A DNA stretch of 64,000 nucleotides. Source: Halobacillus massiliensis (GTDB lineage Bacteria; Bacillota; Bacilli; Bacillales; Halobacillaceae). Where the stretch lies: the NCBI RefSeq assembly GCF_900166625.1, contig NZ_LT800499.1, positions 1,344,630 through 1,408,629 of the forward strand. The letters run 5' to 3'. Below, in pieces: positions 1-64,000 of this stretch (its first letter is position 1; the number at the start of each line of letters is the position of its first letter). A program made the translations under genes and the position numbers. The notes beneath the pieces were generated by a model that searched no databases, had not been told where the DNA came from, and saw only the letters and a program-made list of their open reading frames with translations.

Positions 1-25
1 TATATTCATGGTAATTTACTTGTAT

Positions 26-38
26 GAAACGTTTTCAA
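26..38. promoter_or_regulatory. cre-like or operator half-palindrome upstream of the GlcNAc PTS gene
   Basis: A short inverted repeat, TGAAACGTTTTCA, sits about 30 bases before the first gene. Its right half matches a catabolite-responsive element well, but the left half is one base short of the usual 14-base spacing. It could be a degenerate cre or part of another operator. The window begins here, so the promoter cannot be judged fully. Confidence 0.35.
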
Positions 39-65
39 CAATAGATATTAAGGGTGGGTAAGTAT

Positions 66-1457
66 ATGTTAAATTTTCTTCAGCGTATCGGTAAGTCCCT
101 GATGTTTCCGATCGCGACATTGCCGGCAGCTGCTTTGCTCGTACGTTTGGGCATGGAAGATATGCTGGATATACCTTTTGTTACTGCAGCAGGGAACGGA
201 ATATTAGAGAACCTTGCACTTATCTTTGCAATTGGTATAGCCATGGGGTTTGCAAAGGATGGAAGTGGTGCTGCGGCATTGGCAGGTGCAGTTGGTGTCC
301 TCGTTCTTGAAGGCGGGATTGAAGCTATAGATAAAAACATAGAAATGGGGGTGTTTTCAGGTATTATTGCTGGTATTATCGGCGGCATGCTTTATAACAG
401 ATATCATGACGTTAAGTTCCCTGAATTTCTTTCGTTCTTCGGAGGGAAAAGGTTTGTACCGATCATTACATCACTTGTGATGGTCGCATTATCTTTTGTG
501 TTTGGATATCTATGGGTTTACCCTCAAAACGTTCTTAACGCTACAGCAAACTGGATTTTAAATGCGGGTGAACTTGGAGTTGGAGTGTATGGAGTACTCA
601 ATCGTCTATTTATCCCGGTCGGTCTGCACCATGTGATGAATACACTAATCTGGTTTGATTTTGGTACATTTACAACAGCAGCAGGAGATGTATATAAAGG
701 GGAAATTAATCGTTTTCTAAATGGCGATCCGGATGCGGGTTATTTCTTAGCTGGGTTTTTCCCGGTTATGATGTTTGGCCTGCCAGCAGCATGTCTGGCT
801 ATGTACGCTGCAGCGAAAAAACATCGGAAGGCCGCAGTGGGAGGTATGTTCTTTAGTATTGGGTTGACGGCCTTTTTAACAGGTGTAACCGAACCTATTG
901 AATTCTCGTTTATGTTCCTATCACCTCTGCTTTATTTCATACATGCCCTGTTGACGGGGGTATCAATGATTGCTGCCTATATGCTGGATGTACGGCATGG
1001 TTTCGGATTTTCGGCAGGATTGATTGATTATCTCCTCAACTATGGAATTGCCCAAAATCCCCTAATGCTTATTATTATTGGTCTCCTATTATCTTTAGTT
1101 TATTTCTTCATATTCTACTTTCTCATTATAAAATTGGATTTGAAAACACCAGGACGAGAAGATGACGATATTGAAGGAAGTGGAGCCGAACAGCAGGAAG
1201 CAGGAAAAAGTGGAGGAGATGACGAAAAAGCTGGGGAGTATTTGAAAGCACTTGGTGGGCCGGAAAATATTAAAGCGCTCGATTACTGTACTACACGCCT
1301 GCGACTTGAAATGGTGGATCGTGAAAGAGTGGATGAGAATGCCCTCTCCCGGCTTGGATCGCGCGGAGTTGTTAAAATAGGGAAGCAAAACCTCCAGGTC
1401 ATCATAGGAACCTCAGTAGAATTTATTGCAGAAGCTATGAAAAAGAAAATGAAGTAA
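66..1457 (+). CDS. nagE: PTS EIIBC component, N-acetylglucosamine type
   Basis: Imports and phosphorylates an amino sugar, most likely N-acetylglucosamine, at the cell membrane. An EIIC domain of about 370 residues with many membrane spans opens with the typical MLNFLQRIGKSL start and contains the TEPIEFSFMF stretch seen in glucose/GlcNAc permeases. A charged linker follows (about residues 365-395), then an EIIB domain whose phosphorylated cysteine is C408 in DYCTTRLRL. There is no EIIA domain, so phosphate must come from an EIIA encoded elsewhere. A GTG lies in frame four codons upstream, but AAGGGTGGG is correctly spaced only for the ATG at 66. The gene is followed by nagA, nagB and a GntR regulator, which supports GlcNAc over glucose. 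Confidence 0.87.
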   Translation: MLNFLQRIGKSLMFPIATLPAAALLVRLGMEDMLDIPFVTAAGNGILENLALIFAIGIAMGFAKDGSGAAALAGAVGVLVLEGGIEAIDKNIEMGVFSGIIAGIIGGMLYNRYHDVKFPEFLSFFGGKRFVPIITSLVMVALSFVFGYLWVYPQNVLNATANWILNAGELGVGVYGVLNRLFIPVGLHHVMNTLIWFDFGTFTTAAGDVYKGEINRFLNGDPDAGYFLAGFFPVMMFGLPAACLAMYAAAKKHRKAAVGGMFFSIGLTAFLTGVTEPIEFSFMFLSPLLYFIHALLTGVSMIAAYMLDVRHGFGFSAGLIDYLLNYGIAQNPLMLIIIGLLLSLVYFFIFYFLIIKLDLKTPGREDDDIEGSGAEQQEAGKSGGDDEKAGEYLKALGGPENIKALDYCTTRLRLEMVDRERVDENALSRLGSRGVVKIGKQNLQVIIGTSVEFIAEAMKKKMK

Positions 1458-1508
1458 TCAGATTAAGTTTATAAAGATCATGTTCATTTAAAAGTCAGGA
1501 GGAGGAAA

Positions 1509-2693
1509 ATGATGAGAACTATTGAAATAAAAAATATTAAGATTGCTGGAGAAGGAAAAACTCTTTCTTCTGGATCCCTCCTTGTTCAGGAGGGGAAAAT
1601 CCAAGCTATATCTTCTGAACCTATTGGAGGAGCGGATCTCGTTATCGATGGAGCAGGGAAAAATTGGTCATTAGTTCCTGGGTTCATTGATGTTCATATC
1701 CACGGAGCCGGAGGTTATGATGTAATGGACGCTACCTCTGAAGCTTTAGAAGGTATTACTAAACAACTGCCCGCTGAAGGAACAACAAGTTTTCTTGCTA
1801 CAACGATGACTCAGTCCAGCGAAAATATATCCTGTGCACTGAAAAATGCAGCTTCATTTATAGAGAAACAATATGAAGACGGAAGTGCTGAAGTGCTGGG
1901 TGTGCACTTAGAAGGCCCATTTATTGCAAAAAATAAAGCAGGAGCGCAGCCGTTAGAACATATTTCTTCTCCTTCGATCTCGCAATTTAATCTCTGGCAA
2001 AAGGAAAGTGGGGGCACGATTCGGCTGGTTACCCTTGCTCCTGAGGTGGAAGGCGGACTTGAACTGATTGAACATCTTACCAAATCAGGGGTTACTGCTT
2101 CAATCGGTCATAGTGAAGCAACATACATTCAGGTTGAGAAAGCCGTTGAGAAGGGAGCGCGTCACATCACTCACCTTTTTAATCAGATGAGCGGGCTTCA
2201 CCATCGCGAACCAGGAGTCGTCGGTGCGGCCCTGCTGAACGATAAACTGAAGGTGGAGATGATTGTAGATTATGTCCATTCAAGACCGGAAGCCGTAAAG
2301 CTTGCTTATCAAAATACGCACGCCGCACGAACGATTCTTATTACGGATGCGATGCGAGCAAAGTGCCTGCCCGAGGGAACATATGATTTAGGAGGACAGC
2401 AGGTTGAAGTTCAGGGCAAAGAAGCCCGGCTAAAGGATGGTACACTGGCGGGAAGCATCCTGACCTTAGATGAAGCCGTTAGAAATATGAAATCGAACCT
2501 TAATCTGTCTCTTGAGGACATCGTAAAGATCACTTCTTCCAATGCAGCAGAGCAGTTAAATGTTATTGATCGTAAGGGATCGATTGCTGAAGGGAAAGAC
2601 GCGGATCTTGTAATAATGGACGAAAATTTTGAAGTTATTATGACTCTTTGCCGGGGCGTGATGGCATATCAGCGGGAAGAGAAAATGACATGA
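1509..2693 (+). CDS. nagA: N-acetylglucosamine-6-phosphate deacetylase
   Basis: Removes acetate from GlcNAc-6-P to give glucosamine-6-P in the cytoplasm. The 394-residue product has the amidohydrolase layout: metal motif DVHIHGAGG near residue 62, the GVHLEGPF glutamate near 130, GHSEA near 200, THLFNQMS near 222 and the catalytic aspartate in LITDAM near 280. A strong AGGAGGAGG precedes the first of two adjacent ATG codons. It lies about 50 bases after the PTS gene, and its stop overlaps the nagB start (ATGA). The loop after the histidine motif reads VDYVHSRPE rather than the more usual ADGIHVHPE, a small variation near the substrate site. Confidence 0.93.
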   Translation: MMRTIEIKNIKIAGEGKTLSSGSLLVQEGKIQAISSEPIGGADLVIDGAGKNWSLVPGFIDVHIHGAGGYDVMDATSEALEGITKQLPAEGTTSFLATTMTQSSENISCALKNAASFIEKQYEDGSAEVLGVHLEGPFIAKNKAGAQPLEHISSPSISQFNLWQKESGGTIRLVTLAPEVEGGLELIEHLTKSGVTASIGHSEATYIQVEKAVEKGARHITHLFNQMSGLHHREPGVVGAALLNDKLKVEMIVDYVHSRPEAVKLAYQNTHAARTILITDAMRAKCLPEGTYDLGGQQVEVQGKEARLKDGTLAGSILTLDEAVRNMKSNLNLSLEDIVKITSSNAAEQLNVIDRKGSIAEGKDADLVIMDENFEVIMTLCRGVMAYQREEKMT

Positions 2694-3218
2694 ACGTTAT
2701 CCTCACAGAAAACTATCAGGAATTAAGTGAAAAAGCGGCGCAATTGATAGAAAAACAAGTACAGGCAGACCCTCAGTCTATTCTTGGATTAGCAACAGGC
2801 AGCACCCCCTTAGGGACATATCAGGAACTTATTAAAGGATATAAAACGCGGCACATCGATTATAGGGACATTCTTACATTAAATTTGGATGAATATGTGG
2901 GGTTGGACAAAAACAGCATCCAAAGCTACCATTTTTTTATGAAGCATAAGTTATTTAATAAAACAGGCAAATGCCCGTTTTTTTTCTTCTTTAAAGGAAG
3001 TCCCAAAACAGGCTGTGACTATGGGGATTGCCTCTATATTAAAAAGCAAGAAAATCATCCTATTAGCATCTGGTGAAAATAAAGCAGAAGCTATTAGTAG
3101 ACTGTTGCGAGAACCAGTAACTGGAAACTTCCCTGCCTCTGCACTAAAACTTCATTCTAATGTTACTCTTATAGTAGATCAGCAGGCTTACAGGAAAGTA
3201 AATCTTGGAAAGGAGTAA
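2690..3218 (+). pseudogene. nagB: Glucosamine-6-phosphate deaminase, internally deleted and frameshifted
   Basis: The first ~92 codons, starting at the ATGA overlap with nagA, encode a good NagB N-terminus, including LATGSTPLGTY and NLDEYVGL with the general-base aspartate. After ...KHKLFNKT the frame runs into unrelated codons and stops at 3076. The C-terminal part (KEVPKQAVTMGIASI onward, about 2994-3218) is intact in another frame and also NagB-like. NagB is about 240 residues; roughly 90-100 central residues are missing, including the GIGxNGHIGFNEP active-site loop. The join holds a terminator-like hairpin. The remnants cannot make active deaminase, so GlcN-6-P must be handled by another enzyme, or the pathway is impaired. 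Assembly error is possible but would not explain the clean hairpin. Confidence 0.88.
2960..2985 (+). terminator. Hairpin plus T-run at the nagB deletion junction
   Basis: Arms AAAACAGGC (2960-2968) and GCCCGTTTT (2973-2981) pair with a single A/C mismatch around a four-base AAAT loop, followed by further T residues. This is the form of an intrinsic terminator and lies exactly where NagB homology is lost. If it works, it would reduce transcription into the downstream regulator and SIS gene. Confidence 0.6.
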
Positions 3219-3222
3219 ATAA

Positions 3223-3948
3223 ATGATTGATAAGAAATCACCGCTTCCGATGTATTATCAAATCGAAGAAAATATAAAGCAGCGCATTTCAAATGGAGAT
3301 TACCAGCCTTCAGATATGATTCCTTCAGAACGTGAACTCTCGGATACTTATAAAGTCAGCCGCATGACTGTAAGACAAGCTATTAACAATATGGTAAATA
3401 AAGGGATCTTATTTAGGGAAAAGGGAAAAGGGACCTTTGTCTCTGCAAAAAAGATTGAGCAGCCGCTAAAAGGATTAACGAGTTTCACAGAAGATATGCA
3501 GGCACGTGGGATGAAACCGAGCAGCAAGTTAGTATCCTTCAATAAAATTGGAGCTTCTGCCGAACTGGCTCGAAAGTTTGAGAGAGAAGAGGGAGAACTT
3601 GTTTTTCAAATAAAGCGAATAAGGTATGCAGACGGAAAAACAATGGCCATTGAAAATTCGTATATACCTGTTGAGTTACTTCCTGATTTAACGGAGCAAG
3701 TAGTAAGCGGTTCCATCTATGATTACGTTGAAAAAACGCTAAAACAGTCCATTGGAAAAGCGAGCCAGTTTATTGAAGCGAGTATTGCTGAAGACAGCCA
3801 GTCAGCTATGCTTCAAATTCCCCCTGACTCTGCTATCTTAAATATCGAACGAAACACGTTCCTGGCTGATGGAACTCCTTTTGAAGTTGTCAATTCATCT
3901 TATAGAGCCGACCGTTATAAATTCATTAGTGACATCTATCGAGTTTGA
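3223..3948 (+). CDS. nagR: GntR/HutC-family regulator of amino-sugar genes
   Basis: A 241-residue cytoplasmic DNA-binding regulator. The N-terminus (about 1-75) is a GntR winged helix: PSERELSDTYKVSRMTVRQ is the recognition region and EKGKGTFV closes the wing. Residues ~95-235 form a UTRA ligand domain (LTSFTEDMQARGM, then RNTFLADGTPFE). Members of this subgroup, such as B. subtilis YvoA/NagR, bind phosphorylated amino sugars and repress nag genes. Its ribosome site AAGGAG overlaps the stop of the broken nagB, so it was probably translationally coupled to nagB. Confidence 0.85.
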   Translation: MIDKKSPLPMYYQIEENIKQRISNGDYQPSDMIPSERELSDTYKVSRMTVRQAINNMVNKGILFREKGKGTFVSAKKIEQPLKGLTSFTEDMQARGMKPSSKLVSFNKIGASAELARKFEREEGELVFQIKRIRYADGKTMAIENSYIPVELLPDLTEQVVSGSIYDYVEKTLKQSIGKASQFIEASIAEDSQSAMLQIPPDSAILNIERNTFLADGTPFEVVNSSYRADRYKFISDIYRV

Positions 3949-3961
3949 AGGAGAATCAAAT

Positions 3962-4678
3962 ATGACTTATCTTTCTAAGGTTATTCGTCACCTTCAGGAG
4001 CTTGAAACTTCTAATACAAAGGAATTGGGGAGAAGAATTACAGAGCGGCTGATCAATGGCGGGATTATTCAGCTATTCGGCTGCGGCCATTCAAGTCTTC
4101 TCGCTCAGGAACCTTATTATAGAGCAGGAGGCCTTGTCCCTGTTAAACCGATTATTATTGAGCCGCTTATGCTGCACGAAGGGCCTGTTAGGTCGAGTGC
4201 CTATGAAAAAACCTCTCATTATGTAGAGAATTATTTAGAAGACGTAGATCTAAGAAAAGAAGATACATTAATTATAATTTCCACATCGGGACGAAATCCT
4301 GCACCGATTGATACCGCTCTCTGGGGTAAGAAAAAAGGGGCGTATGTTCTCGGGATTCTTTCTAAAGCTTACTCCATATCACAGCCTTCCAGACATTTGT
4401 CGGGGAAGAGGCTGGAAGATGTAGTGGATGACGTTATCGATACGAATATTCCTGTAGGAGATGCGATACTTGAAGAAGGATCTACAGGTCAGCCTTTTGC
4501 TCCCGCCTCGTCTGTTGCAGGGATCGCTTTACTCCAAAATCTGCTGGCTGAAGTAGTCACCTGTTATAAAGAGTTCGGAGAAGAACCTCCTATTTTTTGG
4601 AGTGGGAATCTGGATGGTGTAGAAGAACATAATAAACGGTTAATTGAAAAGTTTGAACACCGGATCAATTTTGAATAA
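3962..4678 (+). CDS. SIS-domain phosphosugar-binding protein (UPF0309-like)
   Basis: A 238-residue soluble protein with one sugar-isomerase (SIS) fold. FGCGHSSLLAQEP near residue 40 and IISTSGRNPAPIDTA near 108 are the two phosphosugar-binding loops. The length and motifs fit the uncharacterised UPF0309 family. An in-frame start exists upstream inside the regulator gene, but GAAGGAG is spaced for the ATG at 3962. It is the last gene of the nag operon. An amino-sugar-phosphate substrate is likely from context. Whether it compensates for the broken nagB is speculation; known SIS-type deaminases (NagB-II) are larger with two SIS domains. Confidence 0.78.
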   Translation: MTYLSKVIRHLQELETSNTKELGRRITERLINGGIIQLFGCGHSSLLAQEPYYRAGGLVPVKPIIIEPLMLHEGPVRSSAYEKTSHYVENYLEDVDLRKEDTLIIISTSGRNPAPIDTALWGKKKGAYVLGILSKAYSISQPSRHLSGKRLEDVVDDVIDTNIPVGDAILEEGSTGQPFAPASSVAGIALLQNLLAEVVTCYKEFGEEPPIFWSGNLDGVEEHNKRLIEKFEHRINFE

Positions 4679-4714
4679 ACAAAGCCCTGTTTCTGATTAA
4701 ACAGGGCTTTGTTT
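4677..4714. terminator. Bidirectional terminator between the nag operon and the IclR gene
   Basis: A perfect 16-base stem, AAACAAAGCCCTGTTT with its complement, around a six-base loop, with A-rich and T-rich flanks. It serves two convergent genes and overlaps the IclR stop codon. Confidence 0.9.
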
Positions 4715-5507
4715 ATATATTCTGCCTCATGGAAGAGACAAATCCGAGACGGCTTGAAACAAGCTTATTTACATTTTTCAATGTTTTAGTAATGGTTTCT
4801 TTGTTATTTCTCATACGCTCGGTAGGACCTGCTACACTGACTGCGGCTATGGCGCGGCCGGTATAGTTGAAAATTGGGACTGCTATGCAAGTCAAGCCAG
4901 CTTCGGCTTCTTCATCATCCATAGCATAGCCATTCTCCCTCACGCTAATTAATTCCTCTAAATACCTCTGTTTGTCGGTTATTGTTTTACCCGTAAATTT
5001 AGCCATTCCTTTTTCAACTAATATACGATTTATTTCTTCTGAGGGAAAAGTGGAGACGATTGCTTTGCCAAGCCCGGTGGAATGTATCGGTTTACGTGTG
5101 CCGAGGTCAGCTGTCGTTCGGACAGATTGATTAGCTTCCGCTTTGTATAAATACACAACTTCCCCTTTATCATAAACAGCTAAGAAGGCGGTTTCGTTTA
5201 AATCTGAAGCAAGCTGCCGCAAATGTGGCGTTGTAACATCCACCAAATTCCACTTCGTAAGGCTGGACATACCTACTTCGATGGCTTTCAATCCCACCTG
5301 ATACTTTTCTGCAGCCTCGATTTGTTCAATAAACCCCTTGTTTTTAAGAGCTTCCATAATACGATGTGCAGTACTTTTTGCGATACCAAGTTCTTGAGAA
5401 ATCTCAGCAAGACTCATTGGTTCTCTCTTTTCAGCAATCAGCTCCAGGATGGTTAGTGCCCTCTCAACAGCTGAATTTGATTGGGAAACACTTTCTTTAT
5501 CTGTCAT
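4713..5507 (-). CDS. kdgR: IclR-family regulator of the ketodeoxyuronate/KDG genes
   Basis: A 264-residue repressor with an N-terminal winged helix (about 15-75; LAEISQELGIAKSTAHRIM is the helix-turn-helix) and a C-terminal IclR effector domain (about 85-255; STGLGKAI and EAEAGLTCIAVPIF are family signatures). A TTG start seven codons upstream is possible, but GGAGGAGC is placed for the ATG at 5507. It is transcribed away from kduI-kdgK-kdgA, and both promoters carry the same palindrome, so autoregulation and control of the operon are likely. By analogy with IclR-type KdgR proteins, the inducer would be 2-keto-3-deoxygluconate; this is inference. Confidence 0.87.
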   Translation of the reverse strand: MTDKESVSQSNSAVERALTILELIAEKREPMSLAEISQELGIAKSTAHRIMEALKNKGFIEQIEAAEKYQVGLKAIEVGMSSLTKWNLVDVTTPHLRQLASDLNETAFLAVYDKGEVVYLYKAEANQSVRTTADLGTRKPIHSTGLGKAIVSTFPSEEINRILVEKGMAKFTGKTITDKQRYLEELISVRENGYAMDDEEAEAGLTCIAVPIFNYTGRAIAAVSVAGPTERMRNNKETITKTLKNVNKLVSSRLGFVSSMRQNI

Positions 5508-5533
5508 TTCATTCAGCTCCTCCTGCAAATAAT

Positions 5534-5546
5534 GGAACGCTATTCC
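5534..5546. promoter_or_regulatory. IclR-type operator 1 (regulator promoter)
   Basis: GGAACGCTATTCC, a palindrome of the GGAA-N5-TTCC form typical of IclR proteins. It lies just downstream of the predicted start point of the regulator's own promoter. Confidence 0.75.
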
Positions 5547-5555
5547 TGTATTTTA

Positions 5556-5584
5556 ATGTTAAGAAAAAATATACACCAAGTCAA
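5556..5584 (-). promoter_or_regulatory. Promoter of the IclR regulator gene
   Basis: On the minus strand TTGACT (5584-5579), a 17-base spacer, then TAACAT (5561-5556). The start point would fall near 5549, immediately before operator 1. Confidence 0.6.
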
Positions 5585-5610
5585 ATTAATTATTTCGTTA
5601 GGAAAAATTG

Positions 5611-5638
5611 TTGAAATATTTAAAAACATTGTTACAAT
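5611..5638 (+). promoter_or_regulatory. Promoter of kduI-kdgK-kdgA
   Basis: TTGAAA (5611-5616), a 16-base spacer, TACAAT (5633-5638). The start point near 5645 abuts operator 2, so a bound IclR protein would block initiation. Confidence 0.68.
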
Positions 5639-5646
5639 AAAATTAT

Positions 5647-5659
5647 GGAACGTTATTCC
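5647..5659. promoter_or_regulatory. IclR-type operator 2 (kduI promoter)
   Basis: GGAACGTTATTCC differs from operator 1 at one base and sits 113 bases from it. Its position relative to the kduI promoter mirrors that of operator 1 at the regulator promoter. Confidence 0.78.
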
Positions 5660-5702
5660 GTTTAAAAACAAACGTTATTATTTTATGGGAAGGATGAGAT
5701 TT

Positions 5703-6536
5703 ATGGAAGTCAGATATGCAACGAACCCGAGAGATTTTAATCAGTATGACAATGAAAGAATCCGTGAAGATTTTTTAGTAGAAAATTTATTCGTGAGAGG
5801 CCGGCTCAATATGGTATATTCCCATTATGACCGTTTAATCGTAGGTGGAGCAATTCCTACGGATGCCCCTTTAAAGCTGGAAGATCCGGAAACTTTGAAA
5901 ACAGAATTTTTTCTCGAAAGAAGAGAGATTGGAATTATTAATATTTCTGATCAGCCAGGAAAGGTTACAGTAGATGGAGAAGAATATGAGCTTAATAAAA
6001 GAGATTGTTTATATGTAGGAAAAGGAAAAGAAGATGTTACAATAGAAAGTGCAGATGCCTCAGAGCCTGCTTCATTTTACCTTGTTTCTGCAACCGCTCA
6101 CAAATCTTATCCTGTACAGAAGATGGCGCGCGAAGAAACGGATGAAACCCATTTAGGTTCAGATGCAGAGTCAAACAACCGGGTGATTTGTAAATATATT
6201 CACGAAGACGGCTTAAAGAGCTGCCAACTAATGCTGGGCATGACGTTTTTAGCGCCAAACAATATGTGGAATACGATGCCGGCTCATGTACATGACCGCC
6301 GTATGGAAGCTTATCTATATTTTGATATGGATGAAAGCTCCAAGGTATTTCACTTTATGGGAGAACCAAATAATACAAGAAACCTTGTGGTGAGAAACCA
6401 GCAGGTCGTACTTTCCCCACCATGGTCCATTCATTCAGGGGTAGGGACAAGTAATTATACGTTCATTTGGGCAATGGCCGGGGAAAATTACACGTTTACT
6501 GACATGGATCATGTGGATATGGAAGATATGAAGTAA
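5703..6536 (+). CDS. kduI: 5-keto-4-deoxyuronate isomerase
   Basis: Isomerises 5-keto-4-deoxyuronate to 2,5-diketo-3-deoxygluconate, a step in breakdown of unsaturated uronates from pectin-like polymers. The 277-residue length is standard. The cupin zinc site is visible: two histidines and a glutamate in AHVHDRRMEAY near residue 200, and a further histidine in WSIHSGVGT near 243. GGAAGG favours the ATG at 5703 over ATG 5694. It is first in an operon with kdgK and kdgA. The next enzyme, KduD dehydrogenase, is absent here, so it must be encoded elsewhere or replaced by another dehydrogenase. Confidence 0.92.
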   Translation: MEVRYATNPRDFNQYDNERIREDFLVENLFVRGRLNMVYSHYDRLIVGGAIPTDAPLKLEDPETLKTEFFLERREIGIINISDQPGKVTVDGEEYELNKRDCLYVGKGKEDVTIESADASEPASFYLVSATAHKSYPVQKMAREETDETHLGSDAESNNRVICKYIHEDGLKSCQLMLGMTFLAPNNMWNTMPAHVHDRRMEAYLYFDMDESSKVFHFMGEPNNTRNLVVRNQQVVLSPPWSIHSGVGTSNYTFIWAMAGENYTFTDMDHVDMEDMK

Positions 6537-6541
6537 TGATA

Positions 6542-6568
6542 AAGCCTCTTAATTGAGGCTTCATTTTT
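6542..6568 (+). terminator. Attenuator-type hairpin between kduI and kdgK
   Basis: AAGCCTC and GAGGCTT pair around a six-base loop, followed by CATTTTTTT. The stem is only seven bases, so partial termination is more likely than a full stop, giving more kduI than kdgK message. Confidence 0.6.
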
Positions 6569-6598
6569 TTATGATCAGTGCATAAAGGAGAGTGTATC

Positions 6599-7549
6599 AT
6601 GAAGGATATTATAACTATCGGAGATGCTATGATTGCATTTGAACCCGATTCTACCGGCCCCCTGAGATTTGCAAGCCAATTTCAAAAGAAGGTGGGCGGC
6701 GCAGAATTAAATGTGATGGTCGGCTGTTCACGTTTAGGGTTAAATACAGGCTGGATCAGCCGTTTAGGACATGATGAATTTGGCAGAGCCATCCGAAATT
6801 ATGCCAGAGGAGAAGGGGTGGATGTATCTCAAGTGGAATTTGTCACAGGCCATCCAACCTCTGTGTACTTTAAAGAGATGATGGAAGACGGAAGTGTCCG
6901 CACATTGTATTATCGTGAAAAATCGCCTACACTCCCGATGAGAGCTGAAGACCTGGACGAAGATTATATTAAACAGGCAAAAATCCTTCACATTACAGGA
7001 ATCTTTCCAGCGATTGATGAAAGTAATGTAGCGATCATTGAAAGAGCCATTTCCCTGGCGAAAAAACATGGAGTGAAAGTCTCTTTCGATCCGAATATCC
7101 GGTTGAAACTGTGGAGTAAGGAAGAGGCTAGAGATACTTTGGGCCGTATCCTTCCGAGTGTAGATATCCTGCTGGCAGGGGCCGATGAGATGGACATATT
7201 AATCGGAGAAAAAGATCCAGCAAAAATTATTGAGAAAACAAAAGAACTGGGTATCGAATATACGGCGATTAAGATGGGAAGTGAGGGATCTGTAGGATTC
7301 TTTGAAGGAAAAACGATAAATGCTCCGCCAGTTCCTTCGAAGAAAGTAGTGGATACAGTGGGTGCTGGTGACGGATTTAATGCCGGGTTTCTATATGGTT
7401 TTATTCAGAACTGGTCTATTGAAAAGACTTTGCATTTTGCTAATACAATTGGCTCTATGGTCGTCGGGGTAAAAGGTGATAATGAAGGCTTGCCGTATTA
7501 TGAAGATGTGCAAATTCTCCTCGGAGAGAAAGAATTAATAGAGAGATAG
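6599..7549 (+). CDS. kdgK: 2-keto-3-deoxygluconate kinase (PfkB family)
   Basis: Phosphorylates 2-keto-3-deoxygluconate to KDPG. The 316-residue PfkB-family protein has KVGGAELNVMVGCSRLG near the N-terminus (sugar binding) and DTVGAGDGFNAGF near residue 250, where the aspartate of GAGD is the catalytic base. AAAGGAG lies eight bases before the ATG at 6599; an earlier in-frame ATG lacks a ribosome site. Placement between kduI and the KDPG aldolase separates it from other PfkB sugar kinases. Confidence 0.9.
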   Translation: MKDIITIGDAMIAFEPDSTGPLRFASQFQKKVGGAELNVMVGCSRLGLNTGWISRLGHDEFGRAIRNYARGEGVDVSQVEFVTGHPTSVYFKEMMEDGSVRTLYYREKSPTLPMRAEDLDEDYIKQAKILHITGIFPAIDESNVAIIERAISLAKKHGVKVSFDPNIRLKLWSKEEARDTLGRILPSVDILLAGADEMDILIGEKDPAKIIEKTKELGIEYTAIKMGSEGSVGFFEGKTINAPPVPSKKVVDTVGAGDGFNAGFLYGFIQNWSIEKTLHFANTIGSMVVGVKGDNEGLPYYEDVQILLGEKELIER

Positions 7550-7563
7550 AAAGGAAGTATTAG

Positions 7564-8175
7564 ATGAACAAAATTCATACACTTCAGAAGCTGGAAAAAG
7601 AGAAACTCGTAGCAGTCATTCGAGGAGAGACAAGTGAAGAAGCACAAAAAATTTCAGAAGGCGCTTATGCCGGCGGAATTAAGATCATGGAGATTACTTA
7701 TACAGTACCAAATGCCTCCCAATTAATTGAAAAACTTTCCGCAGATCAGGAGCGGGACTGGGTGATTGGTGCTGGGACTGTTCTGGACGAAGTTACCGCA
7801 CGAATGGCCATCCTTGCCGGTGCTGAGTTTATTGTCGCTCCTAATTTTAATCTCGATGTCGCTAAGCTATGCAATCGATATCAAATCCCTTACATTCCTG
7901 GCTGTTACACTGTAAACGAAGTAGTACAAGCTATGGAAGCAGGAGCCGATATCATTAAAATATTCCCTGGAAACACAATCTCTCCTGCCGGAATAAAAGC
8001 TATTAAAGGACCTCTCCCACAGGCAAATATAATGCCATCAGGAGGAGTCAGCGCTGACAACTTAAACGAGTGGCTGGAAAAAGGAGCCGTAGCGGTAAGT
8101 ATAGGAGGCAGCTTGTATAAAGAGAACTTTGAAGACATTAAAGCAGCAGCAGAAGAACTCGTTCAGAAATTATAA
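7564..8175 (+). CDS. kdgA: KDPG (2-dehydro-3-deoxyphosphogluconate) aldolase
   Basis: Splits KDPG into pyruvate and glyceraldehyde-3-phosphate. The 203-residue class I aldolase shows the family landmarks: VIRGETSEEA near residue 18, the catalytic glutamate in MEITYTVP near 43, and the Schiff-base lysine in DIIKIFPGN near 131, followed by PSGGVSADN for phosphate binding. GAAAGGAAG precedes the ATG. It is the last gene of the operon and is followed directly by a strong hairpin that begins inside its stop codon. Confidence 0.93.
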   Translation: MNKIHTLQKLEKEKLVAVIRGETSEEAQKISEGAYAGGIKIMEITYTVPNASQLIEKLSADQERDWVIGAGTVLDEVTARMAILAGAEFIVAPNFNLDVAKLCNRYQIPYIPGCYTVNEVVQAMEAGADIIKIFPGNTISPAGIKAIKGPLPQANIMPSGGVSADNLNEWLEKGAVAVSIGGSLYKENFEDIKAAAEELVQKL

Positions 8176-8225
8176 AAGTGTACCTGGCACCAGAATATTT
8201 ACCACTGTGCCAGGTACACTTTTTG
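8174..8225. terminator. Strong hairpin terminator containing a GTGCCAGGTACAC motif
   Basis: A perfect 17-base stem (8174-8190 with 8207-8223) around a 16-base loop, followed by T residues. The GTGTACCTGGCAC / GTGCCAGGTACAC arms resemble hairpin elements scattered through Bacillaceae genomes, so this may be a repeat recruited as terminator. No second copy occurs in this window. Confidence 0.8.
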
Positions 8226-8314
8226 TCTTGTGATTTATAAACTATAAATCTAGTATCTTCCGGTAATATTAGGTAAGATAGAATTGACCAATTAAAGGAA
8301 GGGATGAATTTTCA

Positions 8315-8971
8315 ATGACGAAAGAGAGTTTGTACAAAAAATCATATTTTGACCGGCTTCCAGAAATAGGAGATCTGGCACCGGAAGCCTTCAAAGCATT
8401 TGTGAATTTTGATCAAAAAGCAATGGCTCCCGGAAACTTGTCAGTTAAGTTAAAAGAAACTATTGCCATTGCTGTTGCTCATACTACCGGCTGCCCTTAC
8501 TGTATTGAAGTTCACGTAAAGAACAGTAAAAATCAGGAAGTCTCTAAAGAAGAAATGTCAGAAAGTATATTAGTAGCAGCCGCTCTAAAAGCAGGGTCAG
8601 CTATTGCGCACGGTGTAAATGCTCTCAATACATATGATAATCATTCCGATACAGAACTATATAAACAACAATATTTTGATCGAATTAAAGAGTTTGCTGA
8701 TCTTGCCGGGGAACCATTTAAGGGTTTTATCGACTTTGACACGAAAGCAATGAAGTCAGGAGCATTAACAGCAAAGGAAAAAGAACTGATTGCAGTCGCT
8801 GTCGCTCACACCACCGGCTGCCCGTATTGTATTGATATTCATACAAAAGGAGCAAAAAGTCAGGGAGCATCTAAAGAAGAAGTAGCAGAAAGTATTCTTG
8901 TGGCTACAGCATTAAAAGCCGGATCAGCAATCGCTCATTCGGTCAACGCCTTGAACGCATATGAAGATTAA
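8315..8971 (+). CDS. Tandem-duplicated AhpD/carboxymuconolactone-decarboxylase-like protein
   Basis: A 218-residue cytoplasmic protein made of two copies of one ~103-residue AhpD-like unit (about residues 6-108 and 115-217). A hand alignment gives about 34 differences in 103 positions (~67% identity). Each half keeps AVAHTTGCPYCI, with the CxxC redox pair and the downstream histidine that define peroxidase-type members, and the KAGSAIAH helix. Single-unit relatives are ~110-150 residues and form trimers of dimers, so a covalent double unit is unusual. It stands alone between two terminators. A peroxide or thiol-redox role is probable; substrate unknown. Confidence 0.8.
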   Translation: MTKESLYKKSYFDRLPEIGDLAPEAFKAFVNFDQKAMAPGNLSVKLKETIAIAVAHTTGCPYCIEVHVKNSKNQEVSKEEMSESILVAAALKAGSAIAHGVNALNTYDNHSDTELYKQQYFDRIKEFADLAGEPFKGFIDFDTKAMKSGALTAKEKELIAVAVAHTTGCPYCIDIHTKGAKSQGASKEEVAESILVATALKAGSAIAHSVNALNAYED

Positions 8972-8977
8972 AGTTTT

Positions 8978-9010
8978 CCCTTACTTGCCATAGGCAGGTA
9001 AGGGATTTTT
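8978..9010 (+). terminator. Terminator of the AhpD-like gene
   Basis: CCCTTACTTGCC and GGCAGGTAAGGG pair with one G-T wobble around a short loop, then ATTTTTATTT. Confidence 0.8.
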
Positions 9011-9091
9011 ATTTGTAAAGAGGAAAATTATTGGAAAAAAATTGGGAAATGGAGTGTAAATCACGATAATGTACATAAACTGTCCGTCGTA

Positions 9092-9118
9092 TTGTGATGA
9101 AAGCGGATTCATTACAAT
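9092..9118 (+). promoter_or_regulatory. Promoter of the galactitol-type operon with a cre site in its spacer
   Basis: TTGTGA (9092-9097), a 15-base spacer, TACAAT (9113-9118). The bases between, 9098-9111 TGAAAGCGGATTCA, match the cre consensus TGWAANCGNTNWCA at all but one constrained position. Bound CcpA-HPr would cover the promoter, suggesting direct glucose repression. A second regulatory site for the PRD activator is not obvious. Confidence 0.6.
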
Positions 9119-9157
9119 CTTTTCATTGATAATATTAATAACGAAGGAGGGATCAAG

Positions 9158-11215
9158 TTGACGCTTAGCGAACGGAGCAGAATTATTCTTGATGAATTGG
9201 TCATTAACCCAAGGGTTACAAGTATGGACATAGAGAAGAAGCATTCATTAACCCGACGGCAGCTTGGCTATAGTTTCAATAAAATCAATCAATGGCTTAT
9301 GAAAAAAAACCTTCCTGTTATTGAACGTACGAGACAAGGCCACTTCATTATTGACCAATCTGTCTTTACTGCTCTAAATACGGACCAGGCAGAAGTGATT
9401 CGAGAAGCTGATTTTCTGACGGAGGAACAACGTATCTATTTTATTTTAATGATGCTTATAAGCAGTGAAGAAGAGCTTTCCCTCCATCACTTTACAAGTC
9501 AGCTGAAAGTCAGCAAAAATACGGTGCTTAGTGACCTTAAAAAAGTCCAGATTTTCTTAAACGATTACGATCTTACTTTTCGATATACAAGAAAAGCCGG
9601 CTATGTACTGGAAGGCCAGGAATTTCAAATCCGCAAGCTGCTGATCAATGTCACCTATCACTTATCACAAATGGCAGGAGGCAGTTATTGGATTAAGAAG
9701 CTTGGGAATTTAAAGCAGAATCAGATTAATCAGTATGTAGGAAAAATAGAAAACGTAGAAAAGAAGCTGAACCTTAAGTTTACAGATGAGAAGATCAGCA
9801 CCATGCCTTACATCTTTCTGCTGGTTTTAAGAAGAATTCATAGAGGCCGTCTCGTCGAATTCTCTTCGATTAAATACGAGGAGCTTTCTGATACGAAAGA
9901 ATATTTAGCCACTGAGGAACTTTTTCAGGAAACGAAAGAGATTCCCGAGCAGGAGCGGCTGTTTATGACACTTCACCTGTTAACAGCCAACGTTTATTGG
10001 TCTGAGTATTTAGAGAATAATGATGCTGTTCCTAATTTGCTGCCAGCGGTCGACCAAATGGTCCGTCAGTTTGAAAGAAGTGCTTGTATTTACCTACAGG
10101 ACAGAGAACAGCTTTTGAGTAAGCTCCTGCAGCATATCAAGCCAGCCTATTATCGAATTAAATATCAGCTTACAGAAGTGATTAACATGCAGGATTCGCT
10201 GAGTAAGGAATTTAAGGAACTACATCACTTGATTAAAAGGTCTTCAGGGCCGCTTGAAGAGTTAATTGGTCAGAAAATCCCTGAAAGTGAATTGACGTTT
10301 ATTACTTTTCTAATTGGTGGATGGATGACTAGGCAAGGAGACAGCATTGACGAAAAAGTAAAAGCTATTGTTGTCTGCCCTCAAGGAGTGTCTGTATCTA
10401 GGCTGATGTTTAATGAATTGAGAGAGTTGTTTCCAGAGTTTATTTTCCTCGATTCATTATCCGTCCGTGATTATTTGAATTATAAGCTGGATTATAATCT
10501 CGTATTCTCTTCAACATCCTTAGATACAGAAAAAAGTTTATTCGTAACGAAACCTTATCTAAATAAGGAAGAAAAATATCGTTTGCGGAAGAAAGTGATG
10601 CTGCAGCTGCACGGCTATATGGTGGATGATATTCATGTACCGCAATTAATCGAGATTATAAAAAATCATTCCGTGATTAAGGATGAACGTGCATTAACGA
10701 AGGAGCTTGAAAATTATATCCATCGTGAGGAAGATTCCTCAGTAACTCAACAAGTGAACAAACAGCAAGCAAATTTGAATGAGCTGATCACTCCAAATCA
10801 TATTACAATCCGCCATTCCATGACTTCATGGGAGAAGGCTGTTCAAGCAAGTGCCCGACCGCTGCTGGATAATGGACAAATCACACAAAGATATGTAGAA
10901 GCTATGATTCAGCAGGAAGAAAGGGACCCATATATTATTATCGGCAAAAACATGGCCATTCCTCATGCATCTCCTGATGAAGGGGTTAATGAAGTTGGTA
11001 TGAGTCTTCTTCGGTTAAAAAAGGGTGTTTCCTTCAATGAAGATTACCGTATAAATTTAATTTTTGTAATTGCTGCAGTTGATAAGCAGCAGCACATTCA
11101 TGCATTGATGCAGCTAATGAAAATAGCAGGTTCAGAAGAAGATCAAGAACGTTTAATCCAGGCTGGATCTGTATCTGAAATGCATGATATTCTATCCGCT
11201 TATTCCAGAGGATGA
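9158..11215 (+). CDS. PRD-containing PTS transcriptional activator, MtlR/GatR type
   Basis: A 685-residue regulator that senses PTS phosphorylation. Order seen: N-terminal HTH (about 5-60), second Mga-type HTH (about 90-160; TSQLKVSKNTVLSDLKKV), two PRDs (about 190-400; a PRD histidine in LLQHIKPAYYRIKY), a GatB-like EIIB (KAIVVCPQGVSVSRLM, cysteine near 410) and a fructose/mannitol-type EIIA (histidine in MAIPHASPDEG near 610). Start is TTG, seven bases after AAGGAGG; no ATG is as well placed. It leads the operon and almost touches the EIIA gene. Phosphorylation of its EIIB/EIIA domains by the cognate PTS would switch it, as in MtlR. Confidence 0.88.
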   Translation: MTLSERSRIILDELVINPRVTSMDIEKKHSLTRRQLGYSFNKINQWLMKKNLPVIERTRQGHFIIDQSVFTALNTDQAEVIREADFLTEEQRIYFILMMLISSEEELSLHHFTSQLKVSKNTVLSDLKKVQIFLNDYDLTFRYTRKAGYVLEGQEFQIRKLLINVTYHLSQMAGGSYWIKKLGNLKQNQINQYVGKIENVEKKLNLKFTDEKISTMPYIFLLVLRRIHRGRLVEFSSIKYEELSDTKEYLATEELFQETKEIPEQERLFMTLHLLTANVYWSEYLENNDAVPNLLPAVDQMVRQFERSACIYLQDREQLLSKLLQHIKPAYYRIKYQLTEVINMQDSLSKEFKELHHLIKRSSGPLEELIGQKIPESELTFITFLIGGWMTRQGDSIDEKVKAIVVCPQGVSVSRLMFNELRELFPEFIFLDSLSVRDYLNYKLDYNLVFSSTSLDTEKSLFVTKPYLNKEEKYRLRKKVMLQLHGYMVDDIHVPQLIEIIKNHSVIKDERALTKELENYIHREEDSSVTQQVNKQQANLNELITPNHITIRHSMTSWEKAVQASARPLLDNGQITQRYVEAMIQQEERDPYIIIGKNMAIPHASPDEGVNEVGMSLLRLKKGVSFNEDYRINLIFVIAAVDKQQHIHALMQLMKIAGSEEDQERLIQAGSVSEMHDILSAYSRG

Positions 11216-11250
11216 GCAATAGTCACAGACACAAACGGGGTGAACAGAAA

Positions 11251-11736
11251 ATGAGTGAATTATATTTCAATGAATCTATGATTCTATTAGATTTAAATGT
11301 TAAGACAAAAGAAGAAGCTCTTACAGTAATGGGGCAGAATTTAGTAGAGAAAAAGCTTGTAAAAGAAACATTTACAGAGGCTATCCTGCAACGCGAGAAA
11401 GAATTTGCGACTGGCCTTCCGACAGCCGGTGTATCTGTGGCTATTCCGCATACAGATGTGGAGCACGTAAATCAGAAAACGATAAGCATCGCAGTTTTAC
11501 GGAACCCTGTACATTTTGGGGTCATGGGGGATGATAGTGAAACGACAGCAGTTAAAGTTGTTTTCTTATTAGCAATGGATGAAGCTCATTCCCAATTATC
11601 TTTACTGCAAAAACTGATGCAGCTGTTTCAAAATGAGGTAACGCTGAACAGTCTGGCATCTGCAAATAATAAACAGGAAATAAAAAACCTGGTAGAAGAA
11701 AAATTAAGCTTTTCAAATATTAAGGAGGAATTTTAA
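11251..11736 (+). CDS. gatA: PTS galactitol-type EIIA component
   Basis: A 161-residue soluble phosphocarrier that passes phosphate from HPr to EIIB. The active-site histidine is H67 in VAIPHTDVEH, the fructose/galactitol EIIA signature. An ATG at 11212 overlaps the preceding stop but has no usable ribosome site; GGGGTGAAC favours the ATG at 11251. The next gene begins right after its stop, with an AAGGAGG inside the last codons, so the pair is translationally coupled. Confidence 0.87.
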   Translation: MSELYFNESMILLDLNVKTKEEALTVMGQNLVEKKLVKETFTEAILQREKEFATGLPTAGVSVAIPHTDVEHVNQKTISIAVLRNPVHFGVMGDDSETTAVKVVFLLAMDEAHSQLSLLQKLMQLFQNEVTLNSLASANNKQEIKNLVEEKLSFSNIKEEF

Positions 11737-12021
11737 ATGAAAAAGAAACAAGTATTAGTTGCATGTGGAGCTGGAATTGCTACATCTACGGTCGTTAACG
11801 GAGCTATTGAAGATATGGCTAAAGAGAATAACCTGAAAGTCGATCTCGTCCAAATTAAGATTTCCGAAGTTGGTGGATACGAAGATACAGCTGATTTACT
11901 CGTAACTACAGCAATGACGAAAAAGGAATATCCTTTCCCTGTGATCAATGCACGATCATTTCTAACGGGTATTGGAACAGACCAAACGAAGCAGCAGATT
12001 CTGGAAGAGCTGAAAAAATAA
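11737..12021 (+). CDS. gatB: PTS galactitol-type EIIB component
   Basis: A 94-residue EIIB that phosphorylates the incoming polyol. The phosphorylated cysteine is C10 in LVACGAGIATST, a typical P-loop near the N-terminus. It lies between EIIA and EIIC with no gap before it. Size and motif fit the galactitol/arabitol PTS family. Confidence 0.9.
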   Translation: MKKKQVLVACGAGIATSTVVNGAIEDMAKENNLKVDLVQIKISEVGGYEDTADLLVTTAMTKKEYPFPVINARSFLTGIGTDQTKQQILEELKK

Positions 12022-12060
12022 AAAAAGCTGAATAACTTTTAAGTGGGGAGGATGAATAGT

Positions 12061-13320
12061 ATGCAAGGTTTTGTTGATTTTATCCAGGGATTCCTCGACC
12101 TCGGGGCAACGGTAATCCTGCCTGTAGCGATTTTCCTGTTAGGCCTGTTATTTGGCCAGAAGCCAGGAAAAGCCTTCCGTTCTGGTCTAACGATCGGAGT
12201 AGCTTTTGTAGGGATCTTTTTAGTAGTAGATTTGCTTGTAAATAACTTAGGTCCGGCTGCTCAAGGTATGGTGGACCGCTTAGGTGTAGATTTGAATGTC
12301 ATTGATGTAGGCTGGCCGGCTACTTCATCCATTGCCTGGGCGTCTGTTGTGGCGGCCTTCATCATCCCGCTCGGACTTGTCGTAAACGTAGTCATGCTTG
12401 TCACGAAAACAACAAAAACGATGAATGTTGATATTTGGAACTACTGGCACTATACCTTTATGGCAGCTATGGTATATGCCGTTTCAGGAAGCATTATTCA
12501 AGGGTTAATTGCTGCCGTACTTTTCCAGATTGTCTGTCTGAAGGTTGCCGACTGGACAGCACCGATGGTCAGCGAGTTTTATGAACTGCCTGGAGTATCA
12601 ATTGCTACTGGAAGTACGATCTCTTATGCACCTGGGATCTTTTTAGTAAACCTATTGCAGAAGGTGCCTGTCATTAATAAATGGAATGCTGATCCAGATA
12701 CTATTCAAAAACGATTCGGGATTTTTGGAGAGTCCATCTTTATCGGACTGTTTTTAGGGGCAGCCATTGGTATTTTGGCAGGATACAGTACAGGTGATGT
12801 TATCGAGATTGGAATGGCGATGGCAGCAGTTATGGTGCTAATGCCAAGGATGGTAAAAATCCTGATGGAGGGGCTAATGCCAGTTTCAGAGTCTGCCCGT
12901 GAATGGTTATCGAAGAAGTTTGGTGACCGGGAAATTTATATTGGACTTGATGCTGCTGTAGCTCTCGGGCACCCCGCTGTTATCTCTACCGCACTTATCC
13001 TCGTCCCGATTACTGTAGTGCTTGCTGTTATCCTGCCAGGGAACGCTCTCCTGCCTTTCGGTGACTTAGCGACAATTCCTTTTATTGTTGCCTTTATTGT
13101 AGGCGGGGCTAAAGGAAACATTGTGCACTCCGTAATTGTAGGAACAGTAATGATTGCCCTCTCTTTATATCTGGCTACAGATGTGGCCCCGATATTTACA
13201 GAGATGGCCGTAAATGCCGACTTCAATATGCCGGAAGGATCGGCTAGAATCTCGAGTATCGACCAGGGTGGAAATTTAGTCAACTGGGTGATCTATAAAT
13301 TTTTTGCCTTATTTAACTAG
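12061..13320 (+). CDS. gatC: PTS galactitol-type EIIC permease
   Basis: A 419-residue integral membrane component with about 10-12 hydrophobic spans. VDWTAP-like ADWTAPMVSEFYELPGVSIA near residues 170-188, and KVPVINKWNADPDTIQ, are characteristic of GatC proteins. ATG at 12052 is too close to GGGGAGG, so ATG 12061 was chosen. The family also carries arabitol, ribitol or similar polyols, so galactitol is only the best guess. Confidence 0.88.
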   Translation: MQGFVDFIQGFLDLGATVILPVAIFLLGLLFGQKPGKAFRSGLTIGVAFVGIFLVVDLLVNNLGPAAQGMVDRLGVDLNVIDVGWPATSSIAWASVVAAFIIPLGLVVNVVMLVTKTTKTMNVDIWNYWHYTFMAAMVYAVSGSIIQGLIAAVLFQIVCLKVADWTAPMVSEFYELPGVSIATGSTISYAPGIFLVNLLQKVPVINKWNADPDTIQKRFGIFGESIFIGLFLGAAIGILAGYSTGDVIEIGMAMAAVMVLMPRMVKILMEGLMPVSESAREWLSKKFGDREIYIGLDAAVALGHPAVISTALILVPITVVLAVILPGNALLPFGDLATIPFIVAFIVGGAKGNIVHSVIVGTVMIALSLYLATDVAPIFTEMAVNADFNMPEGSARISSIDQGGNLVNWVIYKFFALFN

Positions 13321-13337
13321 TAAAGGAGCTGCCAATT

Positions 13338-14369
13338 ATGAAAGCGCTTGTTAAGAAAGAGCTCGGATTTGGAAACTTGGAAATTCAGGAAAAGCCTATA
13401 CCTCAGCCAGGTCCCGGCCAGGTGAAAATTGAAGTCAAATATGCCGGTATTTGCGGATCTGATATTCATACGTACGAAGGTTATTATAAAGTAGCAGCTC
13501 CTGTCACCTTAGGCCACGAATTTGCAGGTGAAGTTGTGGAAACAGGAGAAGGTGTTACTGAATTTAAGCCCGGAGATCGAGTAACTTCAGAAACAACTTA
13601 CTATGTATGCGGTGAGTGTGAATATTGTCAGTCGGGTGATTATAACCTATGTAATCATCGAAAAGGATTAGGGTCCCAGCAAGACGGAGGGTTTGCGAAA
13701 TATTTAATTGCACGCAAAGAAAGTGTCCATCACCTTCCGGACCATGTTGATTATCGATCGGCTGCCATGACAGAACCATTAGCATGTACTTACCACGCGG
13801 TTGCCAAAACAACGATTAAAGAAGGAGACATTGTCGTTGTAATCGGTCCGGGACCAATAGGACTTTTCACTGCGCAAGTTGCTAAAAGTAAAGGAGCTAC
13901 TGTAGTGATTACCGGTCTTTCTAATGACCGCATCCGTTTAGAAAAGGCCGAAGAACTCGGAATTGACTACACTGTTAACGTGCAGGAACAGGATCTAAAA
14001 GAGCTGGTGCAAAGGTTAACCGACGGGTACGGAGCAGATGTAGTGTTCGAATGTTCAGGAGCACCGCCTGCAGCAAAGCAGGGGCTTGATCTACTAAGAA
14101 AGAAAGGCCAATACGCCCAAGTTGGGATTTTTGCTTCCCCGGAGGTAACGTTTGACCTTGAAAAAATCATCCAAAAAGAAATTCAAGTGGTGGGCAGCCG
14201 AAGCCAAAAATCAGCAGACTGGGAGCCGTCCCTGGAATTAATGAATGACGGACTTGTAGATGCTCAGGCTCTCGTTACACATGAGTACAAGATTGATCAA
14301 TGGGATGAAGCATATGAAGCAATAAAGAGCGGCAAAGCCATTAAGGTTCTGCTGACTCCTATGGATTAA
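13338..14369 (+). CDS. Zinc-dependent polyol dehydrogenase (sorbitol dehydrogenase-like MDR)
   Basis: A 343-residue medium-chain dehydrogenase that oxidises a polyol or polyol phosphate with NAD. Catalytic zinc ligands are in GICGSDIHTY (C near 39) and GHEFAGEV (H-E near 63). The structural zinc set is the CGECEYCQSGDYNLC cluster near 90-104, and VIGPGPIGLFTAQ is the nucleotide fold. It follows EIIC by 17 bases. A second MDR gene lies 180 bases further on, so the operon holds two different dehydrogenases; one may act on the phosphorylated sugar and the other on a free polyol or epimer. Confidence 0.85.
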   Translation: MKALVKKELGFGNLEIQEKPIPQPGPGQVKIEVKYAGICGSDIHTYEGYYKVAAPVTLGHEFAGEVVETGEGVTEFKPGDRVTSETTYYVCGECEYCQSGDYNLCNHRKGLGSQQDGGFAKYLIARKESVHHLPDHVDYRSAAMTEPLACTYHAVAKTTIKEGDIVVVIGPGPIGLFTAQVAKSKGATVVITGLSNDRIRLEKAEELGIDYTVNVQEQDLKELVQRLTDGYGADVVFECSGAPPAAKQGLDLLRKKGQYAQVGIFASPEVTFDLEKIIQKEIQVVGSRSQKSADWEPSLELMNDGLVDAQALVTHEYKIDQWDEAYEAIKSGKAIKVLLTPMD

Positions 14370-14386
14370 GCGAAAGGGAGGATTCT

Positions 14387-14539
14387 ATGGTAGACGCAAT
14401 GCTGGACTTTATGCTCGGACCCATGCGGGGCATAGGGACCTTTTACTATGAAAATCAAATGATATTTAACACGCTGATTGTAGGTATAGCTATTTATAAA
14501 TTATCCGGTAAAAAGCGGACGTCAGCGAACCAGTCTTGA
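14387..14539 (+). CDS. Small 50-residue protein in the galactitol-type operon
   Basis: A short reading frame with a strong AGGGAGG six bases before its ATG, filling the gap between the two dehydrogenase genes. The product begins MVDAMLDFMLGPMRG, has one hydrophobic stretch (about 25-38, MIFNTLIVGIAIY) and a basic tail (KLSGKKR), so it is probably a single-span membrane peptide with the tail inside. The next gene's ribosome site AAGGAG begins at its stop. Function unknown; association with EIIC is inference from position and hydrophobicity. I recognise no family. Confidence 0.72.
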   Translation: MVDAMLDFMLGPMRGIGTFYYENQMIFNTLIVGIAIYKLSGKKRTSANQS

Positions 14540-14552
14540 AAGGAGATAGCTT

Positions 14553-15599
14553 ATGAAAGCATTGAACTTATATGCTGCTCAAGATCTCCGCTATGAAGAA
14601 ACAATAGAGCCGGTTATTGAGAATGAGGACGATGTGATTGTAAAAGTGAAGGCCGCCGGTATCTGTGGATCCGATCTTTCACGTTATAAAAAACTCGGCC
14701 CCTATGTAGAAGGAATGACCTTTGGTCACGAGTTTGCAGGAGAAGTGTCAAAAGTAGGGCCTAAGGTTACACATGTAAAAGTGGGAGACCGGGTGGCCGG
14801 CTGCCCGGCTTATTATTGCGGAAAGTGTGAAAGCTGCCAAAAAGGAGAACTGGCGAGATGTGAAAAGCTTACGGTAATTGGCGCCCGCCATCCAGGAGCA
14901 TACGCACAACTTGTCAAACTTCCAGCAGAAAATATTATTCCGCTGCCTGATCATGTTGATTATGAAACGGCCGCCTTAATCGAGCCTTCTTCCGTAGTAG
15001 CCCATGGATTTTATCGTACCCATATGAATCCGGGAGATGAAGTCGCAGTGATCGGTTGTGGAAGTATTGGCCTCCTGGCCGTTCAGTGGGCTAAAATATT
15101 TGGCGCCAAAACTGTATATGCCATTGACATTGATGATGCTAAGCTGGCTGTTGCAAAAGAAGTTGGCGCAGATGAATTGATAAACTCAAGAAATCAATCA
15201 GCTGATGAGCAGATTAAAAAACTTACAGGTGGACGTGGTGTTGACGTAGCCATTGAGTCTGCTGGGTCACCTGTAACCTCAGCCCAGGTTTTTGCCTTGC
15301 CTAAAAAAGGGGGAGAGGTCGTATTTATGGGGATTCCTTACGCTGATATTCAGATTGAACGCTATTATTTTGAAAAAATCGTGAGGAATGAATTAAGAAT
15401 TTTAGGTTCCTGGAACGCGATTTCCTCTCCATTTCCCGGGAAAGAATGGAAAGCAACGGTTCATTATATGAACACTGGGCAGTTAAACGTAAAGCCGATG
15501 ATATCACATCAGCTTACTTTAGATAAGGGACCGGAGATTTTTGAGAAAATTATTAATCGGAAAGAAAATTACGTAAAAGTGCTGTTTCAGCCAAATTAA
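14553..15599 (+). CDS. gatD: Galactitol-1-phosphate 5-dehydrogenase-like zinc dehydrogenase
   Basis: A 348-residue MDR enzyme expected to oxidise galactitol-1-phosphate to tagatose-6-phosphate with NAD. GICGSDLSRYKKLGP with GHEFAGEV carries the catalytic zinc ligands, CGKCESCQKGELARC the structural zinc, and VIGCGSIGLLAVQWAK the nucleotide site. VFMGIPYADIQIERYYFEKI is typical of GatD. No tagatose-6-P kinase or tagatose-bisphosphate aldolase is present, so those steps are elsewhere, or the real substrate is another polyol phosphate. Confidence 0.85.
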   Translation: MKALNLYAAQDLRYEETIEPVIENEDDVIVKVKAAGICGSDLSRYKKLGPYVEGMTFGHEFAGEVSKVGPKVTHVKVGDRVAGCPAYYCGKCESCQKGELARCEKLTVIGARHPGAYAQLVKLPAENIIPLPDHVDYETAALIEPSSVVAHGFYRTHMNPGDEVAVIGCGSIGLLAVQWAKIFGAKTVYAIDIDDAKLAVAKEVGADELINSRNQSADEQIKKLTGGRGVDVAIESAGSPVTSAQVFALPKKGGEVVFMGIPYADIQIERYYFEKIVRNELRILGSWNAISSPFPGKEWKATVHYMNTGQLNVKPMISHQLTLDKGPEIFEKIINRKENYVKVLFQPN

Positions 15600-15633
15600 A
15601 TGTGGAAAACCTTAAATCAGCTTAATACTCAAA

Positions 15634-15658
15634 AAAAGCCTCCGATATGGAGGCTTTT
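15634..15658. terminator. Bidirectional terminator after gatD and the YflT-like gene
   Basis: AAAAGCCTCC and GGAGGCTTTT pair around a five-base loop between two convergent genes. Confidence 0.88.
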
Positions 15659-15660
15659 CG

Positions 15661-16008
15661 TTATGGCAAAAGACTTTCTACGTGTCCGTTATTTTGTACA
15701 ATTAATAATACTTTTCCTTCATCCAAATCTTCTTCGTACTCAGCTGCTTCTTCTTCGGAATACCCCATTTCCTGGATTTTCGTACGAAGTTCATCACCTT
15801 TTTTGCTGAAGATATTACTAATAAAGTTCTTAGTATCCTGTTCAGAGAAACCAATTGTGTTAGCATTTACGTTTTCAGCAATACGATTAGTGCGGTCATC
15901 ATCATGAGAAAGAACATAAATGTCACGGCTGTTTACACCTTCATTTTGCAGTTTCTTGACAGCTTCCATCAGTTTCTCGTCATTTGTATATTCGCGTGTA
16001 AATGGCAT
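15661..16008 (-). CDS. yflT: General stress protein 17M-like (YflT family)
   Basis: A 115-residue soluble protein of the YflT/general stress protein 17M family, with the family-typical VKKLQNEGVNSRDIYVLSHD stretch near residue 20 and an acidic C-terminal half (SEEEAAEYEEDLDEGK). In B. subtilis such genes are SigB-dependent; a SigB-like promoter is visible 45 bases upstream. A GTG four codons earlier overlaps the AAGGAG, so ATG 16008 was chosen. Molecular role unknown. Confidence 0.82.
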   Translation of the reverse strand: MPFTREYTNDEKLMEAVKKLQNEGVNSRDIYVLSHDDDRTNRIAENVNANTIGFSEQDTKNFISNIFSKKGDELRTKIQEMGYSEEEAAEYEEDLDEGKVLLIVQNNGHVESLLP

Positions 16009-16052
16009 CTTGGGTTTCACTCCTTAGAGTTAATAGTTTTACACTGCTCTAT

Positions 16053-16077
16053 ATACCCTTCATTTTTTCAAAAAAAC
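16053..16077 (-). promoter_or_regulatory. SigB-type promoter of the YflT-like gene
   Basis: On the minus strand GTTTTT (16077-16072), a 13-base spacer, GGGTAT (16058-16053), a close match to the general-stress SigB consensus GTTTWW-N12-14-GGGWAW. It starts just after the stop of the small peptide gene, so the stress gene can be expressed independently of it. Confidence 0.75.
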
Positions 16078-16098
16078 CTAATAAGTCTACTTTTAATA

Positions 16099-16239
16099 TT
16101 ATCCCATCCCTGGATCACCGGGATCTGCTAATGCAATTTCAGTTACTCCCGGAGTGTCTATAGTCTGTCCTTCTGGATAAACTTGAAATCCCCACATTAT
16201 GAACACAGTTAATAATACGGCAGCAAATAACTTTCTCAT
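16099..16239 (-). CDS. Small secreted signalling pre-peptide (Phr/AimP-like)
   Basis: A 46-residue frame with a good ribosome site (AGAGGAG). The product has the layout of an exported quorum-sensing precursor: basic start MRKLF, a hydrophobic core AAVLLTVFIMWGF, a spacer, then EIALADPGDPGMG at the C-terminus. The ALA before DPGDPGMG resembles the cleavage point that frees Phr and AimP peptides. It follows, on the same strand, a receptor-like TPR gene, the usual receptor-peptide order. A terminator and about 400 bases separate them, so it probably has its own promoter. Mature form and function are inference. Confidence 0.7.
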   Translation of the reverse strand: MRKLFAAVLLTVFIMWGFQVYPEGQTIDTPGVTEIALADPGDPGMG

Positions 16240-16637
16240 TATAATTCTCCTCTTATATTATTTTGAGACGCTTCAGGCAGGAATTAAGCAGCTGGATAAA
16301 TAATATCTGCACACGCTGATAAAAAAATGCCGAGTGCGGGGATAATTTCTAGCGCATTTTTCAAGATCGAAATAATCCACTGGAAACACGCCAAATTTTG
16401 TAAAGAAGAATGTTATTATTTCTGGCAAAACTAATGGAGAAAGGATGGAGATAAAATGTTGTCTGTCTACTTGAGGAAAGATAAGCTGAATCTTACTTAT
16501 ATTTTCTTTGTCAGAATCGTTTAATAACAAGGTGCCGTTAATTTATTTAGAAATCTTACTTCCATATAATGTAACCATTATACCTTGTTAAAACTATACT
16601 AGTAAACGGTTTCAGGGGAAATTTGAAATATACTAAA
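16240..16637 (-). other. 400-base gap between the AimR-like gene and the peptide gene
   Basis: AT-rich stretch without a convincing gene. A TTG-started frame of 85 codons exists on the minus strand (16530-16273) but has no ribosome site and no recognisable content. The peptide gene's promoter must lie here, and I could not assign it with confidence. The region is the likely target for peptide-dependent regulation or antitermination. Confidence 0.5.
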
Positions 16638-16670
16638 AAACAAAACGCCAGCAATTTTAGCGTTTTGTTT
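16638..16670 (-). terminator. Terminator directly after the AimR-like gene
   Basis: Eleven-base perfect stem AAACAAAACGC / GCGTTTTGTTT around an 11-base loop. In the minus direction it is followed by a T-run. It overlaps the receptor stop codon, separating receptor and peptide transcription. Confidence 0.82.
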
Positions 16671-17694
16671 AGAGATTAATATATTTTCTAAGATAAATTA
16701 ACGGGAGTTTAGCAAAAAAATGATCTCCCAGCTGGTATTTAAAACGCCGGTACGCATTTAATAATCGTTGGGGGTCGTCCGAGGCTGCACCTAAGTAGGT
16801 TTCCTGGAAGGGGGAAGGGTTATTTATTTCCTTTAAAATTTTGAAAGCTGTTTTGTAATCTCTGTCAGCTAAAGCCAGGTGAGCAGATTCCGTCGCATCT
16901 GTTGTATTTATGCCTTCTATTTTTCCGTGAAAGGCACTGATAAAGGGGATCGTGTTATTTTCAAGGGTGGAGATAGATGTAGTTATTTGAGCTTCATTTG
17001 CTACTTTAAGGGCCATTTGGGCATGGCTTATGGAAGCAGCATAACCTTCATATAAATTACATAATGCCAGATGATGATACATCTTGCTTAGCTGTCGTCC
17101 TGGAAGAACTTTATTAATATATTTATAAGCGTATTTTTGAGCGAGGAGTTTGTTATCTGTTTTCCAGTAATGATGAAAGGCCACTTCTTCAAAACGAAGC
17201 TTCATAAAATAATAGAAAAGAGGTTCATTTATTTTATTTAAAGCTGCTTCACAAGATTCAATATACTTATCAAACCCTGTGTACTGTTTTATGTCATAAT
17301 ATCCGTAAATCATTGTGTAAATATGAAGACAGTGAAGAGAAGGATGTTTGAAAGACATACTTTCCAGCATCTCTAGATCATTCTTTTTCAGTAGATTTAT
17401 CTTTCGCTTCATCAGAAGCTTATACAGCCAGACGGCTTTTGGCTCAAAGTAAGGGGAGTCCAACAGCTCATTAAGTTCTTCTAAGTAATCATTTGTATAC
17501 AGGAATTCTAAAAAAGCAAGCTGATCTTCAAAATTTTTAGGAGAGTGTGTCAGACAGTAGTGACGTGTAAGTTGTGCAGCTTTTTCGTTAGAAAAATTTT
17601 TTAAAGCCTGATGGTAATACGTATAGACAGTTGATACCTGATACATCTGAATCTTAGTAATGGGACTTGGCTCAATGACGTTATAGCATCCCAT
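16669..17694 (-). CDS. AimR-like tetratricopeptide receptor lacking the N-terminal HTH
   Basis: A 341-residue helical-repeat protein of the arbitrium-receptor (AimR) type. From memory, LTRHYCLTHSPKNFEDQLAF with YLEELNELLDS lines up with the region after the DNA-binding domain of phage AimR (LMKDYCLN...), and GDHFFAKLPLIYL matches its conserved C-terminal GDKFLIRLP motif. The N-terminal ~45 residues holding the HTH are missing, and a stop codon lies two codons before the ATG. No phage genes flank it. AimR-like proteins outside phages (the Alo systems) are known in Paenibacillus. It may act on a partner protein, like Rap, rather than on DNA. Confidence 0.72.
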   Translation of the reverse strand: MGCYNVIEPSPITKIQMYQVSTVYTYYHQALKNFSNEKAAQLTRHYCLTHSPKNFEDQLAFLEFLYTNDYLEELNELLDSPYFEPKAVWLYKLLMKRKINLLKKNDLEMLESMSFKHPSLHCLHIYTMIYGYYDIKQYTGFDKYIESCEAALNKINEPLFYYFMKLRFEEVAFHHYWKTDNKLLAQKYAYKYINKVLPGRQLSKMYHHLALCNLYEGYAASISHAQMALKVANEAQITTSISTLENNTIPFISAFHGKIEGINTTDATESAHLALADRDYKTAFKILKEINNPSPFQETYLGAASDDPQRLLNAYRRFKYQLGDHFFAKLPLIYLRKYINL

Positions 17695-17744
17695 TCTTCA
17701 CAATCCCTTCTGCCTCTAAGGCTTAATTAACTGCATATAAGGTA

Positions 17745-17772
17745 ATTATATACTATTAATTTAATAATACAA
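17745..17772 (-). promoter_or_regulatory. Promoter of the AimR-like gene
   Basis: Minus strand TTGTAT (17772-17767), 16-base spacer, TATAAT (17750-17745). The start point lies about 45 bases before the ATG. Confidence 0.6.
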
Positions 17773-17901
17773 AACTTACCTTTTATACAAAGAGAGCAGA
17801 TATAAAGAAAAGAAAAGGTGATAGATCTTGATATCAAGAGGTTCCAGTCAGTTTCAATTAATAGAATTTTTTAAATTATAATAAATAAAAACTGGAAACC
17901 G

Positions 17902-17959
17902 GTTTAGTTAAATTCTACTAGTGGTACTAGTAACTCGTATTCTCATTTACATACTAGTA
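17902..17959 (+). promoter_or_regulatory. Catalase upstream region with repeated TACTAGTA palindromes
   Basis: ACTAGT occurs at 17917, 17926 and 17953; the last two are within perfect TACTAGTA palindromes 27 bases apart. GTTTAG at 17902 with GTGGTA at 17921 is a poor SigB candidate (13-base spacer). The palindromes could be operators; no known consensus was recognised. Confidence 0.35.
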
Positions 17960-17981
17960 TTAAGAAGGAGGAATAAGCTAG

Positions 17982-20015
17982 ATGGGTAAAGATAATAAAA
18001 AAGACGATCAGTTAGAGGAATTTCGTACAGATGATCGTGGAAAAGAAATGACGACTAACCATGGAGTGAAGGTTTCGGAAGATGAATTTTCTTTAAAAGC
18101 AGGTGAACGTGGTCCTACTTTAATGGAAGACTTTCATTTCCGTGAGAAAATGACCCACTTTGATCATGAACGTATTCCTGAACGAATTGTCCATGCTCGT
18201 GGTTTTGCGGCACATGGAGACTTTCAAGTCTATGAATCGATGAAAGAATATACGAAAGCAGGTTTCCTCCAGGATCCAAGTAAGAAGACGCCGGTTTTTG
18301 TTCGTTTTTCTACAGTTGCAGGTTCTAAAGGGTCTGCAGAAGCGGTAAGAGATGCCCGCGGATTTGCTACAAAGTTTTACACAGAGGAAGGGAATTATGA
18401 TTTAGTAGGAAACAATATTCCAGTGTTCTTTATTCAGGATGCTTTGAAATTCCCGGACTTAGTTCATGCTGTAAAACCTGAGCCCCATAATGAAATGCCT
18501 CAGGCTGCTTCAGCTCACGATACATTCTGGGATTTCATAGCAAATAACCAGGAGTCAGCTCATATGGTAATGTGGACGATGTCTGACCGTGCCATTCCAA
18601 GAAGTTTCCGTATGATGGAAGGGTTTGGTGTACATACCTTCCGTTTTGTTAATGAGAAAGGCGAAGGTCACTTTGTGAAATTCCACTGGAAACCTGTACT
18701 AGGAACACACTCTCTCGTATGGGATGAAGCACAAAAAATAAACGGTAAAGATCCCGATTTTCATCGTGGTGATCTTTATGAGTCTATTGAGGAAGGTAAT
18801 TACCCGGAATATGAGTTAGGTGTTCAAATTGTGAAAGAAGGCGATGAATTTAACTTTGATTTTGACCTTTTGGATCCCACGAAACTTTGGCCGGAAGAAG
18901 ATATACCTGTAAAGCTTATCGGCAAATTAACATTGAACCGCAATGTAGATAACGTTTTCGCAGAAACAGAACAAGCGGCTTTCCACCCGGGGAATGTTGT
19001 ACCGGGGATTGACTTTACGAATGATCCACTTCTTCAAGGACGACTATTCTCTTATACGGATACCCAGCTTATTCGCTTAGGCGGACCAAACTTCCATGAG
19101 CTTCCGATTAATCGTCCGGTATGTCCTTTTCATAATAATCAGCGTGACGGATACAGTCGTATGACGATAAATAAAGGGCCGGTTAGTTACCACAAAAACT
19201 CGCTGGCGAAAAATACACCTGCCCCAGTTGAAGAAGAGAAGGGCGGCTATGTCCATTATCAAGAAAAAGTAGATGGACGAAAAGTAAGAGCAAGGAGCGA
19301 CAGCTTTAAAGATCACTTCTCCCAAGCAACTTTATTCTGGAACAGTATGAGTAACGCAGAGAAGAATCATATAAAAGAAGCCTTCAGTTTTGAACTTGGA
19401 AAAGTTGAGAGCGAATCTGTTAAACAGCAGGTTATTGATATGTATGCCAATGTAAGTTTAGAGCTTGCTCAGGATGTTGCTGAAAACATTGGTGTGCGAA
19501 TTCCTGAAACGGGTGGATCTGATGTTACGAAGTCCTCCCCAGCCTTAAGCCAGGAAAATACAAAGAAAAAACCTAATACCCGTAAAGTTGCTGTTCTTTT
19601 AACAGAAGGTTTTGATGGAAAAGAAGTAAATTCTATTTTAAAAGATCTTGAAGGTAAGGGCGTAGCCCCAGAGATTATAAGTGATAAATTAGGTAAAGTA
19701 AAAGGTGCCGATGGGTCTGAGCTGAAAGCAGATCACACTTATTTAACGGGTGAATCTATATTGTTTGATGCTATTTATGCAGTAGGCAGTAACAACCCAA
19801 GTGAAAAGGTGCAAAAGGATGCCTTGTACTTTATCCAGGAAGCTTTTTCACACTTTAAGCCGATTGGTGCTACCCATGATGGAGAAAAATGGATTAATGA
19901 AGCAAATATCGCTGGTGCTCCAGGCGTAGTAGTAGGGAAAGATGCAAAAGAATTTGTAAAAGATTTTGTCGAGGCCATCTCCGAGCACCGTCATTGGAAC
20001 AGATCATTAGTATAA
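17982..20015 (+). CDS. katE: Large-subunit catalase, KatE/HPII type
   Basis: Decomposes hydrogen peroxide in the cytoplasm. The 677-residue length is that of clade 2 catalases. The heme domain (about 25-510) carries catalytic H71 in [12 protein letters not shown], the distal asparagine in [12 protein letters not shown] near 144 and the heme-binding tyrosine in RLFSYTDTQ near 358. Residues ~530-677 are the extra flavodoxin/DJ-1-like domain ([15 protein letters not shown]). The phenylalanine in HARGF replaces the more common serine or alanine. AAGGAGG precedes the ATG. B. subtilis KatE is SigB-controlled; here a SigB site is only weakly suggested. Confidence 0.93.
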
Positions 20016-20023
20016 TTAACAAG

Positions 20024-20058
20024 GAAAGCCATGTTGAGAGGATCTCAACATGGCTTTT
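20024..20058 (+). terminator. Terminator of the catalase gene
   Basis: AAAGCCATGTTGAGA pairs with TCTCAACATGGCTTT around a short GGA loop, followed by T residues; about 15 base pairs. Confidence 0.85.
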
Positions 20059-20152
20059 CACTTGCTATGGAAATTTTATTTAATTTGGACTCTGCAAGTC
20101 TTTTTCACAGAAACAGGAGAATTGTGCTCCGTTTGCCTGAATATAAAAAAAC

Positions 20153-20268
20153 CGGGCGTGGGGAAAGACTCGCTTTCCATAAGCGAACAGTGACCTTCCT
20201 CAGGCTAAAGCCTTCTGGGATCTCCCTGTTCTATCCTCCCATAGGAGTCTCGCCATTTCCCCCGTCCC
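20153..20268 (-). repeat. Bacillaceae intergenic repeat, copy 1 (reverse orientation)
   Basis: Read on the minus strand it contains GGAAATGGCGAGACTCCT at the start and GGAAAGCGAGTCTTTCCC at the end, the two hallmark ends of a repeat common in Bacillaceae genomes. The ends are partly inverted, so the element can fold. A 92-codon frame across it (20031-20309) is considered spurious. Confidence 0.75.
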
Positions 20269-20344
20269 TCTATGTTTTTTTTAGAAGTAACGGAACATTG
20301 AATTTCTAACCAACAGCGTCCGTTTCCACTGCTAACGTTAAAGA

Positions 20345-20452
20345 GGCTGGGAAATGGCGAGACTCCTGCAGGGAGATAGAGCCGAGGTGAGAGCCGCGAG
20401 TGTAGCGAGCTAGCTCACCGGCTCCCCGCGGAAAGCGAGTTATTTCCCAGCC
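20345..20452 (+). repeat. Bacillaceae intergenic repeat, copy 2 (best preserved)
   Basis: Bounded by an 11-base perfect inverted repeat, GGCTGGGAAAT and ATTTCCCAGCC, with GGCGAGACTCCTGCAGGGAG inside the left end and CCGCGGAAAGCGAG inside the right. GC-rich compared with its surroundings. The end stem plus following CGCTTTTTT could also work as a terminator. Confidence 0.8.
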
Positions 20453-20518
20453 GCTTTTTTCTTGCTACAGTAAACGGAACAGGCTTTTCCTTCTCACCAA
20501 TAAGTTAAAATAAAAAAA

Positions 20519-20620
20519 TGGTGAGACTCCTGCATAGAGATAGACCCATGGTAAGCTTCGCGTTTACAGATAGCTAGATCACCGTGCAAAGTGAGCTATT
20601 CTCCAGTCCACTTTTTCTCA
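20519..20620 (+). repeat. Bacillaceae intergenic repeat, copy 3 (degenerate)
   Basis: TGGTGAGACTCCTGCATAGAG at the left and GTGCAAAGTGAGCTATTCTC at the right match copy 2 with many substitutions, mostly G/C to A/T, as if decaying toward local base composition. Same orientation as copy 2, opposite to copy 1. Confidence 0.65.
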
Positions 20621-20705
20621 TTGTGTAAAAAGAAACAAGCTTTTCACCCGTAAAATGCTGTGCCTCCCTGCGGCTTCGGCAAAGTGGATTCTATTAAAAG
20701 CCATG

Positions 20706-22889
20706 CTATACAGCTTTTTTGGCACCTAATTTTTCTCCCAGCAGGAGTAATGATTGATTGATTCTCCATATATAATAAATATGGTGAACAAGGTCGATAT
20801 GGTGCTGGGTATCTATTGGAGCGGAGCGTTCAATTTGTTCTCTTTCTTTAGTTAATAAATAGAGTTCAGCTTCTGAGTCTCTCTCATAAAGCAATCTTTT
20901 GATAACCCCAAGATTATGAAGTAGTTTTTCTTCAAGGATAGGAAATGAATCCTTAACTTCTGAGGGATATCCAAGATTTTTCTGATAGGATGAGGCAATC
21001 AAGTGACTTGAATAATAATTGATTGCTGTAAAGATAGTGAGCCATCTCGGCAGCTCTGACATTCGGCGCCCAAATGGATTATTCAGTGCGGGTTCGGCTT
21101 CCTCCTGAAGGACTTTCAGTTTTTCATCGAGGGTGAACAGATGGTCGGTTAGTTCTTTCACATTGATTTGCTGGTTAAAACTCCGGATATATTGAGTAAG
21201 GTATTCTTCAAGCTCAGTTATATAGTCCCTAAAAGAATCAACCACCTTATCATTTGTTTTCGTAGGAAGCAGGTATGCAGAAACAAGAAGAGCGATTGAA
21301 GCCCCTGCGATTGTATCTATGATTCGTGCTCCTAAAAGCGAAAAGCTGATACCCCCAAGAAGCAGGTCGTACATAAAGGCAATGAGCATAGTTATAAACA
21401 TGCTCATTATCGTATAAGACACGGTCAATAAGTAAAAGGCAAAAAAGACAACGACAAAAATTAAGAATACTTCAATAAAGGAATTGCCGGAAACCATTTG
21501 AGCAAGAAAAAAACCGATCACTGCTCCTATGACTGTTCCAATGGAACGCTGCATTCCCTTCTGATAAATGCGACCGACGGATTGAGTGCCAAGTAATACA
21601 ATAAAGGAAGTTAATACCACCCAGTAAGGCTGTACGGGAGAGATGGCATAACCGACTGCAATTGAAATAGCCCCTGCAACTAGTGCCTGAAAAGCTTTCT
21701 TTGTAGAAGGCTTTAATTCACCAGAATCATCTTTTGAATGTGATGCTTCCTCTTTTCTATCATTAATTGTATCTCTTTGAACGGCAGGCAATGGTTGATT
21801 TTTAGCACGTTGAATACTAAGGGCAGCATATGTTACATGTTTTGAAATGGATTCAATTCGTCGGAGTAAGAACAGCCAGCTGTCAGGGACGTCTTTTTGT
21901 TTTTCGAAAAGCTGGTTAATGGTGTTATTTAATTCTTTTGTAGCTTCCTGGGCTTCTGCCAGGTTTTTTTCATCATAGTTTTCAGCCAGCACGTCCGCCT
22001 GCTGTAAGGACCTGATCACCCGAAGGAGAAGATCGCGAATATACTTAGTTTCTAACACCTGATGATTTTGTGTTAGTTGCTGGAGAGAGTCGTTCAATGT
22101 TGCTACAAGCATGGCTGTATCAAAGATATATAGTTTTAGTTGTTTATTTTTCAGGCCTGGCCAAATTTCCTGTACATTGTGGGCAGATAAATCAGTAGAA
22201 ACATGTCCTGCATATTCCCTGAGCTTTCTTACATTATGAGTCAGCCTGTTTTTCTTACCTTCTTCTGCACGGCTCTCTAATAGGTCAATCAACATATCAA
22301 ACGTTAAGTTTGCCTGTTTATGGAAAGAAAAAAGGCTTCTTCTTAAAATGTGTACAGAACTTTTAAACAGGATAAAATTAAGTGAATAAGCAAAGAGAAC
22401 CCCAATGAAAGAAGCCCCAAAAAACCATAGAATATCAGATGGGGGAAGCTGCAGAAAAGAAGAAAAATAAAGGGTAATGAATGCGACCATAAATATTGAG
22501 AAATAGCGGCTTCCATACTTAGTAAAATAGAAGGCACTAAAAATAACTGAAATCATTAGTAAGGAAATTAAGTAAACGTTCGAAGCTAATAGAGAGCCAA
22601 GTGTAATTCCAAATAAGGCAGGAACAATCAGTAATATGGTCGTTATTTTTTTATCTCGTTGGGTATTATCATTGACAACCAATATACCGAGCATACCTAT
22701 TATTCCTCCCATAATTGCAGGAGTCAGCGCTGGTCCGTTTGTTAAATTAATGATGAATAGAATGGTAAATACAGAGGATATCAAGCTTAAAGTAGCTTGG
22801 AGCGCTTGATTCAGCCGTTTTCGGCCAGGATCAGAAGCTTGAAGGCGACTTAACCAGTATTGGAACGTTTTGTCATTTTTCAAATACAT
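20706..22889 (-). CDS. FUSC-family (aromatic acid exporter-like) membrane protein
   Basis: A 727-residue integral membrane protein. Two sets of hydrophobic spans (about residues 30-180 and 405-555) are separated by a long soluble helical region and followed by a soluble C-terminal domain. The second set includes PYWVVLTSFIVLLGTQSVGR and IGTVIGAVIGFFLAQ, typical of FUSC/YccS/ArAE proteins. Such proteins are implicated in efflux of aromatic or other organic acids; the substrate here is unknown. A TTG precedes the chosen ATG; the ribosome site AAAAGG is weak and close. It stands alone between the repeats and a divergent transporter gene. Confidence 0.75.
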   Translation of the reverse strand: MYLKNDKTFQYWLSRLQASDPGRKRLNQALQATLSLISSVFTILFIINLTNGPALTPAIMGGIIGMLGILVVNDNTQRDKKITTILLIVPALFGITLGSLLASNVYLISLLMISVIFSAFYFTKYGSRYFSIFMVAFITLYFSSFLQLPPSDILWFFGASFIGVLFAYSLNFILFKSSVHILRRSLFSFHKQANLTFDMLIDLLESRAEEGKKNRLTHNVRKLREYAGHVSTDLSAHNVQEIWPGLKNKQLKLYIFDTAMLVATLNDSLQQLTQNHQVLETKYIRDLLLRVIRSLQQADVLAENYDEKNLAEAQEATKELNNTINQLFEKQKDVPDSWLFLLRRIESISKHVTYAALSIQRAKNQPLPAVQRDTINDRKEEASHSKDDSGELKPSTKKAFQALVAGAISIAVGYAISPVQPYWVVLTSFIVLLGTQSVGRIYQKGMQRSIGTVIGAVIGFFLAQMVSGNSFIEVFLIFVVVFFAFYLLTVSYTIMSMFITMLIAFMYDLLLGGISFSLLGARIIDTIAGASIALLVSAYLLPTKTNDKVVDSFRDYITELEEYLTQYIRSFNQQINVKELTDHLFTLDEKLKVLQEEAEPALNNPFGRRMSELPRWLTIFTAINYYSSHLIASSYQKNLGYPSEVKDSFPILEEKLLHNLGVIKRLLYERDSEAELYLLTKEREQIERSAPIDTQHHIDLVHHIYYIWRINQSLLLLGEKLGAKKAV

Positions 22890-23029
22890 CAACCTTTTGT
22901 TGTAAATAGTATCTTCTACTATGATAAATAGTTCATTCTATGGAAGCAACTTTAAGGTTTAACTCTAGAAAAATTTGTATTTCGTAGTATAGTAAAAGGA
23001 TATACGTGAAGGAATCTGGTGATGAAATA

Positions 23030-23938
23030 ATGAACAAAATTTATATAATGCTCCTTTTAGTTATGATGGCCTGGGGATTTAATGTAGCAGCGATTAAAGT
23101 ATTAGTCACAAACATTGATCCCATTTTACTAACCTCAGCCCGTATCTTTGCGGCAGGAATCGGGGTTCTAATTACCCTGCAATTTATGAAAATCCTACGT
23201 TTACCTACGAAAAAAGAAGTGCTGCTCATTTTTTATATTTCGTTTTTTAATGTCGTGATTCACCATGGCTTAATGGCTATGGGGTTAACTTTAACGACAG
23301 GAGTTAATGCAGGGGTGATTGTTGGGCTGGGTCCGCTTCTAACGATGATCCTTTCGACATTGCTTCTAAGCCGACACATTACAATGTTTAAAGCGTTTGG
23401 TTTCTTTCTCGGCTTTGCTGGAGTGATGATGACAACGCTTCTTGGATCAGGAGGATTGGGCTCTGTTTCTATTGGAGATTTGTACATATTTCTCTCCATA
23501 GCAGCTCAGGCTTTTAGTTTTATACTAATAAGTAAACTAAATCCAGACCTTGATCCTCGACTGCTGACAGGCTATATGATGGTGGGGGGATCAGTTGTTA
23601 TTTTTATTGCCAGCCTCTCTCTTGAATCGAGACCTGAGCAGCTTATTCAATTATGGGATCCCAAGCTTGGCATGATTTTTCTATTCAGTGCCTTCATATG
23701 TACAGCATTTGGACATATGATTTATAACTTTGCGATTAAACAAGTAGGCCCAGCTGAAACAGCGATTTTTATTAATTTTAACTCTTTCTTTGCTTTATTA
23801 GGTTCAGTGTTATTCTTAGGGGAATTCATTAAGTGGTATCACATCGCCGGATTAGTTTTAATTGTCAGTGGTGTTATCATTGGGACAGGAGCTTTAGAAT
23901 ATATAATCAGCAGGAAAAAGCGCACTAAAGTTGCATAG
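23030..23938 (+). CDS. EamA/DMT-family transporter
   Basis: A 302-residue inner membrane carrier with ten predicted spans in two five-helix halves. The first helix MMAWGFNVAAIKVL and the GEFIKWYHIAGLVLIVSGV end are typical of drug/metabolite transporters of the EamA type. The substrate cannot be told from sequence. A GTG at 23006 with AAAGGA upstream would add eight polar residues; ATG 23030 was preferred because a TATAGT near 22988 would put the transcript start close to that GTG. Confidence in the exact start is modest. Confidence 0.8.
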   Translation: MNKIYIMLLLVMMAWGFNVAAIKVLVTNIDPILLTSARIFAAGIGVLITLQFMKILRLPTKKEVLLIFYISFFNVVIHHGLMAMGLTLTTGVNAGVIVGLGPLLTMILSTLLLSRHITMFKAFGFFLGFAGVMMTTLLGSGGLGSVSIGDLYIFLSIAAQAFSFILISKLNPDLDPRLLTGYMMVGGSVVIFIASLSLESRPEQLIQLWDPKLGMIFLFSAFICTAFGHMIYNFAIKQVGPAETAIFINFNSFFALLGSVLFLGEFIKWYHIAGLVLIVSGVIIGTGALEYIISRKKRTKVA

Positions 23939-23981
23939 CCAGAGTGTTTTCTATATAAATTTACGGAGGAAGAAAAAGCGG

Positions 23982-24014
23982 AAGAGCCCCGTTTCAATTT
24001 GAAACGAGGTTCTT
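23982..24014. terminator. Bidirectional terminator between EamA and dhaM
   Basis: AAGAGCCCCGTTTC and GAAACGAGGTTCTT form a stem with G-T wobbles around AATTT, between convergent genes. Confidence 0.8.
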
Positions 24015-24016
24015 TC

Positions 24017-24403
24017 TTATTCTTCTTCTTCTTTTAACGCTCTCTCTGCGGCTTTCTTCACTTCGTGTAAATCTTTTCCCATGCCTGCTTCTACTGCAGC
24101 TACATAAGATCCTTCCAGAAGGGGAGCGTTTGCTATTTCGATATTTTCCTGCCCGCTCATTTCTACGGCGAGTTCAGAATTCATCATGGCGCTTCCGAGG
24201 TCATAAATGAGAAGGACCCCTTTGTCAGACTGTGCCTTTTCAATGGCATGCTGAATTTTTTCTATACTTGTCCCAATTTCATTCTCATCTGTCCCTCCAG
24301 CTGTAGCAATAGTCACTTCTTTTGCGACCTGCTCGATGATCTCCTTGATCCCTTCAACAACTTTTGAGCTGTGAGATATTAATACAAGTCCTACATTAGC
24401 CAT
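24017..24403 (-). CDS. dhaM: PTS-dependent dihydroxyacetone kinase, phosphoryl donor subunit
   Basis: A 128-residue EIIA(man)-fold protein that relays phosphate from HPr to DhaL-bound ADP. The active histidine is H11 in GLVLISHSS, and GGTDENEIGTS near residue 39 is the other conserved loop. Only the EIIA domain is present; the longer enterobacterial form also has HPr and EI-like domains. AAGGAGG precedes the ATG. It closes the dhaK-dhaL-dhaM operon, three bases after dhaL. Confidence 0.9.
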   Translation of the reverse strand: MANVGLVLISHSSKVVEGIKEIIEQVAKEVTIATAGGTDENEIGTSIEKIQHAIEKAQSDKGVLLIYDLGSAMMNSELAVEMSGQENIEIANAPLLEGSYVAAVEAGMGKDLHEVKKAAERALKEEEE

Positions 24404-24406
24404 AAG

Positions 24407-25024
24407 TTACTGTCCTCCTTCTATCGTTTCAGCAAGTGCTTCGAATAAGTAAAAGGAGGATACCGATCCTGGGTCGAGGTGGCCGATAGAACGGTCTCCT
24501 AGATAGGAGGCTCTGCCTTTAGTTGCTTTGATGTCTTTAGTTTTATTCATCAGTGATTCACTTATATCTTTTAAGGACTGAGAATCAAAATCTGATTGTT
24601 CTTTAAGACTTTCAGTTAAAGGAACCCAGACATCAAGGAGTGTTTTCTCTCCTGACTCTGCTTTCCCTCTTTGTTTAATTCCTTCAACGCCTGCATTAAG
24701 ACTTTCAACAAAGTTACTGAAATCAATGACATCCTTGCCTTTTACTTGGGTGGACAATTTAAGAAAAGCTGTCCCATACAAAGGACCAGCTGCACCACCT
24801 ACTTTACTCATCAGTGTCATAGCTACATCTTTCAGTACATCAGAAGGTGTCTCATAATCCTGGTCAATTTTTTTAATCACTTCTGAAAAGCCGCGTGCCA
24901 TATTTACTCCATGATCACCGTCTCCTACGGCCTGATCAAGCTCCGTTAAGTATTCCTTTTTATCCTGGAATTTTTTATCTGCCTTTTTCATCCATGTCTT
25001 AATATGATCAGCTGTAAGCTCCAT
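24407..25024 (-). CDS. dhaL: Dihydroxyacetone kinase ADP-binding subunit
   Basis: About 205 residues, all-helical DhaL type. LDQAVGDGDHGVNMARGF near residue 34 holds the aspartates that bind Mg-ADP, and GGAAGPLYGTAFL near 75 and GRASYLGDRSIGHLDPG near 175 are conserved nucleotide loops. Two adjacent ATGs and an upstream TTG are possible; AAGGAGG is best spaced to the ATG at 25024. It functions with DhaK and DhaM to phosphorylate dihydroxyacetone using PEP. Confidence 0.9.
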   Translation of the reverse strand: MELTADHIKTWMKKADKKFQDKKEYLTELDQAVGDGDHGVNMARGFSEVIKKIDQDYETPSDVLKDVAMTLMSKVGGAAGPLYGTAFLKLSTQVKGKDVIDFSNFVESLNAGVEGIKQRGKAESGEKTLLDVWVPLTESLKEQSDFDSQSLKDISESLMNKTKDIKATKGRASYLGDRSIGHLDPGSVSSFYLFEALAETIEGGQ

Positions 25025-25041
25025 CATTAGCTCCTCCTTTT

Positions 25042-26037
25042 TCAAATATTAAATGCCAAAGATTCAGCCTCGGCTTCTAAAAGTGCTTTTAATTCTTCAT
25101 CTAATTTTAAGATGGTAATTGAACATCCTGACATTTCAAGGGAAGTCATGTAATTACCAACAAATGTCCTGTGAATATGGAGGCCGCGTTCTGTTAATAG
25201 TTGATTAACTTTTTTGTTTAAAATATAAAGCTCCATTTCTGGAGTACCGCCCATTCCATTAATCAATACGGCCGCTTCCTCCCCTTCATTCCAGGAAAGA
25301 TCGTCCAATATTTTTTCAGTTAATTCTGTTGCAATTTCATCAGCTGATGCAATTGGTTTCTTTTCAATCCCTGGTTCGCCATGTATACCAATTCCGATTT
25401 CCATTTCGTTTTCCTCTAAAGAAAAACTCGGTTTCTTTGCAGATGGTACGTGACATGGAGTTAACGCCATCCCCATAGATCGGACATTAGCAACGACTTT
25501 TTCAGCGACACTCTTTACCTCTTTTAGTGAACCTCCATCTGCTGCTTTAGCGCCTGCAATTTTGTGAACAAATATTGTGCCGGCAATTCCGCGGCGTCCA
25601 GTTGTAAATGAACTATCCTCTACAGCCACATCATCATTAACGATAACTTTCTCTACTTGAATTCCTTCAGCTTCCGCTAATTCAGCAGCCATATCAAAAT
25701 TCATGACATCTCCGCTGTAATTTTTGATAATAAGAAAAACCCCAGCACCGCTGTCTACTGCCTTAATGGCCTCGAATACCTGGTCTGGCGTTGGTGAAGT
25801 GAACATTTCTCCGCAGACAGCAGCATCAAGCATACCATCTCCAATATAGCCAGCATGAGCCGGTTCATGACCGCTGCCTCCGCCACTGACTAGTCCAACT
25901 TTATTAGGGACAGGAGCATCTTTTCTAACAATTACTGTGGTTTCCGGAAGTTGTGTAAGCAGGTCAGGGTGGGCAGCCGTTAGACCAGCTATCATTTCCG
26001 AAACTACGGACTCTGGGTTATTGATGATTTTTTTCAT
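25042..26037 (-). CDS. dhaK: Dihydroxyacetone kinase substrate-binding subunit
   Basis: A 331-residue DhaK. GLVSGGGSGHEPAHAGY near residue 50 and IIKNYSGDVMNFDMA near 103 shape the active site, and H219 in GIGIHGEPG is the histidine that binds dihydroxyacetone covalently. AAGGAG lies before the ATG. No glycerol dehydrogenase or formaldehyde-fixing enzyme is adjacent, so the source of dihydroxyacetone is not shown. No DhaS/DhaR regulator is nearby either. Confidence 0.93.
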   Translation of the reverse strand: MKKIINNPESVVSEMIAGLTAAHPDLLTQLPETTVIVRKDAPVPNKVGLVSGGGSGHEPAHAGYIGDGMLDAAVCGEMFTSPTPDQVFEAIKAVDSGAGVFLIIKNYSGDVMNFDMAAELAEAEGIQVEKVIVNDDVAVEDSSFTTGRRGIAGTIFVHKIAGAKAADGGSLKEVKSVAEKVVANVRSMGMALTPCHVPSAKKPSFSLEENEMEIGIGIHGEPGIEKKPIASADEIATELTEKILDDLSWNEGEEAAVLINGMGGTPEMELYILNKKVNQLLTERGLHIHRTFVGNYMTSLEMSGCSITILKLDEELKALLEAEAESLAFNI

Positions 26038-26156
26038 ATTCTCACTCCTTAAAATGGTATCGTGAGGTGATGATCATGAGGTAACGTACACGCTTTCATT
26101 TTAATATAAATAGGCGCATAATCATAGAACCGGAACTGCAGACATGTGTAAAAGAG

Positions 26157-26187
26157 AGAAACTGCAGCTGTAACTGCCGCAGTTTCT
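26157..26187 (-). terminator. Terminator-like hairpin after the permease gene
   Basis: AGAAACTGC and GCAGTTTCT pair around a 13-base loop; on the minus strand it is followed by CTCTCTTTT. It separates the permease from dhaK. Confidence 0.65.
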
Positions 26188-26193
26188 TTACAT

Positions 26194-27615
26194 TTAGAAT
26201 ATAAATATGGCGAGCACAGTGGATATAAATAATCCTGTAATAACCGGAATGAAATTTTTTCTGACAAGCTCCATCACGGGTACTCCGCAAAAACCGGCAA
26301 TCGCAATGAGAGAAGACCAGGCAATAATGGTACCGCCTCCTGTCCATATGGACCCCATTTGACCAATGGCTGCCAGGGTAACTGGATCGATGCTGCTATT
26401 AGCAAGAGATGCAGATAAAGCTCCGGTTAGAGGAAGGCCGGAGAAACCGGACCCATCCAGCCCTGTAATAATTCCGATAATTAATATACTGAGTGCTGCC
26501 AAAAAGGCACTTTGAGGAAGAATGTCCTGCGTAGACTGAACAAGATCAAATAGTAAGGCAGGTGCTGATTCTTCATTTATGGACAGAATATTACCTGCGA
26601 AGTCCGGGCTGCCAAGAAAGAAAAAACCAGCAATAGGAATCACCGGCCCCATTGCTTTAAAAGCAAAAACAAATCCATCGGTGATATGGTCACTAATATA
26701 ATCTAAGGCACGAAGCTTTCCAAAAGCTGCAGTGGATAAAAGAAGCAGCACGGCAGCAACGCCCCCAATAAAAGCTGCTCCATCTCCGCCTTCAAAATTG
26801 CCTGAACTGCCCGAGTTAACTTTGGAGAGAACCATAAAAATCATAACAGCCAGCATAGATAGAGGGACAATCACAGCGAATAGTCTGCTCCATATGTGAA
26901 GGTTGGTATCTTTAGAAGGATGCTTTTTTGTAACTCCCTGCATTAAAAGAATTTCTTCCTCGTTTCTTGGATCAGAAGATCTCCGAAATGTTTTTCTACT
27001 CATAAAGTAACCTAAGAAAATAGCGACTCCTCCGGTAATTAAAGATAGAACTAGAGCCTGGTCCATTACGGCAGCTGTAGATAAACCGGCTGATTTAGCA
27101 GAAATGCCAGGGGCTACTTGAATAATATAATCGGATGACAGGGCCATTCCCTGGCCGGCTAATGCAACAGCCATTGCGGCTGTTATCGCTGGAAGTCCTG
27201 TACGTACTGCAGCTGGAACGAGAAGGGCACATATGAGAGGAACCGCTGGTGTTGGCCAAAAAAACAAAGAAATGAGATAGGTGATAATGATTAATACAAA
27301 AAAAGAAATATGACTATTTATCATTATTTTTTGCAGTGGTTCAATCATTCTCCTGTCTGCATCAAGGTCCTTTAAAGAATGGAGAAGGGCAACCATAAAA
27401 GTGATGATAAGGAAAATATTGAATAATTCTTTAGCTGCCACTAAATTTGCATTAAATACGGCAGTAAATCCTCCTATTAAACTTCCATTAAAAACCCAGG
27501 CGATAATAAAGGTCCCAAGCAGGGTAGGAAGAACAACCCCTTTTCGAAAAACCATCGTCATAATGATGAGTAAGGTAAAAAAACCATAGAGCCAGTGAGA
27601 TAATGTCAGTTCCAC
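26194..27615 (-). CDS. Multi-span permease, possibly for a purine or organic acid
   Basis: A 473-residue very hydrophobic protein with about 12 predicted spans. It contains GLDGSGFSGLPLTG near residue 390 and GQMGSIWTGGGTIIAWSS near 425, glycine-rich re-entrant-looking segments of the ion-transporter (CitM/GntP-like) type. I do not recognise a characterised family. It lies about 100 bases downstream of adenine deaminase on the same strand, so a role in purine or nucleobase movement is possible but only inferred. AAGGAGGTATC precedes the ATG. Confidence 0.6.
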   Translation of the reverse strand: MELTLSHWLYGFFTLLIIMTMVFRKGVVLPTLLGTFIIAWVFNGSLIGGFTAVFNANLVAAKELFNIFLIITFMVALLHSLKDLDADRRMIEPLQKIMINSHISFFVLIIITYLISLFFWPTPAVPLICALLVPAAVRTGLPAITAAMAVALAGQGMALSSDYIIQVAPGISAKSAGLSTAAVMDQALVLSLITGGVAIFLGYFMSRKTFRRSSDPRNEEEILLMQGVTKKHPSKDTNLHIWSRLFAVIVPLSMLAVMIFMVLSKVNSGSSGNFEGGDGAAFIGGVAAVLLLLSTAAFGKLRALDYISDHITDGFVFAFKAMGPVIPIAGFFFLGSPDFAGNILSINEESAPALLFDLVQSTQDILPQSAFLAALSILIIGIITGLDGSGFSGLPLTGALSASLANSSIDPVTLAAIGQMGSIWTGGGTIIAWSSLIAIAGFCGVPVMELVRKNFIPVITGLFISTVLAIFIF

Positions 27616-27720
27616 GTAAGATACCTCCTTGAACGCCCCGTAGCAGAGGCGATCTAGGAGTAGATTATGCGTGGGAAAGCGATTGGGTGTTTTATCTAAG
27701 AAGCCGGCCTCGCTTTTAAG

Positions 27721-29496
27721 TTATTCCATTTCTAATTCTAATGGAATAAGAGAAAAAGTATCGACATCAGCAAGTCCGCGATTGGTAATTCTTAATGATG
27801 GAATGACAGGCAGTGCGATGAGAGAAAAAGTCATAAACGGAGCATGCAGATTACATCCTAAGTGAGCCCAAGCTCTTTCTAATTCCTGGACCTGTTTTGT
27901 TACTTTTTCTACTGGCTGATCGGACATTAGACCAGCTATTGGCAGAGGTACTTCAGCAATGACTTTTTGATTTTCTACAACGATCATTCCTCCGCCTCTA
28001 TTAATCAGTTCATTTGCAGCATACGCCATGTCTTTAATATCAGATCCCATAACGAGTAGATTATGACTGTCATGAGCAACTGTGGAAGCTACAGCACCCT
28101 TCTTAATTCCAAATCCGCTTACAAATGCATTAGATATGGCTCCACTTTGATGATGACGGTCGATACAGGATAAGTGAATGATATCCTGATCGATATCCGG
28201 CTGGATACGTCCATTTTCTACGGATAATACAGCGGAGGACTGCTTCGTTCTCGCATTGTTTTCCAGGGCATGAATGATATTGACTTTCGTTATATCTTCT
28301 CTGTTTGTTTTAACGAGAAAATCGTCAGGCTGGAGAGGACCCTTAACTTTAACAGATTGTTTTGCTTTTTCAGGATAACTATAGGCAGGGAAATCAATTT
28401 GATACTTGCCTTCATCGTATATGACTTCTCCATTTATCATTACAGTAGAAGGTTCCATTTTCTCCAAATCATCTATCAATAAAAGGTCTGCATATTTACC
28501 TGGCACCAAACTGCCTAAGTTGTTTCCATAACCAAAATAATTGGCTGCATTTATGGTTGCCAGCTGGATAGCTGTAACAGGATCGATTCCTTCTTGGATA
28601 GCTTTGCGTACGACATAATTAAGGTGCCCCTCAGCTTCCAATGTTTGAGGATACACATCATCCGTAATTAAGGACATATTCTCTGTAGGCAGCTTATCTT
28701 TTGTGATAACCGGTGCGAGTTGTTTCACGTCCTGCCAGGCAGAACCTTCACGGATCATCAGATGCATGCCTAACCTTACTTTTTCAATAGCTTGTTCGCG
28801 GGTCACTGTTTCGTGACATGAAGTAATCCCTGAAGCGATATAAGCTTGGAGAAGACCGGGATCTTTAGAAGGAATGTGCCCTGTTACTGTTTTTCCAGCT
28901 TTTATTGTTGCATCGATTTCTTTCATCATTTTTTGTTCTCCATGAACGACACCTGGAAAATTCATTACTTCCCCAAGTCCTGCAACGTTTTTCCATTGAA
29001 GAGCCTCTTCAATTTCTTCGGGTAGAAGCTCTGCTCCGGCATCTTCTAAATTGTCTGTAGCTGGAACACATGAAGGTACAGTGGTAAAAACTCTTAGAGG
29101 AAGCTGCTGCCCTTCTTCATGCATCCAATGCACACCTTCAAGACCAAACACGTTAGCAATCTCATGAGGATCCATAAATATAGAGGTTGTCCCTTTTTTG
29201 ATTGCTGCTTTGGCAAATTCAGTCACAGTAAGCATCGTACTTTCTACATGCATATGGCCATCCATTAAGCCTGGTGTTATATATCGGTTAGTAGCATCCA
29301 ATACAATAGTTTCATCACCTCGTAAGTGAGAGCAGTCGCCAATAAAGCTGATGCATCCTTCATTTATAGCGATTTCTTTTTGATAAAGTAGTTCTTTAGA
29401 ATGGACGTTGACCAAAATCCCGTTGGTAATAATAACATCTGCTTTTAGATTACCGAGAGCAGCAGATGCTATTTTTTTTCTAATATCCATAGACAT
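27721..29496 (-). CDS. adeC: Adenine deaminase
   Basis: Converts adenine to hypoxanthine and ammonia, for purine salvage. The 591-residue amidohydrolase has the AdeC layout: metal motif DGHMHVESTML near residue 80, FMDPHEIANVFG near 108, GEVMNFPGVV near 165, and a C-terminal domain with SGFGIKKGAVASTVAHDSHN near 480, typical of AdeC/Ade. AAAGGAGG, nine bases upstream, selects the ATG at 29496 over an upstream in-frame start. Its own promoter lies about 60 bases away. No purine riboswitch was found in the leader. Confidence 0.92.
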   Translation of the reverse strand: MSMDIRKKIASAALGNLKADVIITNGILVNVHSKELLYQKEIAINEGCISFIGDCSHLRGDETIVLDATNRYITPGLMDGHMHVESTMLTVTEFAKAAIKKGTTSIFMDPHEIANVFGLEGVHWMHEEGQQLPLRVFTTVPSCVPATDNLEDAGAELLPEEIEEALQWKNVAGLGEVMNFPGVVHGEQKMMKEIDATIKAGKTVTGHIPSKDPGLLQAYIASGITSCHETVTREQAIEKVRLGMHLMIREGSAWQDVKQLAPVITKDKLPTENMSLITDDVYPQTLEAEGHLNYVVRKAIQEGIDPVTAIQLATINAANYFGYGNNLGSLVPGKYADLLLIDDLEKMEPSTVMINGEVIYDEGKYQIDFPAYSYPEKAKQSVKVKGPLQPDDFLVKTNREDITKVNIIHALENNARTKQSSAVLSVENGRIQPDIDQDIIHLSCIDRHHQSGAISNAFVSGFGIKKGAVASTVAHDSHNLLVMGSDIKDMAYAANELINRGGGMIVVENQKVIAEVPLPIAGLMSDQPVEKVTKQVQELERAWAHLGCNLHAPFMTFSLIALPVIPSLRITNRGLADVDTFSLIPLELEME

Positions 29497-29557
29497 GGAT
29501 GAATTCCTCCTTTTTAAAAGACCGTCTAAAGTTAAAAAGCTCATTTAGTTAATCGAT

Positions 29558-29586
29558 AGTATAGAAGAAGCAGGAAAGAACGTCAA
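29558..29586 (-). promoter_or_regulatory. Promoter of adenine deaminase
   Basis: Minus strand TTGACG (29586-29581), 17-base spacer, TATACT (29563-29558). Start near 29551 gives a leader of about 55 bases, too short for a riboswitch. Confidence 0.75.
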
Positions 29587-29603
29587 TTTAATTGGTAAGT
29601 AAC

Positions 29604-29657
29604 TTGACAGAAGGAAAAAGAAGGATAATATCTTGGGCGATAATGATAATCTTTATC
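29604..29657 (+). promoter_or_regulatory. Strong promoter with Fur box, no gene directly behind it
   Basis: TTGACA (29604-29609), 16-base spacer, TAATAT (29626-29631), followed at 29639-29657 by GATAATGATAATCTTTATC, which matches the 19-base Fur box at 17 positions. A bound Fur dimer would cover the start point. The nearest coding region begins 250 bases later, and no good reading frame intervenes, so it may drive an iron-responsive small RNA or a long leader. Confidence 0.7.
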
Positions 29658-29909
29658 AACTTCAGTTTGTGTACATAAGGGTGTTAGTAACAAAACGGTG
29701 AAGAGTTCTCTAAGAAAACAGCCTTTTTCAAAATTGAATAATCTTAATAATTGTATAAATTATAATAAACAAAAACCAAAAAAATATTTTCCCTTAAAGG
29801 TTATTAAAACTTTACTAAATTCAGGGCTTAAAAAAGACATTTTTACATATTAGCAAGATTCATAGATCCACGATATTGTATGAGTACCAATACATGCGGA
29901 GGGATCGCT
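29658..29909 (+). ncRNA. Candidate iron-regulated small RNA or leader
   Basis: The 250 bases after the Fur-box promoter have no credible coding frame. The first part can fold: CTTCA near 29661 can pair with TGAAG near 29702, with GTTTGT and ACAAAAC inside it. A pyrimidine stretch CCTTTTTC follows near 29724. No clear terminator was found, so the RNA may run into the zinc-ribbon gene. This is a hypothesis from the promoter, not from family resemblance. Confidence 0.35.
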
Positions 29910-30116
29910 ATGAGTTACTTTGATCATCTGAACAGAAAAGAGTTATTAGAAGCTGCTGTCACGAAATCCACCTGCTGGAAGTGTAAAGAACTTATGGATG
30001 AAAGGGAATTAGTTACAGTGACAAACGGAAATACGTCGTGGGTTGAACTGTGCGAGGACTGTTATAGATTCTATGAGGAGTTAAAGAGATTTTCCAAGTA
30101 CGGTAAGAAAGGATAA
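29910..30116 (+). CDS. Small zinc-ribbon protein
   Basis: A 68-residue cytoplasmic protein with two CxxC pairs, CWKC near residue 22 and CEDC near 49, spaced as a zinc ribbon. The rest is charged. A longer frame starts at 29880, but GGAGGG lies seven bases before the ATG at 29910. Function not recognised. It may be transcribed from the Fur-box promoter upstream, which would link a zinc-ribbon protein with iron limitation; that is inference. Confidence 0.7.
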   Translation: MSYFDHLNRKELLEAAVTKSTCWKCKELMDERELVTVTNGNTSWVELCEDCYRFYEELKRFSKYGKKG

Positions 30117-30184
30117 AAGGGATTACATAGACATTTCCTCACTTTTCCCATAAAATAATTGTAGATGAGTGAGGGGGCCAGAGG

Positions 30185-31171
30185 ATGACAACAATCAATG
30201 ATATTGCAAAAATGGCGAATGTTTCCCGCACAACCGTTTCTAGAGTTCTTAACAATAATGGTTATGTAAGCGAAGAAGTTCGAAAAAGAATTGTAAAAAT
30301 CGTAGAAGAAACCGGCTATATTCCTAGTCTTTCTGCTAAATCACTAAGAACGAAAAAGTCAGGAGTTATCGGTGTCATACTTCCCAGGATTAATACAGAA
30401 ACAGCGAGCAGGGTAGTAAGCGGAATTAATGAAGTAGTAGCAAAAGAGAATTTTCAAATTCTATTAACAGATACAGAGTTAGATAGAAGCAAGGAAATTG
30501 AGTATATTAAGCTTTTGCAAAGCCGGCATGTGGACGGAATTATATTATTAGCTACAAATATTAATAACAAGCTAATCTCGACGATAAAAGATGCTAATTT
30601 ACCCTTTATCTCTTTAGGGCAGGATTTACCCGATGTTACTTCTATTGTTTATGATGATTATCATGCAGCAGCAGATCTAACAAATATGCTTGTTAACCAC
30701 GGACATAAAAAAATTGCTTTTATCGGTGTAAAGGAAGATGATCCATCTGTTGGACAACTGCGAAAGAAAGGGTACCTGGACACTCTTTCGAAATACGAAC
30801 TTCCAATAGTGGAAAGCTGGATACAAACAGGGGACTTTAGCATTGAATCTGGTTATGAGAGCATGAAGAACATTATTAAAGATAATCGTCAATTACCGAC
30901 TGCCGTGTTTGCTGTAACAGACTCAATGGCTATAGGTGCTATGGAGTACCTGCGGGAACAAGGCTTTAAAATTCCAAATGATATGGCTGTTGCTGGTATC
31001 GGGGCATCTACTCTTTCTAAGCATGTCACTCCATCGTTAACGACAGTGGACTATTTTAATAAAGAAGCAGGTGAAAAAACAGCCCGTCTTCTAATAGACC
31101 AAATAAAGAAAAAAAAGGAAAAAGAAAAATATATACAAAACTATAGACTGATTAAAGGTGATAGTGTATGA
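30185..31171 (+). CDS. scrR: LacI-family repressor of the sucrose genes
   Basis: A 328-residue repressor. The N-terminal HTH is TINDIAKMANVSRTTVSRV, followed by a hinge and a periplasmic-binding-protein-like sensor domain (IGVILPRINTE..., TDSMAIGAMEYL). It directly precedes the sucrose PTS, hydrolase and fructokinase genes. Three copies of a TGTG...ATCGATTACACA-type palindrome lie between it and scrA, a good fit for a LacI operator. Inducer would be sucrose-6-P or fructose, as in other ScrR/SacR proteins. GAGGGGG precedes the ATG. Confidence 0.87.
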   Translation: MTTINDIAKMANVSRTTVSRVLNNNGYVSEEVRKRIVKIVEETGYIPSLSAKSLRTKKSGVIGVILPRINTETASRVVSGINEVVAKENFQILLTDTELDRSKEIEYIKLLQSRHVDGIILLATNINNKLISTIKDANLPFISLGQDLPDVTSIVYDDYHAAADLTNMLVNHGHKKIAFIGVKEDDPSVGQLRKKGYLDTLSKYELPIVESWIQTGDFSIESGYESMKNIIKDNRQLPTAVFAVTDSMAIGAMEYLREQGFKIPNDMAVAGIGASTLSKHVTPSLTTVDYFNKEAGEKTARLLIDQIKKKKEKEKYIQNYRLIKGDSV

Positions 31172-31190
31172 TACTATTTAAACAGAGGAT

Positions 31191-31208
31191 ATGTGATCGA
31201 TTACACAT
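31191..31208. promoter_or_regulatory. ScrR operator, site 1
   Basis: ATGTGATCGATTACACAT, 20 bases after the scrR stop. Its core is the exact reverse complement of the core of site 3. Confidence 0.72.
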
Positions 31209-31232
31209 CATCCTCAATTTTTTGAAGTAATT

Positions 31233-31246
31233 TACAAACGCTTACA
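31233..31246. promoter_or_regulatory. cre-like site upstream of scrA
   Basis: TACAAACGCTTACA matches the cre consensus apart from A for G at position two. Its place upstream of the promoter fits catabolite control of sucrose use. Confidence 0.5.
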
Positions 31247-31262
31247 TTTTTTATTTTGACAA

Positions 31263-31280
31263 TGTGGTATCGATTACACA
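31263..31280. promoter_or_regulatory. ScrR operator, site 2
   Basis: TGTGGTATCGATTACACA, the most nearly perfect palindrome of the three, two bases before the predicted -35 of scrA. Confidence 0.78.
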
Positions 31281-31282
31281 AA

Positions 31283-31311
31283 TTGAAATTTTGAAAGTGC
31301 TATCATATTAT
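31283..31311 (+). promoter_or_regulatory. scrA promoter
   Basis: TTGAAA (31283-31288), 17-base spacer, TATTAT (31306-31311). Operators 2 and 3 lie on either side, so bound repressor would bracket the polymerase. A second TTGACA at 31256 has no good -10. Confidence 0.7.
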
Positions 31312-31321
31312 TTTTGAATGA

Positions 31322-31339
31322 TGTGTAATCGATCACACA
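31322..31339. promoter_or_regulatory. ScrR operator, site 3
   Basis: TGTGTAATCGATCACACA, covering about +4 to +21 of the predicted scrA transcript. An in-frame ATG at 31318 overlaps it and is not the translation start. Confidence 0.75.
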
Positions 31340-31362
31340 AAAAGATAAGGGAGGAAGAAAAA

Positions 31363-32760
31363 ATGGCCAGCTATTCAGAAATCGCTAAGCAAGTGATTGA
31401 AGCGGTTGGGGGAGAAGAGAATATCCAGTCAATTGCTCACTGTGCTACTCGTTTAAGGGTAATGGTTCATGATCGTGAGAAAGTGAATGCGGAAGCTTTA
31501 GAAGAAATTGAAAAAGTTAAAGGGGCTTTTTATAATTCCGGCCAGTATCAGGTGATCTTTGGGACAGGTACCGTTAACCGCGTATATGAAGCAGTCACTG
31601 AACTTGGAGTAGAAGGAAGTACAAAATCAGAAATGAAAGAGAAAACGGCTAAACAGGGGAATGCATTCCAGCGAGCGATACGGGTGTTTGGTGATGTGTT
31701 TGTACCTATTATTCCTGTTCTTGTAGCTACTGGTTTATTTATGGGTCTTCGAGGATTGCTGCTGCAAGAGCAAATTCTTCAGATTTTTGGACTGACTCCA
31801 GACAGCGTTCCGGAAAATTTGATACTTTTTACACAAGTACTAACAGATACGGCGTTCGTATTCCTGCCTGCACTTGTCGCATGGTCGGCTTTTAGGGTAT
31901 TCGGGGGAACTCCGGTTATAGGTCTTGTCTTAGGGTTAATGCTTGTTTCTCCATCACTGCCCAATGCCTGGGCGGTTGCAGAGGGTAACGCTGATCCGAT
32001 ATACTTCCTGGATTTTATTCCAATCATCGGATATCAAGGATCTGTACTACCGGCATTTTTCGCAGGCTTTGTTGGTGCGAAGCTGGAGAAATGGTGTCGT
32101 AAACGTGTCCCTGAAGCATTAGACTTGATTCTGACACCTTTTATTGTGCTGCTTGTAATGATTACTCTATCACTGTTCATTCTAGGCCCAATCCTTCACG
32201 CGGCTGAAAATGGAATTTTTGAAGCGATGCTCTTCCTGCTTGATTTGCCGTTTGGACTAAGTGGCTTAATCATTGGTTTAACACACCAGATTATCGTAAT
32301 CACAGGTATTCACCATATCTTCAACTTCCTGGAGATTCAGCTTTTAGAAAACTTGGGAGCTAACCCGTTTAATCCAATTATTACAGGGGCAATCGCAGCA
32401 CAAGGTGGAGCTGCCTTAGCTGTAGCTGTAAAAACGAAATCTAAAAAGCTAAAAGCGCTGTCTTATCCATCTGCACTTTCCGCTTTCTTAGGAATTACTG
32501 AGCCGGCGATTTTCGGGGTAAACTTAAGATACATGAAGCCATTTGTAATGGGAATTATCGCAGGTGGAGCGTCCGGGTTTCTTGCATCTATCCTTAACCT
32601 GGAAGCAACAGGAATGGCAATTACAGTAATACCTGGTACCCTCCTCTATCTCAACTCTCAGATTTTTGGCTACTTGCTTGTAAACATTGTAGCCATCGGG
32701 TTAGCGTTTGGATTAACTTATATGTTTGGATTTAATGATAAAATGCTAGATAAAAAATAA
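31363..32760 (+). CDS. scrA: PTS sucrose-specific EIIBC component
   Basis: Imports sucrose and phosphorylates it to sucrose-6-phosphate. The 465-residue protein begins with an EIIB domain (phosphorylated C27 in IAHCATRLRVMV) and continues with an EIIC domain of about 10 spans from residue 105, including GITEPAIFGVNLRY-type LGITEPAIFGVN near 390. There is no EIIA domain, as in B. subtilis SacP, so a glucose-type EIIA from elsewhere serves it. AAGGGAGG is spaced for the ATG at 31363. The downstream hydrolase and fructokinase support sucrose rather than another glucoside. Confidence 0.9.
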   Translation: MASYSEIAKQVIEAVGGEENIQSIAHCATRLRVMVHDREKVNAEALEEIEKVKGAFYNSGQYQVIFGTGTVNRVYEAVTELGVEGSTKSEMKEKTAKQGNAFQRAIRVFGDVFVPIIPVLVATGLFMGLRGLLLQEQILQIFGLTPDSVPENLILFTQVLTDTAFVFLPALVAWSAFRVFGGTPVIGLVLGLMLVSPSLPNAWAVAEGNADPIYFLDFIPIIGYQGSVLPAFFAGFVGAKLEKWCRKRVPEALDLILTPFIVLLVMITLSLFILGPILHAAENGIFEAMLFLLDLPFGLSGLIIGLTHQIIVITGIHHIFNFLEIQLLENLGANPFNPIITGAIAAQGGAALAVAVKTKSKKLKALSYPSALSAFLGITEPAIFGVNLRYMKPFVMGIIAGGASGFLASILNLEATGMAITVIPGTLLYLNSQIFGYLLVNIVAIGLAFGLTYMFGFNDKMLDKK

Positions 32761-32770
32761 GAACGAAAGA

Positions 32771-32799
32771 GAGACCTGGATATTACTGGGTCTCCTTTT
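32771..32799 (+). terminator. Weak hairpin between scrA and scrB
   Basis: GAGACC and GGTCTC pair around a 12-base loop, followed by CTTTTC. It probably only trims expression of scrB and scrK. Confidence 0.45.
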
Positions 32800-32822
32800 C
32801 TTGTAAGGGAGTATTTAAACTT

Positions 32823-34265
32823 ATGAAGCAGGATGACGTGCTGAAACAGCAAGCTTATGCCGCTGTAGAAAATCAAGGAGAAACTGTAAAAAATGATCCC
32901 TATTATCCGGGATTTCATTTAGCTCCTCCTACCGGTCTGCTGAATGATCCCAATGGGTGGATTCAGTGGAATGGAACATATCATTTATTCTTTCAGTGGA
33001 TGCCGTTTGAAACGGGTCACGGCGCTAAGTTTTGGGGACATTACACTTCGGAGGATTTGGTGTATTGGAAGCTTGAACCGATTGCGTTAACTCCAAGTGA
33101 TTGGTTTGATAAAAATGGCTGTTATTCCGGGAGCGCTATTACGGAAGGAGATAAGTTAAAGATCTTCTATACTGGTAATGTAAAAGATGAGCATAACAAC
33201 AGAGAGAGTTATCAAATATTAGCGGAATCTGATGATGGAATCTCTTTTATTAAAAAAGGAGTTAAAATCAGACTTCCTGAAAACTATACCGCTCATTTTA
33301 GAGATCCTAAGGTTTGGTCACATGGTGGAAGCTGGTATATGGTAATTGGGGCACAGACGAAAGATGAGCGTGGAGCAGTCGTCTTATTTGAATCTAAGGA
33401 TTTAGAAGAATGGACACACAGAGGAATCCTAAGTCATGCTGATCAAAAGCCTTTAACAGACTTAGGGTATATGTGGGAATGTCCGGATCTGTTTGAACTG
33501 GGCGGGAAAGACGTCCTTATGTTTTCTCCGCAAGGGATTGAGGCAGATGAAATTCATTACAATAACAAGTATCAGACAGGATATGTTAAAGGTAAACTTG
33601 ATTATGAGCTGGGCGTTTATAATCATGGGACTTTTACGGAACTGGACAGAGGCTTTGAATTTTATGCTCCGCAATCCACTTTAGATGATAAAGGCAGGAG
33701 GATTGTTATTGGCTGGATGGGAGTGCCCGATCAAAACGAGAAGCTCCAGCCTACTGTTGTAAACGGTTGGGTTCACCAAATGACTCTCCCGCGGGAGATT
33801 TTACTAAAAGGTGAGGATCTCTTTCAGCGTCCACTAACAGAAATGAAAGAGCTGAGAATAAATGAACGAATAAATACAACGATCAATGGGGCCATTTCTT
33901 TAGAAATCGAAAGAACATCAGAGGTTTTAATTGATGGTTGTATTGATTCTATGGATCTCTTTGATTATGCAAAATTAAAATATGAGCCTCAAAGCAGGAT
34001 GCTTACTTTAGAAAGGCAGAGTTACACAGATGGAAAGATAGAGGAGCGCAGCTGTATTTTGAAGGATCCATTACATCATCTGCAAATCTTTGTGGATCAT
34101 TCCTCTCTGGAGATTTTTGTGAATCGTGGAGAAGAAGTATTTACTTCGAGGGTTTTCGCTGATCCATCCAATCGAATACTAAAAATAAATTCTCAAAACT
34201 CTCCAGGTTTAAAAGTATGGAATTTGAAAAGTGATACAATAAAGCTAGAAAACTTTAAGAGGTGA
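32823..34265 (+). CDS. scrB: Sucrose-6-phosphate hydrolase (GH32)
   Basis: Hydrolyses sucrose-6-P to glucose-6-P and fructose in the cytoplasm. The 480-residue GH32 enzyme shows the three catalytic landmarks: nucleophile D42 in LLNDPNG, the transition-state stabiliser in HFRDPKVW near 160 and the acid/base glutamate in WECPDLFEL near 220. The five-bladed propeller (about 30-345) is followed by the beta-sandwich, where VDHSSLEIFVN near 420 is typical. No signal peptide, as expected for a phosphorylated substrate. AAGGGAG precedes the ATG. Confidence 0.93.
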   Translation: MKQDDVLKQQAYAAVENQGETVKNDPYYPGFHLAPPTGLLNDPNGWIQWNGTYHLFFQWMPFETGHGAKFWGHYTSEDLVYWKLEPIALTPSDWFDKNGCYSGSAITEGDKLKIFYTGNVKDEHNNRESYQILAESDDGISFIKKGVKIRLPENYTAHFRDPKVWSHGGSWYMVIGAQTKDERGAVVLFESKDLEEWTHRGILSHADQKPLTDLGYMWECPDLFELGGKDVLMFSPQGIEADEIHYNNKYQTGYVKGKLDYELGVYNHGTFTELDRGFEFYAPQSTLDDKGRRIVIGWMGVPDQNEKLQPTVVNGWVHQMTLPREILLKGEDLFQRPLTEMKELRINERINTTINGAISLEIERTSEVLIDGCIDSMDLFDYAKLKYEPQSRMLTLERQSYTDGKIEERSCILKDPLHHLQIFVDHSSLEIFVNRGEEVFTSRVFADPSNRILKINSQNSPGLKVWNLKSDTIKLENFKR

Positions 34266-34273
34266 TTAGAAGT

Positions 34274-35140
34274 ATGAAGCTTGGCGCAATTGAAGCGGGA
34301 GGCACTAAATTTATATGTGCCGTAGGAAATGATCAGGGGGAAATTCTTGAAAAGGTCGTCATCCCAACGGAAGCTCCATCTATTACAATGCCTAAAGTCT
34401 ATCAATTTTTTAAAGACAAAGGAATTGAAAGAATGGGGATCGGCAGCTTTGGTCCAATTGATTTAAATAAAGAGGGCGGCTCCTATGGAACTATTCAAAA
34501 GACTCCTAAAATCGACTGGATTGATTTCCCGTTGGCTGGTGAAATTACTAAGCAGCTTGAAATACCCGTTGTCGTAGATACAGATGTGAATGTCGCAGCT
34601 CTTTCTGAATCGCGCTGGGGGAATGCAACGGATGTAAATACATGTTTGTATATAACAGTCGGGACAGGAATCGGAGCAGGAGCCGTTGTAAATGGAGCGA
34701 CAGTTAAAGGTCTTTCCCACCCGGAGATGGGGCATATTGGTGTGCGCCGTCATCAAGCGGATTCTTACGAAGGGAAATGCCCTTACCATAAGGATTGCTT
34801 GGAAGGCATGGCAGCTGGACCGGCTATTGAAGCACGATGGGGTAAAAAAGGAATCGAGCTGGCTGACGATCCGAAAGTATGGGATCTTGAAGCTTACTAC
34901 CTGGCGCAGGGCCTTGTTAATTTTATATATATTCTTTCCCCTGAGCGGATTATTATGGGCGGGGGCGTGATGCAGCAGGAACAGTTATTTGGGAAGGTGA
35001 GAAAATATGTCATTGAAATGCTGAATGGCTATGTTAGTTCACCTAGGCTGAACGCAAATAATATTGATGAATATATAGTGCCCCCTGGCTTAACTACAGA
35101 GGCGGGAATAAAAGGTGCTCTTGGGCTTGTTATGAATTAA
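34274..35140 (+). CDS. scrK: Fructokinase (ROK family)
   Basis: Phosphorylates the fructose released by ScrB. The 288-residue ROK kinase has the ATP loop GAIEAGGTKF at the N-terminus, the catalytic aspartate in VVDTDVNVAAL near 100 and the zinc site formed by GHIGVRRH with CPYHKDCLEG near 160-178. AAGAGGTGA overlaps the end of scrB, so the two genes are coupled. The ATG at 34274 is used; an upstream in-frame codon is too close to the ribosome site. Related to B. subtilis GmuE/YdhR. Confidence 0.9.
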   Translation: MKLGAIEAGGTKFICAVGNDQGEILEKVVIPTEAPSITMPKVYQFFKDKGIERMGIGSFGPIDLNKEGGSYGTIQKTPKIDWIDFPLAGEITKQLEIPVVVDTDVNVAALSESRWGNATDVNTCLYITVGTGIGAGAVVNGATVKGLSHPEMGHIGVRRHQADSYEGKCPYHKDCLEGMAAGPAIEARWGKKGIELADDPKVWDLEAYYLAQGLVNFIYILSPERIIMGGGVMQQEQLFGKVRKYVIEMLNGYVSSPRLNANNIDEYIVPPGLTTEAGIKGALGLVMN

Positions 35141-35155
35141 AAGTCATGTATGCAC

Positions 35156-35195
35156 AAAAAAACACGTTTCAGTTTTAATTACTGAACGTGTTTTT
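35156..35195. terminator. Bidirectional terminator between scrK and manA
   Basis: AAAACACGTTTCAGT and ACTGAACGTGTTTT pair with one bulged T around an 8-base AT-rich loop; the genes converge here. Confidence 0.85.
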
Positions 35196-35198
35196 GTT

Positions 35199-36158
35199 TT
35201 ATGCTTTATTTGAATGAGAAGTTATAATTTTCGCTTTTCCTGTAACCGTATAGCTTTGAACGGTAGATGGGACAATAAAATGATCCCCTTTTTTAAAAGA
35301 ATAATCTACCCCGTCAATGGTAATGCGGCCTCTGCCATCCAGAACACTCATCAATCTGTATCTTTGAAGAGTGATTTCTTTGCTGCGCCCCTCAAGTTCC
35401 CAAAGGAAGACAGTGAAATAGTCTTCTTCTACAAGCTTTTCATAGCGCAGACCGTCTATAGCTGAAGCTTCTCTTTTGAGTAAAGGGTCTTCATGAGGAA
35501 CAGTGGTTACATTAAGTGAATGATCAAGGTGCAGCTCACGTTTTTGTCCGTCCTGTCCTACACGATCATAGTCATATACACGATAAGTGATGTCGGAGCT
35601 TTGCTGCGTTTCTAAGATTTGAATTCCTTCACCGATCGCGTGGATCGTGCCGCTTGGTACATAGAAAAAGTCTCCTGGCTTAACGGGAATTTTTCTAAGC
35701 AGCTTATCCCATTGCCCATTTTGAACCATAGATGTTAATTCTTCTTTGCCTTTCGCATGGTGGCCAAAAATAATTTCCGAGCCTTCTTCGCAATCAATGA
35801 CATACCAGCATTCTGTTTTACCATACGTCTCATTTTCTACATCACGGGCATATTGGTCATCAGGATGAACTTGTACTGATAAATCTTTCTTAGAGTCAAG
35901 GATCTTGACCAGGAGAGGGAATTCTTCTCCTTCTTCATTGGAAAACAATTCACGATGTTGTTCCCAGGCTTCTCCTAATGTTTTTCCGGCAAGAGGGCCG
36001 TTTTTGATCCGGTTTGGTCCATTTGCATGACCGGAAATCCCCCAGCATTCACCAGTTTCTTGAGAAGGAATGTCATAGTTGAAAATTTCTTTAAGCTTTG
36101 TTCCTCCCCAAATACGTTCTTTAAATTCTGGCTCTAAGAAAATAGGTTCATTATACAT
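35199..36158 (-). CDS. manA: Mannose-6-phosphate isomerase
   Basis: Interconverts mannose-6-P and fructose-6-P. The 319-residue cupin-type enzyme has the Bacillus-length form; ERIWGGTKLKEIF opens it, and zinc ligands are in LSVQVHPDDQYA near residue 95 and PSGTIHAIGEG near 170. It is the last gene on the minus strand after the GH13 and MngB genes. That gives a clear role: MngB releases mannose-6-P, and ManA sends it to glycolysis. Confidence 0.92.
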   Translation of the reverse strand: MYNEPIFLEPEFKERIWGGTKLKEIFNYDIPSQETGECWGISGHANGPNRIKNGPLAGKTLGEAWEQHRELFSNEEGEEFPLLVKILDSKKDLSVQVHPDDQYARDVENETYGKTECWYVIDCEEGSEIIFGHHAKGKEELTSMVQNGQWDKLLRKIPVKPGDFFYVPSGTIHAIGEGIQILETQQSSDITYRVYDYDRVGQDGQKRELHLDHSLNVTTVPHEDPLLKREASAIDGLRYEKLVEEDYFTVFLWELEGRSKEITLQRYRLMSVLDGRGRITIDGVDYSFKKGDHFIVPSTVQSYTVTGKAKIITSHSNKA

Positions 36159-36219
36159 TCTTTGCTCACACCTTTGACTGTTAGTTCAACTCTATCGGCA
36201 TTGTACCATAATTTTTATG

Positions 36220-37908
36220 TCAGCGTTTTACCCAGATAAACTCATAGGCACCCAGAGTAATCGTTTCTTCTATACGATTTCCATGAAGAACAGTAAATTC
36301 TTCTGCGTTTTTATAAGGATTAGAGAACTGAACAGGTTGTGTGGAAGTGTTGACGGCAAAGAAGATTTCTTCATCACTTTCACTATTTCTGCGTTTTAGG
36401 CTAAAGATGCGGTCGTCTATATCTATAACCTCCTGGTGAGCATATGGAGAAAAGGCGCTTTCCTGTTTACGGACAGCCATCATATCTTTTAAACCATTAA
36501 AAATTCCAGATCTGCGGCTGCTGCTGACAAGTTCTTTTTTAATGGTTTCATATTCTAATTTCTCTCTGTTAATTCTTCGGGGGATCCCTGACTGTTTTAA
36601 TCCTTGATAATCATTAGAGGAACCCAGAAGTGAGTGATAATAGATAGCAGGTACGCCAATGACAGATAGTAAAATTGAATGAGCGGCAAGCATCTTTTGA
36701 ATTTGAAGATCTTCCGTTGTATCTTCGCCTTTATTAATTAGGGCTTCGGAGTAATTAATATTTAGCTCATACACCGATTGACTGCCATCAGGGTTGCTTT
36801 TATAGGATACTTTTCCACCGTTTCTTTGAACTTGTTCTACGAGACTTTGTTTTTCTTGTTCAGTAAGGATTCCTTCTGCAGGTCGCATGCCAATTCCATC
36901 ATGGCTTGCAAGGAAATTAAAGTACGTGGCATCATCTGATACTTTGTTTATAGTTTTTGCCCAGTCAGATAGTTTCCTTGCGTTATGAGTCATCAAACTG
37001 TAAAGGACTAATGGCGGAAGGCTGAACTGGTAGACCATATTAGCCTCATCCTCACTATTGCCAAAATAACTGATGTTTTCTTTATGAGGTACATTTGTTT
37101 CTGTAATAATTTGCGTATTAGGTTTAAAGGCATTTAGAATTGTATGCCAGAGTTTAATGATTTCGTGAGCCTGCGGCAGGTGGATAGAAGAGGTACCCGA
37201 TTCTTTCCATATAAATCCGATAGCATCCAGACGAATACCTGCGGCCCCATTATACGCATATTCAAGCAGAATATCTGTCATTTCAACAAGTACTGGAATA
37301 TGTTTGAAATTGACATCTACTTGATCTTCACTAAAGGTAGTCCAGGCTGTTTTTTCATTTTCATATTGATGAAAGAGTGGAGAGGTACGGGGACGTACCA
37401 CCTGGCTAGTATCAAAGTCGGGATCTTCTGGGATGAAGTAGTTTTTGTATTTCGGGTCATCGTTTAAATAACCCTTAAACCAATGGCTGGATTGTGAGAT
37501 ATGGTTAGCTACAAAATCATACATCATTCGAAAATCACGGGAAAATCGATTGATATCATTCCATTCACCAAGCTTTGGATCAATCAAACGGTAATCTACT
37601 ACTGAGAATCCGTCATCTGAAGTATAAGGAAACATAGGGAGCAGGTGAACATCTGTGATGAGATCGCCTGCTTCTTCTGTTAAAAATTTGTGGAGAACCG
37701 GAAGAGTCGGTTCATTTTTATGGATAACGCTGTCTCCGTAAGCAATTAAATAGATATTCTCTTCCGATGGCGCTTCTGCCGCCTGCCATTTTTCCTTCGA
37801 CCAACGGTCTATCAGATCTTTAAATAGACTAAGATCCTTTTCATTTACTTGATGATAGATTTTTTCTAAATGAAGTTCAATTTTTTGTAAAAGCTGTGAT
37901 TTGTTCAT
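36220..37908 (-). CDS. GH13 subfamily 18 glucoside phosphorylase, probably glucosylglycerate phosphorylase
   Basis: A 562-residue alpha-amylase-fold enzyme of the sucrose phosphorylase group. The nucleophile lies in GIRLDAIGF near residue 235, the acid/base in IITETNVPH near 280 and the third acidic site in ASHDGIGMRP near 340. The form with YGDSVIHKNEPTLPVL and LPMFPYTSDDGFSVVDY fits GH13_18. Members phosphorolyse sucrose, sucrose-6'-P, glucosylglycerol or glucosylglycerate. The mannosylglycerate genes next door favour glucosylglycerate, giving glucose-1-P and glycerate, but this is inference; sucrose-type activity cannot be excluded from sequence. Confidence 0.75.
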   Translation of the reverse strand: MNKSQLLQKIELHLEKIYHQVNEKDLSLFKDLIDRWSKEKWQAAEAPSEENIYLIAYGDSVIHKNEPTLPVLHKFLTEEAGDLITDVHLLPMFPYTSDDGFSVVDYRLIDPKLGEWNDINRFSRDFRMMYDFVANHISQSSHWFKGYLNDDPKYKNYFIPEDPDFDTSQVVRPRTSPLFHQYENEKTAWTTFSEDQVDVNFKHIPVLVEMTDILLEYAYNGAAGIRLDAIGFIWKESGTSSIHLPQAHEIIKLWHTILNAFKPNTQIITETNVPHKENISYFGNSEDEANMVYQFSLPPLVLYSLMTHNARKLSDWAKTINKVSDDATYFNFLASHDGIGMRPAEGILTEQEKQSLVEQVQRNGGKVSYKSNPDGSQSVYELNINYSEALINKGEDTTEDLQIQKMLAAHSILLSVIGVPAIYYHSLLGSSNDYQGLKQSGIPRRINREKLEYETIKKELVSSSRRSGIFNGLKDMMAVRKQESAFSPYAHQEVIDIDDRIFSLKRRNSESDEEIFFAVNTSTQPVQFSNPYKNAEEFTVLHGNRIEETITLGAYEFIWVKR

Positions 37909-37909
37909 G

Positions 37910-40540
37910 TTAAACCTCCTTGCTTAATTGAATGGTTTGAAATCCTCGAGCAGGAACAATAAGGTCACCTTCTGCTGGTTCTTCCTTTAAGTTCACTAAT
38001 TCCATTTTATACTTTGTGGAAATATTAATTGTTTTCGGCTCTTCACAAGGATTATAGAGCCTGATAATTATGCTGTTATTGTCGTGAGATTTCTTAAGGG
38101 AGCTCACAAATAGATCACTTGATACCTCTGCTAAAGAATATTCTGCAGGCAGTTCTTTTACTGGATAAGGGATCTCAAAACGATCCAGCCGTTCTTCAAA
38201 AGTATTTAAATCCTGAAGCTGATAAGAAACATAACGCTCTTTGTATTGGTCTGCAGTTGCAAAGAGTGTGTCGGCGGGAAGTTTATTAGGTGACAGCTGC
38301 AGCGCATATTCAAACGTCATCTTTTCCTGCAGCTGAGCATCAGGTGTAGTTACCACTTTGTTATTAATTCCTGATGCCCGTCCGGGACGCCATAATAAGT
38401 CATCACGTCCTAACAATCCTACACTTCTAAACAATGTTAAGGCCAAAGTGTTCTCTGACACTTGATATTCCTTTATTCCTTTAGTGAAGGCAATAAGAGA
38501 GCCTTTTTCCTCGAGTATTCCAGCAAACTGTTCAATTTTGTAAATCGAGACGGGGGCTTCTTTATATCCTGCTTCACGCCAGGTTTTTATCCGGTTATTA
38601 ACGGCAGTTCGGCCGATTAAACTGTAGCCTTGATCCCCGTAAGAGTGAGTTGGATCAATAACAGGGGACTTTATGAGGGCTCTTATCCGGTGGTCTTTCA
38701 CCTTATTATTAATTACATGCTTTAGTCTCACGTATGCTTCATCCGAGCGAAGTTCAATTTCTGTATCAATTGATAAAGTAGTATCTGACAAATTTTGCTT
38801 TCGAGCTTCTAAATCTTCAGGAAGGTGAAGTTTATGCCGGATAGTCAGCTTTTTCACTTTTTCCGACTGCTTTATTGAAAGAAGCTCAGCTTCACCGGAA
38901 AGAATGGGGGTATCTCCCTGTAAAGGAGAGTAATCATAAGAATCCCCCGCATCAGCAGTATCTTCAAATTGAAGGAAATCATTGAGAGTGAGCCCAGATG
39001 TCCTGTCCTGTAAGGAAAAGCGGCCATTCTCGTAAGTCACTGAGTAAGCTTCATTGCTGATCTCTGATTGAGTTGAAGACTGTAATTTATGACTTGGTGT
39101 ATCTTCGAAAATACAGAAAGTAGTATAACCAAGGGAAGGAAGCTGTGCTTTATGAATAATTACCTTTGTACGATAGTAGCCCGGAATTTCAACTTCTTTA
39201 TCACCCTCTGCTGTTACAACAATTTTTTTGCCTCCACTTAAATACTCCTGTTCTGTCACGGTAAGATCTATTTGCTCCCCATCTATGGAATGGATTCCAA
39301 TATGAGGAGAGCGGGTAAACAACACGGTTTCAAGGGGTCCTTGATAAGGCTTAGGGTGAGTGTTCCAAAAAACGACGATATTGTCGTTCTTTAGAGTTTT
39401 AGAAACAGCGCTTGTCATTTGCTTTTTCAAAAGATTCATCAGCCCGTCAGCCTGGCGATCAATTTTTATAAGCCGTTGCTTAATATCGTGATTGGTGTCA
39501 TCAGAATTACAACCACCGATACTATCATGGGCATGGACATCAAACAGCTGTTTCCACATAATATCCAGCCATTCCTGGGGGTATCTAAGTCCGAGACTTT
39601 GTCCGATCACGGCTAAAGGTTCCAGCTGGTTAATGATTTTGTGTTCGACTTTATCATTTAAGCTCTTTAAGTCATAACGCTGAGATCCGATAGTATTGTG
39701 AATACGGGCTGATTCTGTACCAATCAGTTCTCCTTTTACTGTATGGGTGAAGGGTTTATTCTTCCACGTATCCTCCATAAATGATTCATAATCTGACAGC
39801 AGAAATTCATAGTCGTCACTTTTCTTATTTAATTCATCAATGGTCTTAGGAAAGTGCTCACGGACAAGCACTTGGTCTCCGCCCGCAGGGAGAAGCAGGT
39901 GGTCTGTATCACAGTTTTGCTCTTTCAGTTTCTCCAGCATAGGCAGCAGACGTTCTTCATAGAATTCATCATCAGAGCTGAGGAATTTCCCAGGGCCATA
40001 GCCTAAAGGGATTAGGTTTGTCGGAATCTTAATACCATCCGGACTTTCCCATAAAAAGTTCGTGTTTCCATCGAGCTGATCTGAATAAATTCCGCGCTGC
40101 AAAATAGAGTGTTCTATTCCCAATCCCATAAACACAGAAGGAAGGTACTGATTTTGTCCAAATATATCTGGTAGATAGCCTATATTCAGGGAATGGCCCA
40201 TTTCATCCGCTCCTTTTACACCATAGAGCAGGTTACGTACCAGTGCTTCTTTATGAACAAGCAGGGAATCAGCCTGTGTATACCATGGGCCTACAAAGAT
40301 GCGCTTTTCTGTAATCAGTTTACGTAATCTTTCTGCATGGAAAGGACGGACTTTTAAATATTCATCTACAACTGAAACCTGAGCGTCAAATACATACCCA
40401 TGATAGTCCACATTTTCTTCTAAAAGCTGAATCAAATGGTCAAGGTTCTCAGCGAGAAGTACATTCGAATCTTCTATTGTAAAGTACCATTCCCTGTCCC
40501 AGTGGGAGTGAGGGACAACGTACACTCTTTTTTTACTCAT
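37910..40540 (-). CDS. mngB: Mannosylglycerate hydrolase (GH38 alpha-mannosidase)
   Basis: Hydrolyses 2-O-(6-phospho-mannosyl)-glycerate to mannose-6-P and glycerate. The 876-residue protein parallels E. coli MngB through most of its length. VVPHSHWDREWYF near residue 8 holds metal ligands H13 and D15, D125 in GYLPDIFGQ is the expected nucleophile, and HAHDSIGGCNSDD near 365 is shared. AGGAGG is spaced for the ATG at 40540, seven codons inside the longer frame. Downstream of the PTS permease and one base from the GH13 gene, so all are co-transcribed. Confidence 0.88.
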   Translation of the reverse strand: MSKKRVYVVPHSHWDREWYFTIEDSNVLLAENLDHLIQLLEENVDYHGYVFDAQVSVVDEYLKVRPFHAERLRKLITEKRIFVGPWYTQADSLLVHKEALVRNLLYGVKGADEMGHSLNIGYLPDIFGQNQYLPSVFMGLGIEHSILQRGIYSDQLDGNTNFLWESPDGIKIPTNLIPLGYGPGKFLSSDDEFYEERLLPMLEKLKEQNCDTDHLLLPAGGDQVLVREHFPKTIDELNKKSDDYEFLLSDYESFMEDTWKNKPFTHTVKGELIGTESARIHNTIGSQRYDLKSLNDKVEHKIINQLEPLAVIGQSLGLRYPQEWLDIMWKQLFDVHAHDSIGGCNSDDTNHDIKQRLIKIDRQADGLMNLLKKQMTSAVSKTLKNDNIVVFWNTHPKPYQGPLETVLFTRSPHIGIHSIDGEQIDLTVTEQEYLSGGKKIVVTAEGDKEVEIPGYYRTKVIIHKAQLPSLGYTTFCIFEDTPSHKLQSSTQSEISNEAYSVTYENGRFSLQDRTSGLTLNDFLQFEDTADAGDSYDYSPLQGDTPILSGEAELLSIKQSEKVKKLTIRHKLHLPEDLEARKQNLSDTTLSIDTEIELRSDEAYVRLKHVINNKVKDHRIRALIKSPVIDPTHSYGDQGYSLIGRTAVNNRIKTWREAGYKEAPVSIYKIEQFAGILEEKGSLIAFTKGIKEYQVSENTLALTLFRSVGLLGRDDLLWRPGRASGINNKVVTTPDAQLQEKMTFEYALQLSPNKLPADTLFATADQYKERYVSYQLQDLNTFEERLDRFEIPYPVKELPAEYSLAEVSSDLFVSSLKKSHDNNSIIIRLYNPCEEPKTINISTKYKMELVNLKEEPAEGDLIVPARGFQTIQLSKEV

Positions 40541-40561
40541 TAGAAATCCTCCTGTCATAAG

Positions 40562-40594
40562 GACAGCCTATCTGATTCAATCAGACAGGCTGTC
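40562..40594 (-). other. Stem-loop between the PTS gene and mngB
   Basis: GACAGCCTATCTGA and TCAGACAGGCTGTC pair over 14 bases with one mismatch around TTCAA. There is no T-run in the minus direction, so it is more likely an mRNA-stabilising or processing structure protecting the permease message than a terminator. Confidence 0.55.
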
Positions 40595-40609
40595 AATGTA
40601 AGGTTTTAG

Positions 40610-42574
40610 TTAAATCTTAAGACGTCCCTTTTTAATAAGGGCATGGCGAACAAATATGTTTGCAAACGCTATAAACAGTGCACCGACGGCCAGACCAATT
40701 AAATAGGACCAGACATTTTCAACAAGCGGCCATCCCCAGAATGCCGGAAGAGGGTACCATTGGACAGCTCCAAGCAGGACGGCTGTAACTGAGCCGATAA
40801 TTGCACCCAGAATGTTAATTGGGATGGTTATAACTGGGTTTCTAAGCATAAATGGTATGGCACCTTCACTGATAGCAATAAATCCTAACAGGATGGAAGT
40901 GTTTCCTGCTACACGCAAGTTGGCGTCGAAGACTCTCCGTCCTACAACAAAGCGGTCTAATACTGTAGCCAGTCCCAACCCAATTGGCGGTATAACTATA
41001 GCAAGTACCCGTGCAGTTAATGGGAAAATTTCATCGGCCGCTAAACCAATCGCTATAGCACCAGCAGCTTTATTAATTGGTCCACCAAGGTCAAAGGCAG
41101 TCGCAGAAGCAATAATGGTAGATAAAACGATTTCCCCTGATTCCTGGGCTGATTCAATCGTTACACGCAGCAGCTCATTTAAACCGCCGAATACAGGATC
41201 AACAATGTAAAAGTTCAATAAGAAAATAGATAAAACACTAATGGCCGGAATAATTAACATCGGCTTCATAGCCTGAAAGTTTTTATTTAATTTTATTTTT
41301 TCATTTAGAAATCTGGCAAGGTAACCAGCGGTTAAACCTAAAATTAAAGCTCCAAGGAATCCAGAGGGGATACCTTCTTCTATGCCCCAATACTGATAAT
41401 GAACACCTGCAGCAAATAAACCACCGATAAAGCCGGCAACAATTCCTACTCGATCTGCAAGGGAATAGGCGGTAAATGCAGCAAAAATCGGATACATAAA
41501 TTGAAAGATTAAAAAGCCGAATTTATCCAAATGGTGAAGAATTACAAAAAGTTCATTGCCAGAAGTGGCGTAGCTTGGATCACTGATTTCGTTAACCAGT
41601 CCAAATGGAATAGCCCCAAGCTTAGCAATTCCCATCATTAAACCTGCTGCTACGATGACAGGAATCATATAAGAGATCCCAGTTAGTATGGCCTGTCCCA
41701 TTTCAGCAAGAACGCCTTGTTTTTTATTAGCTGTCATTACTTCCTCACCAGACCCATTTCCTTCAACTTTTCCATCGGGCTGATTTAACGCACGGTCAAG
41801 CAGCTCTTCCGCTTTCTCAAGAGGAGCGGCGACTCTTGTTTGTACATAGGGAAGTCCTTTATAACGCTCCTTGCCTTTTGGAGTAATGTCTGTAGCAAAA
41901 ACAACGGCATCCGCTTTTCGAATCATGTCTGCCGTATGTTCATCCTCAAGCCCGTTAGCCCCTTGTTTTTCTGAAAAAACACGAATTCCTTTTTTCTTTC
42001 CGGCCTGTTCCATAGCCTCAGCCGCCATATACGTATGGGCAATACCAGCGGCACAGGCTGTGATCACTAATACCGTCTTATCTGTAACCTGGGACGGCTC
42101 TTCTTTAGATTTTAGAGAATGATTATCAAGGGCATCCATGAATTCAGAGGCATTTTGAGCCTGCATCAGCTGATGATAATATTTTTTATCCATGAGGCGG
42201 GTACTTAATTCAGCTAGAAGGTTTAAGTGTGTGGATCCAGCTTCTCCTTCAGGAATTGCGAGTAGAAAAACAAGCTCTACTTTATTGTCTGGATCGATGC
42301 TTTCCCAGTCTTCGATAGGTTTTTCCAGGCGAGCCACTGCAAATCCGGCTTTTTGAACAGCAGCAGATTTACCATGAGGAATAGCAAGACCTGCTTCAAA
42401 GCCTGTTGCCGATAATTTTTCTCTTTCAAGGACTTCGTGATAAAAGTCCTCCTTAGAGGAAAGATAACCTTGTTCATATAATTGTTCCGTTAATTTCCAA
42501 ATGACATCTTTTTTCTTTGTGTCTATAAGATCAAAGCGAATGAGCGCCTGATCGGTCATTTGTGCTAAGTTCAT
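40610..42574 (-). CDS. mngA: PTS EIIABC permease, mannosylglycerate/fructose family
   Basis: A 654-residue complete PTS permease in A-B-C order. EIIA: H67 in GLAIPHGKS. EIIB: C174 in ITACAAGIAHTYMAAEAME. EIIC from about 290: nine or so spans with GGPINKAAGAIA and FITEGAIP-like AISEGAIPFMLRNP. This fructose-family layout is shared by MngA (HrsA) of E. coli. Direct linkage to mngB makes mannosylglycerate the likely substrate; fructose is excluded only by context. GTG upstream is possible, but AGAGGTG suits the ATG at 42574. The same permease may also take up glucosylglycerate. Confidence 0.82.
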   Translation of the reverse strand: MNLAQMTDQALIRFDLIDTKKKDVIWKLTEQLYEQGYLSSKEDFYHEVLEREKLSATGFEAGLAIPHGKSAAVQKAGFAVARLEKPIEDWESIDPDNKVELVFLLAIPEGEAGSTHLNLLAELSTRLMDKKYYHQLMQAQNASEFMDALDNHSLKSKEEPSQVTDKTVLVITACAAGIAHTYMAAEAMEQAGKKKGIRVFSEKQGANGLEDEHTADMIRKADAVVFATDITPKGKERYKGLPYVQTRVAAPLEKAEELLDRALNQPDGKVEGNGSGEEVMTANKKQGVLAEMGQAILTGISYMIPVIVAAGLMMGIAKLGAIPFGLVNEISDPSYATSGNELFVILHHLDKFGFLIFQFMYPIFAAFTAYSLADRVGIVAGFIGGLFAAGVHYQYWGIEEGIPSGFLGALILGLTAGYLARFLNEKIKLNKNFQAMKPMLIIPAISVLSIFLLNFYIVDPVFGGLNELLRVTIESAQESGEIVLSTIIASATAFDLGGPINKAAGAIAIGLAADEIFPLTARVLAIVIPPIGLGLATVLDRFVVGRRVFDANLRVAGNTSILLGFIAISEGAIPFMLRNPVITIPINILGAIIGSVTAVLLGAVQWYPLPAFWGWPLVENVWSYLIGLAVGALFIAFANIFVRHALIKKGRLKI

Positions 42575-42599
42575 TCCAGTCACCTCTTTTAATCTTATT

Positions 42600-42613
42600 T
42601 GTAAGTGTTTTCA
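42600..42613. promoter_or_regulatory. cre-like site in front of the mannosylglycerate operon
   Basis: TGTAAGTGTTTTCA, in either direction one base off the cre consensus (TG for the central CG). It lies between the promoter region and the permease start codon, where CcpA would act as a roadblock. Confidence 0.5.
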
Positions 42614-42663
42614 TCCCTTATATTTATTTGTAACACATGTGAATATAGAGCAGTTATACAGAA

Positions 42664-42681
42664 AATGTACATTTGTACATT
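42664..42681. promoter_or_regulatory. RpiR-type operator palindrome
   Basis: AATGTACATTTGTACATT: eight-base perfect inverted repeat with a two-base spacer. It lies eight bases before TATAAT (42690-42695) of the regulator gene and also close to the weak -35 of the divergent operon (TATATT at 42647-42642 on the minus strand), so one dimer could control both. Confidence 0.7.
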
Positions 42682-42726
42682 TCAAATGCTATAATCTTAT
42701 TAGCTTTCAGAAAGGGGAACTTACTT

Positions 42727-43479
42727 ATGGGAGTCTTACTTGATAAATTTGCTGCGAAAATCCCTTTACTGACTCACTCCGAAAAGCGCGTACTGTATTT
42801 CATAGAGCACCATTTGGAACAATCAAAGATGATGCCGCTTACTCAAATGGCTGAAGAAAACAGTGTGAGTACAACAACAGTCATTCGTTTATGTCATAAG
42901 CTCGGTCTTGAAGGCTATTCGGAGTTAAAATTTTTCTTAAAAAGCTGCCATTCTGACGTTCTCCCTGAAGATATAGATCCGATTACAAGATACCTTCAGG
43001 ATGTCCAAAAAAGCTTATCTCAATTAAGCTCTGCAAGCCTTGAAGAACTAGCATTTTCTCTTGATAAAGCAGATCGGATTGTTATTTTGTCTGTAGGGCT
43101 TACTAAAATGATTGGGGAATATTTAAGTAAGCGATTGATGCAGATGAATCTCTCTTCAACCTATATATATGAATCTCACATGATCGATCTTATAAGTAAC
43201 TGGATAAGCCGGGATGATCTCGTCATTTTTATTTCATCAAGCGGAGAAACGGAAACATTAATCAAAGCTTGTGAAAAGCTGGATCATTTAAATATCAATA
43301 CTGCAGCGATTACTAATAATCCGGCCAGCGATTTGTATAAGATGTGCCGGCAGTCTATCAGTGCACCTGTCCAGAAAGTTTCTTATGAGGGTTACGATGT
43401 TTCCAATCGGTCTTCTTTAGTTATGCTGGCCGATCTTACATTTGAATATTTTTTAAAACATAAAGCGGAAAATCAATAA
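42727..43479 (+). CDS. RpiR-family regulator of the mannosylglycerate cluster
   Basis: A 250-residue regulator with an N-terminal HTH (about 1-75; MAEENSVSTTTVIRLCHKLG is the recognition region) and a C-terminal SIS domain (about 105-230; FISSSGETETLI and ITNNPASDLYKM) that would bind a phosphosugar such as mannose-6-P or mannosylglycerate-6-P. It is divergent from the permease operon and shares an upstream palindrome with it. E. coli uses a GntR protein (MngR) for the same task, so the regulator type differs here. GAAAGGGG precedes the ATG at 42727. Confidence 0.85.
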   Translation: MGVLLDKFAAKIPLLTHSEKRVLYFIEHHLEQSKMMPLTQMAEENSVSTTTVIRLCHKLGLEGYSELKFFLKSCHSDVLPEDIDPITRYLQDVQKSLSQLSSASLEELAFSLDKADRIVILSVGLTKMIGEYLSKRLMQMNLSSTYIYESHMIDLISNWISRDDLVIFISSSGETETLIKACEKLDHLNINTAAITNNPASDLYKMCRQSISAPVQKVSYEGYDVSNRSSLVMLADLTFEYFLKHKAENQ

Positions 43480-43528
43480 ACAAAAATCCCCCGGCAGAGG
43501 CAAAAGCCTTCCCGGGGGATTTTTGTTT
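43478..43528. terminator. Very strong bidirectional terminator
   Basis: A 17-base perfect stem (43478-43494 with 43512-43528), AAACAAAAATCCCCCGG and its complement, between two convergent genes. It overlaps the gluconokinase stop. Confidence 0.93.
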
Positions 43529-45062
43529 ATTGAATATGTTTTCGCTGAAATTCGGCAATAGAGTCGTATTCTTCTTTTAATATACGTGAAAGGCGGATAT
43601 ATATCGGCAGCAGCTCACGGTAGACGGAAGATGTTTCCGGCTGCGGTTCGTGTGTATGTGTCGTTCCAATCATTTCAGAAATGATACTAAAATCTTCAAT
43701 CTCACCAGTTGCATACATACCTAGGACTACTGCACCTAAACAGGAACTTTCATAGCTCTCAGGAACGACTACCGGTTTATCAAAGATATCAGTCATCATT
43801 TGCCGCCAAACGGTAGAACGGGCAAAACCTCCGGTGGCCTGGATACGCTTTGGCTCTCCTGTCAGTTCCTCAAGCGCTAGTAACACAGTATAAAGGTTAT
43901 AAATGATTCCTTCCAGTACTGCACGAACCATATGCTGCTTTTCATGGTGAATGCTAAGGCCAAAGAAGGAGCCGCGGGCGCTGGAGTTCCATAGTGGAGC
44001 CCGTTCACCCGTCAAGAACGGGTGGAAAATTAATCCGTCCGAACCGGGATTTACGTTCGTTGCTATTTTTGTCAGGACATCATAAGGGTCAATTCCTAAC
44101 CTTTTGGCAGTTTCTACTTCAGCTGCTGCAAACTCATCACGGAGCCAGCGCAGCACCATGCCGCCGTTATTAACGGGCCCCCCGATTACCCAATGTTTTT
44201 CTGTAAGGGCATAGCAGAAGATTCTCCCTTTTGGATCCGTTTTAGGTTCGTTCGTCACACTGCGGATGGCTCCACTTGTTCCAATGGTCACTGCAATGAC
44301 ACCTGGATCAATGGCATTAACTCCTAAATTGGACAATACACCGTCACTTGCCCCGACGATAAATGGTATATTCTCCGGAAGACCTAAGAATTGTTCATAT
44401 TCTTTCTTTATCCCGGTCATAGAATGAGTGGTAGGAACTAAGGTTGATAACTTACCTTTTGTAATACCGGCAACCTGTAGAGCTTCTTCATCCCAGTCGA
44501 GATCTTTTAAGTTGAACAAACCGGTAGCAGAAGCGATGGAATGGTCGACTACATACTCACCGAACAGTTTGTAAAATACGTATTCTTTAATAGAAATAAA
44601 TTTAGCCGCTTTTTTGTAGATTTCTGGCTTTTCTGTTTTCAGCCAAAGTAATTTTGACAGGGGAGACATGGCATGAATCGGAGTGCCTGTCCGTAAATAA
44701 ATTTCGTGGCCATTATGGTTTTCTTTAATATCCTTAGCATATGCGGCACTGCGAGTGTCTGCCCAAGTGATGCTGTTTGTTAAAAGGGTATTGTTTTCAT
44801 CGACAGCGATGAAGCTGTGCATGGCCGAACTGAATGAAGCAAATTGAACCTGGCTGCTGTTCACATCGCTTTTTCTAATGGCATCTCTAATGGTTCCAAG
44901 AACGGCTTCAAAAATTTCCTCAGGATCCTGCTCTGCCACCAAAGGATTTGGTGTATGTAAAGGGTAATTAATTGTATGCTGTCCCTGTACTTCTCCTTTT
45001 TTATTAAAAAGAACAGATTTCGTACTTGTGGTTCCTATATCTACACCTAAATAATACTGCAT
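43527..45062 (-). CDS. gntK: Gluconokinase (FGGY family)
   Basis: Phosphorylates gluconate to 6-phosphogluconate. The 511-residue FGGY kinase has the N-terminal phosphate loop YLGVDIGTTSTKSVLF, WADTRS near 93, and VGASDGVLSNLG near 240 with the catalytic aspartate. It is closest in form to Gram-positive GntK. GGAGG lies before the ATG. It follows gntP and gnd on the same strand, so the three form a gluconate operon even though a hairpin separates it from gntP. Confidence 0.9.
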   Translation of the reverse strand: MQYYLGVDIGTTSTKSVLFNKKGEVQGQHTINYPLHTPNPLVAEQDPEEIFEAVLGTIRDAIRKSDVNSSQVQFASFSSAMHSFIAVDENNTLLTNSITWADTRSAAYAKDIKENHNGHEIYLRTGTPIHAMSPLSKLLWLKTEKPEIYKKAAKFISIKEYVFYKLFGEYVVDHSIASATGLFNLKDLDWDEEALQVAGITKGKLSTLVPTTHSMTGIKKEYEQFLGLPENIPFIVGASDGVLSNLGVNAIDPGVIAVTIGTSGAIRSVTNEPKTDPKGRIFCYALTEKHWVIGGPVNNGGMVLRWLRDEFAAAEVETAKRLGIDPYDVLTKIATNVNPGSDGLIFHPFLTGERAPLWNSSARGSFFGLSIHHEKQHMVRAVLEGIIYNLYTVLLALEELTGEPKRIQATGGFARSTVWRQMMTDIFDKPVVVPESYESSCLGAVVLGMYATGEIEDFSIISEMIGTTHTHEPQPETSSVYRELLPIYIRLSRILKEEYDSIAEFQRKHIQ

Positions 45063-45099
45063 GGATAAACCTCCATTAAACTTAATTTACTTAGAAAAC

Positions 45100-45127
45100 A
45101 AAAGGGATAGACAAGGCTATCCCTTTT
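45100..45127 (-). terminator. Terminator-like hairpin between gntP and gntK
   Basis: AAAAGGGATAG and CTATCCCTTTT pair over 11 bases around a six-base loop; in the minus direction it is followed by CTTTTGTTTTC. Read-through or processing would be needed for gntK expression from the gnd promoter. Confidence 0.7.
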
Positions 45128-45143
45128 TAGAATATCATTTATT

Positions 45144-46499
45144 TTATGCGATAAACAGACTGATGATAAATGCTACACCAAATCCTACAAAACCAATTAT
45201 GGTTTCCATTACTGTCCAGGATTTTAATGTATCTTTTACGTCAAGTCCAAAGTAGCGGTTAACAAGCCAGAAACCGGAGTCGTTAACGTGTGAGAACACG
45301 GTAGCTCCTGAAGCGATAGAAATAACCATTAAACCAAGCATCGGTCCATCAAGGCCCAATGTATCAATTAAAGGTGAAATTAATCCAGCTGCTGTTACCA
45401 TGGCTACTGTTGCCGACCCCTGTGCCAGACGAACAGCAGTAGAAATAACAAAGGCAAGAAGTACAGGCGGTAAGGCAGATTGAATCATGATATTACCTAA
45501 GACATCTCCAACACCTGAATCAATAAGTACTTGTTTAAATACACCACCGGCACCTGTAACTAGGATGATGATCCCTGCTGGTTCCAGTGCTTTAGTGGCT
45601 ATATCCTGTACATCCTGGCGGGTATAGCCGCGCTTAGTTCCAAGAAAAGTAAATGTAAGAAGTGTCGCTATGGTTAATGCTACAAAAGGGTGTCCCAGGA
45701 AAGTGGCGATACTTCTAAAAGTATTTCCTTCTTCTAACAATAAATCAGATAAAGTATTGACTAAAATTAAAACAAGCGGTACTAGAATCAGACTAGTAAT
45801 TAATCCGAATCCAGGAAGCTCTTTGTCATATCCTTTTTTCGGTTCATCATCATCACTTTCCATGTAATCTGGTACACCAACATCAATTTTAGAAGCAATA
45901 TAACGTCCGAAAATAGGTCCTGCAAGGATCATGGCTGGTAAACCAGCGATAGCACCGAACAAGATAACCCATCCTAAATCTGCCCCAACAAGGTCGGCCA
46001 CAGCAATTGGTCCCGGAGTAGGGGGGATGAAACTGTGGGTGACAGCTAACCCGGCCAATAATGGAATCCCGTAGTACAAAACAGATTTTCCGGCTTTCTT
46101 AGCTAAACCATAAACGATCGGTACAAGAATAATGAATCCAACATCAAAGAATACTGGGATAGCAACTAGGAAACCTGTAATACCAAGAGCCCACTGGGCT
46201 TTATCTTCACCAAATTTTGCAATTAGAGTCTGTGCAAGACGTTCAGCTCCGCCTGAAACTTCGAGAAGCTTTCCAAACATCGCACCCAGACCTACAACTA
46301 TTGCCACAAATCCAAGGGTGCCGCCCATACCGTCTTCCATCGATTCGATAACCCCGCTAAGCGGCATACCAGCAGCAATACCAACAATTAAGCTGACAAG
46401 TAATAGAGCTACAAAAGCGTGAAGCTTAGTGCGGATGACAAGGAAAAGTAAAAGAAATATTCCTGCCATTGCTACAAAAATTAACGATAAATCTGACAT
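45144..46499 (-). CDS. gntP: Gluconate:proton symporter (GntP family)
   Basis: A 451-residue membrane protein with about 12 spans. PPTPGPIAVADLVGADLG near 150, TGAGGVFKQVLIDSGVGD near 315 and FSHVNDSGFWLVNRYFGLD near 408 are GntP signatures. AAGGAGG precedes the ATG. It lies 40 bases after gnd, with kinase and regulator nearby, which makes gluconate the expected substrate. Confidence 0.92.
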   Translation of the reverse strand: MSDLSLIFVAMAGIFLLLFLVIRTKLHAFVALLLVSLIVGIAAGMPLSGVIESMEDGMGGTLGFVAIVVGLGAMFGKLLEVSGGAERLAQTLIAKFGEDKAQWALGITGFLVAIPVFFDVGFIILVPIVYGLAKKAGKSVLYYGIPLLAGLAVTHSFIPPTPGPIAVADLVGADLGWVILFGAIAGLPAMILAGPIFGRYIASKIDVGVPDYMESDDDEPKKGYDKELPGFGLITSLILVPLVLILVNTLSDLLLEEGNTFRSIATFLGHPFVALTIATLLTFTFLGTKRGYTRQDVQDIATKALEPAGIIILVTGAGGVFKQVLIDSGVGDVLGNIMIQSALPPVLLAFVISTAVRLAQGSATVAMVTAAGLISPLIDTLGLDGPMLGLMVISIASGATVFSHVNDSGFWLVNRYFGLDVKDTLKSWTVMETIIGFVGFGVAFIISLFIA

Positions 46500-46539
46500 T
46501 TTAATTCCTCCTTAAACGCTTACAAAGAATAGAAATTTC

Positions 46540-47436
46540 TTAGTTTTTAACGACTGCATGACCACCAAATTCGTTTCTTAAAGCTGCTACAACTTTACCA
46601 GAGAAAGTGTCATTTTCCTGTGAGCGGTATCTCATCATGAGAGAAAGAGCAATGATAGGAGCAGAAGCCTCAAGCTCGAGTGCAGTTTCGACTGTCCATT
46701 TACCTTCACCTGATGAATTCATTACTCCACGTAAATCATCAAGATTAGCATCTTTTGCAAATGCCTGTTCCATTAATTCCATCAGCCATGAGCGAACAAC
46801 AGATCCATTGTTCCAGACTTTAGCGACTTTTTCATAATTGTAATCGAATTCACTTTTATGGAGGATGTCAAAGCCTTCGCCAATCGCCTGCATCATGCCA
46901 TACTCGATTCCATTATGGACCATTTTAAGAAAATGACCACTTCCTGTTTTTCCTGTATATAGGTAGCCATTCTCTATGCAAACGTCTTCAAAAATAGGTT
47001 CGATATGTTTGAATTTATCTGGATGGCCGCCGATCATTGTGCATGCGCCTTCACGAGCCCCATCAGTTCCACCGCTCGTTCCGCAGTCAAAGAAATAAAT
47101 GCCTTTTTCCTCAAGCTTCTCCGAGCGTTGAAGGGTCTCCTTATAATTGGAATTTCCTCCATCAATGATCATATCTCCAGGTTCCAGAAGGGTAGATAGA
47201 TCAGAGATCGTTGCTTCCGTAATTTCTCCTGCCGGTACCATAAGCCATACCACTCTAGGTGTAGGAAGTTCCCGCACTAGGTTTTCCAGTGAATTCGAGA
47301 AAGAAAAGTTCTTGTTCGAAATTTTTTCCTTAATTGATATATCCTTATCATAACCTGCAACTTCATGATTGTGGTCAAGTAAGTTAAGGGTTAAGTTAAA
47401 ACCCATCTTTCCAAGACCGACCATACCGATTTTCAT
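46540..47436 (-). CDS. gnd: 6-phosphogluconate dehydrogenase, short (GndA/YqeC-like) type
   Basis: Oxidatively decarboxylates 6-phosphogluconate to ribulose-5-P. At 298 residues this is the short form of the family, often NAD-specific, not the ~470-residue Gnd. MVGLGKMGFNLTLNLL is the dinucleotide fold, FDCGTSGGTDGAREGACTM near 120 the substrate loop, and GSGHFLKMVHNGIEYGMMQ near 170 carries the catalytic lysine. AGGGGG is spaced to the ATG at 47436; the frame stays open well upstream, but no ribosome site supports a longer form. It is first in the operon gnd-gntP-gntK. Confidence 0.9.
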   Translation of the reverse strand: MKIGMVGLGKMGFNLTLNLLDHNHEVAGYDKDISIKEKISNKNFSFSNSLENLVRELPTPRVVWLMVPAGEITEATISDLSTLLEPGDMIIDGGNSNYKETLQRSEKLEEKGIYFFDCGTSGGTDGAREGACTMIGGHPDKFKHIEPIFEDVCIENGYLYTGKTGSGHFLKMVHNGIEYGMMQAIGEGFDILHKSEFDYNYEKVAKVWNNGSVVRSWLMELMEQAFAKDANLDDLRGVMNSSGEGKWTVETALELEASAPIIALSLMMRYRSQENDTFSGKVVAALRNEFGGHAVVKN

Positions 47437-47482
47437 AAGTGTTTCCCCCTGTTGTAAAAAAATATTTTTTTGTCTATGTCGA

Positions 47483-47510
47483 ATTATATCAAAATTTTTT
47501 TCGATTACAA
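47483..47510 (-). promoter_or_regulatory. gnd-gntP-gntK promoter with operator in its spacer
   Basis: Minus strand TTGTAA (47510-47505), 16-base spacer, TATAAT (47488-47483). The spacer itself is the near-palindrome TCGAAAAAAATTTTGA, matching the second site at 47520-47533. Confidence 0.72.
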
Positions 47511-47518
47511 TGTATTTA

Positions 47519-47541
47519 TGAAATTTTTTTTCGTATATAAT
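47519..47541 (+). promoter_or_regulatory. Promoter -10 and operator 2 of the gluconate regulator gene
   Basis: GAAATTTTTTTTCG (47520-47533) repeats the motif inside the divergent promoter, and TATAAT follows at 47536-47541. The -35 is poor, which would suit an activated or weak autoregulated promoter. Confidence 0.55.
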
Positions 47542-47574
47542 AAAACCAATGATGTTAAATAGAGGTGATCTTCC

Positions 47575-48429
47575 ATGGAAAATGAAACACAGCATGGTTT
47601 AGCGAGAATTAGAAGTCATTACGGAAGGTTTAGCGATAAGGAGAAAAAAATTGCGGATTATATTTTGGATAACCCAGAAATCATTATCCATCATACGATT
47701 AATCAAGTAGCAGACGAATTAAATGTAGCTGAATCGACCGTATTTAGATTTTGTAAACGAATTGGCTTTAAAGGGTATCAGGCTTTTAAGATAGCTCTGG
47801 CAGCAGAGATAGTAACACCAATGAAAGACATACACGAAGAGATTGCAGATGGAGACAGCATGGGAACGGTAGCGGAGAAAGTCTTTCAGTCAAATAACAA
47901 AACTTTAACAAGCACATTGCAAATACTTGATGGTAAGGCCATAGAGGAAGCGGTTCATTTAATTCTCAAGGCTAATAAATTAGAGTTCTTCGGTTATGGA
48001 GGGTCAGCAGCTGTAGCGCTCGACAGCTACCATAAATTTATTAGGACAGGAATCCCTGTAGCGGCTCAATTGGACTCCCATATGCAGTTAATGTCAGCTT
48101 CTCAAATGTCTGAGAGAGATGTCGCTATTGTTATTTCACACTCCGGGACGACAAAGGATTCACTGGACGTACTTGAAGTACTAAATGACAGGGGAGTAAA
48201 AACAATTGCCATTACAAATTTTGCAAAGTCCCCTTTAACTAAAAAAGCTGATATTTGTCTTTACACTGTGTCAGAAGAAACGGATTTTCGTTCTGAAGCT
48301 TTTTCTTCAAGAATTGCCCAGCTTAGTATCATAGATGCCCTTTACACAAATGTAATGCTGGCCCAGAAAAGTAATGGGAAACAGGCCATTGAACAAATGC
48401 GAAAAGCCATGGCTTTAAAAAGGTTATAA
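47575..48429 (+). CDS. RpiR/MurR-family regulator of the gluconate genes
   Basis: A 284-residue regulator: HTH domain about 1-80 (VADELNVAESTVFRFCKRIG), then a SIS domain about 125-265 (FGYGGSAAVALDSYHKF and IVISHSGTTKDSLDVL). It probably binds a sugar phosphate such as 6-phosphogluconate. It is divergent from gnd-gntP-gntK with paired motifs in the shared region. B. subtilis uses a GntR-type repressor for this operon, so the regulator class differs. AGAGGTGATC precedes the ATG. Confidence 0.86.
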   Translation: MENETQHGLARIRSHYGRFSDKEKKIADYILDNPEIIIHHTINQVADELNVAESTVFRFCKRIGFKGYQAFKIALAAEIVTPMKDIHEEIADGDSMGTVAEKVFQSNNKTLTSTLQILDGKAIEEAVHLILKANKLEFFGYGGSAAVALDSYHKFIRTGIPVAAQLDSHMQLMSASQMSERDVAIVISHSGTTKDSLDVLEVLNDRGVKTIAITNFAKSPLTKKADICLYTVSEETDFRSEAFSSRIAQLSIIDALYTNVMLAQKSNGKQAIEQMRKAMALKRL

Positions 48430-48458
48430 AAGAAGCGGATTCTCTCCGCTTCTTTTTT
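48429..48458 (+). terminator. Terminator of the gluconate regulator
   Basis: AAAGAAGCGGA and TCCGCTTCTTT, 11-base perfect stem with five-base loop, then TTTT; it starts in the stop codon. Confidence 0.9.
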
Positions 48459-48558
48459 TAGATGAAAATTCTCATAGTTTATGAATGATAAATAGGGGAA
48501 TTTAGAGTATGTTAGACATTGAAGAAACTAGACGATATTAACAGACGAAGCAGGTGAG

Positions 48559-50148
48559 ATGATGGATAAAAAACAACCTATTTTTTTTCTAATGAACTCA
48601 ATTGATTTAGAGCGCGGGGGTCTGACAAAAGCCTCTTTAAAACAAGCCTCTACATTTGCGGAAATGGGTTATGAAGTTTATATGCTCACATTCAATTATA
48701 ACGTGAGATATCCAAATATTAGAAAACAGTTGATAGAGATGAATAAAATTCATCCAAAAGTAAAGATCTTAAACCTTTACGAAGCACTGGATGGGCGTGT
48801 CAATAATCATTCAAGTCGCAAAACGTTAAAGAAGGCTACACTAAAAGCCCTTGCAGCTGGCGGTGTAGCAGATAAGAGGAAAGGGAAAAATGCTTATCGA
48901 ATTTTCCAAAAAGGAATATATGTGAAATATATTGATTACGATGAAAATAATCACCTTCGCTTTATTGATTATTTTAATGAAAATAGATACCGCACAAAAC
49001 GGGAGGAATATGATCTTAAAGGAAATATTAAACGAGTACTTTTTATGGATTATCAGAGAAATAAACCTCGTCAGATTATCTATTACAACTATAAACACCA
49101 ACCGTATCTTTCTGAGTGGATCAATCCGAAAACGAGTGAAATCACAAGGATTACAATGTTTGATTTAAAAACAGGGGAAGTAACAAAAAAGTACAGGGAT
49201 GGAACAACAAAATTTAAAACGGATTGGGTTCACCAATTGTTGGAAAAACATACAGCCCCGGTTATTGTTTCTGATACAAGAAGCACCGATGGCGTGCTTG
49301 CTGAAATTAATAGTAAGCTTGCCCTGAAATTATGGCGTCTTCACAGCAGCCATGTAAATTATCCGTTTGATAAGAATGGTGAAATTGCTTCTAAGGTAAA
49401 GACAGGAATTGAGAACCTTAATAACTATGACGGTGCTTTAGTATTAACAGAACAGCAGAGAAAGGATTTAATTCAAAGATTTGGTTATGAAAACTTCTTT
49501 CACACTGTGCCTCACTATCATGAGGGCGCGAAGAAAAGTGGCTTTAAGAAACTATTGGTAGAAGAAAAAGAAACTGATCGGAATACTGCCGTCATTGTCA
49601 GTCGTTTATCAACTTTGAAGCGGATTGATCATTCAATTAAAGCATTTAAAAAGGTAGTAAGAGTACTTCCAGATGTGAAACTTGAAATATGGGGAACTGG
49701 AACAGAAGATGAGAAGCTGAAAACAATGGTGAATGATTTAAATTTAGAAAACAATGTAATTATAAAAGGCTATACTCATGATCCAGATTCTATCTATCAG
49801 CGAGGTCTGTTTTCTCTTCTTACTTCAAAAAGTGAAGGGTTTGCCTTGTCGGTCTTAGAAAGCACAGCAAATAAAACCCCTGTAGTCAGCTATAACGTTA
49901 GATATGGACCGGCAGATTTAATAAAGCACAACGAAACAGGGAAGCTTGTTGAAGATAAAAACATAAATGAGCTGGCAGAAGCGATGATCGAACTTTTTAA
50001 AAATCCTGATAAAGCTATAGAAATGGGTGAGAGGGCATCTTCCTTTATAAAAGAGAACTTTAATAAAGAAATTTATAAAGAAAAGTTTTTAACAGCTATA
50101 AACAATGCAGAACAATGGAAGAAAACAAGAAAGCATAGAGGTGAATAG
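48559..50148 (+). CDS. GT4 glycosyltransferase, TagE/TarM-like (wall teichoic acid glycosylation)
   Basis: A 529-residue cytoplasmic GT-B enzyme. The N-terminus (FFLMNSIDLERGGLTKASL) and the inserted beta-rich region (about 115-225, with repeated aromatic-charged strands such as RTKREEYDLKGNIKRVLFMD) are like poly(glycerol-phosphate) or poly(ribitol-phosphate) alpha-glycosyltransferases. The C-terminal half has IVSRLSTLKRIDHSIKAF and the retaining EX7E motif EGFALSVLE near 432. It would add sugar from UDP-glucose or UDP-GlcNAc to teichoic acid. Glycosylation of a surface protein (Gtf1-like) is the alternative. Two adjacent ATGs follow CAGGTGAG. Monocistronic. Confidence 0.82.
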   Translation: MMDKKQPIFFLMNSIDLERGGLTKASLKQASTFAEMGYEVYMLTFNYNVRYPNIRKQLIEMNKIHPKVKILNLYEALDGRVNNHSSRKTLKKATLKALAAGGVADKRKGKNAYRIFQKGIYVKYIDYDENNHLRFIDYFNENRYRTKREEYDLKGNIKRVLFMDYQRNKPRQIIYYNYKHQPYLSEWINPKTSEITRITMFDLKTGEVTKKYRDGTTKFKTDWVHQLLEKHTAPVIVSDTRSTDGVLAEINSKLALKLWRLHSSHVNYPFDKNGEIASKVKTGIENLNNYDGALVLTEQQRKDLIQRFGYENFFHTVPHYHEGAKKSGFKKLLVEEKETDRNTAVIVSRLSTLKRIDHSIKAFKKVVRVLPDVKLEIWGTGTEDEKLKTMVNDLNLENNVIIKGYTHDPDSIYQRGLFSLLTSKSEGFALSVLESTANKTPVVSYNVRYGPADLIKHNETGKLVEDKNINELAEAMIELFKNPDKAIEMGERASSFIKENFNKEIYKEKFLTAINNAEQWKKTRKHRGE

Positions 50149-50163
50149 CCTCTATGCTTTTTT
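50131..50163 (+). terminator. Terminator with the stop codon in its loop
   Basis: AAGCATAGAGG and CCTCTATGCTT pair perfectly; the seven-base loop TGAATAG contains the glycosyltransferase stop, and a T-run follows. Confidence 0.88.
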
Positions 50164-50174
50164 TGATGAGGAAG

Positions 50175-50927
50175 TTAAGTGACAATTCCTTTCTCTCTTA
50201 AATAATTGACGCTAATCTCTAAACTTTCAAAAGGAGTCCTGCGGCTTTCATCCTGTTCTACGACCCACCATCTGACGCCGGCAGCTTCACCTCTATTAAT
50301 TACGGATTCCAGGTCCACTCCTCCGGTACCAAGCTCCGCAAAAAATTGCTCTTCGTCTGTAGTCATATCCTTTAAATGAATAAGCGGTGTTCGACCTTGA
50401 TAACGTTCAATCCAGGCAGAAGGGTCATGCCCCGCTTTTTTGATCCAATAAATATCCAGCTCGGCTTTAAGATCATTTGCGTCAGTTTCCTCAAAAATAG
50501 TATCTAATGCTGTTCTTCCATCCGAAAGTTCAGCTAATTCAAAATCATGATTGTGGTAACATAGGGTAATTCCTTCTAATCGGCACATTTCTCCCGCACG
50601 TTTTAAAATACCGATCAGTTTAATATAATCCTCTTCACCTTCAGGTTCAAAATAAGGACAAACCAAATATTGGGTCCCCAGAGTTTTCTGCACTTCTATT
50701 ACTTGGGTTAGATTATTTTTAATTTGTTCTAAAGGGACATGGCTCGATACAGCTTGAAGCCCCAGCTCATCCAAAAGCTGCTTCATGTCGTGAGGCGTAT
50801 AGTCTCCTAAACCGGCGAACTCTACCCCTTCAAATCCCAGGTCAGCGACTTTTCTTAACGTTCCTTCGAAATCCTTCTCTGTTTCGTTTCTTAATGTATA
50901 AAGCTGAACAGCTGCAGGAATAGTCAT
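50175..50927 (-). CDS. TIM-barrel sugar isomerase/epimerase (AP endonuclease family 2 fold)
   Basis: A 250-residue protein of the xylose-isomerase-like TIM barrel family. VQLYTLRNETEKDFEGTL opens it; metal ligands are likely the glutamate in GVEFAGL, YHNHDFEL near 125, ELDIYWIKKAGHDP near 160 and HLKDM near 185. The end WWVVEQDESR near 225 is typical of family members acting on keto-sugars. A longer N-terminus is possible, but its start coincides with the predicted transcription start, so ATG 50927 with a GAGG upstream was preferred. It is divergent from the sugar ABC operon and probably in the same pathway. Confidence 0.78.
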   Translation of the reverse strand: MTIPAAVQLYTLRNETEKDFEGTLRKVADLGFEGVEFAGLGDYTPHDMKQLLDELGLQAVSSHVPLEQIKNNLTQVIEVQKTLGTQYLVCPYFEPEGEEDYIKLIGILKRAGEMCRLEGITLCYHNHDFELAELSDGRTALDTIFEETDANDLKAELDIYWIKKAGHDPSAWIERYQGRTPLIHLKDMTTDEEQFFAELGTGGVDLESVINRGEAAGVRWWVVEQDESRRTPFESLEISVNYLREKGIVT

Positions 50928-50981
50928 TCTATCAGTCCTCATTTCTCTATGTAATAGATAGTCTTCTTGATCATACATAAG

Positions 50982-51009
50982 ATAATAGAAAAAACCAAAT
51001 ATTCGGTAA
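50982..51009 (-). promoter_or_regulatory. Promoter of the TIM-barrel isomerase gene
   Basis: Minus strand TTACCG (51009-51004), 16-base spacer, TATTAT (50987-50982). Confidence 0.45.
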
Positions 51010-51036
51010 TTTTTTTAAAAGCTTAACTTATTGCAT

Positions 51037-51050
51037 TGAAAGCATTTTCA
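51037..51050. promoter_or_regulatory. cre-like site in the divergent region
   Basis: TGAAAGCATTTTCA, one base from the cre consensus TGWAANCGNTNWCA and fully symmetric apart from the centre. Placed between the two divergent promoters, it could affect both. Confidence 0.55.
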
Positions 51051-51080
51051 AGGAAAGTGAAAAAAATTCAGAAAATCATG

Positions 51081-51109
51081 TTGTGTTTAAATAATCACCA
51101 TGTTATAGT
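51081..51109 (+). promoter_or_regulatory. Promoter of the sugar ABC transporter operon
   Basis: TTGTGT (51081-51086), 17-base spacer, TATAGT (51104-51109). Predicted start near 51116 leaves a leader of about 230 bases with both operators inside it. Confidence 0.62.
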
Positions 51110-51121
51110 TTGTGTAATGAA

Positions 51122-51143
51122 TTTGTGCAAACGTATTCACAAA
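51122..51143. promoter_or_regulatory. LacI-type operator A
   Basis: TTTGTG and CACAAA arms flank GCAAACGTATT-like inner bases, centred on CG at 51132-51133, a typical LacI-family operator. It starts about six bases after the predicted transcription start. Confidence 0.65.
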
Positions 51144-51212
51144 CCGCTTTCATTCCTTGTATCAATGACAGTTAAGCAAATCCACGGCATAATTTGATTT
51201 TTTAAGAACTCA

Positions 51213-51232
51213 AAGTGCAAACGAGTGCACTA
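51213..51232. promoter_or_regulatory. LacI-type operator B
   Basis: AGTGCAAACGAGTGCACT: six-base arms AGTGCA/TGCACT around AACGAG. It shares GTGCAAACG with operator A and is 90 bases away centre to centre, a spacing that would allow looping by a LacI tetramer or independent dimers. Confidence 0.62.
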
Positions 51233-51349
51233 AAGGTGCACAGGTGTTCAATGTGAAACTATTAATCTCATTAAGTTCCACATATTTTTTTAGTGAATAT
51301 GGAAGCGCATTCAATTCATTATGTAAGAAAAATTAGGGGAGTGTGTTAC

Positions 51350-52642
51350 ATGAAGAAAAAATTGTTTACTGGTTTAGCTTCTGCTGCATTAGCAACATCT
51401 GTTTTGGCTGGCTGTTCCTTTTCTTCCGGAGGAAATTCAGAAGAGGCATCGGAAGATCAGGTTACAGTTGATGTGTTCCAATTTAAAGTAGAATTCAAGG
51501 ATCAATTTGAAGAGCTTGTACAGATGTATGAGGAAGAAAACCCCGATGTTAACATAAACGTTAAAACGGTTGGCGGAGGTAATGATTACGGACAAGCTTT
51601 GAAGACATCTTTCTCATCTGGTGAAGAGCCTGATATCTTTAATGTAGGTGGTCCTACGGATGTTGATGAATATGAAGATTACTTAGCAGACTTGTCCGAT
51701 ACAGAAGCTGCTGGAGCTGCTCTTGATGGAACACTGACTTCAGTAGAGCGTGAGGATCAAATTTTAGGGCTTCCTTTTAACCAGGAAGGATATGGAATTT
51801 TATATAATAAGGAAGTTTTTGAGAAGGCAGGTATTGATCCTGAGTCTATCAAGACAATGGATGATCTAGAAGACGCAGTAAAAACGCTTGATGAACAAAA
51901 AGAAGATTTAGGTATTGAAGCACCATTCGCTCTTCCAGGAAAAGAAAAGTGGGTAATGGGAAACCACTTAGCTAATACTTATCTTGCCGATGAATTCAAC
52001 CATGATGTTCAGGAAACATATGAAGCGAAAACCGTAGAATTTGCAATGGGAGACCAAATGCAGCGCTTCTTGGATCTGCAGGCTGAGAATTCTATTCAGC
52101 CAGTACTGAGTCTTGACTACTCTCAGCAGGTAGAAGAGCATTTCTCTCTAGGTAATGTAGCAATGATTCAGCAAGGAAACTGGGTATACAACACAATCGA
52201 ATCTATGGATCCAGAATTCGCAGAAAACAATGTAGGCCTTCTTCCTATCCCTGTAGAAGGATATGAAGGAAAAGTTCCTGTAGGTGTACCAAACTATTGG
52301 GTAGTTAACAAAGAGGCTGGAGACGAAGTCGTTCAAGCGAGTAAAGACTTCTTAGATTGGATGTACACTTCTGAAGAAGGGAAGAAATTCGTAACAGAAG
52401 AATTTAAGTTTATCCCGGCTTATGAAGGATATGAAGATCAAGAGATTGCTGATCCAATTTCCCAAGAAATTTATGAATATGCGGCTAATGGCGATACATT
52501 AGGATGGGTGTTCCTTGGAGCTCCCACTGGATGGACTGAAGATGCGCTTGGTTCGGCCATGCAAAGCTATCTTGGCGGTGACATCACTTGGGAAGAAGTA
52601 GAACAGAGAGCAAAAGATAATTGGGAAAAATCACGTCAATAA
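51350..52642 (+). CDS. Sugar ABC transporter substrate-binding lipoprotein
   Basis: A 430-residue extracytoplasmic binding protein anchored by lipid. Signal peptide about 1-20 ends in the lipobox LAGC, followed by a serine/glycine/acidic linker. The mature part is family 1 (MalE-like): VDVFQFKVEFKDQFEELV, GEEPDIFNVGGPTD and LGGDITWEEVEQRAKDNWEK near the end. AGGGGAG is spaced for the ATG at 51350. Substrate unknown; downstream ThuA, dehydrogenases and isomerases suggest a disaccharide or other glycoside. The acidic surface (many D and E) fits a salt-adapted species. Confidence 0.9.
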   Translation: MKKKLFTGLASAALATSVLAGCSFSSGGNSEEASEDQVTVDVFQFKVEFKDQFEELVQMYEEENPDVNINVKTVGGGNDYGQALKTSFSSGEEPDIFNVGGPTDVDEYEDYLADLSDTEAAGAALDGTLTSVEREDQILGLPFNQEGYGILYNKEVFEKAGIDPESIKTMDDLEDAVKTLDEQKEDLGIEAPFALPGKEKWVMGNHLANTYLADEFNHDVQETYEAKTVEFAMGDQMQRFLDLQAENSIQPVLSLDYSQQVEEHFSLGNVAMIQQGNWVYNTIESMDPEFAENNVGLLPIPVEGYEGKVPVGVPNYWVVNKEAGDEVVQASKDFLDWMYTSEEGKKFVTEEFKFIPAYEGYEDQEIADPISQEIYEYAANGDTLGWVFLGAPTGWTEDALGSAMQSYLGGDITWEEVEQRAKDNWEKSRQ

Positions 52643-52654
52643 AATGAGCAAGTA

Positions 52655-52686
52655 AGTCAGCAGGAGATTTATTTCTCTTGCTGACT
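52655..52686 (+). other. Intercistronic stem-loop after the binding protein gene
   Basis: AGTCAGCAGGAGA and TCTCTTGCTGACT pair over 13 bases with one wobble around TTTATT, with no T-run. As in malE-malF type operons, it would protect the binding-protein message and yield more binding protein than permease. Confidence 0.65.
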
Positions 52687-52827
52687 ACATATAATATCTT
52701 TTCTATTAAGTTGTTTATTATAACCATAAACAGCCTAATAGATGAGATGTTACTTATAAATTATGAAATCGATCTCATAGAAAGCTTTGGACTAGCAGTG
52801 TAATTATTAGAGAAGGGCGGGTATCGG

Positions 52828-53688
52828 ATGAAAAATAAAAGTTTTGCTTTTTGGATTTTTATGGCACCGGTAATCTTAGGTTTAGGGATTGTTGTGGTAA
52901 TCCCATTTATATATGGATTTATTTATTCTTTTACAGACTGGAATGGTTTAAGAGTTAATAATTTTCTAGGTTTGCAAAACTATATCAGTTTATTTCAGGA
53001 ACGTGAGTTTTTAAATGCTGTTTGGTTTACGACAAAGTTTGCGGTAGTAGCGGTGATTTTGCTGAATATTTTCGGGTTGGCGCTGGCGTTAATTGTTACT
53101 CGCAATATTAAATCAAATAATCTTCTACGTACCATTTTCTTTATGCCGAACTTAATTGGAGGCTTAATCTTAGGATTCATCTGGCAGTTTATTTTTATCA
53201 GCGTTTTTGGAGATGTGGCAGATCTTACAGGGATTGAAGGTTTTAATGGATGGCTTTCAACAGCAAATACAGGTTTCTGGGGAATCGTAATTCTAACATG
53301 CTGGCAGATGGCCGGTTATATCATGATCATTTACATTGCTTACTTAGAAAATATCCCGAAAGACCTGATTGAAGCCGCTAAAATTGATGGAGCAAGTTCT
53401 TTTCAACGGTTTAAAAACATTACCTTTCCGTTAGTGGCCCCTGCTTTTACGATCAGTATGTTCTTAACGCTTTCCATGTCCTTTAAAATTTATGACCAAA
53501 ACTTGTCGCTTACAAATGGTGGACCGGCTAACCAAACACAGATGGTAGCCATGGATATTGTAAACACAGCCTTTTCGGATAATGACATGGCATTCGCTCA
53601 GGCTAAAGCGGTTATCTTCTTCTTGATTGTATCAGTGGTTGCACTTACTCAAGTGTATTACAACAAGAAGCGGGAGGTTGAAATGTAA
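52828..53688 (+). CDS. Sugar ABC transporter permease (MalF-like)
   Basis: A 286-residue inner membrane permease with six spans. The EAA loop, IPKDLIEAAKIDGASSFQRF near residue 185, contacts the ATPase. GAAGGGCGGG precedes the ATG. It overlaps the next permease by one base (TAATG). No ATP-binding subunit is encoded anywhere in the operon, so a shared MsmX-type ATPase is expected. Confidence 0.92.
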   Translation: MKNKSFAFWIFMAPVILGLGIVVVIPFIYGFIYSFTDWNGLRVNNFLGLQNYISLFQEREFLNAVWFTTKFAVVAVILLNIFGLALALIVTRNIKSNNLLRTIFFMPNLIGGLILGFIWQFIFISVFGDVADLTGIEGFNGWLSTANTGFWGIVILTCWQMAGYIMIIYIAYLENIPKDLIEAAKIDGASSFQRFKNITFPLVAPAFTISMFLTLSMSFKIYDQNLSLTNGGPANQTQMVAMDIVNTAFSDNDMAFAQAKAVIFFLIVSVVALTQVYYNKKREVEM

Positions 53689-54512
53689 TGAAAAAAAACA
53701 ACGAAAAGAGAAATTTGTTTTCAATAGAAGTTTTAGGGATTATACTCGGCCTGTTGTGGATTGCTCCCTTTTATTTAATGATCGTCAATGCCTTTAAGAC
53801 AAAGCGGGATATTTTCTCAGGTGTTCTCGGTCTGCCGGAAGAATGGATTACGGAAAATTTTGTAGAAGCATTTATAGACCTGGAATTTCTTAAATCTTTA
53901 TTTAATTCTGTGTTGATTACGGTGCTGAGTGTGGCCGTTATCATTATTTTCTCAGCTATGGCTGGTTATGCTCTCCAGCGAAACAAAAGTAAACTCAGCG
54001 GGATTATGTTTTTCGTTTTTGTTGCCGCGATGTTGATTCCGTTCCAATCCGTAATGATCCCACTTATCGCGCTGTTTGGACAGGCGGATATGCTTAATGC
54101 CGGCGGGCTGATCTTTATGTATTTAGGATTTGGCTGCAGTCTTTCCATCTTTTTATATCATGGAGCGATGACCGGTGTATCCAAGTCAATGGATGAAGCG
54201 GCCATTATTGATGGAGCTAACCGTTTTCAGTTATTTTGGTTTATCATTTTCCCATTGCTTAAACCGATTTCTGTAACGGTGGGCATACTGAACGTTATTT
54301 GGATTTGGAATGACTACCTGCTTCCTTCGTTGGTTCTTAATGAATCCAATGCTACGATTCCTTTAAAAATGTTTTATTTCTTCGGTCAGTATACGAAGCA
54401 GTGGCACTTGGCGCTTGCAGGATTAACTATTGCAATTATTCCAGTAATCATCGGTTACTTCTTTGCCCAAAAACAAATTATCCAGGGTGTATCTGAAGGC
54501 GCAGTTAAATAA
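53688..54512 (+). CDS. Sugar ABC transporter permease (MalG-like)
   Basis: A 274-residue permease with six spans and the EAA motif SKSMDEAAIIDGANRFQLF near residue 165. Translationally coupled to the preceding permease. It forms the heterodimeric channel with it and needs an ATPase from outside the operon. Confidence 0.92.
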   Translation: MKKNNEKRNLFSIEVLGIILGLLWIAPFYLMIVNAFKTKRDIFSGVLGLPEEWITENFVEAFIDLEFLKSLFNSVLITVLSVAVIIIFSAMAGYALQRNKSKLSGIMFFVFVAAMLIPFQSVMIPLIALFGQADMLNAGGLIFMYLGFGCSLSIFLYHGAMTGVSKSMDEAAIIDGANRFQLFWFIIFPLLKPISVTVGILNVIWIWNDYLLPSLVLNESNATIPLKMFYFFGQYTKQWHLALAGLTIAIIPVIIGYFFAQKQIIQGVSEGAVK

Positions 54513-54531
54513 TTTAAGGGGTGGATGAAAA

Positions 54532-55569
54532 TTGTCAGTCACTATAAAAGATGTTGCCAGACAAGCAAATGTGGCTCCATCCACTGTCTCCAGGGTAATA
54601 TCTGATAGTCCAAGGATCAGTGAAGACACCAAGAGAAGAGTACGCAAGGTTATGGAAGAAATGGGCTACCATTTAAACATTAATGGCCGTGTTCTTGTTC
54701 GTCAGTCGACACAGACGATTGGTATTGTAATGAAAGATTCGGCAACTCATTCATTTGAGAATCCGTTCTTTTCAGAAATTTTAAAGGGGATAAGTGGTTC
54801 ATGCCATGCAAAGGATTACAGCATTAATTTAACTACAGGTGAATCACAAGAGGCTATCTTCCAGGACGTTGTTAAAATGGTACAGGGTAAACGAGTAGAT
54901 GGAATTATCGTTCTTTATTCACGTGAAGATGATCCAGTTGTTCCTTATTTAATGGAACGCGACTTTCCTTTTGTTGTTGTGGGAAAACCACTTTTTGGAG
55001 CTAATAAGCATATGTATGTAGACAATGACAATGTGGAGGCCAGTCGCGAAGCTGCGAATCACCTTATTAATCTGGGACATAGACGTCTTGGGTTCATAGG
55101 CGGCGACCTTAAGTTTGAGGTCGCAAAGGATCGGTTAAATGGTTTTAAACAGGCTGCCTATGAGAATGGAATAAAGGAAGAAGAGTTATATATTTTGAGC
55201 ACCGAATTAAATAATCCAGTGACTACAGGCAAGAAAATTGTAAGCAAGTTAATGGAACTGTCCCATAGGCCGACAGCCTTGCTGGTAACAGACGATTATA
55301 ATGGACTTACTGTTATTTCTGCTTTCCAGGAACATAACATTAAAGTGCCTGAAGATGTCAGTGTTATTGGATTTAATAACACGATGATTGCAAAATTGGC
55401 CTATCCCCCTTTAACTACTGTGGATACCAATCCGTATCAACTGGGATTTCAGGCATCGAATAGTTTGATAGATGTTCTAAATGACCCTTCTGCTTTAAAA
55501 AGGGGAGTCATCATTCCAACGACAATTGTCGAAAGGGATTCCTGCAAATCTGTTGAAATAGTGCAGTAA
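54532..55569 (+). CDS. LacI-family regulator of the ABC/keto-glycoside operon
   Basis: A 345-residue repressor with HTH VTIKDVARQANVAPSTVSRV at the N-terminus and a sugar-sensor domain (TIGIVMKDSATHSF..., IGFNNTMIAKLAYPPLTTVD). The start is TTG, seven bases after AAGGGGTGG; a nearby ATG is out of frame. It lies inside the operon between transporter and enzymes, so it would be autoregulated from the promoter at 51081. Operators A and B have the CG-centred form LacI proteins bind. Confidence 0.87.
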   Translation: MSVTIKDVARQANVAPSTVSRVISDSPRISEDTKRRVRKVMEEMGYHLNINGRVLVRQSTQTIGIVMKDSATHSFENPFFSEILKGISGSCHAKDYSINLTTGESQEAIFQDVVKMVQGKRVDGIIVLYSREDDPVVPYLMERDFPFVVVGKPLFGANKHMYVDNDNVEASREAANHLINLGHRRLGFIGGDLKFEVAKDRLNGFKQAAYENGIKEEELYILSTELNNPVTTGKKIVSKLMELSHRPTALLVTDDYNGLTVISAFQEHNIKVPEDVSVIGFNNTMIAKLAYPPLTTVDTNPYQLGFQASNSLIDVLNDPSALKRGVIIPTTIVERDSCKSVEIVQ

Positions 55570-55596
55570 GAAACGAATATAAAAGGAGCGAAACTA

Positions 55597-56316
55597 ATGA
55601 ACATTACAGTATGGAACGAATTCAGACATGAAAAAGAAGATCAGGTGGTTGCAGATATTTATCCAGAAGGCATCCATGGCGCTATTGCCGGCTTTCTTGA
55701 AGAAGATGACCACATCGTACGCACAGCTACACTTGATGAAGAAGAGCATGGATTAACAGAGGAAGTGTTAGATAACACCGATGTTCTCGTATGGTGGGGG
55801 CATAAAGCCCACGATGAAGTGAAAGAAGAAATTGCTGAGAAAGTTAAACAGCGTGTGCTGGATGGAATGGGTCTTGTCGTTCTTCACTCCGGTCACTTTT
55901 CAAAAGTATTTAAGAAGTTAATGGGAACAACGTGTGATTTGAAGTGGAGAGAAGCCGATGATAAAGAGCGCATCTGGGTAGTAGATCCGACTCATCCAAT
56001 TGCGGAAGGTCTCGGAGAATACATTGATATTGAAAAAGAAGAAATGTATGGAGAGCATTTTGATATCCCAACTCCGGACGAGCTCGTATTTGTCAGCTGG
56101 TTTGAAGGCGGCGAAGTATTTAGAAGCGGAGCAACCTTTAAGCGAGGCCGTGGAAAGGTTTTCTATTTCCGCCCTGGACATGAAACTTACCCGACTTATT
56201 ACCATGAAGATGTTCAAAAAGTAATCCAGAATGGTGTGAAATGGGCGTATAACGGAGGCACACCTAAAAATGTATATGGAAATGCCCAGCCTTTAGAAAA
56301 GATTACAGAAAAATAA
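55597..56316 (+). CDS. thuA: ThuA-domain protein
   Basis: A 239-residue class I glutamine-amidotransferase-like fold protein of the ThuA family. [20 protein letters not shown] at the start, [12 protein letters not shown] near 65, [18 protein letters not shown] near 92 and [18 protein letters not shown] near 190 are family landmarks. ThuA, with the dehydrogenase ThuB, converts trehalose or related disaccharides through 3-keto derivatives in rhizobia. Here it is followed by two Gfo/Idh/MocA dehydrogenases, a similar partnership. The exact reaction is unknown. Confidence 0.85.
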
Positions 56317-56349
56317 GCAGTTTTATATTTTAAAAGGAGGAACCAGATA

Positions 56350-57381
56350 ATGACACAATTAAAAGTAGCAGTAATCGGTTGCGGAAGCATTGCACAAAAT
56401 CGTCACCTTCTGGAGTATGAAGCGAATGATAATGTAGATATCACAGCTGTCTGCGATATAGTAGAAGAGCGTGCAATGGTAACGGCAGAAGCATTTGGCG
56501 CCCATTCTTATACAGACTATAAAGATCTTTTTAATAAAGAAGAGGTGGACCTTGTAAGTGTCTGTCTCCCTAACAATTTACACGCACCTGTTTCCATTGC
56601 TGCATTAAACGCCGGTGCACATGTTCTTTGTGAAAAGCCAATGGCGACTTCACGTCAGGAAGCAGAAGAAATGATAGAAGCAGCAGAGCGTAATAATAAA
56701 AAGTTGATGATTGGTCACAACCAGCGTTTTGTTCCTTCCCATCAGAAGGCCAAGCAGCTTATTGAAGCAGGAGAAATCGGGAAAGTGTACAGTTTCCGTA
56801 CAACGTTTGGTCATGGCGGACCGGAAGGCTGGAGTGCAGACGGAATGGAGAGCTGGTTCTTTAAGAAGGATGAGGCTTTTATCGGGGCAATGGGTGACCT
56901 TGGTGTACATAAATCAGATTTGCTTCGCTATATTCTTGGAGAAGAATTTACTGAGGCCGCAGGATTTGTTGAAAATAATGCTAAGCAGAATATTACGGTT
57001 GATGATAATGCAGTATGTATCCTGCGCACAGAAAGCGGAGTAGTTGGGACGCTTACAGCAAGCTGGGCTTACAATGCAGGCGAAGATAATTCAACGGTTA
57101 TATATGGAGAAAAAGGGATTCTGCGCATGGAAGATGATCCTGCGTATTCACTAATTGCCCAGTATTCCACTGGTGAAACTGTTAAATATGAGCTTGGACA
57201 GATTCAATCCAACGATGCCGGCGGACAGACGAGTACAGGGGTTATCGATCACTTTGTAGAATCAGTGCTTGAAGACAAGCAGCCGCTGATTGACGGTCAA
57301 GAAGGAATGCGTTCCTTAGAGGTAATAATTGCTGCCCTTGAATCCAGTGAATCAGGTAAAATTACGAAAGTAGAGAAGTGA
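56350..57381 (+). CDS. Gfo/Idh/MocA-family dehydrogenase, first copy
   Basis: A 343-residue NAD(P)-dependent oxidoreductase. KVAVIGCGSIAQNRHLLEY is the nucleotide fold, CEKPMATSRQEAEEM near 97 holds the catalytic lysine region (EKP), and GDLGVHKSDLLRYI near 180 supplies the catalytic histidine. Related ThuB and YcjS-type enzymes oxidise a hydroxyl of a glycoside, often at C3. AGGAGG precedes the ATG. The second copy begins four bases after its stop. The pair are clearly related but differ along their length, so they probably act on different forms, one oxidising and the other reducing after rearrangement. Confidence 0.88.
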   Translation: MTQLKVAVIGCGSIAQNRHLLEYEANDNVDITAVCDIVEERAMVTAEAFGAHSYTDYKDLFNKEEVDLVSVCLPNNLHAPVSIAALNAGAHVLCEKPMATSRQEAEEMIEAAERNNKKLMIGHNQRFVPSHQKAKQLIEAGEIGKVYSFRTTFGHGGPEGWSADGMESWFFKKDEAFIGAMGDLGVHKSDLLRYILGEEFTEAAGFVENNAKQNITVDDNAVCILRTESGVVGTLTASWAYNAGEDNSTVIYGEKGILRMEDDPAYSLIAQYSTGETVKYELGQIQSNDAGGQTSTGVIDHFVESVLEDKQPLIDGQEGMRSLEVIIAALESSESGKITKVEK

Positions 57382-57385
57382 TACT

Positions 57386-58426
57386 ATGAGTAAGTTGAAA
57401 ATGGGAGTGATTGGTGTAGGCGGGATAGCCCTGGATCGGCATATCCCTGCTTATGCCGGAATGATAGATACAGTCGAATTAACTGCTCTCCAGGATATTA
57501 ACAAGGAAAGAGCAGAAGAAGCTGCCAAAAACTATGACATTCCCTATGTATTTGAAGACTATTACGATCTATTTAAAAAAGTAGACGCAGTGACAATTTG
57601 TACACCGAATAAGTTTCATTCTGAAATCGCAATAGCTGCCCTGGAAGCAGGTGTGCACGTATTAGTAGAAAAGCCCATGGCTATTACATCAGCAGAGTGT
57701 GAAGCAATGATTGCAGCCGCTGAAAAAAATGACCGCTTGCTTTCCATTGCCTATCACTATCGTTACACTCCTGAAGCTAAACTGGCAAAAGAAGCGATAA
57801 ATAATGGAGAAATCGGCGATCCGCTTGTGACAAGAGTTCAGGCCATGCGCCGTCGTAAAGTTCCTGGCTGGGGGGTTTTCACGAATAAAGACCTTCAAGG
57901 CGGAGGCAGTTTAATTGATTTTGGCTGTCACCTGCTTGACTTGGCATTATGGCTGCTTGATGACCCTCAGCCTGTAGAAGTTATTGGAAGAACTTATGAT
58001 AACTTAAGCAAAACCCCTGGCCAGGTCAACGACTGGGGGGCATTTGACCATGAAACCTTTAATGTTGATGACCATGTAACAAGCTATATTACTTTTGATA
58101 ATGGCATGTCCCTCCAATTTGAATGTTCCTGGGCGGCCAATATAAAAGAGGATTTTACCGCTCTGAGCATATCCGGAGTAAACGGCGGCCTTGATGTTTA
58201 TCCCTTCCAACTCTATCAGACAAGGTATGGAACGGTTTGGAACAGTCAGCCTAACTTAAAAGAAGACAAATTAAGCCCAGGATTTTACCAGGCGAAAAAT
58301 TTCGTAGACAGTTGTCTCGGAAATGACGAGTTAATCGTTAAGCCGGAACAGGCTCAAAAGGTTACAGCATTAATGGAAGCTATTTATAAAAGCAGTGAAA
58401 CCAGTTCGAGTGTAAAGCTAACTTAA
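57386..58426 (+). CDS. Gfo/Idh/MocA-family dehydrogenase, second copy
   Basis: A 346-residue dehydrogenase. MGVIGVGGIALDRHIPAY is the nucleotide site, VEKPMAITSAECEAMI near 92 the EKP motif, and FGCHLLDLALWLL near 180 carries the catalytic histidine. RRRKVPGWGVFTNKDLQGGG is a distinctive substrate loop also seen in other Bacillaceae family members. Tightly packed behind the first copy, and 20 bases before a TIM-barrel isomerase, which supports sequential oxidation, isomerisation or cleavage and reduction of one sugar. Confidence 0.88.
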   Translation: MSKLKMGVIGVGGIALDRHIPAYAGMIDTVELTALQDINKERAEEAAKNYDIPYVFEDYYDLFKKVDAVTICTPNKFHSEIAIAALEAGVHVLVEKPMAITSAECEAMIAAAEKNDRLLSIAYHYRYTPEAKLAKEAINNGEIGDPLVTRVQAMRRRKVPGWGVFTNKDLQGGGSLIDFGCHLLDLALWLLDDPQPVEVIGRTYDNLSKTPGQVNDWGAFDHETFNVDDHVTSYITFDNGMSLQFECSWAANIKEDFTALSISGVNGGLDVYPFQLYQTRYGTVWNSQPNLKEDKLSPGFYQAKNFVDSCLGNDELIVKPEQAQKVTALMEAIYKSSETSSSVKLT

Positions 58427-58445
58427 TTAAGGAGGTAAGAGACTT

Positions 58446-59414
58446 ATGAAATTAGGAGTATTTACTGTACTTTTTTCTGATCTGTCTTTTGAAGAGATGC
58501 TAGATAAAGCTAAAGAATCAGGCCTGAAGGCTGTGGAAATCGGCACTGGCGGTTATCCAGGTGCCGCTCATTGTAAAATAGATGAGCTTTTAGAAAGTGA
58601 AGCAAAGCGTCAAGAGTATCTGGAGAAGGTTAACAGTCGAGGCCTTACAATTAGTGCGTTCAGCTGTCATGGTAACCCGATTTCACCTGATGAGAAATTT
58701 TCAAAAGAGTCTCACGATGCGTTGGTTAAGTCAATTAAATTAGCTGGCTTAATGAATGTTCCGGTTGTTAATACATTCTCAGGTACACCTGCTGGTTCTG
58801 AAAATGATACGACTCCTAACTGGCCGGTAACTCCATGGCCGGCAGAGTACTCTGATATTCTTACTTGGCAGTGGGAAGAAAAACTGATTCCTTATTGGAA
58901 AGAGGTTGGCAAGCTGGCAGAAGAGAATGATGTTAAAATAGGACTGGAGCTGCACGCAGGTTTTCTTGTTCATACTCCATATACTATGCTTAAGCTACGG
59001 GAAGCCACTAGTCCGGCAGTCGGTGCTAATCTCGATCCCAGCCATTTATGGTGGCAGGGTATCGATCCGGTAGCAGCGATTAAGATTCTTGGAAGAGAAG
59101 GTGCCATCCACCACTTCCACGCAAAAGATACGTACATTGATCAAGAAAATGTTAACATGTACGGATTGACAGATATGCAGCCTTATGGTGAAGTACAAAC
59201 CCGGGCATGGAGCTTTAGATCTGTTGGATATGGTCATGGGATTCAAGAATGGTCCAATATAGTCAGTGCACTGAGAACATTTGGTTACGATCATGTCATC
59301 AGTATTGAGCATGAAGATCCAATTATGTCTATTAGTGAAGGTTTCAGCCAGGCAGTGAAAAACTTAAGAGCCGTAATGATTGAAGAACAGCCTGCTGAAA
59401 TGTGGTGGGCATAA
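58446..59414 (+). CDS. TIM-barrel sugar isomerase/epimerase, longer type
   Basis: A 322-residue xylose-isomerase-like TIM barrel. Metal ligands are visible in AVEIGTGGYPG near residue 30, GLELHAGFLVHTP near 165, GANLDPSHLWWQGIDP near 200, HHFHAKDTY near 225 and ISIEHEDP near 280. It is larger than and not a close copy of the isomerase at 50175. Enzymes of this fold in similar clusters act on 3-keto-glycosides as epimerases or lyases; that role is inferred. AAGGAGG precedes the ATG. Confidence 0.85.
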   Translation: MKLGVFTVLFSDLSFEEMLDKAKESGLKAVEIGTGGYPGAAHCKIDELLESEAKRQEYLEKVNSRGLTISAFSCHGNPISPDEKFSKESHDALVKSIKLAGLMNVPVVNTFSGTPAGSENDTTPNWPVTPWPAEYSDILTWQWEEKLIPYWKEVGKLAEENDVKIGLELHAGFLVHTPYTMLKLREATSPAVGANLDPSHLWWQGIDPVAAIKILGREGAIHHFHAKDTYIDQENVNMYGLTDMQPYGEVQTRAWSFRSVGYGHGIQEWSNIVSALRTFGYDHVISIEHEDPIMSISEGFSQAVKNLRAVMIEEQPAEMWWA

Positions 59415-59437
59415 GGGAATAAGAAGGAGAGATGGAG

Positions 59438-60118
59438 ATGGCTAAAGGGTTAATAGGTGGATTATTTGGTGTAAGTGAATGGATCATGAAATTTTCACTG
59501 GGAAATCTACAATGGACTCTGTTCAACCTGCCTATAGGCCTTCTTCTTCTCAGCTTATTATCCCTTGAAAGCAGCGGTCTTGCTTTTTATATTCTGCTTC
59601 CGCTCGGTTTATTGACACCTTTCATATTCTTTCCAGCCACAGCAGCTCTTTTTGCTAAAGCAAGGGAATGGGTGAAAAAAGACGAAGAATTAAACCGAGA
59701 GCAGTCTTATTTCAGCTATTATAAAGAAAACTATTTAAAGAGCATGATAGGAGGAGTTATTTTCTTAATCCTCTGGAGTGTCCTGATTGCGGACGTTTAT
59801 TACTTTTCAACGAGGAATTCTGTTCTAATGAATGTTTTCCTCATTATGGGGATTCTGTTATATGTATGGACGATTAATTTCCTTTGTGTTCTTGTCCAAT
59901 ATGATATGAAACTTATTAAAGTTATGAAACAATCTTTTGTTATTACAATAGGAAGTCCAATACTATTTGCTGCCATTGTAATCTGCAGTGGGATCATCCT
60001 GCTCATAAGTTTGTACGTATTTCCACTGATCATTCCGATCTTTACAGGTTCAATCATTGCTTTTTTATCGTTTTCGGCCTTTTATAGAGTATATTTAAAA
60101 GCCGCTGCTGAAAAATAG
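59438..60118 (+). CDS. YesL-like DUF624 membrane protein
   Basis: A 226-residue membrane protein with about five spans, of the DUF624/YesL type (FNLPIGLLLLSLLSLESSG, PATAALFAKAREWVKKDEE). Such genes often accompany CUT1 sugar ABC transporters in Bacillaceae. Molecular function is unknown. AAGGAG is eight bases from the ATG at 59438 and too close to the ATG at 59432. Last gene of the operon. Confidence 0.82.
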   Translation: MAKGLIGGLFGVSEWIMKFSLGNLQWTLFNLPIGLLLLSLLSLESSGLAFYILLPLGLLTPFIFFPATAALFAKAREWVKKDEELNREQSYFSYYKENYLKSMIGGVIFLILWSVLIADVYYFSTRNSVLMNVFLIMGILLYVWTINFLCVLVQYDMKLIKVMKQSFVITIGSPILFAAIVICSGIILLISLYVFPLIIPIFTGSIIAFLSFSAFYRVYLKAAAEK

Positions 60119-60122
60119 AAAC

Positions 60123-60196
60123 AACCCGGTTTGCTGTTGATCCTTAAGTTTGAGTAAAACCTGACTTAATGGCACAGTACTTCCGGGTTATTTTTA
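60123..60196 (+). terminator. Large hairpin terminator of the ABC operon
   Basis: AACCCGG (60123-60129) pairs with CCGGGTT (60183-60189), and TTAAGT/ACTTAA nest within the long loop; ATTTTTAT follows. Confidence 0.5.
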
Positions 60197-60252
60197 TAAT
60201 CTGTAAAATTTAAATCTGCTATAGTATAAGAAAAGGTTTAGGGGGAAGTTAT

Positions 60253-61014
60253 ATGTTGAAACCGATAGACCAGCGCAGGCGTTTTCGTGATCAGTTGGAA
60301 ACAGGGACAACTTCCGGGATGTGCGATAACTACTTGCAGGCAAATTTAATCACTCTGCCAAAGGAGTATGCGTTTGACTTTCTTTTATTCTGCCAGCGAA
60401 ACCCGAAGCCCTGCCCGATTATTGACGTTCTGGAGCCGGGGGAATATCAGCCGCGCGTAGCCGAGGCCGATATTAGAACAGATTTGCCTAAATATAGAAT
60501 ATACAAAAATGGGAAGCTTTCCGAAGAAGTATATGATATTAAAAAGTACTGGAGAGAGGATTTTGTAACTTTCCTGATCGGGTGCAGTTTTACATTTGAG
60601 AAAGCATTACTTGATGAGGGAATCAGGCTTCTTCACCAGGAACAGCAGCGTGTTGTCCCTATGTACAAAACGAACATTCCTTGCGAAAGTGCCGGGTGTT
60701 TTGAGGGGAATATGGTAGTGAGTATGCGGGCGCTTACACCTGAAGAGGCTGACCGTGCAGTAGATATTACTAATAATTTTCAAACTTCTCATGGGGGACC
60801 TGTGCATATAGGGAAACCTGAAGAAATTGGAATAAAGGATCTGGACAAACCTGACTATGGACAAAGTGTAGATTTTAATAAAGAGGAACGAATTCCAGTA
60901 TTTTGGGCCTGCGGTGTTACACCGCAAAATGTATGTCTACAGGCCAAACCTGAGATTGTGATTTCACATGCTCCCGGTCATATGCTGATTACAGATCAGC
61001 TGGAGGAACAGTAA
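60253..61014 (+). CDS. ycsI: DUF1445/UPF0317 putative hydro-lyase (YcsI-like)
   Basis: A 253-residue soluble protein of the YcsI/DUF1445 family, related to D-glutamate cyclase. TSGMCDNYLQANLITLP near residue 20, FLIGCSFTFEKALLDEG near 100, MYKTNIPCESAGCFEGNMVV near 140 and ISHAPGHMLITD at the end are family landmarks. Length is standard. It is monocistronic, so context says little; a hydrating or cyclising role on a hydroxy- or amino-acid is possible. Confidence 0.87.
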   Translation: MLKPIDQRRRFRDQLETGTTSGMCDNYLQANLITLPKEYAFDFLLFCQRNPKPCPIIDVLEPGEYQPRVAEADIRTDLPKYRIYKNGKLSEEVYDIKKYWREDFVTFLIGCSFTFEKALLDEGIRLLHQEQQRVVPMYKTNIPCESAGCFEGNMVVSMRALTPEEADRAVDITNNFQTSHGGPVHIGKPEEIGIKDLDKPDYGQSVDFNKEERIPVFWACGVTPQNVCLQAKPEIVISHAPGHMLITDQLEEQ

Positions 61015-61071
61015 AAGAATCCTATATAAAACGCTGGAATAAAAATATCTCATCATTTATGAAATGTAGAA

Positions 61072-61106
61072 AGCCGATCCATGATAGGATCGGCTATTTT
61101 TATTTT
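61072..61106 (+). terminator. Terminator after the YcsI-like gene
   Basis: AGCCGATCC and GGATCGGCT pair around ATGATA, followed by ATTTTTATTTTT. Confidence 0.88.
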
Positions 61107-61447
61107 TATATGAGAATTACGCCGATTCATACTTTCCGTAAATAAATAATTACTCCCTCCTCTTTTGAATACAAGCCATCCGCCGTCAACTCTTACCTTA
61201 TACAAGGAGTTATGTGTAGGAAAAATATCATAGTTAATTGTTAATGATAAATAATCTAATTATCACTATAAAGGAAGAATATGAGCGTATTATAAAGGAT
61301 AATAGAGAATTAATGAGTTAATTATATATTAACTTGAAATATAATGAAAAAATAAGGAACTATGACTTCATATGCAATTATTCAGAATATTTACATGATT
61401 AACAATTTTTGAGATAATAATAATTGACTACAAAAGGGGGAGACAAA
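61107..61447 (+). promoter_or_regulatory. AT-rich upstream region of the amino-acid ABC operon
   Basis: About 340 bases with no credible gene. A possible promoter is TTAATT (61318-61323), 16-base spacer, TATAAT (61340-61345), which leaves a 100-base leader. A 19-base inverted stretch at 61246-61264 (GATAA...TTATC ends) resembles a Fur box at only 14 positions and is not called. No T-box or riboswitch core was recognised. Confidence 0.35.
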
Positions 61448-62242
61448 ATGAGAAAACTAAAATTAAGCGGGCTTTTAATAGGTCTGCTGCTTTCTATCAT
61501 ACTGGTAGGATGCGGTACATCTGAGTCTGAAGGTTCTGAGGGAGAAGGCGGGGAAACTTACACAGTAGCTACCGATAATAACTTCGTACCTTTTGAATTT
61601 CTGGATGAAGAAACAGGAGAAATGACAGGTTTCGATATGGATCTGATTCGTGCAATTGCTGAAGAAGCAGGCTTTGAAGTAAAGATCGAATCTATGAAAT
61701 TTGATGGCGTGGTTACTGGTATGCAGACTGCCAAATATGATATCGGTATTGCCGGAATGACAATTACAGATGAGCGTGCCGAGACAATTGATTTCTCTGA
61801 ACCCTATTACGATGCAGGTTTAATGCTTGCCGTTCAGGAAAGTAATACAGAGATAAAATCAGAAGATGATTTAGCTGGAAAGAAAGTGGCAACTCGTTCA
61901 GGTACTACAAGTGAAACTTACTTAAAAGATAACCACCCGGATGCTGAAGTTGTAACTTTCCCGGGAATTGTTGAAGCTTATATGGATCTGCAGGATGGAC
62001 GTGTTGATGCAGTTATGTATGACGTGCCTAACGTCCAGTACTATGTGGCTAACGATTCAGAAGGCTTAAAAACAGTGGGAGATGTCCTGCAAGGTGAACA
62101 GTACGGAATTGCATTCCCTAAAGATTCCGAGCTAGTGGAAGATGTAAACGAAGCACTTCAAACACTTATTGATAATGGAACATATGACGATATCTATGAA
62201 GAGTGGTTTGGAGAGCGTAAATACGGCACTGAAGCTGATTAA
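61448..62242 (+). CDS. Polar amino-acid ABC transporter substrate-binding lipoprotein
   Basis: A 264-residue binding protein. Signal peptide MRKLKLSGLLIGLLLSIILV ends in lipobox VGC, followed by a Ser/Glu/Gly linker. The family 3 core shows FEFLDEETGEMTGFDMDL near residue 52, IAGMTITDERAETIDFSEPY near 100 and KKVATRSGTTSETYL near 145. It probably binds glutamine or another polar amino acid. AAGGGGGAG favours the ATG at 61448. First gene of the importer operon. Confidence 0.9.
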   Translation: MRKLKLSGLLIGLLLSIILVGCGTSESEGSEGEGGETYTVATDNNFVPFEFLDEETGEMTGFDMDLIRAIAEEAGFEVKIESMKFDGVVTGMQTAKYDIGIAGMTITDERAETIDFSEPYYDAGLMLAVQESNTEIKSEDDLAGKKVATRSGTTSETYLKDNHPDAEVVTFPGIVEAYMDLQDGRVDAVMYDVPNVQYYVANDSEGLKTVGDVLQGEQYGIAFPKDSELVEDVNEALQTLIDNGTYDDIYEEWFGERKYGTEAD

Positions 62243-62255
62243 AAATCACATGGGG

Positions 62256-62287
62256 CGTAGCAGGTCTATGGCTTGCTGCGTTTTTTT
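62256..62287 (+). terminator. Terminator-like hairpin between binding protein and permease
   Basis: CGTAGCAGG and CTTGCTGCG pair with two wobbles, followed by seven T residues. Partial termination here would give excess binding protein over permease. Confidence 0.72.
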
Positions 62288-62341
62288 AAATCCACTACTA
62301 AACATACTATATAGTGAAGACATTAAGGGGAGTTATTACTA

Positions 62342-62998
62342 ATGGACGCTTTCATGGAGAGTCACTACGCACGCGTAATGCCCTTTTTGCTAGAGGGGCT
62401 TGTTTATACACTTTTAATTACAGGGGTAGGTTTATTTTTTGGTTTTATTTTAGGGGCAATTTTTGGAATGGCCCGACTTTCTAAAAACAAACTAATCTAC
62501 GGGATTGCATCCATTTATGTTGAGGTTTTAAGAGGAACCCCAATCCTTGCACAAATTTTATTCATTTATTTTGGTCTACCGGACTTATTAGGATTTAATA
62601 TTGATAAAATTACGGCTTCTATTATCGCTATTGCAGTTAATGCAGGAGCCTATATTGCAGAAATTGTTCGTGGGGCCGTTTACTCAATCGACAAAGGTCA
62701 GACAGAGGCCGGCCGTTCGATCGGTTTAACGAAAGTACAGACGATGCGTTATATCATTTGGCCGCAGGCTTTTAAACGAATGATCCCGCCACTAGGGAAT
62801 CAATTTGTTATTAGCTTAAAAGATACATCTTTATTCTCCGTTATCGCGGTTGGGGAACTCCTTTATATGGGGCAGCAGTATTATGGACTGACATTTGCAG
62901 CGTTTGAAGCGCTGACGATGGTATGTCTTATGTATTTGGCGATTACAGTACCCGCCTCCGTTTATTTAAGACGGGTTGAAAGGAGACTTGATGTCTAA
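62342..62998 (+). CDS. Polar amino-acid ABC transporter permease
   Basis: A 218-residue permease of the HisM/GlnP type with about five spans. The EAA loop is [20 protein letters not shown] near residue 120, and [18 protein letters not shown] near 62 is typical. AAGGGGAG precedes the ATG. Its stop overlaps the ATPase start (TAATG). It would form a homodimeric channel, as only one permease gene is present. Confidence 0.93.
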
Positions 62999-63720
62999 TG
63001 ATTAGTGTAAGAGATTTGCATAAGTCCTTTGGAGATGTAAAAGTCCTTAAAGGCATCAACTTGGAAGTTAAGCCTCAGGAAGTTGTATGTGTGATCGGCC
63101 CATCCGGTTCAGGAAAAAGCACGCTGTTGAGGTGTCTGAATTTATTAGAGGAAGTAACGAGTGGAGAGGTGCTCATAGAAGGAGATAATCTTACTGATAA
63201 AAATGTGAATATTAATAAAGTAAGAACTCGTGTAGGGATGGTTTTTCAGCATTTTAATCTTTTTCCACATATGACCGTTATGGATAACATTACGATAGGG
63301 CCAAAAAAAATTAAGGGGAAAAATAAAAAAGAAGCTGAAGCTGAAGCTGAACCTATATTAGAAAAAGTCGGACTTAGTGACAAAGCGAATGTTTATCCTG
63401 ACAGCTTATCAGGCGGACAGAAACAAAGGGTGGCTATTGCTCGATCACTAGCTATGAACCCTAAAATTATGCTTTTCGATGAGCCCACATCCGCATTAGA
63501 TCCTGAATTAGTCGGAGATGTGTTAGCTGTTATGAAGGAACTGGCCAAAGAAGGGATGACAATGGTAGTCGTTACTCATGAAATGGGTTTTGCCCGTGAA
63601 GTGGGTGACCGGGTAATCTTTATGGATGAAGGGATCATTATGGAAGAAAACGTGCCGGAGAAAATCTTTGGTGACCCAGACAACCCTCGAACGAGAGAAT
63701 TCTTAAGTAAAGTTCTGTAA
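62998..63720 (+). CDS. glnQ: Polar amino-acid ABC transporter ATP-binding protein
   Basis: A 240-residue ATPase with Walker [10 protein letters not shown] near residue 34, Q-loop [11 protein letters not shown] near 82, signature LSGGQKQR near 138, Walker [13 protein letters not shown] near 155 and the switch histidine in VVTHEMGF. Family GlnQ/ArtP. An EAEAEAEAE-type repeat lies near residue 112 (KEAEAEAEP), a small helical insertion. Directly coupled to the permease. Confidence 0.93.
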
Positions 63721-63725
63721 ATTGC

Positions 63726-63760
63726 AAAAGCCGCTATCTAACAAATAGCGGCTTTTATAT
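63726..63760 (+). terminator. Terminator of the amino-acid ABC operon
   Basis: AAAAGCCGCTAT and ATAGCGGCTTTT, a perfect 12-base stem with a seven-base loop, followed by ATATTTT. Confidence 0.9.
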
Positions 63761-63818
63761 TTTGTCATATTATGTCTGGGAAATGGGATATTAGATAGGA
63801 ATTCTTTTTAAACTATTC

Positions 63819-63824
63819 TATAAT
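63819..63824 (+). promoter_or_regulatory. -10 element of the LCP gene
   Basis: TATAAT, 30 bases before the ATG; the -35 is not convincing. Confidence 0.4.
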
Positions 63825-63854
63825 GAAAATACATATAATGAAGGGGTTGTACGA

Positions 63855-64000
63855 ATGAAAACAAGAAAAGATATACATAAGCGAAAGAGAAGAAAGTGGG
63901 TCTGGATCACTTTAAGTATCATTTTATTAATTGGAGTAGGTGTTGCCGCTTACGCTTACTCTATTTATTATAATGTAAAATCTACGGTTGATAATGATAT
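63855..64000 (+). CDS. LytR-CpsA-Psr (LCP) family protein, N-terminal part only
   Basis: The first 48 codons before the window ends. A strongly basic start (MKTRKDIHKRKRRKW) is followed by one membrane span (VWITLSIILLIGVGVAAYAY) and SIYYNVKSTVDND, matching the start of LytR/TagU proteins that attach teichoic acids or other polymers to peptidoglycan. AAGGGG precedes the ATG. The catalytic domain lies outside the window, so the assignment rests on the N-terminal pattern. Confidence 0.7.
   Translation, partial: MKTRKDIHKRKRRKWVWITLSIILLIGVGVAAYAYSIYYNVKSTVDND

Follow-up and report, generated by a model that had tools for sequence, protein, structure and literature searches.

The closest described relatives of the locus analyzed here are RRNPPA receptors, for which the main text of PMC12700828 treats the HTH as ancestral. 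In the AimR-AimP systems of SPbeta-type and Bacillus cereus-group phages, a helical-repeat receptor is followed by a secreted propeptide with a short C-terminal pheromone, and a DPG motif is described as widespread in AimR peptides (PMC12700828, main text). Phages rely on this signal in deciding between lysis and lysogeny; the peptide blocks activation of aimX and thereby favors lysogeny. AimR is placed in clan C, as is AloR-AloP of the Paenibacillaceae, a host chromosomal system in which the receptor is again followed by the propeptide and in which, by the description in PMC7425212, all receptors are HTH bearing. Subfamily 21 (Alkalihalobacilli) is likewise chromosomal and branches within AimR in the sequence tree of PMC12700828. 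The Rap-Phr systems of Bacillus consist of an HTH-less receptor of the nine-TPR type, whose output is protein-protein contact, and an exported peptide that relieves this contact. The text of PMC9765709 names Rap as the only RRNPPA members without an HTH, and that of PMC12700828 adds subfamily 17 (Anoxybacter fermentans) beside Rap in clan B as HTH-less, naming both as founded by HTH loss.

The window, a stretch of 64,000 nucleotides from Halobacillus massiliensis, encodes a receptor-propeptide pair that shares some properties with each of these systems. Its features are as follows.

16669..17694 (-), HTH-less AimR-type receptor gene, 341 aa; ATG at 17694, stop at 16671-16669
17647..17694 (-), N-terminal tail replacing the HTH, codons 1-16; pLDDT under 50 (disordered in the model)
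16723..16725 (-), codon of D324, aligned with D360 of SPbeta AimR; D in 52 of 52 family receptors
16638..16670 (-), terminator-like stem-loop of 13 pairs with a T tail, at the end of the receptor gene
16577..16606 (-), promoter-like TTTACT-18-TATAAT (10 of 12), between the terminator and the peptide gene
16099..16239 (-), propeptide gene, 46 aa; signal-peptide-like leader MRKLFAAVLLTVFIMWGF...; AGGAG ribosome site
16102..16125 (-), predicted pheromone DPGDPGMG, last eight propeptide codons; mature ends as suggested by conservation

With AimR-AimP the pair shares the homologous receptor, the downstream secreted propeptide, the short C-terminal pheromone, the DPG motif, and the residues corresponding to E300, D360, and F276 of SPbeta AimR. 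It differs in that the receptor has no HTH and lies on the host chromosome in fixed synteny rather than on a phage, in the eight-residue motif, in the changed positions N202 and N206, and in that no aimX-like gene was seen in a conserved place. With Rap-Phr it shares the HTH-less receptor of the nine-TPR type and the exported peptide, and Rap came next after AimR in fold. However, no match to RapH_N, the three-helix N-terminal bundle by which Rap binds or dephosphorylates response regulators, was found by Pfam in 31 members; the receptor instead starts with 16 disordered residues, and both its sequence and its fold group with AimR. Subfamily 17 is set apart by its description in PMC12700828, being in clan B with Rap and NprR whereas AimR is in clan C, and AloR-AloP is set apart by its HTHs. 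Subfamily 21, compared here by its main-text description in PMC12700828, could overlap with the wider clade reported below. Homology places the system within the AimR branch of RRNPPA. We nevertheless do not file it as arbitrium because two defining features, the HTH and the mobile element, are absent; on the input side it would work like arbitrium, and on the output side perhaps like Rap. The literature search, with supplements and subscription papers outside its scope, returned no description of such a system and nothing combining AimR and Halobacillus.

Receptor core, absent HTH, and predicted groove

The preliminary description had recognized an HTH-less AimR-type receptor by eye. In profile searches, the window receptor matched Pfam AimR (PF22871) with an E value of 9.1e-40 (residues 41-337 onto profile positions 3-309 of 309), NCBIfam NF038310 with an E value of 1.7e-29 and a score of 103 bits (cut-off, 70; residues 32-335 aligned to positions 46-365 of 365), and PHROG 1728 with an E value of 8.4e-26; the nearest solved structure by sequence profile was 9f36 (7.6e-6). 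Since the NF038310 alignment begins at profile position 46, the first 45 positions, which are the HTH part, are unmatched. Homology in the helical-repeat core extended to the whole set of 31 scanned family members, all of which were matched by both the Pfam and the NCBIfam models, the latter at 1e-5 or better in all 31. Being above the NCBIfam cut-off, at least the window protein would receive the name lysis-lysogeny pheromone receptor, in our view a misnomer.

A search with the window protein gave matches in all 11 genomes of the window's genus and in 40 of the 44 genomes of the family, and the Pfam AimR model gave the identical 40; neither query matched in the four small genomes of genus g5. 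One genome, G011, has a sole AimR that is HTH bearing and 23% identical, so that the HTH-less kind is present in 39 of 44 genomes. The receptor set comprised 52 complete HTH-less receptors from these 39 genomes, a broken extra copy in G013 being left out. Five HTH-bearing AimRs served to build an HTH profile, which was run on 159 of 160 N termini (that of L109 was too short) and separated them sharply: 48 matched at 6.4e-9 or better, and the remainder gave 0.11 or worse or no match. None of the 52 complete family N termini matched, nor was an HTH found when their full open frames from the previous stop were searched (best E value, 0.53).

In the window itself, a TGA sits in frame two codons ahead of the receptor ATG, as had been described, and reading the three upstream frames by eye revealed no HTH-like frame; from the start to a common aligned tyrosine there are 45 residues, versus 63 in phi3T AimR. 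Throughout the family, start codons were chosen nearest to the aligned start, and the common start position is thus partly by choice; a conserved I/L-E/K/Q-P motif follows these starts at a distance of about five to seven codons. In 47 of the 52 receptors, the open frame ended within 66 nt upstream of the chosen start, and the longer frames of the other five contained no HTH. A sequencing error upstream, which the preliminary description had named as a possible cause of the missing HTH, and decay are both ruled out by its absence from 52 of 52 receptors together with the short upstream frames in 47.

Structure prediction with AlphaFold2 from the window protein and four Halobacillus relatives (five sequences) gave five models, the best with a mean pLDDT of 85 and a pTM of 0.76 and the other four with pLDDTs of 63 to 74. 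In the best model, residues 1 to 16 were disordered and the chain was helical throughout from residue 22. The top 16 matches in a Foldseek search of the PDB were all AimR (E values of 5.5e-7 to 6.2e-5; TM by query length, 0.62 to 0.69), and the next two were Rap entries (5e-3 and 6.5e-3). The predicted fold is that of AimR, not one unlike AimR and Rap, as the preliminary description had expected.

Peptide groove residues described in the text of PMC6458997, among them the peptide anchors N202, R228, T236, E300, and D360 of SPbeta AimR, were mapped via the SPbeta-type receptor of phage Goe11, on the assumption that it is collinear with SPbeta AimR; the Goe11 letter equaled that of the paper at 18 of 28 looked-up positions. 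The columns of SPbeta F276, E300, and D360 contained F, E, and D, respectively, in 52 of 52 family receptors, the E300 column being less sure as phi3T itself has L there. D360, which forms a salt bridge to the peptide (PMC6458997), corresponds to D324 of the window receptor. The Y159 column contained Y in 50 of 52. N202 is a residue required for peptide binding in SPbeta AimR (PMC6458997); in 51 of 52 receptors its column was occupied by Q, H, Y, or N, with H in the window receptor and N in five. The N206 and V198 columns contained K and E, respectively, in 52 of 52, the L205 column W in 50 of 52, and the R228 column R in 32 of 52; T236 was not kept. The changes at N202, N206, T236, and R228 imply that the peptide contact must differ in detail from that of SPbeta. 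Judging from the alignment, the groove appears to have kept some anchors while its lining was altered family-wide, as would be expected for a different peptide.

A receptor without an HTH might still control DNA indirectly, by pairing with an HTH-bearing regulator (e.g., AimR or an NprR-like protein) or through a cryptic DNA-binding surface of its own. The described relatives of the branch, AimR and, in the account of PMC7425212, all Alo receptors, do carry an HTH, and RapH_N matches were found in 30 of 44 family genomes within open frames of 427 to 493 aa. The length of these frames suggests that they are NprR-like, and they were not counted as Rap proteins. Nevertheless, across the 44 genomes the Pfam AimR model found an HTH-bearing AimR in G011 only, a genome that is without the HTH-less kind; 0 of 52 family N termini gave an HTH match, and the first 16 receptor residues are disordered in the model. 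We consider indirect control of DNA unlikely and favor contact with a partner protein.

The DPG propeptide and its conservation

The small same-strand frame noted about 430 bases downstream of the receptor was confirmed as a 46-aa propeptide gene, with 429 nt between the receptor stop and its start, an AGGAG site, and the terminal DPGDPGMG. Its conservation beside homologous receptors was assessed in two ways. The first used no motif: ORFs of 24 to 90 codons with a ribosome site and a basic hydrophobic leader were collected if they started from -10 to +100 nt relative to the receptor stop. This gave 31 ORFs in 30 loci, 29 of which contained DPG (27) or DPI (2); the two others were an overlapping frame in L066 and the copy in G006. 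The second, a filter for DP(G/I)(D/E/N/T)xGx(G/W) on the receptor's strand within 1.6 kb 3' of the receptor, was positive at 37 of 49 family loci, with none counted elsewhere in the search, and gave no adjacent motif at 12 of 49; it covered frames of up to 140 residues, excluded same-strand copies at 1.6 to 3 kb, and missed a DPGDPEMG copy in L040. Because the filter prescribes the residues at positions 1, 2, and 6 and restricts the choice at positions 3, 4, and 8, conservation there is partly built in. Among the 56 filtered copies, position 4 (D/E/N/T allowed) was D in 53, free position 5 was P in 30, G in 17, L in 5, and S in 4, and free position 7 was M in 27, I in 20, Y in 6, and V in 3. 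By both measures the small frame is kept with the receptor, as the preliminary description had anticipated.

When all 44 genomes were scanned with a DNA pattern for DPGDxG(M/I)G, 50 sites were found, spread over 30 genomes. Receptor loci accounted for 44 of these sites, the reversed pattern gave none in the 44 genomes, and no site fell in the four genomes without any AimR match. Of the 39 genomes that encode an HTH-less receptor, 38 have the motif when the locus filter and the genome-wide pattern are combined. The exception, G018, has no recognizable motif, and six Halobacillus loci have the variant DP(G/I)DGGYW. Two to four pheromone copies per precursor were observed at many loci, and multicopy precursors are known from other RRNPPA propeptides (texts of PMC9765709 and PMC11343458).

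The propeptide starts 0 to 30 nt behind the receptor stop in most loci and 58 to 76 nt behind it in three. The distance is larger in G003 and G007 (about 250 nt), the window (429 nt), and G016 (about 1.4 kb). In G016 (L188, 1993-2299), the insert between the receptor and peptide genes, which are adjacent in G017, contains a fragment resembling a zinc-ribbon transposase by eye. The order in G010 (L040) is receptor-receptor-peptide in tandem. A search of the 429-nt gap of the window for a second-receptor remnant gave nothing above noise (best match, 17 residues with an E value of 0.008 on the opposite strand). The gap also holds an 85-codon TTG-start frame (16530-16273, minus strand) with no Pfam match, which is probably due to chance. 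As to the terminator that had been placed between the two genes, a stem-loop is indeed present at 16670-16638 (-), but the terminator scan found 1 versus 1.0 expected by shuffling, so that its position alone favors it; the promoter scan likewise gave 8 sites overall versus 10.0 expected. With a terminator-like site between them, the receptor and peptide genes of the window would not form one plain operon.

The six motif sites away from receptor loci were located in five stretches. G034 has a stand-alone secreted precursor with two copies, and the one receptor of this genome is without an adjacent peptide. In G033, the receptor is missing from the usual Halobacillus site (OsmC-like gene, YdjM-domain gene, peptide, and BCCT transporter), where the DPGDSGIG peptide gene has been kept; the only receptor of this genome above the cut-off sits elsewhere without a peptide. 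These two cases suggest that receptors without an adjacent peptide respond to the same peptide. Near position 4000 of L185, L186, and L187 (G004, G005, and G006) are short ORFs of about 28 to 39 codons ending in DPGDPGMG; with no clear signal peptide and far from the receptor, they are possible second, leaderless pheromone genes. In G006, which has one of these remote ORFs, the propeptide leader and the DPGDPGMG repeats directly behind the receptor (L047) are in different frames, and this copy looks broken.

The chromosomal receptor could alternatively be an anti-phage decoy or eavesdropper, sequestering arbitrium peptides of the DPG type or forming pairs with phage AimR that block the latter. 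HTH-bearing relatives also use DPG peptides, the G011 precursor ending in DPGRGGGGG; the motif occurs in AimR peptides by the text of PMC12700828; and chromosomal nonprophage AimR systems, mostly without a detected propeptide, are proposed to be eavesdroppers in the text of PMC9765709. The receptors of this family, in contrast, have their own peptide encoded at most loci, often in two to four copies per precursor, the motif accompanies them in 38 of 39 receptor-bearing genomes, and their synteny is fixed. We hold a decoy function to be very unlikely and read the peptide as the receptor's own signal.

Chromosomal setting and the wider clade

The absence of surrounding phage genes reported earlier was borne out, none being found among the scanned window neighbors: a PTS permease, two zinc dehydrogenases, a YflT-domain gene, a long catalase, and a FUSC protein. 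The proposal of a host module beside general stress genes held only in its first part. The pair is conserved across the family, but the link to stress genes exists at some loci only, with a catalase-cluster gene in 11 of 49 family loci and a YflT gene in 4 of 49, and a general tie was rejected; at the Halobacillus and g6 loci displayed, the fixed neighbors are different genes. The sequence ahead of the YflT gene, judged by eye against the consensus, is a putative SigB promoter. The loci fall into fixed synteny classes, namely one Halobacillus site, a second site, the site of the window's genus near the catalase gene, and a g6 site. The second site comprises nine loci (eight Halobacillus and one g4), whose receptors are without an adjacent peptide. 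A tie to sporulation was also considered: Spo0A was found in 41 of 44 family genomes, and the three without it are also without the receptor, but this co-occurrence is uninformative because Spo0A is present in 391 of the 397 genomes of the order.

Relatives of the receptor were sought by tblastn in 50,697 phage records and 72,556 plasmid records, and none were found in either; none were found in viral contigs with the family alignment and a scan by two short patterns. The order-wide alignment gave one viral match of 43 residues, whose frame was stopped after three codons, and which is thus no intact receptor. Two members from other families gave no match to phages. One of these two matched three plasmid records at 23 to 26% identity, two of them annotated as AimR; the records are the Bacillaceae plasmids CP045534.1, NZ_CP085707.1, and NZ_CP124832.1, which encode AimR-type proteins and two of which are of about 41 kb.

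Across the order, the Pfam AimR model matched 86 of 397 genomes, and 90 stretches, some overlapping, were taken from other families (part of the order matches), yielding 103 receptors. A tree of 160 receptor cores was built, unrooted and by a quick search without bootstrap, with a long-branch warning among the HTH rows. The 52 family receptors formed one clade (SH-aLRT 100) within a clade of 101 (SH-aLRT 100; stem, 0.74), none of which had an HTH match, by the profile alone in the order part, where some N termini are about 50 to 60 residues long. The clade of 101 includes 49 receptors from three other families (f2, f13, and f36), and the phage reference receptors phi3T, Goe11, 268TH002, and SpaA1 fall outside it. 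Also outside are four smaller groups or single rows without an HTH match (11 rows). L149, L152, L157, L159, and L164, with 60 to 86 residues ahead of the core, may contain a divergent HTH. A DP-type secreted ORF was assigned to 13 of the 49 other-family rows and not to 36, by a strict filter and with some of the stretches short. Because the text of PMC12700828 treats the HTH as ancestral, we read the unrooted tree as loss of the HTH rather than its gain.

Other arrangements were observed among the order loci. In genus g41, L124 and L125 each have four tandem receptors without an HTH match. In L114 and L117, a single HTH-less receptor precedes two propeptide genes that differ from each other: several DPVEPPxx-type repeats are found in one, and the other ends in DPDTGGMG or DPDIGGMG. 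L146 (G048) has seven HTH-bearing AimR-type receptors in tandem, and L148 (G158) has five. A second group without an HTH match (L090, L103-L105, and L108) lies nearer to phi3T-type AimR in the tree, and in L104, L105, and L108 a small secreted ORF with NPSTSPRI, DPSGSPRI, or DPNGSPRI is found downstream.

Phage AimR families match the window receptor, and the locus might on that account be taken for a degenerate prophage remnant, with an AimR whose HTH was lost by decay and a small ORF downstream by chance. Such a history is at odds with the identical architecture of 52 complete receptors in 39 genomes, the 37 invariant columns among 31 aligned family receptors, the single clade of 101 without an HTH match, the conserved peptide, and the absence of phage genes among the scanned window neighbors. 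We find it scarcely credible for the window, and for the family as a whole it is already refuted.

Proposed mode of action

We propose that the system would be a host-encoded, vertically inherited form of peptide communication. By analogy with AimR and Rap, the precursor would be exported by Sec, cut outside the cell to DPGDPGMG or a close form, reimported via the oligopeptide permease (Opp), and seated in the concave groove of the AimR-type helical-repeat receptor. The window's own genome encodes five SBP_bac_5 proteins, candidate oligopeptide-binding proteins, making peptide import possible. Because the receptor has no HTH, peptide binding would switch no DNA-binding domain, and the output should be contact with another molecule. 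Like the preliminary description, we infer that the receptor binds protein or RNA rather than DNA, and most likely the peptide would alter how the receptor engages a partner protein, much as with Rap, the protein target being suggested by the same analogy.

The likeliest surface for such contact would be the conserved N-terminal tail and the neighboring first helix. Residues of the tail are kept in the family receptors (P9 in 52 of 52, E8 and I7 each in 47 of 52), and the invariant S21, Y24, and L31 adjoin it. From the model and the alignment, the disordered yet conserved residues 1 to 16 together with these three would be the best candidate contact surface.

That the pair constitutes a working signal and its receptor is, in our judgment, very probable. 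We think it quite likely that the full reading holds, in which the AimR-type receptor of a host pheromone system targets a partner protein in the manner of Rap. On balance, we also favor a separate HTH-less branch of RRNPPA that is AimR related and host owned, with its own DP-type pheromones and partner-protein signaling, in the window's family and three others. Such a branch apart from Rap would be the first that we know of in the AimR-AloR clan.

An HTH-less AimR clade on host chromosomes with conserved peptides would represent a separate origin of the HTH-less design, in another clan, and would supply a host-side relative of phage arbitrium. It would also offer a ready set of peptides and matching receptors with which to study how a single fold is redirected from DNA toward proteins as its targets. 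If this is true, proteins automatically named lysis-lysogeny pheromone receptor need not be of phage origin.
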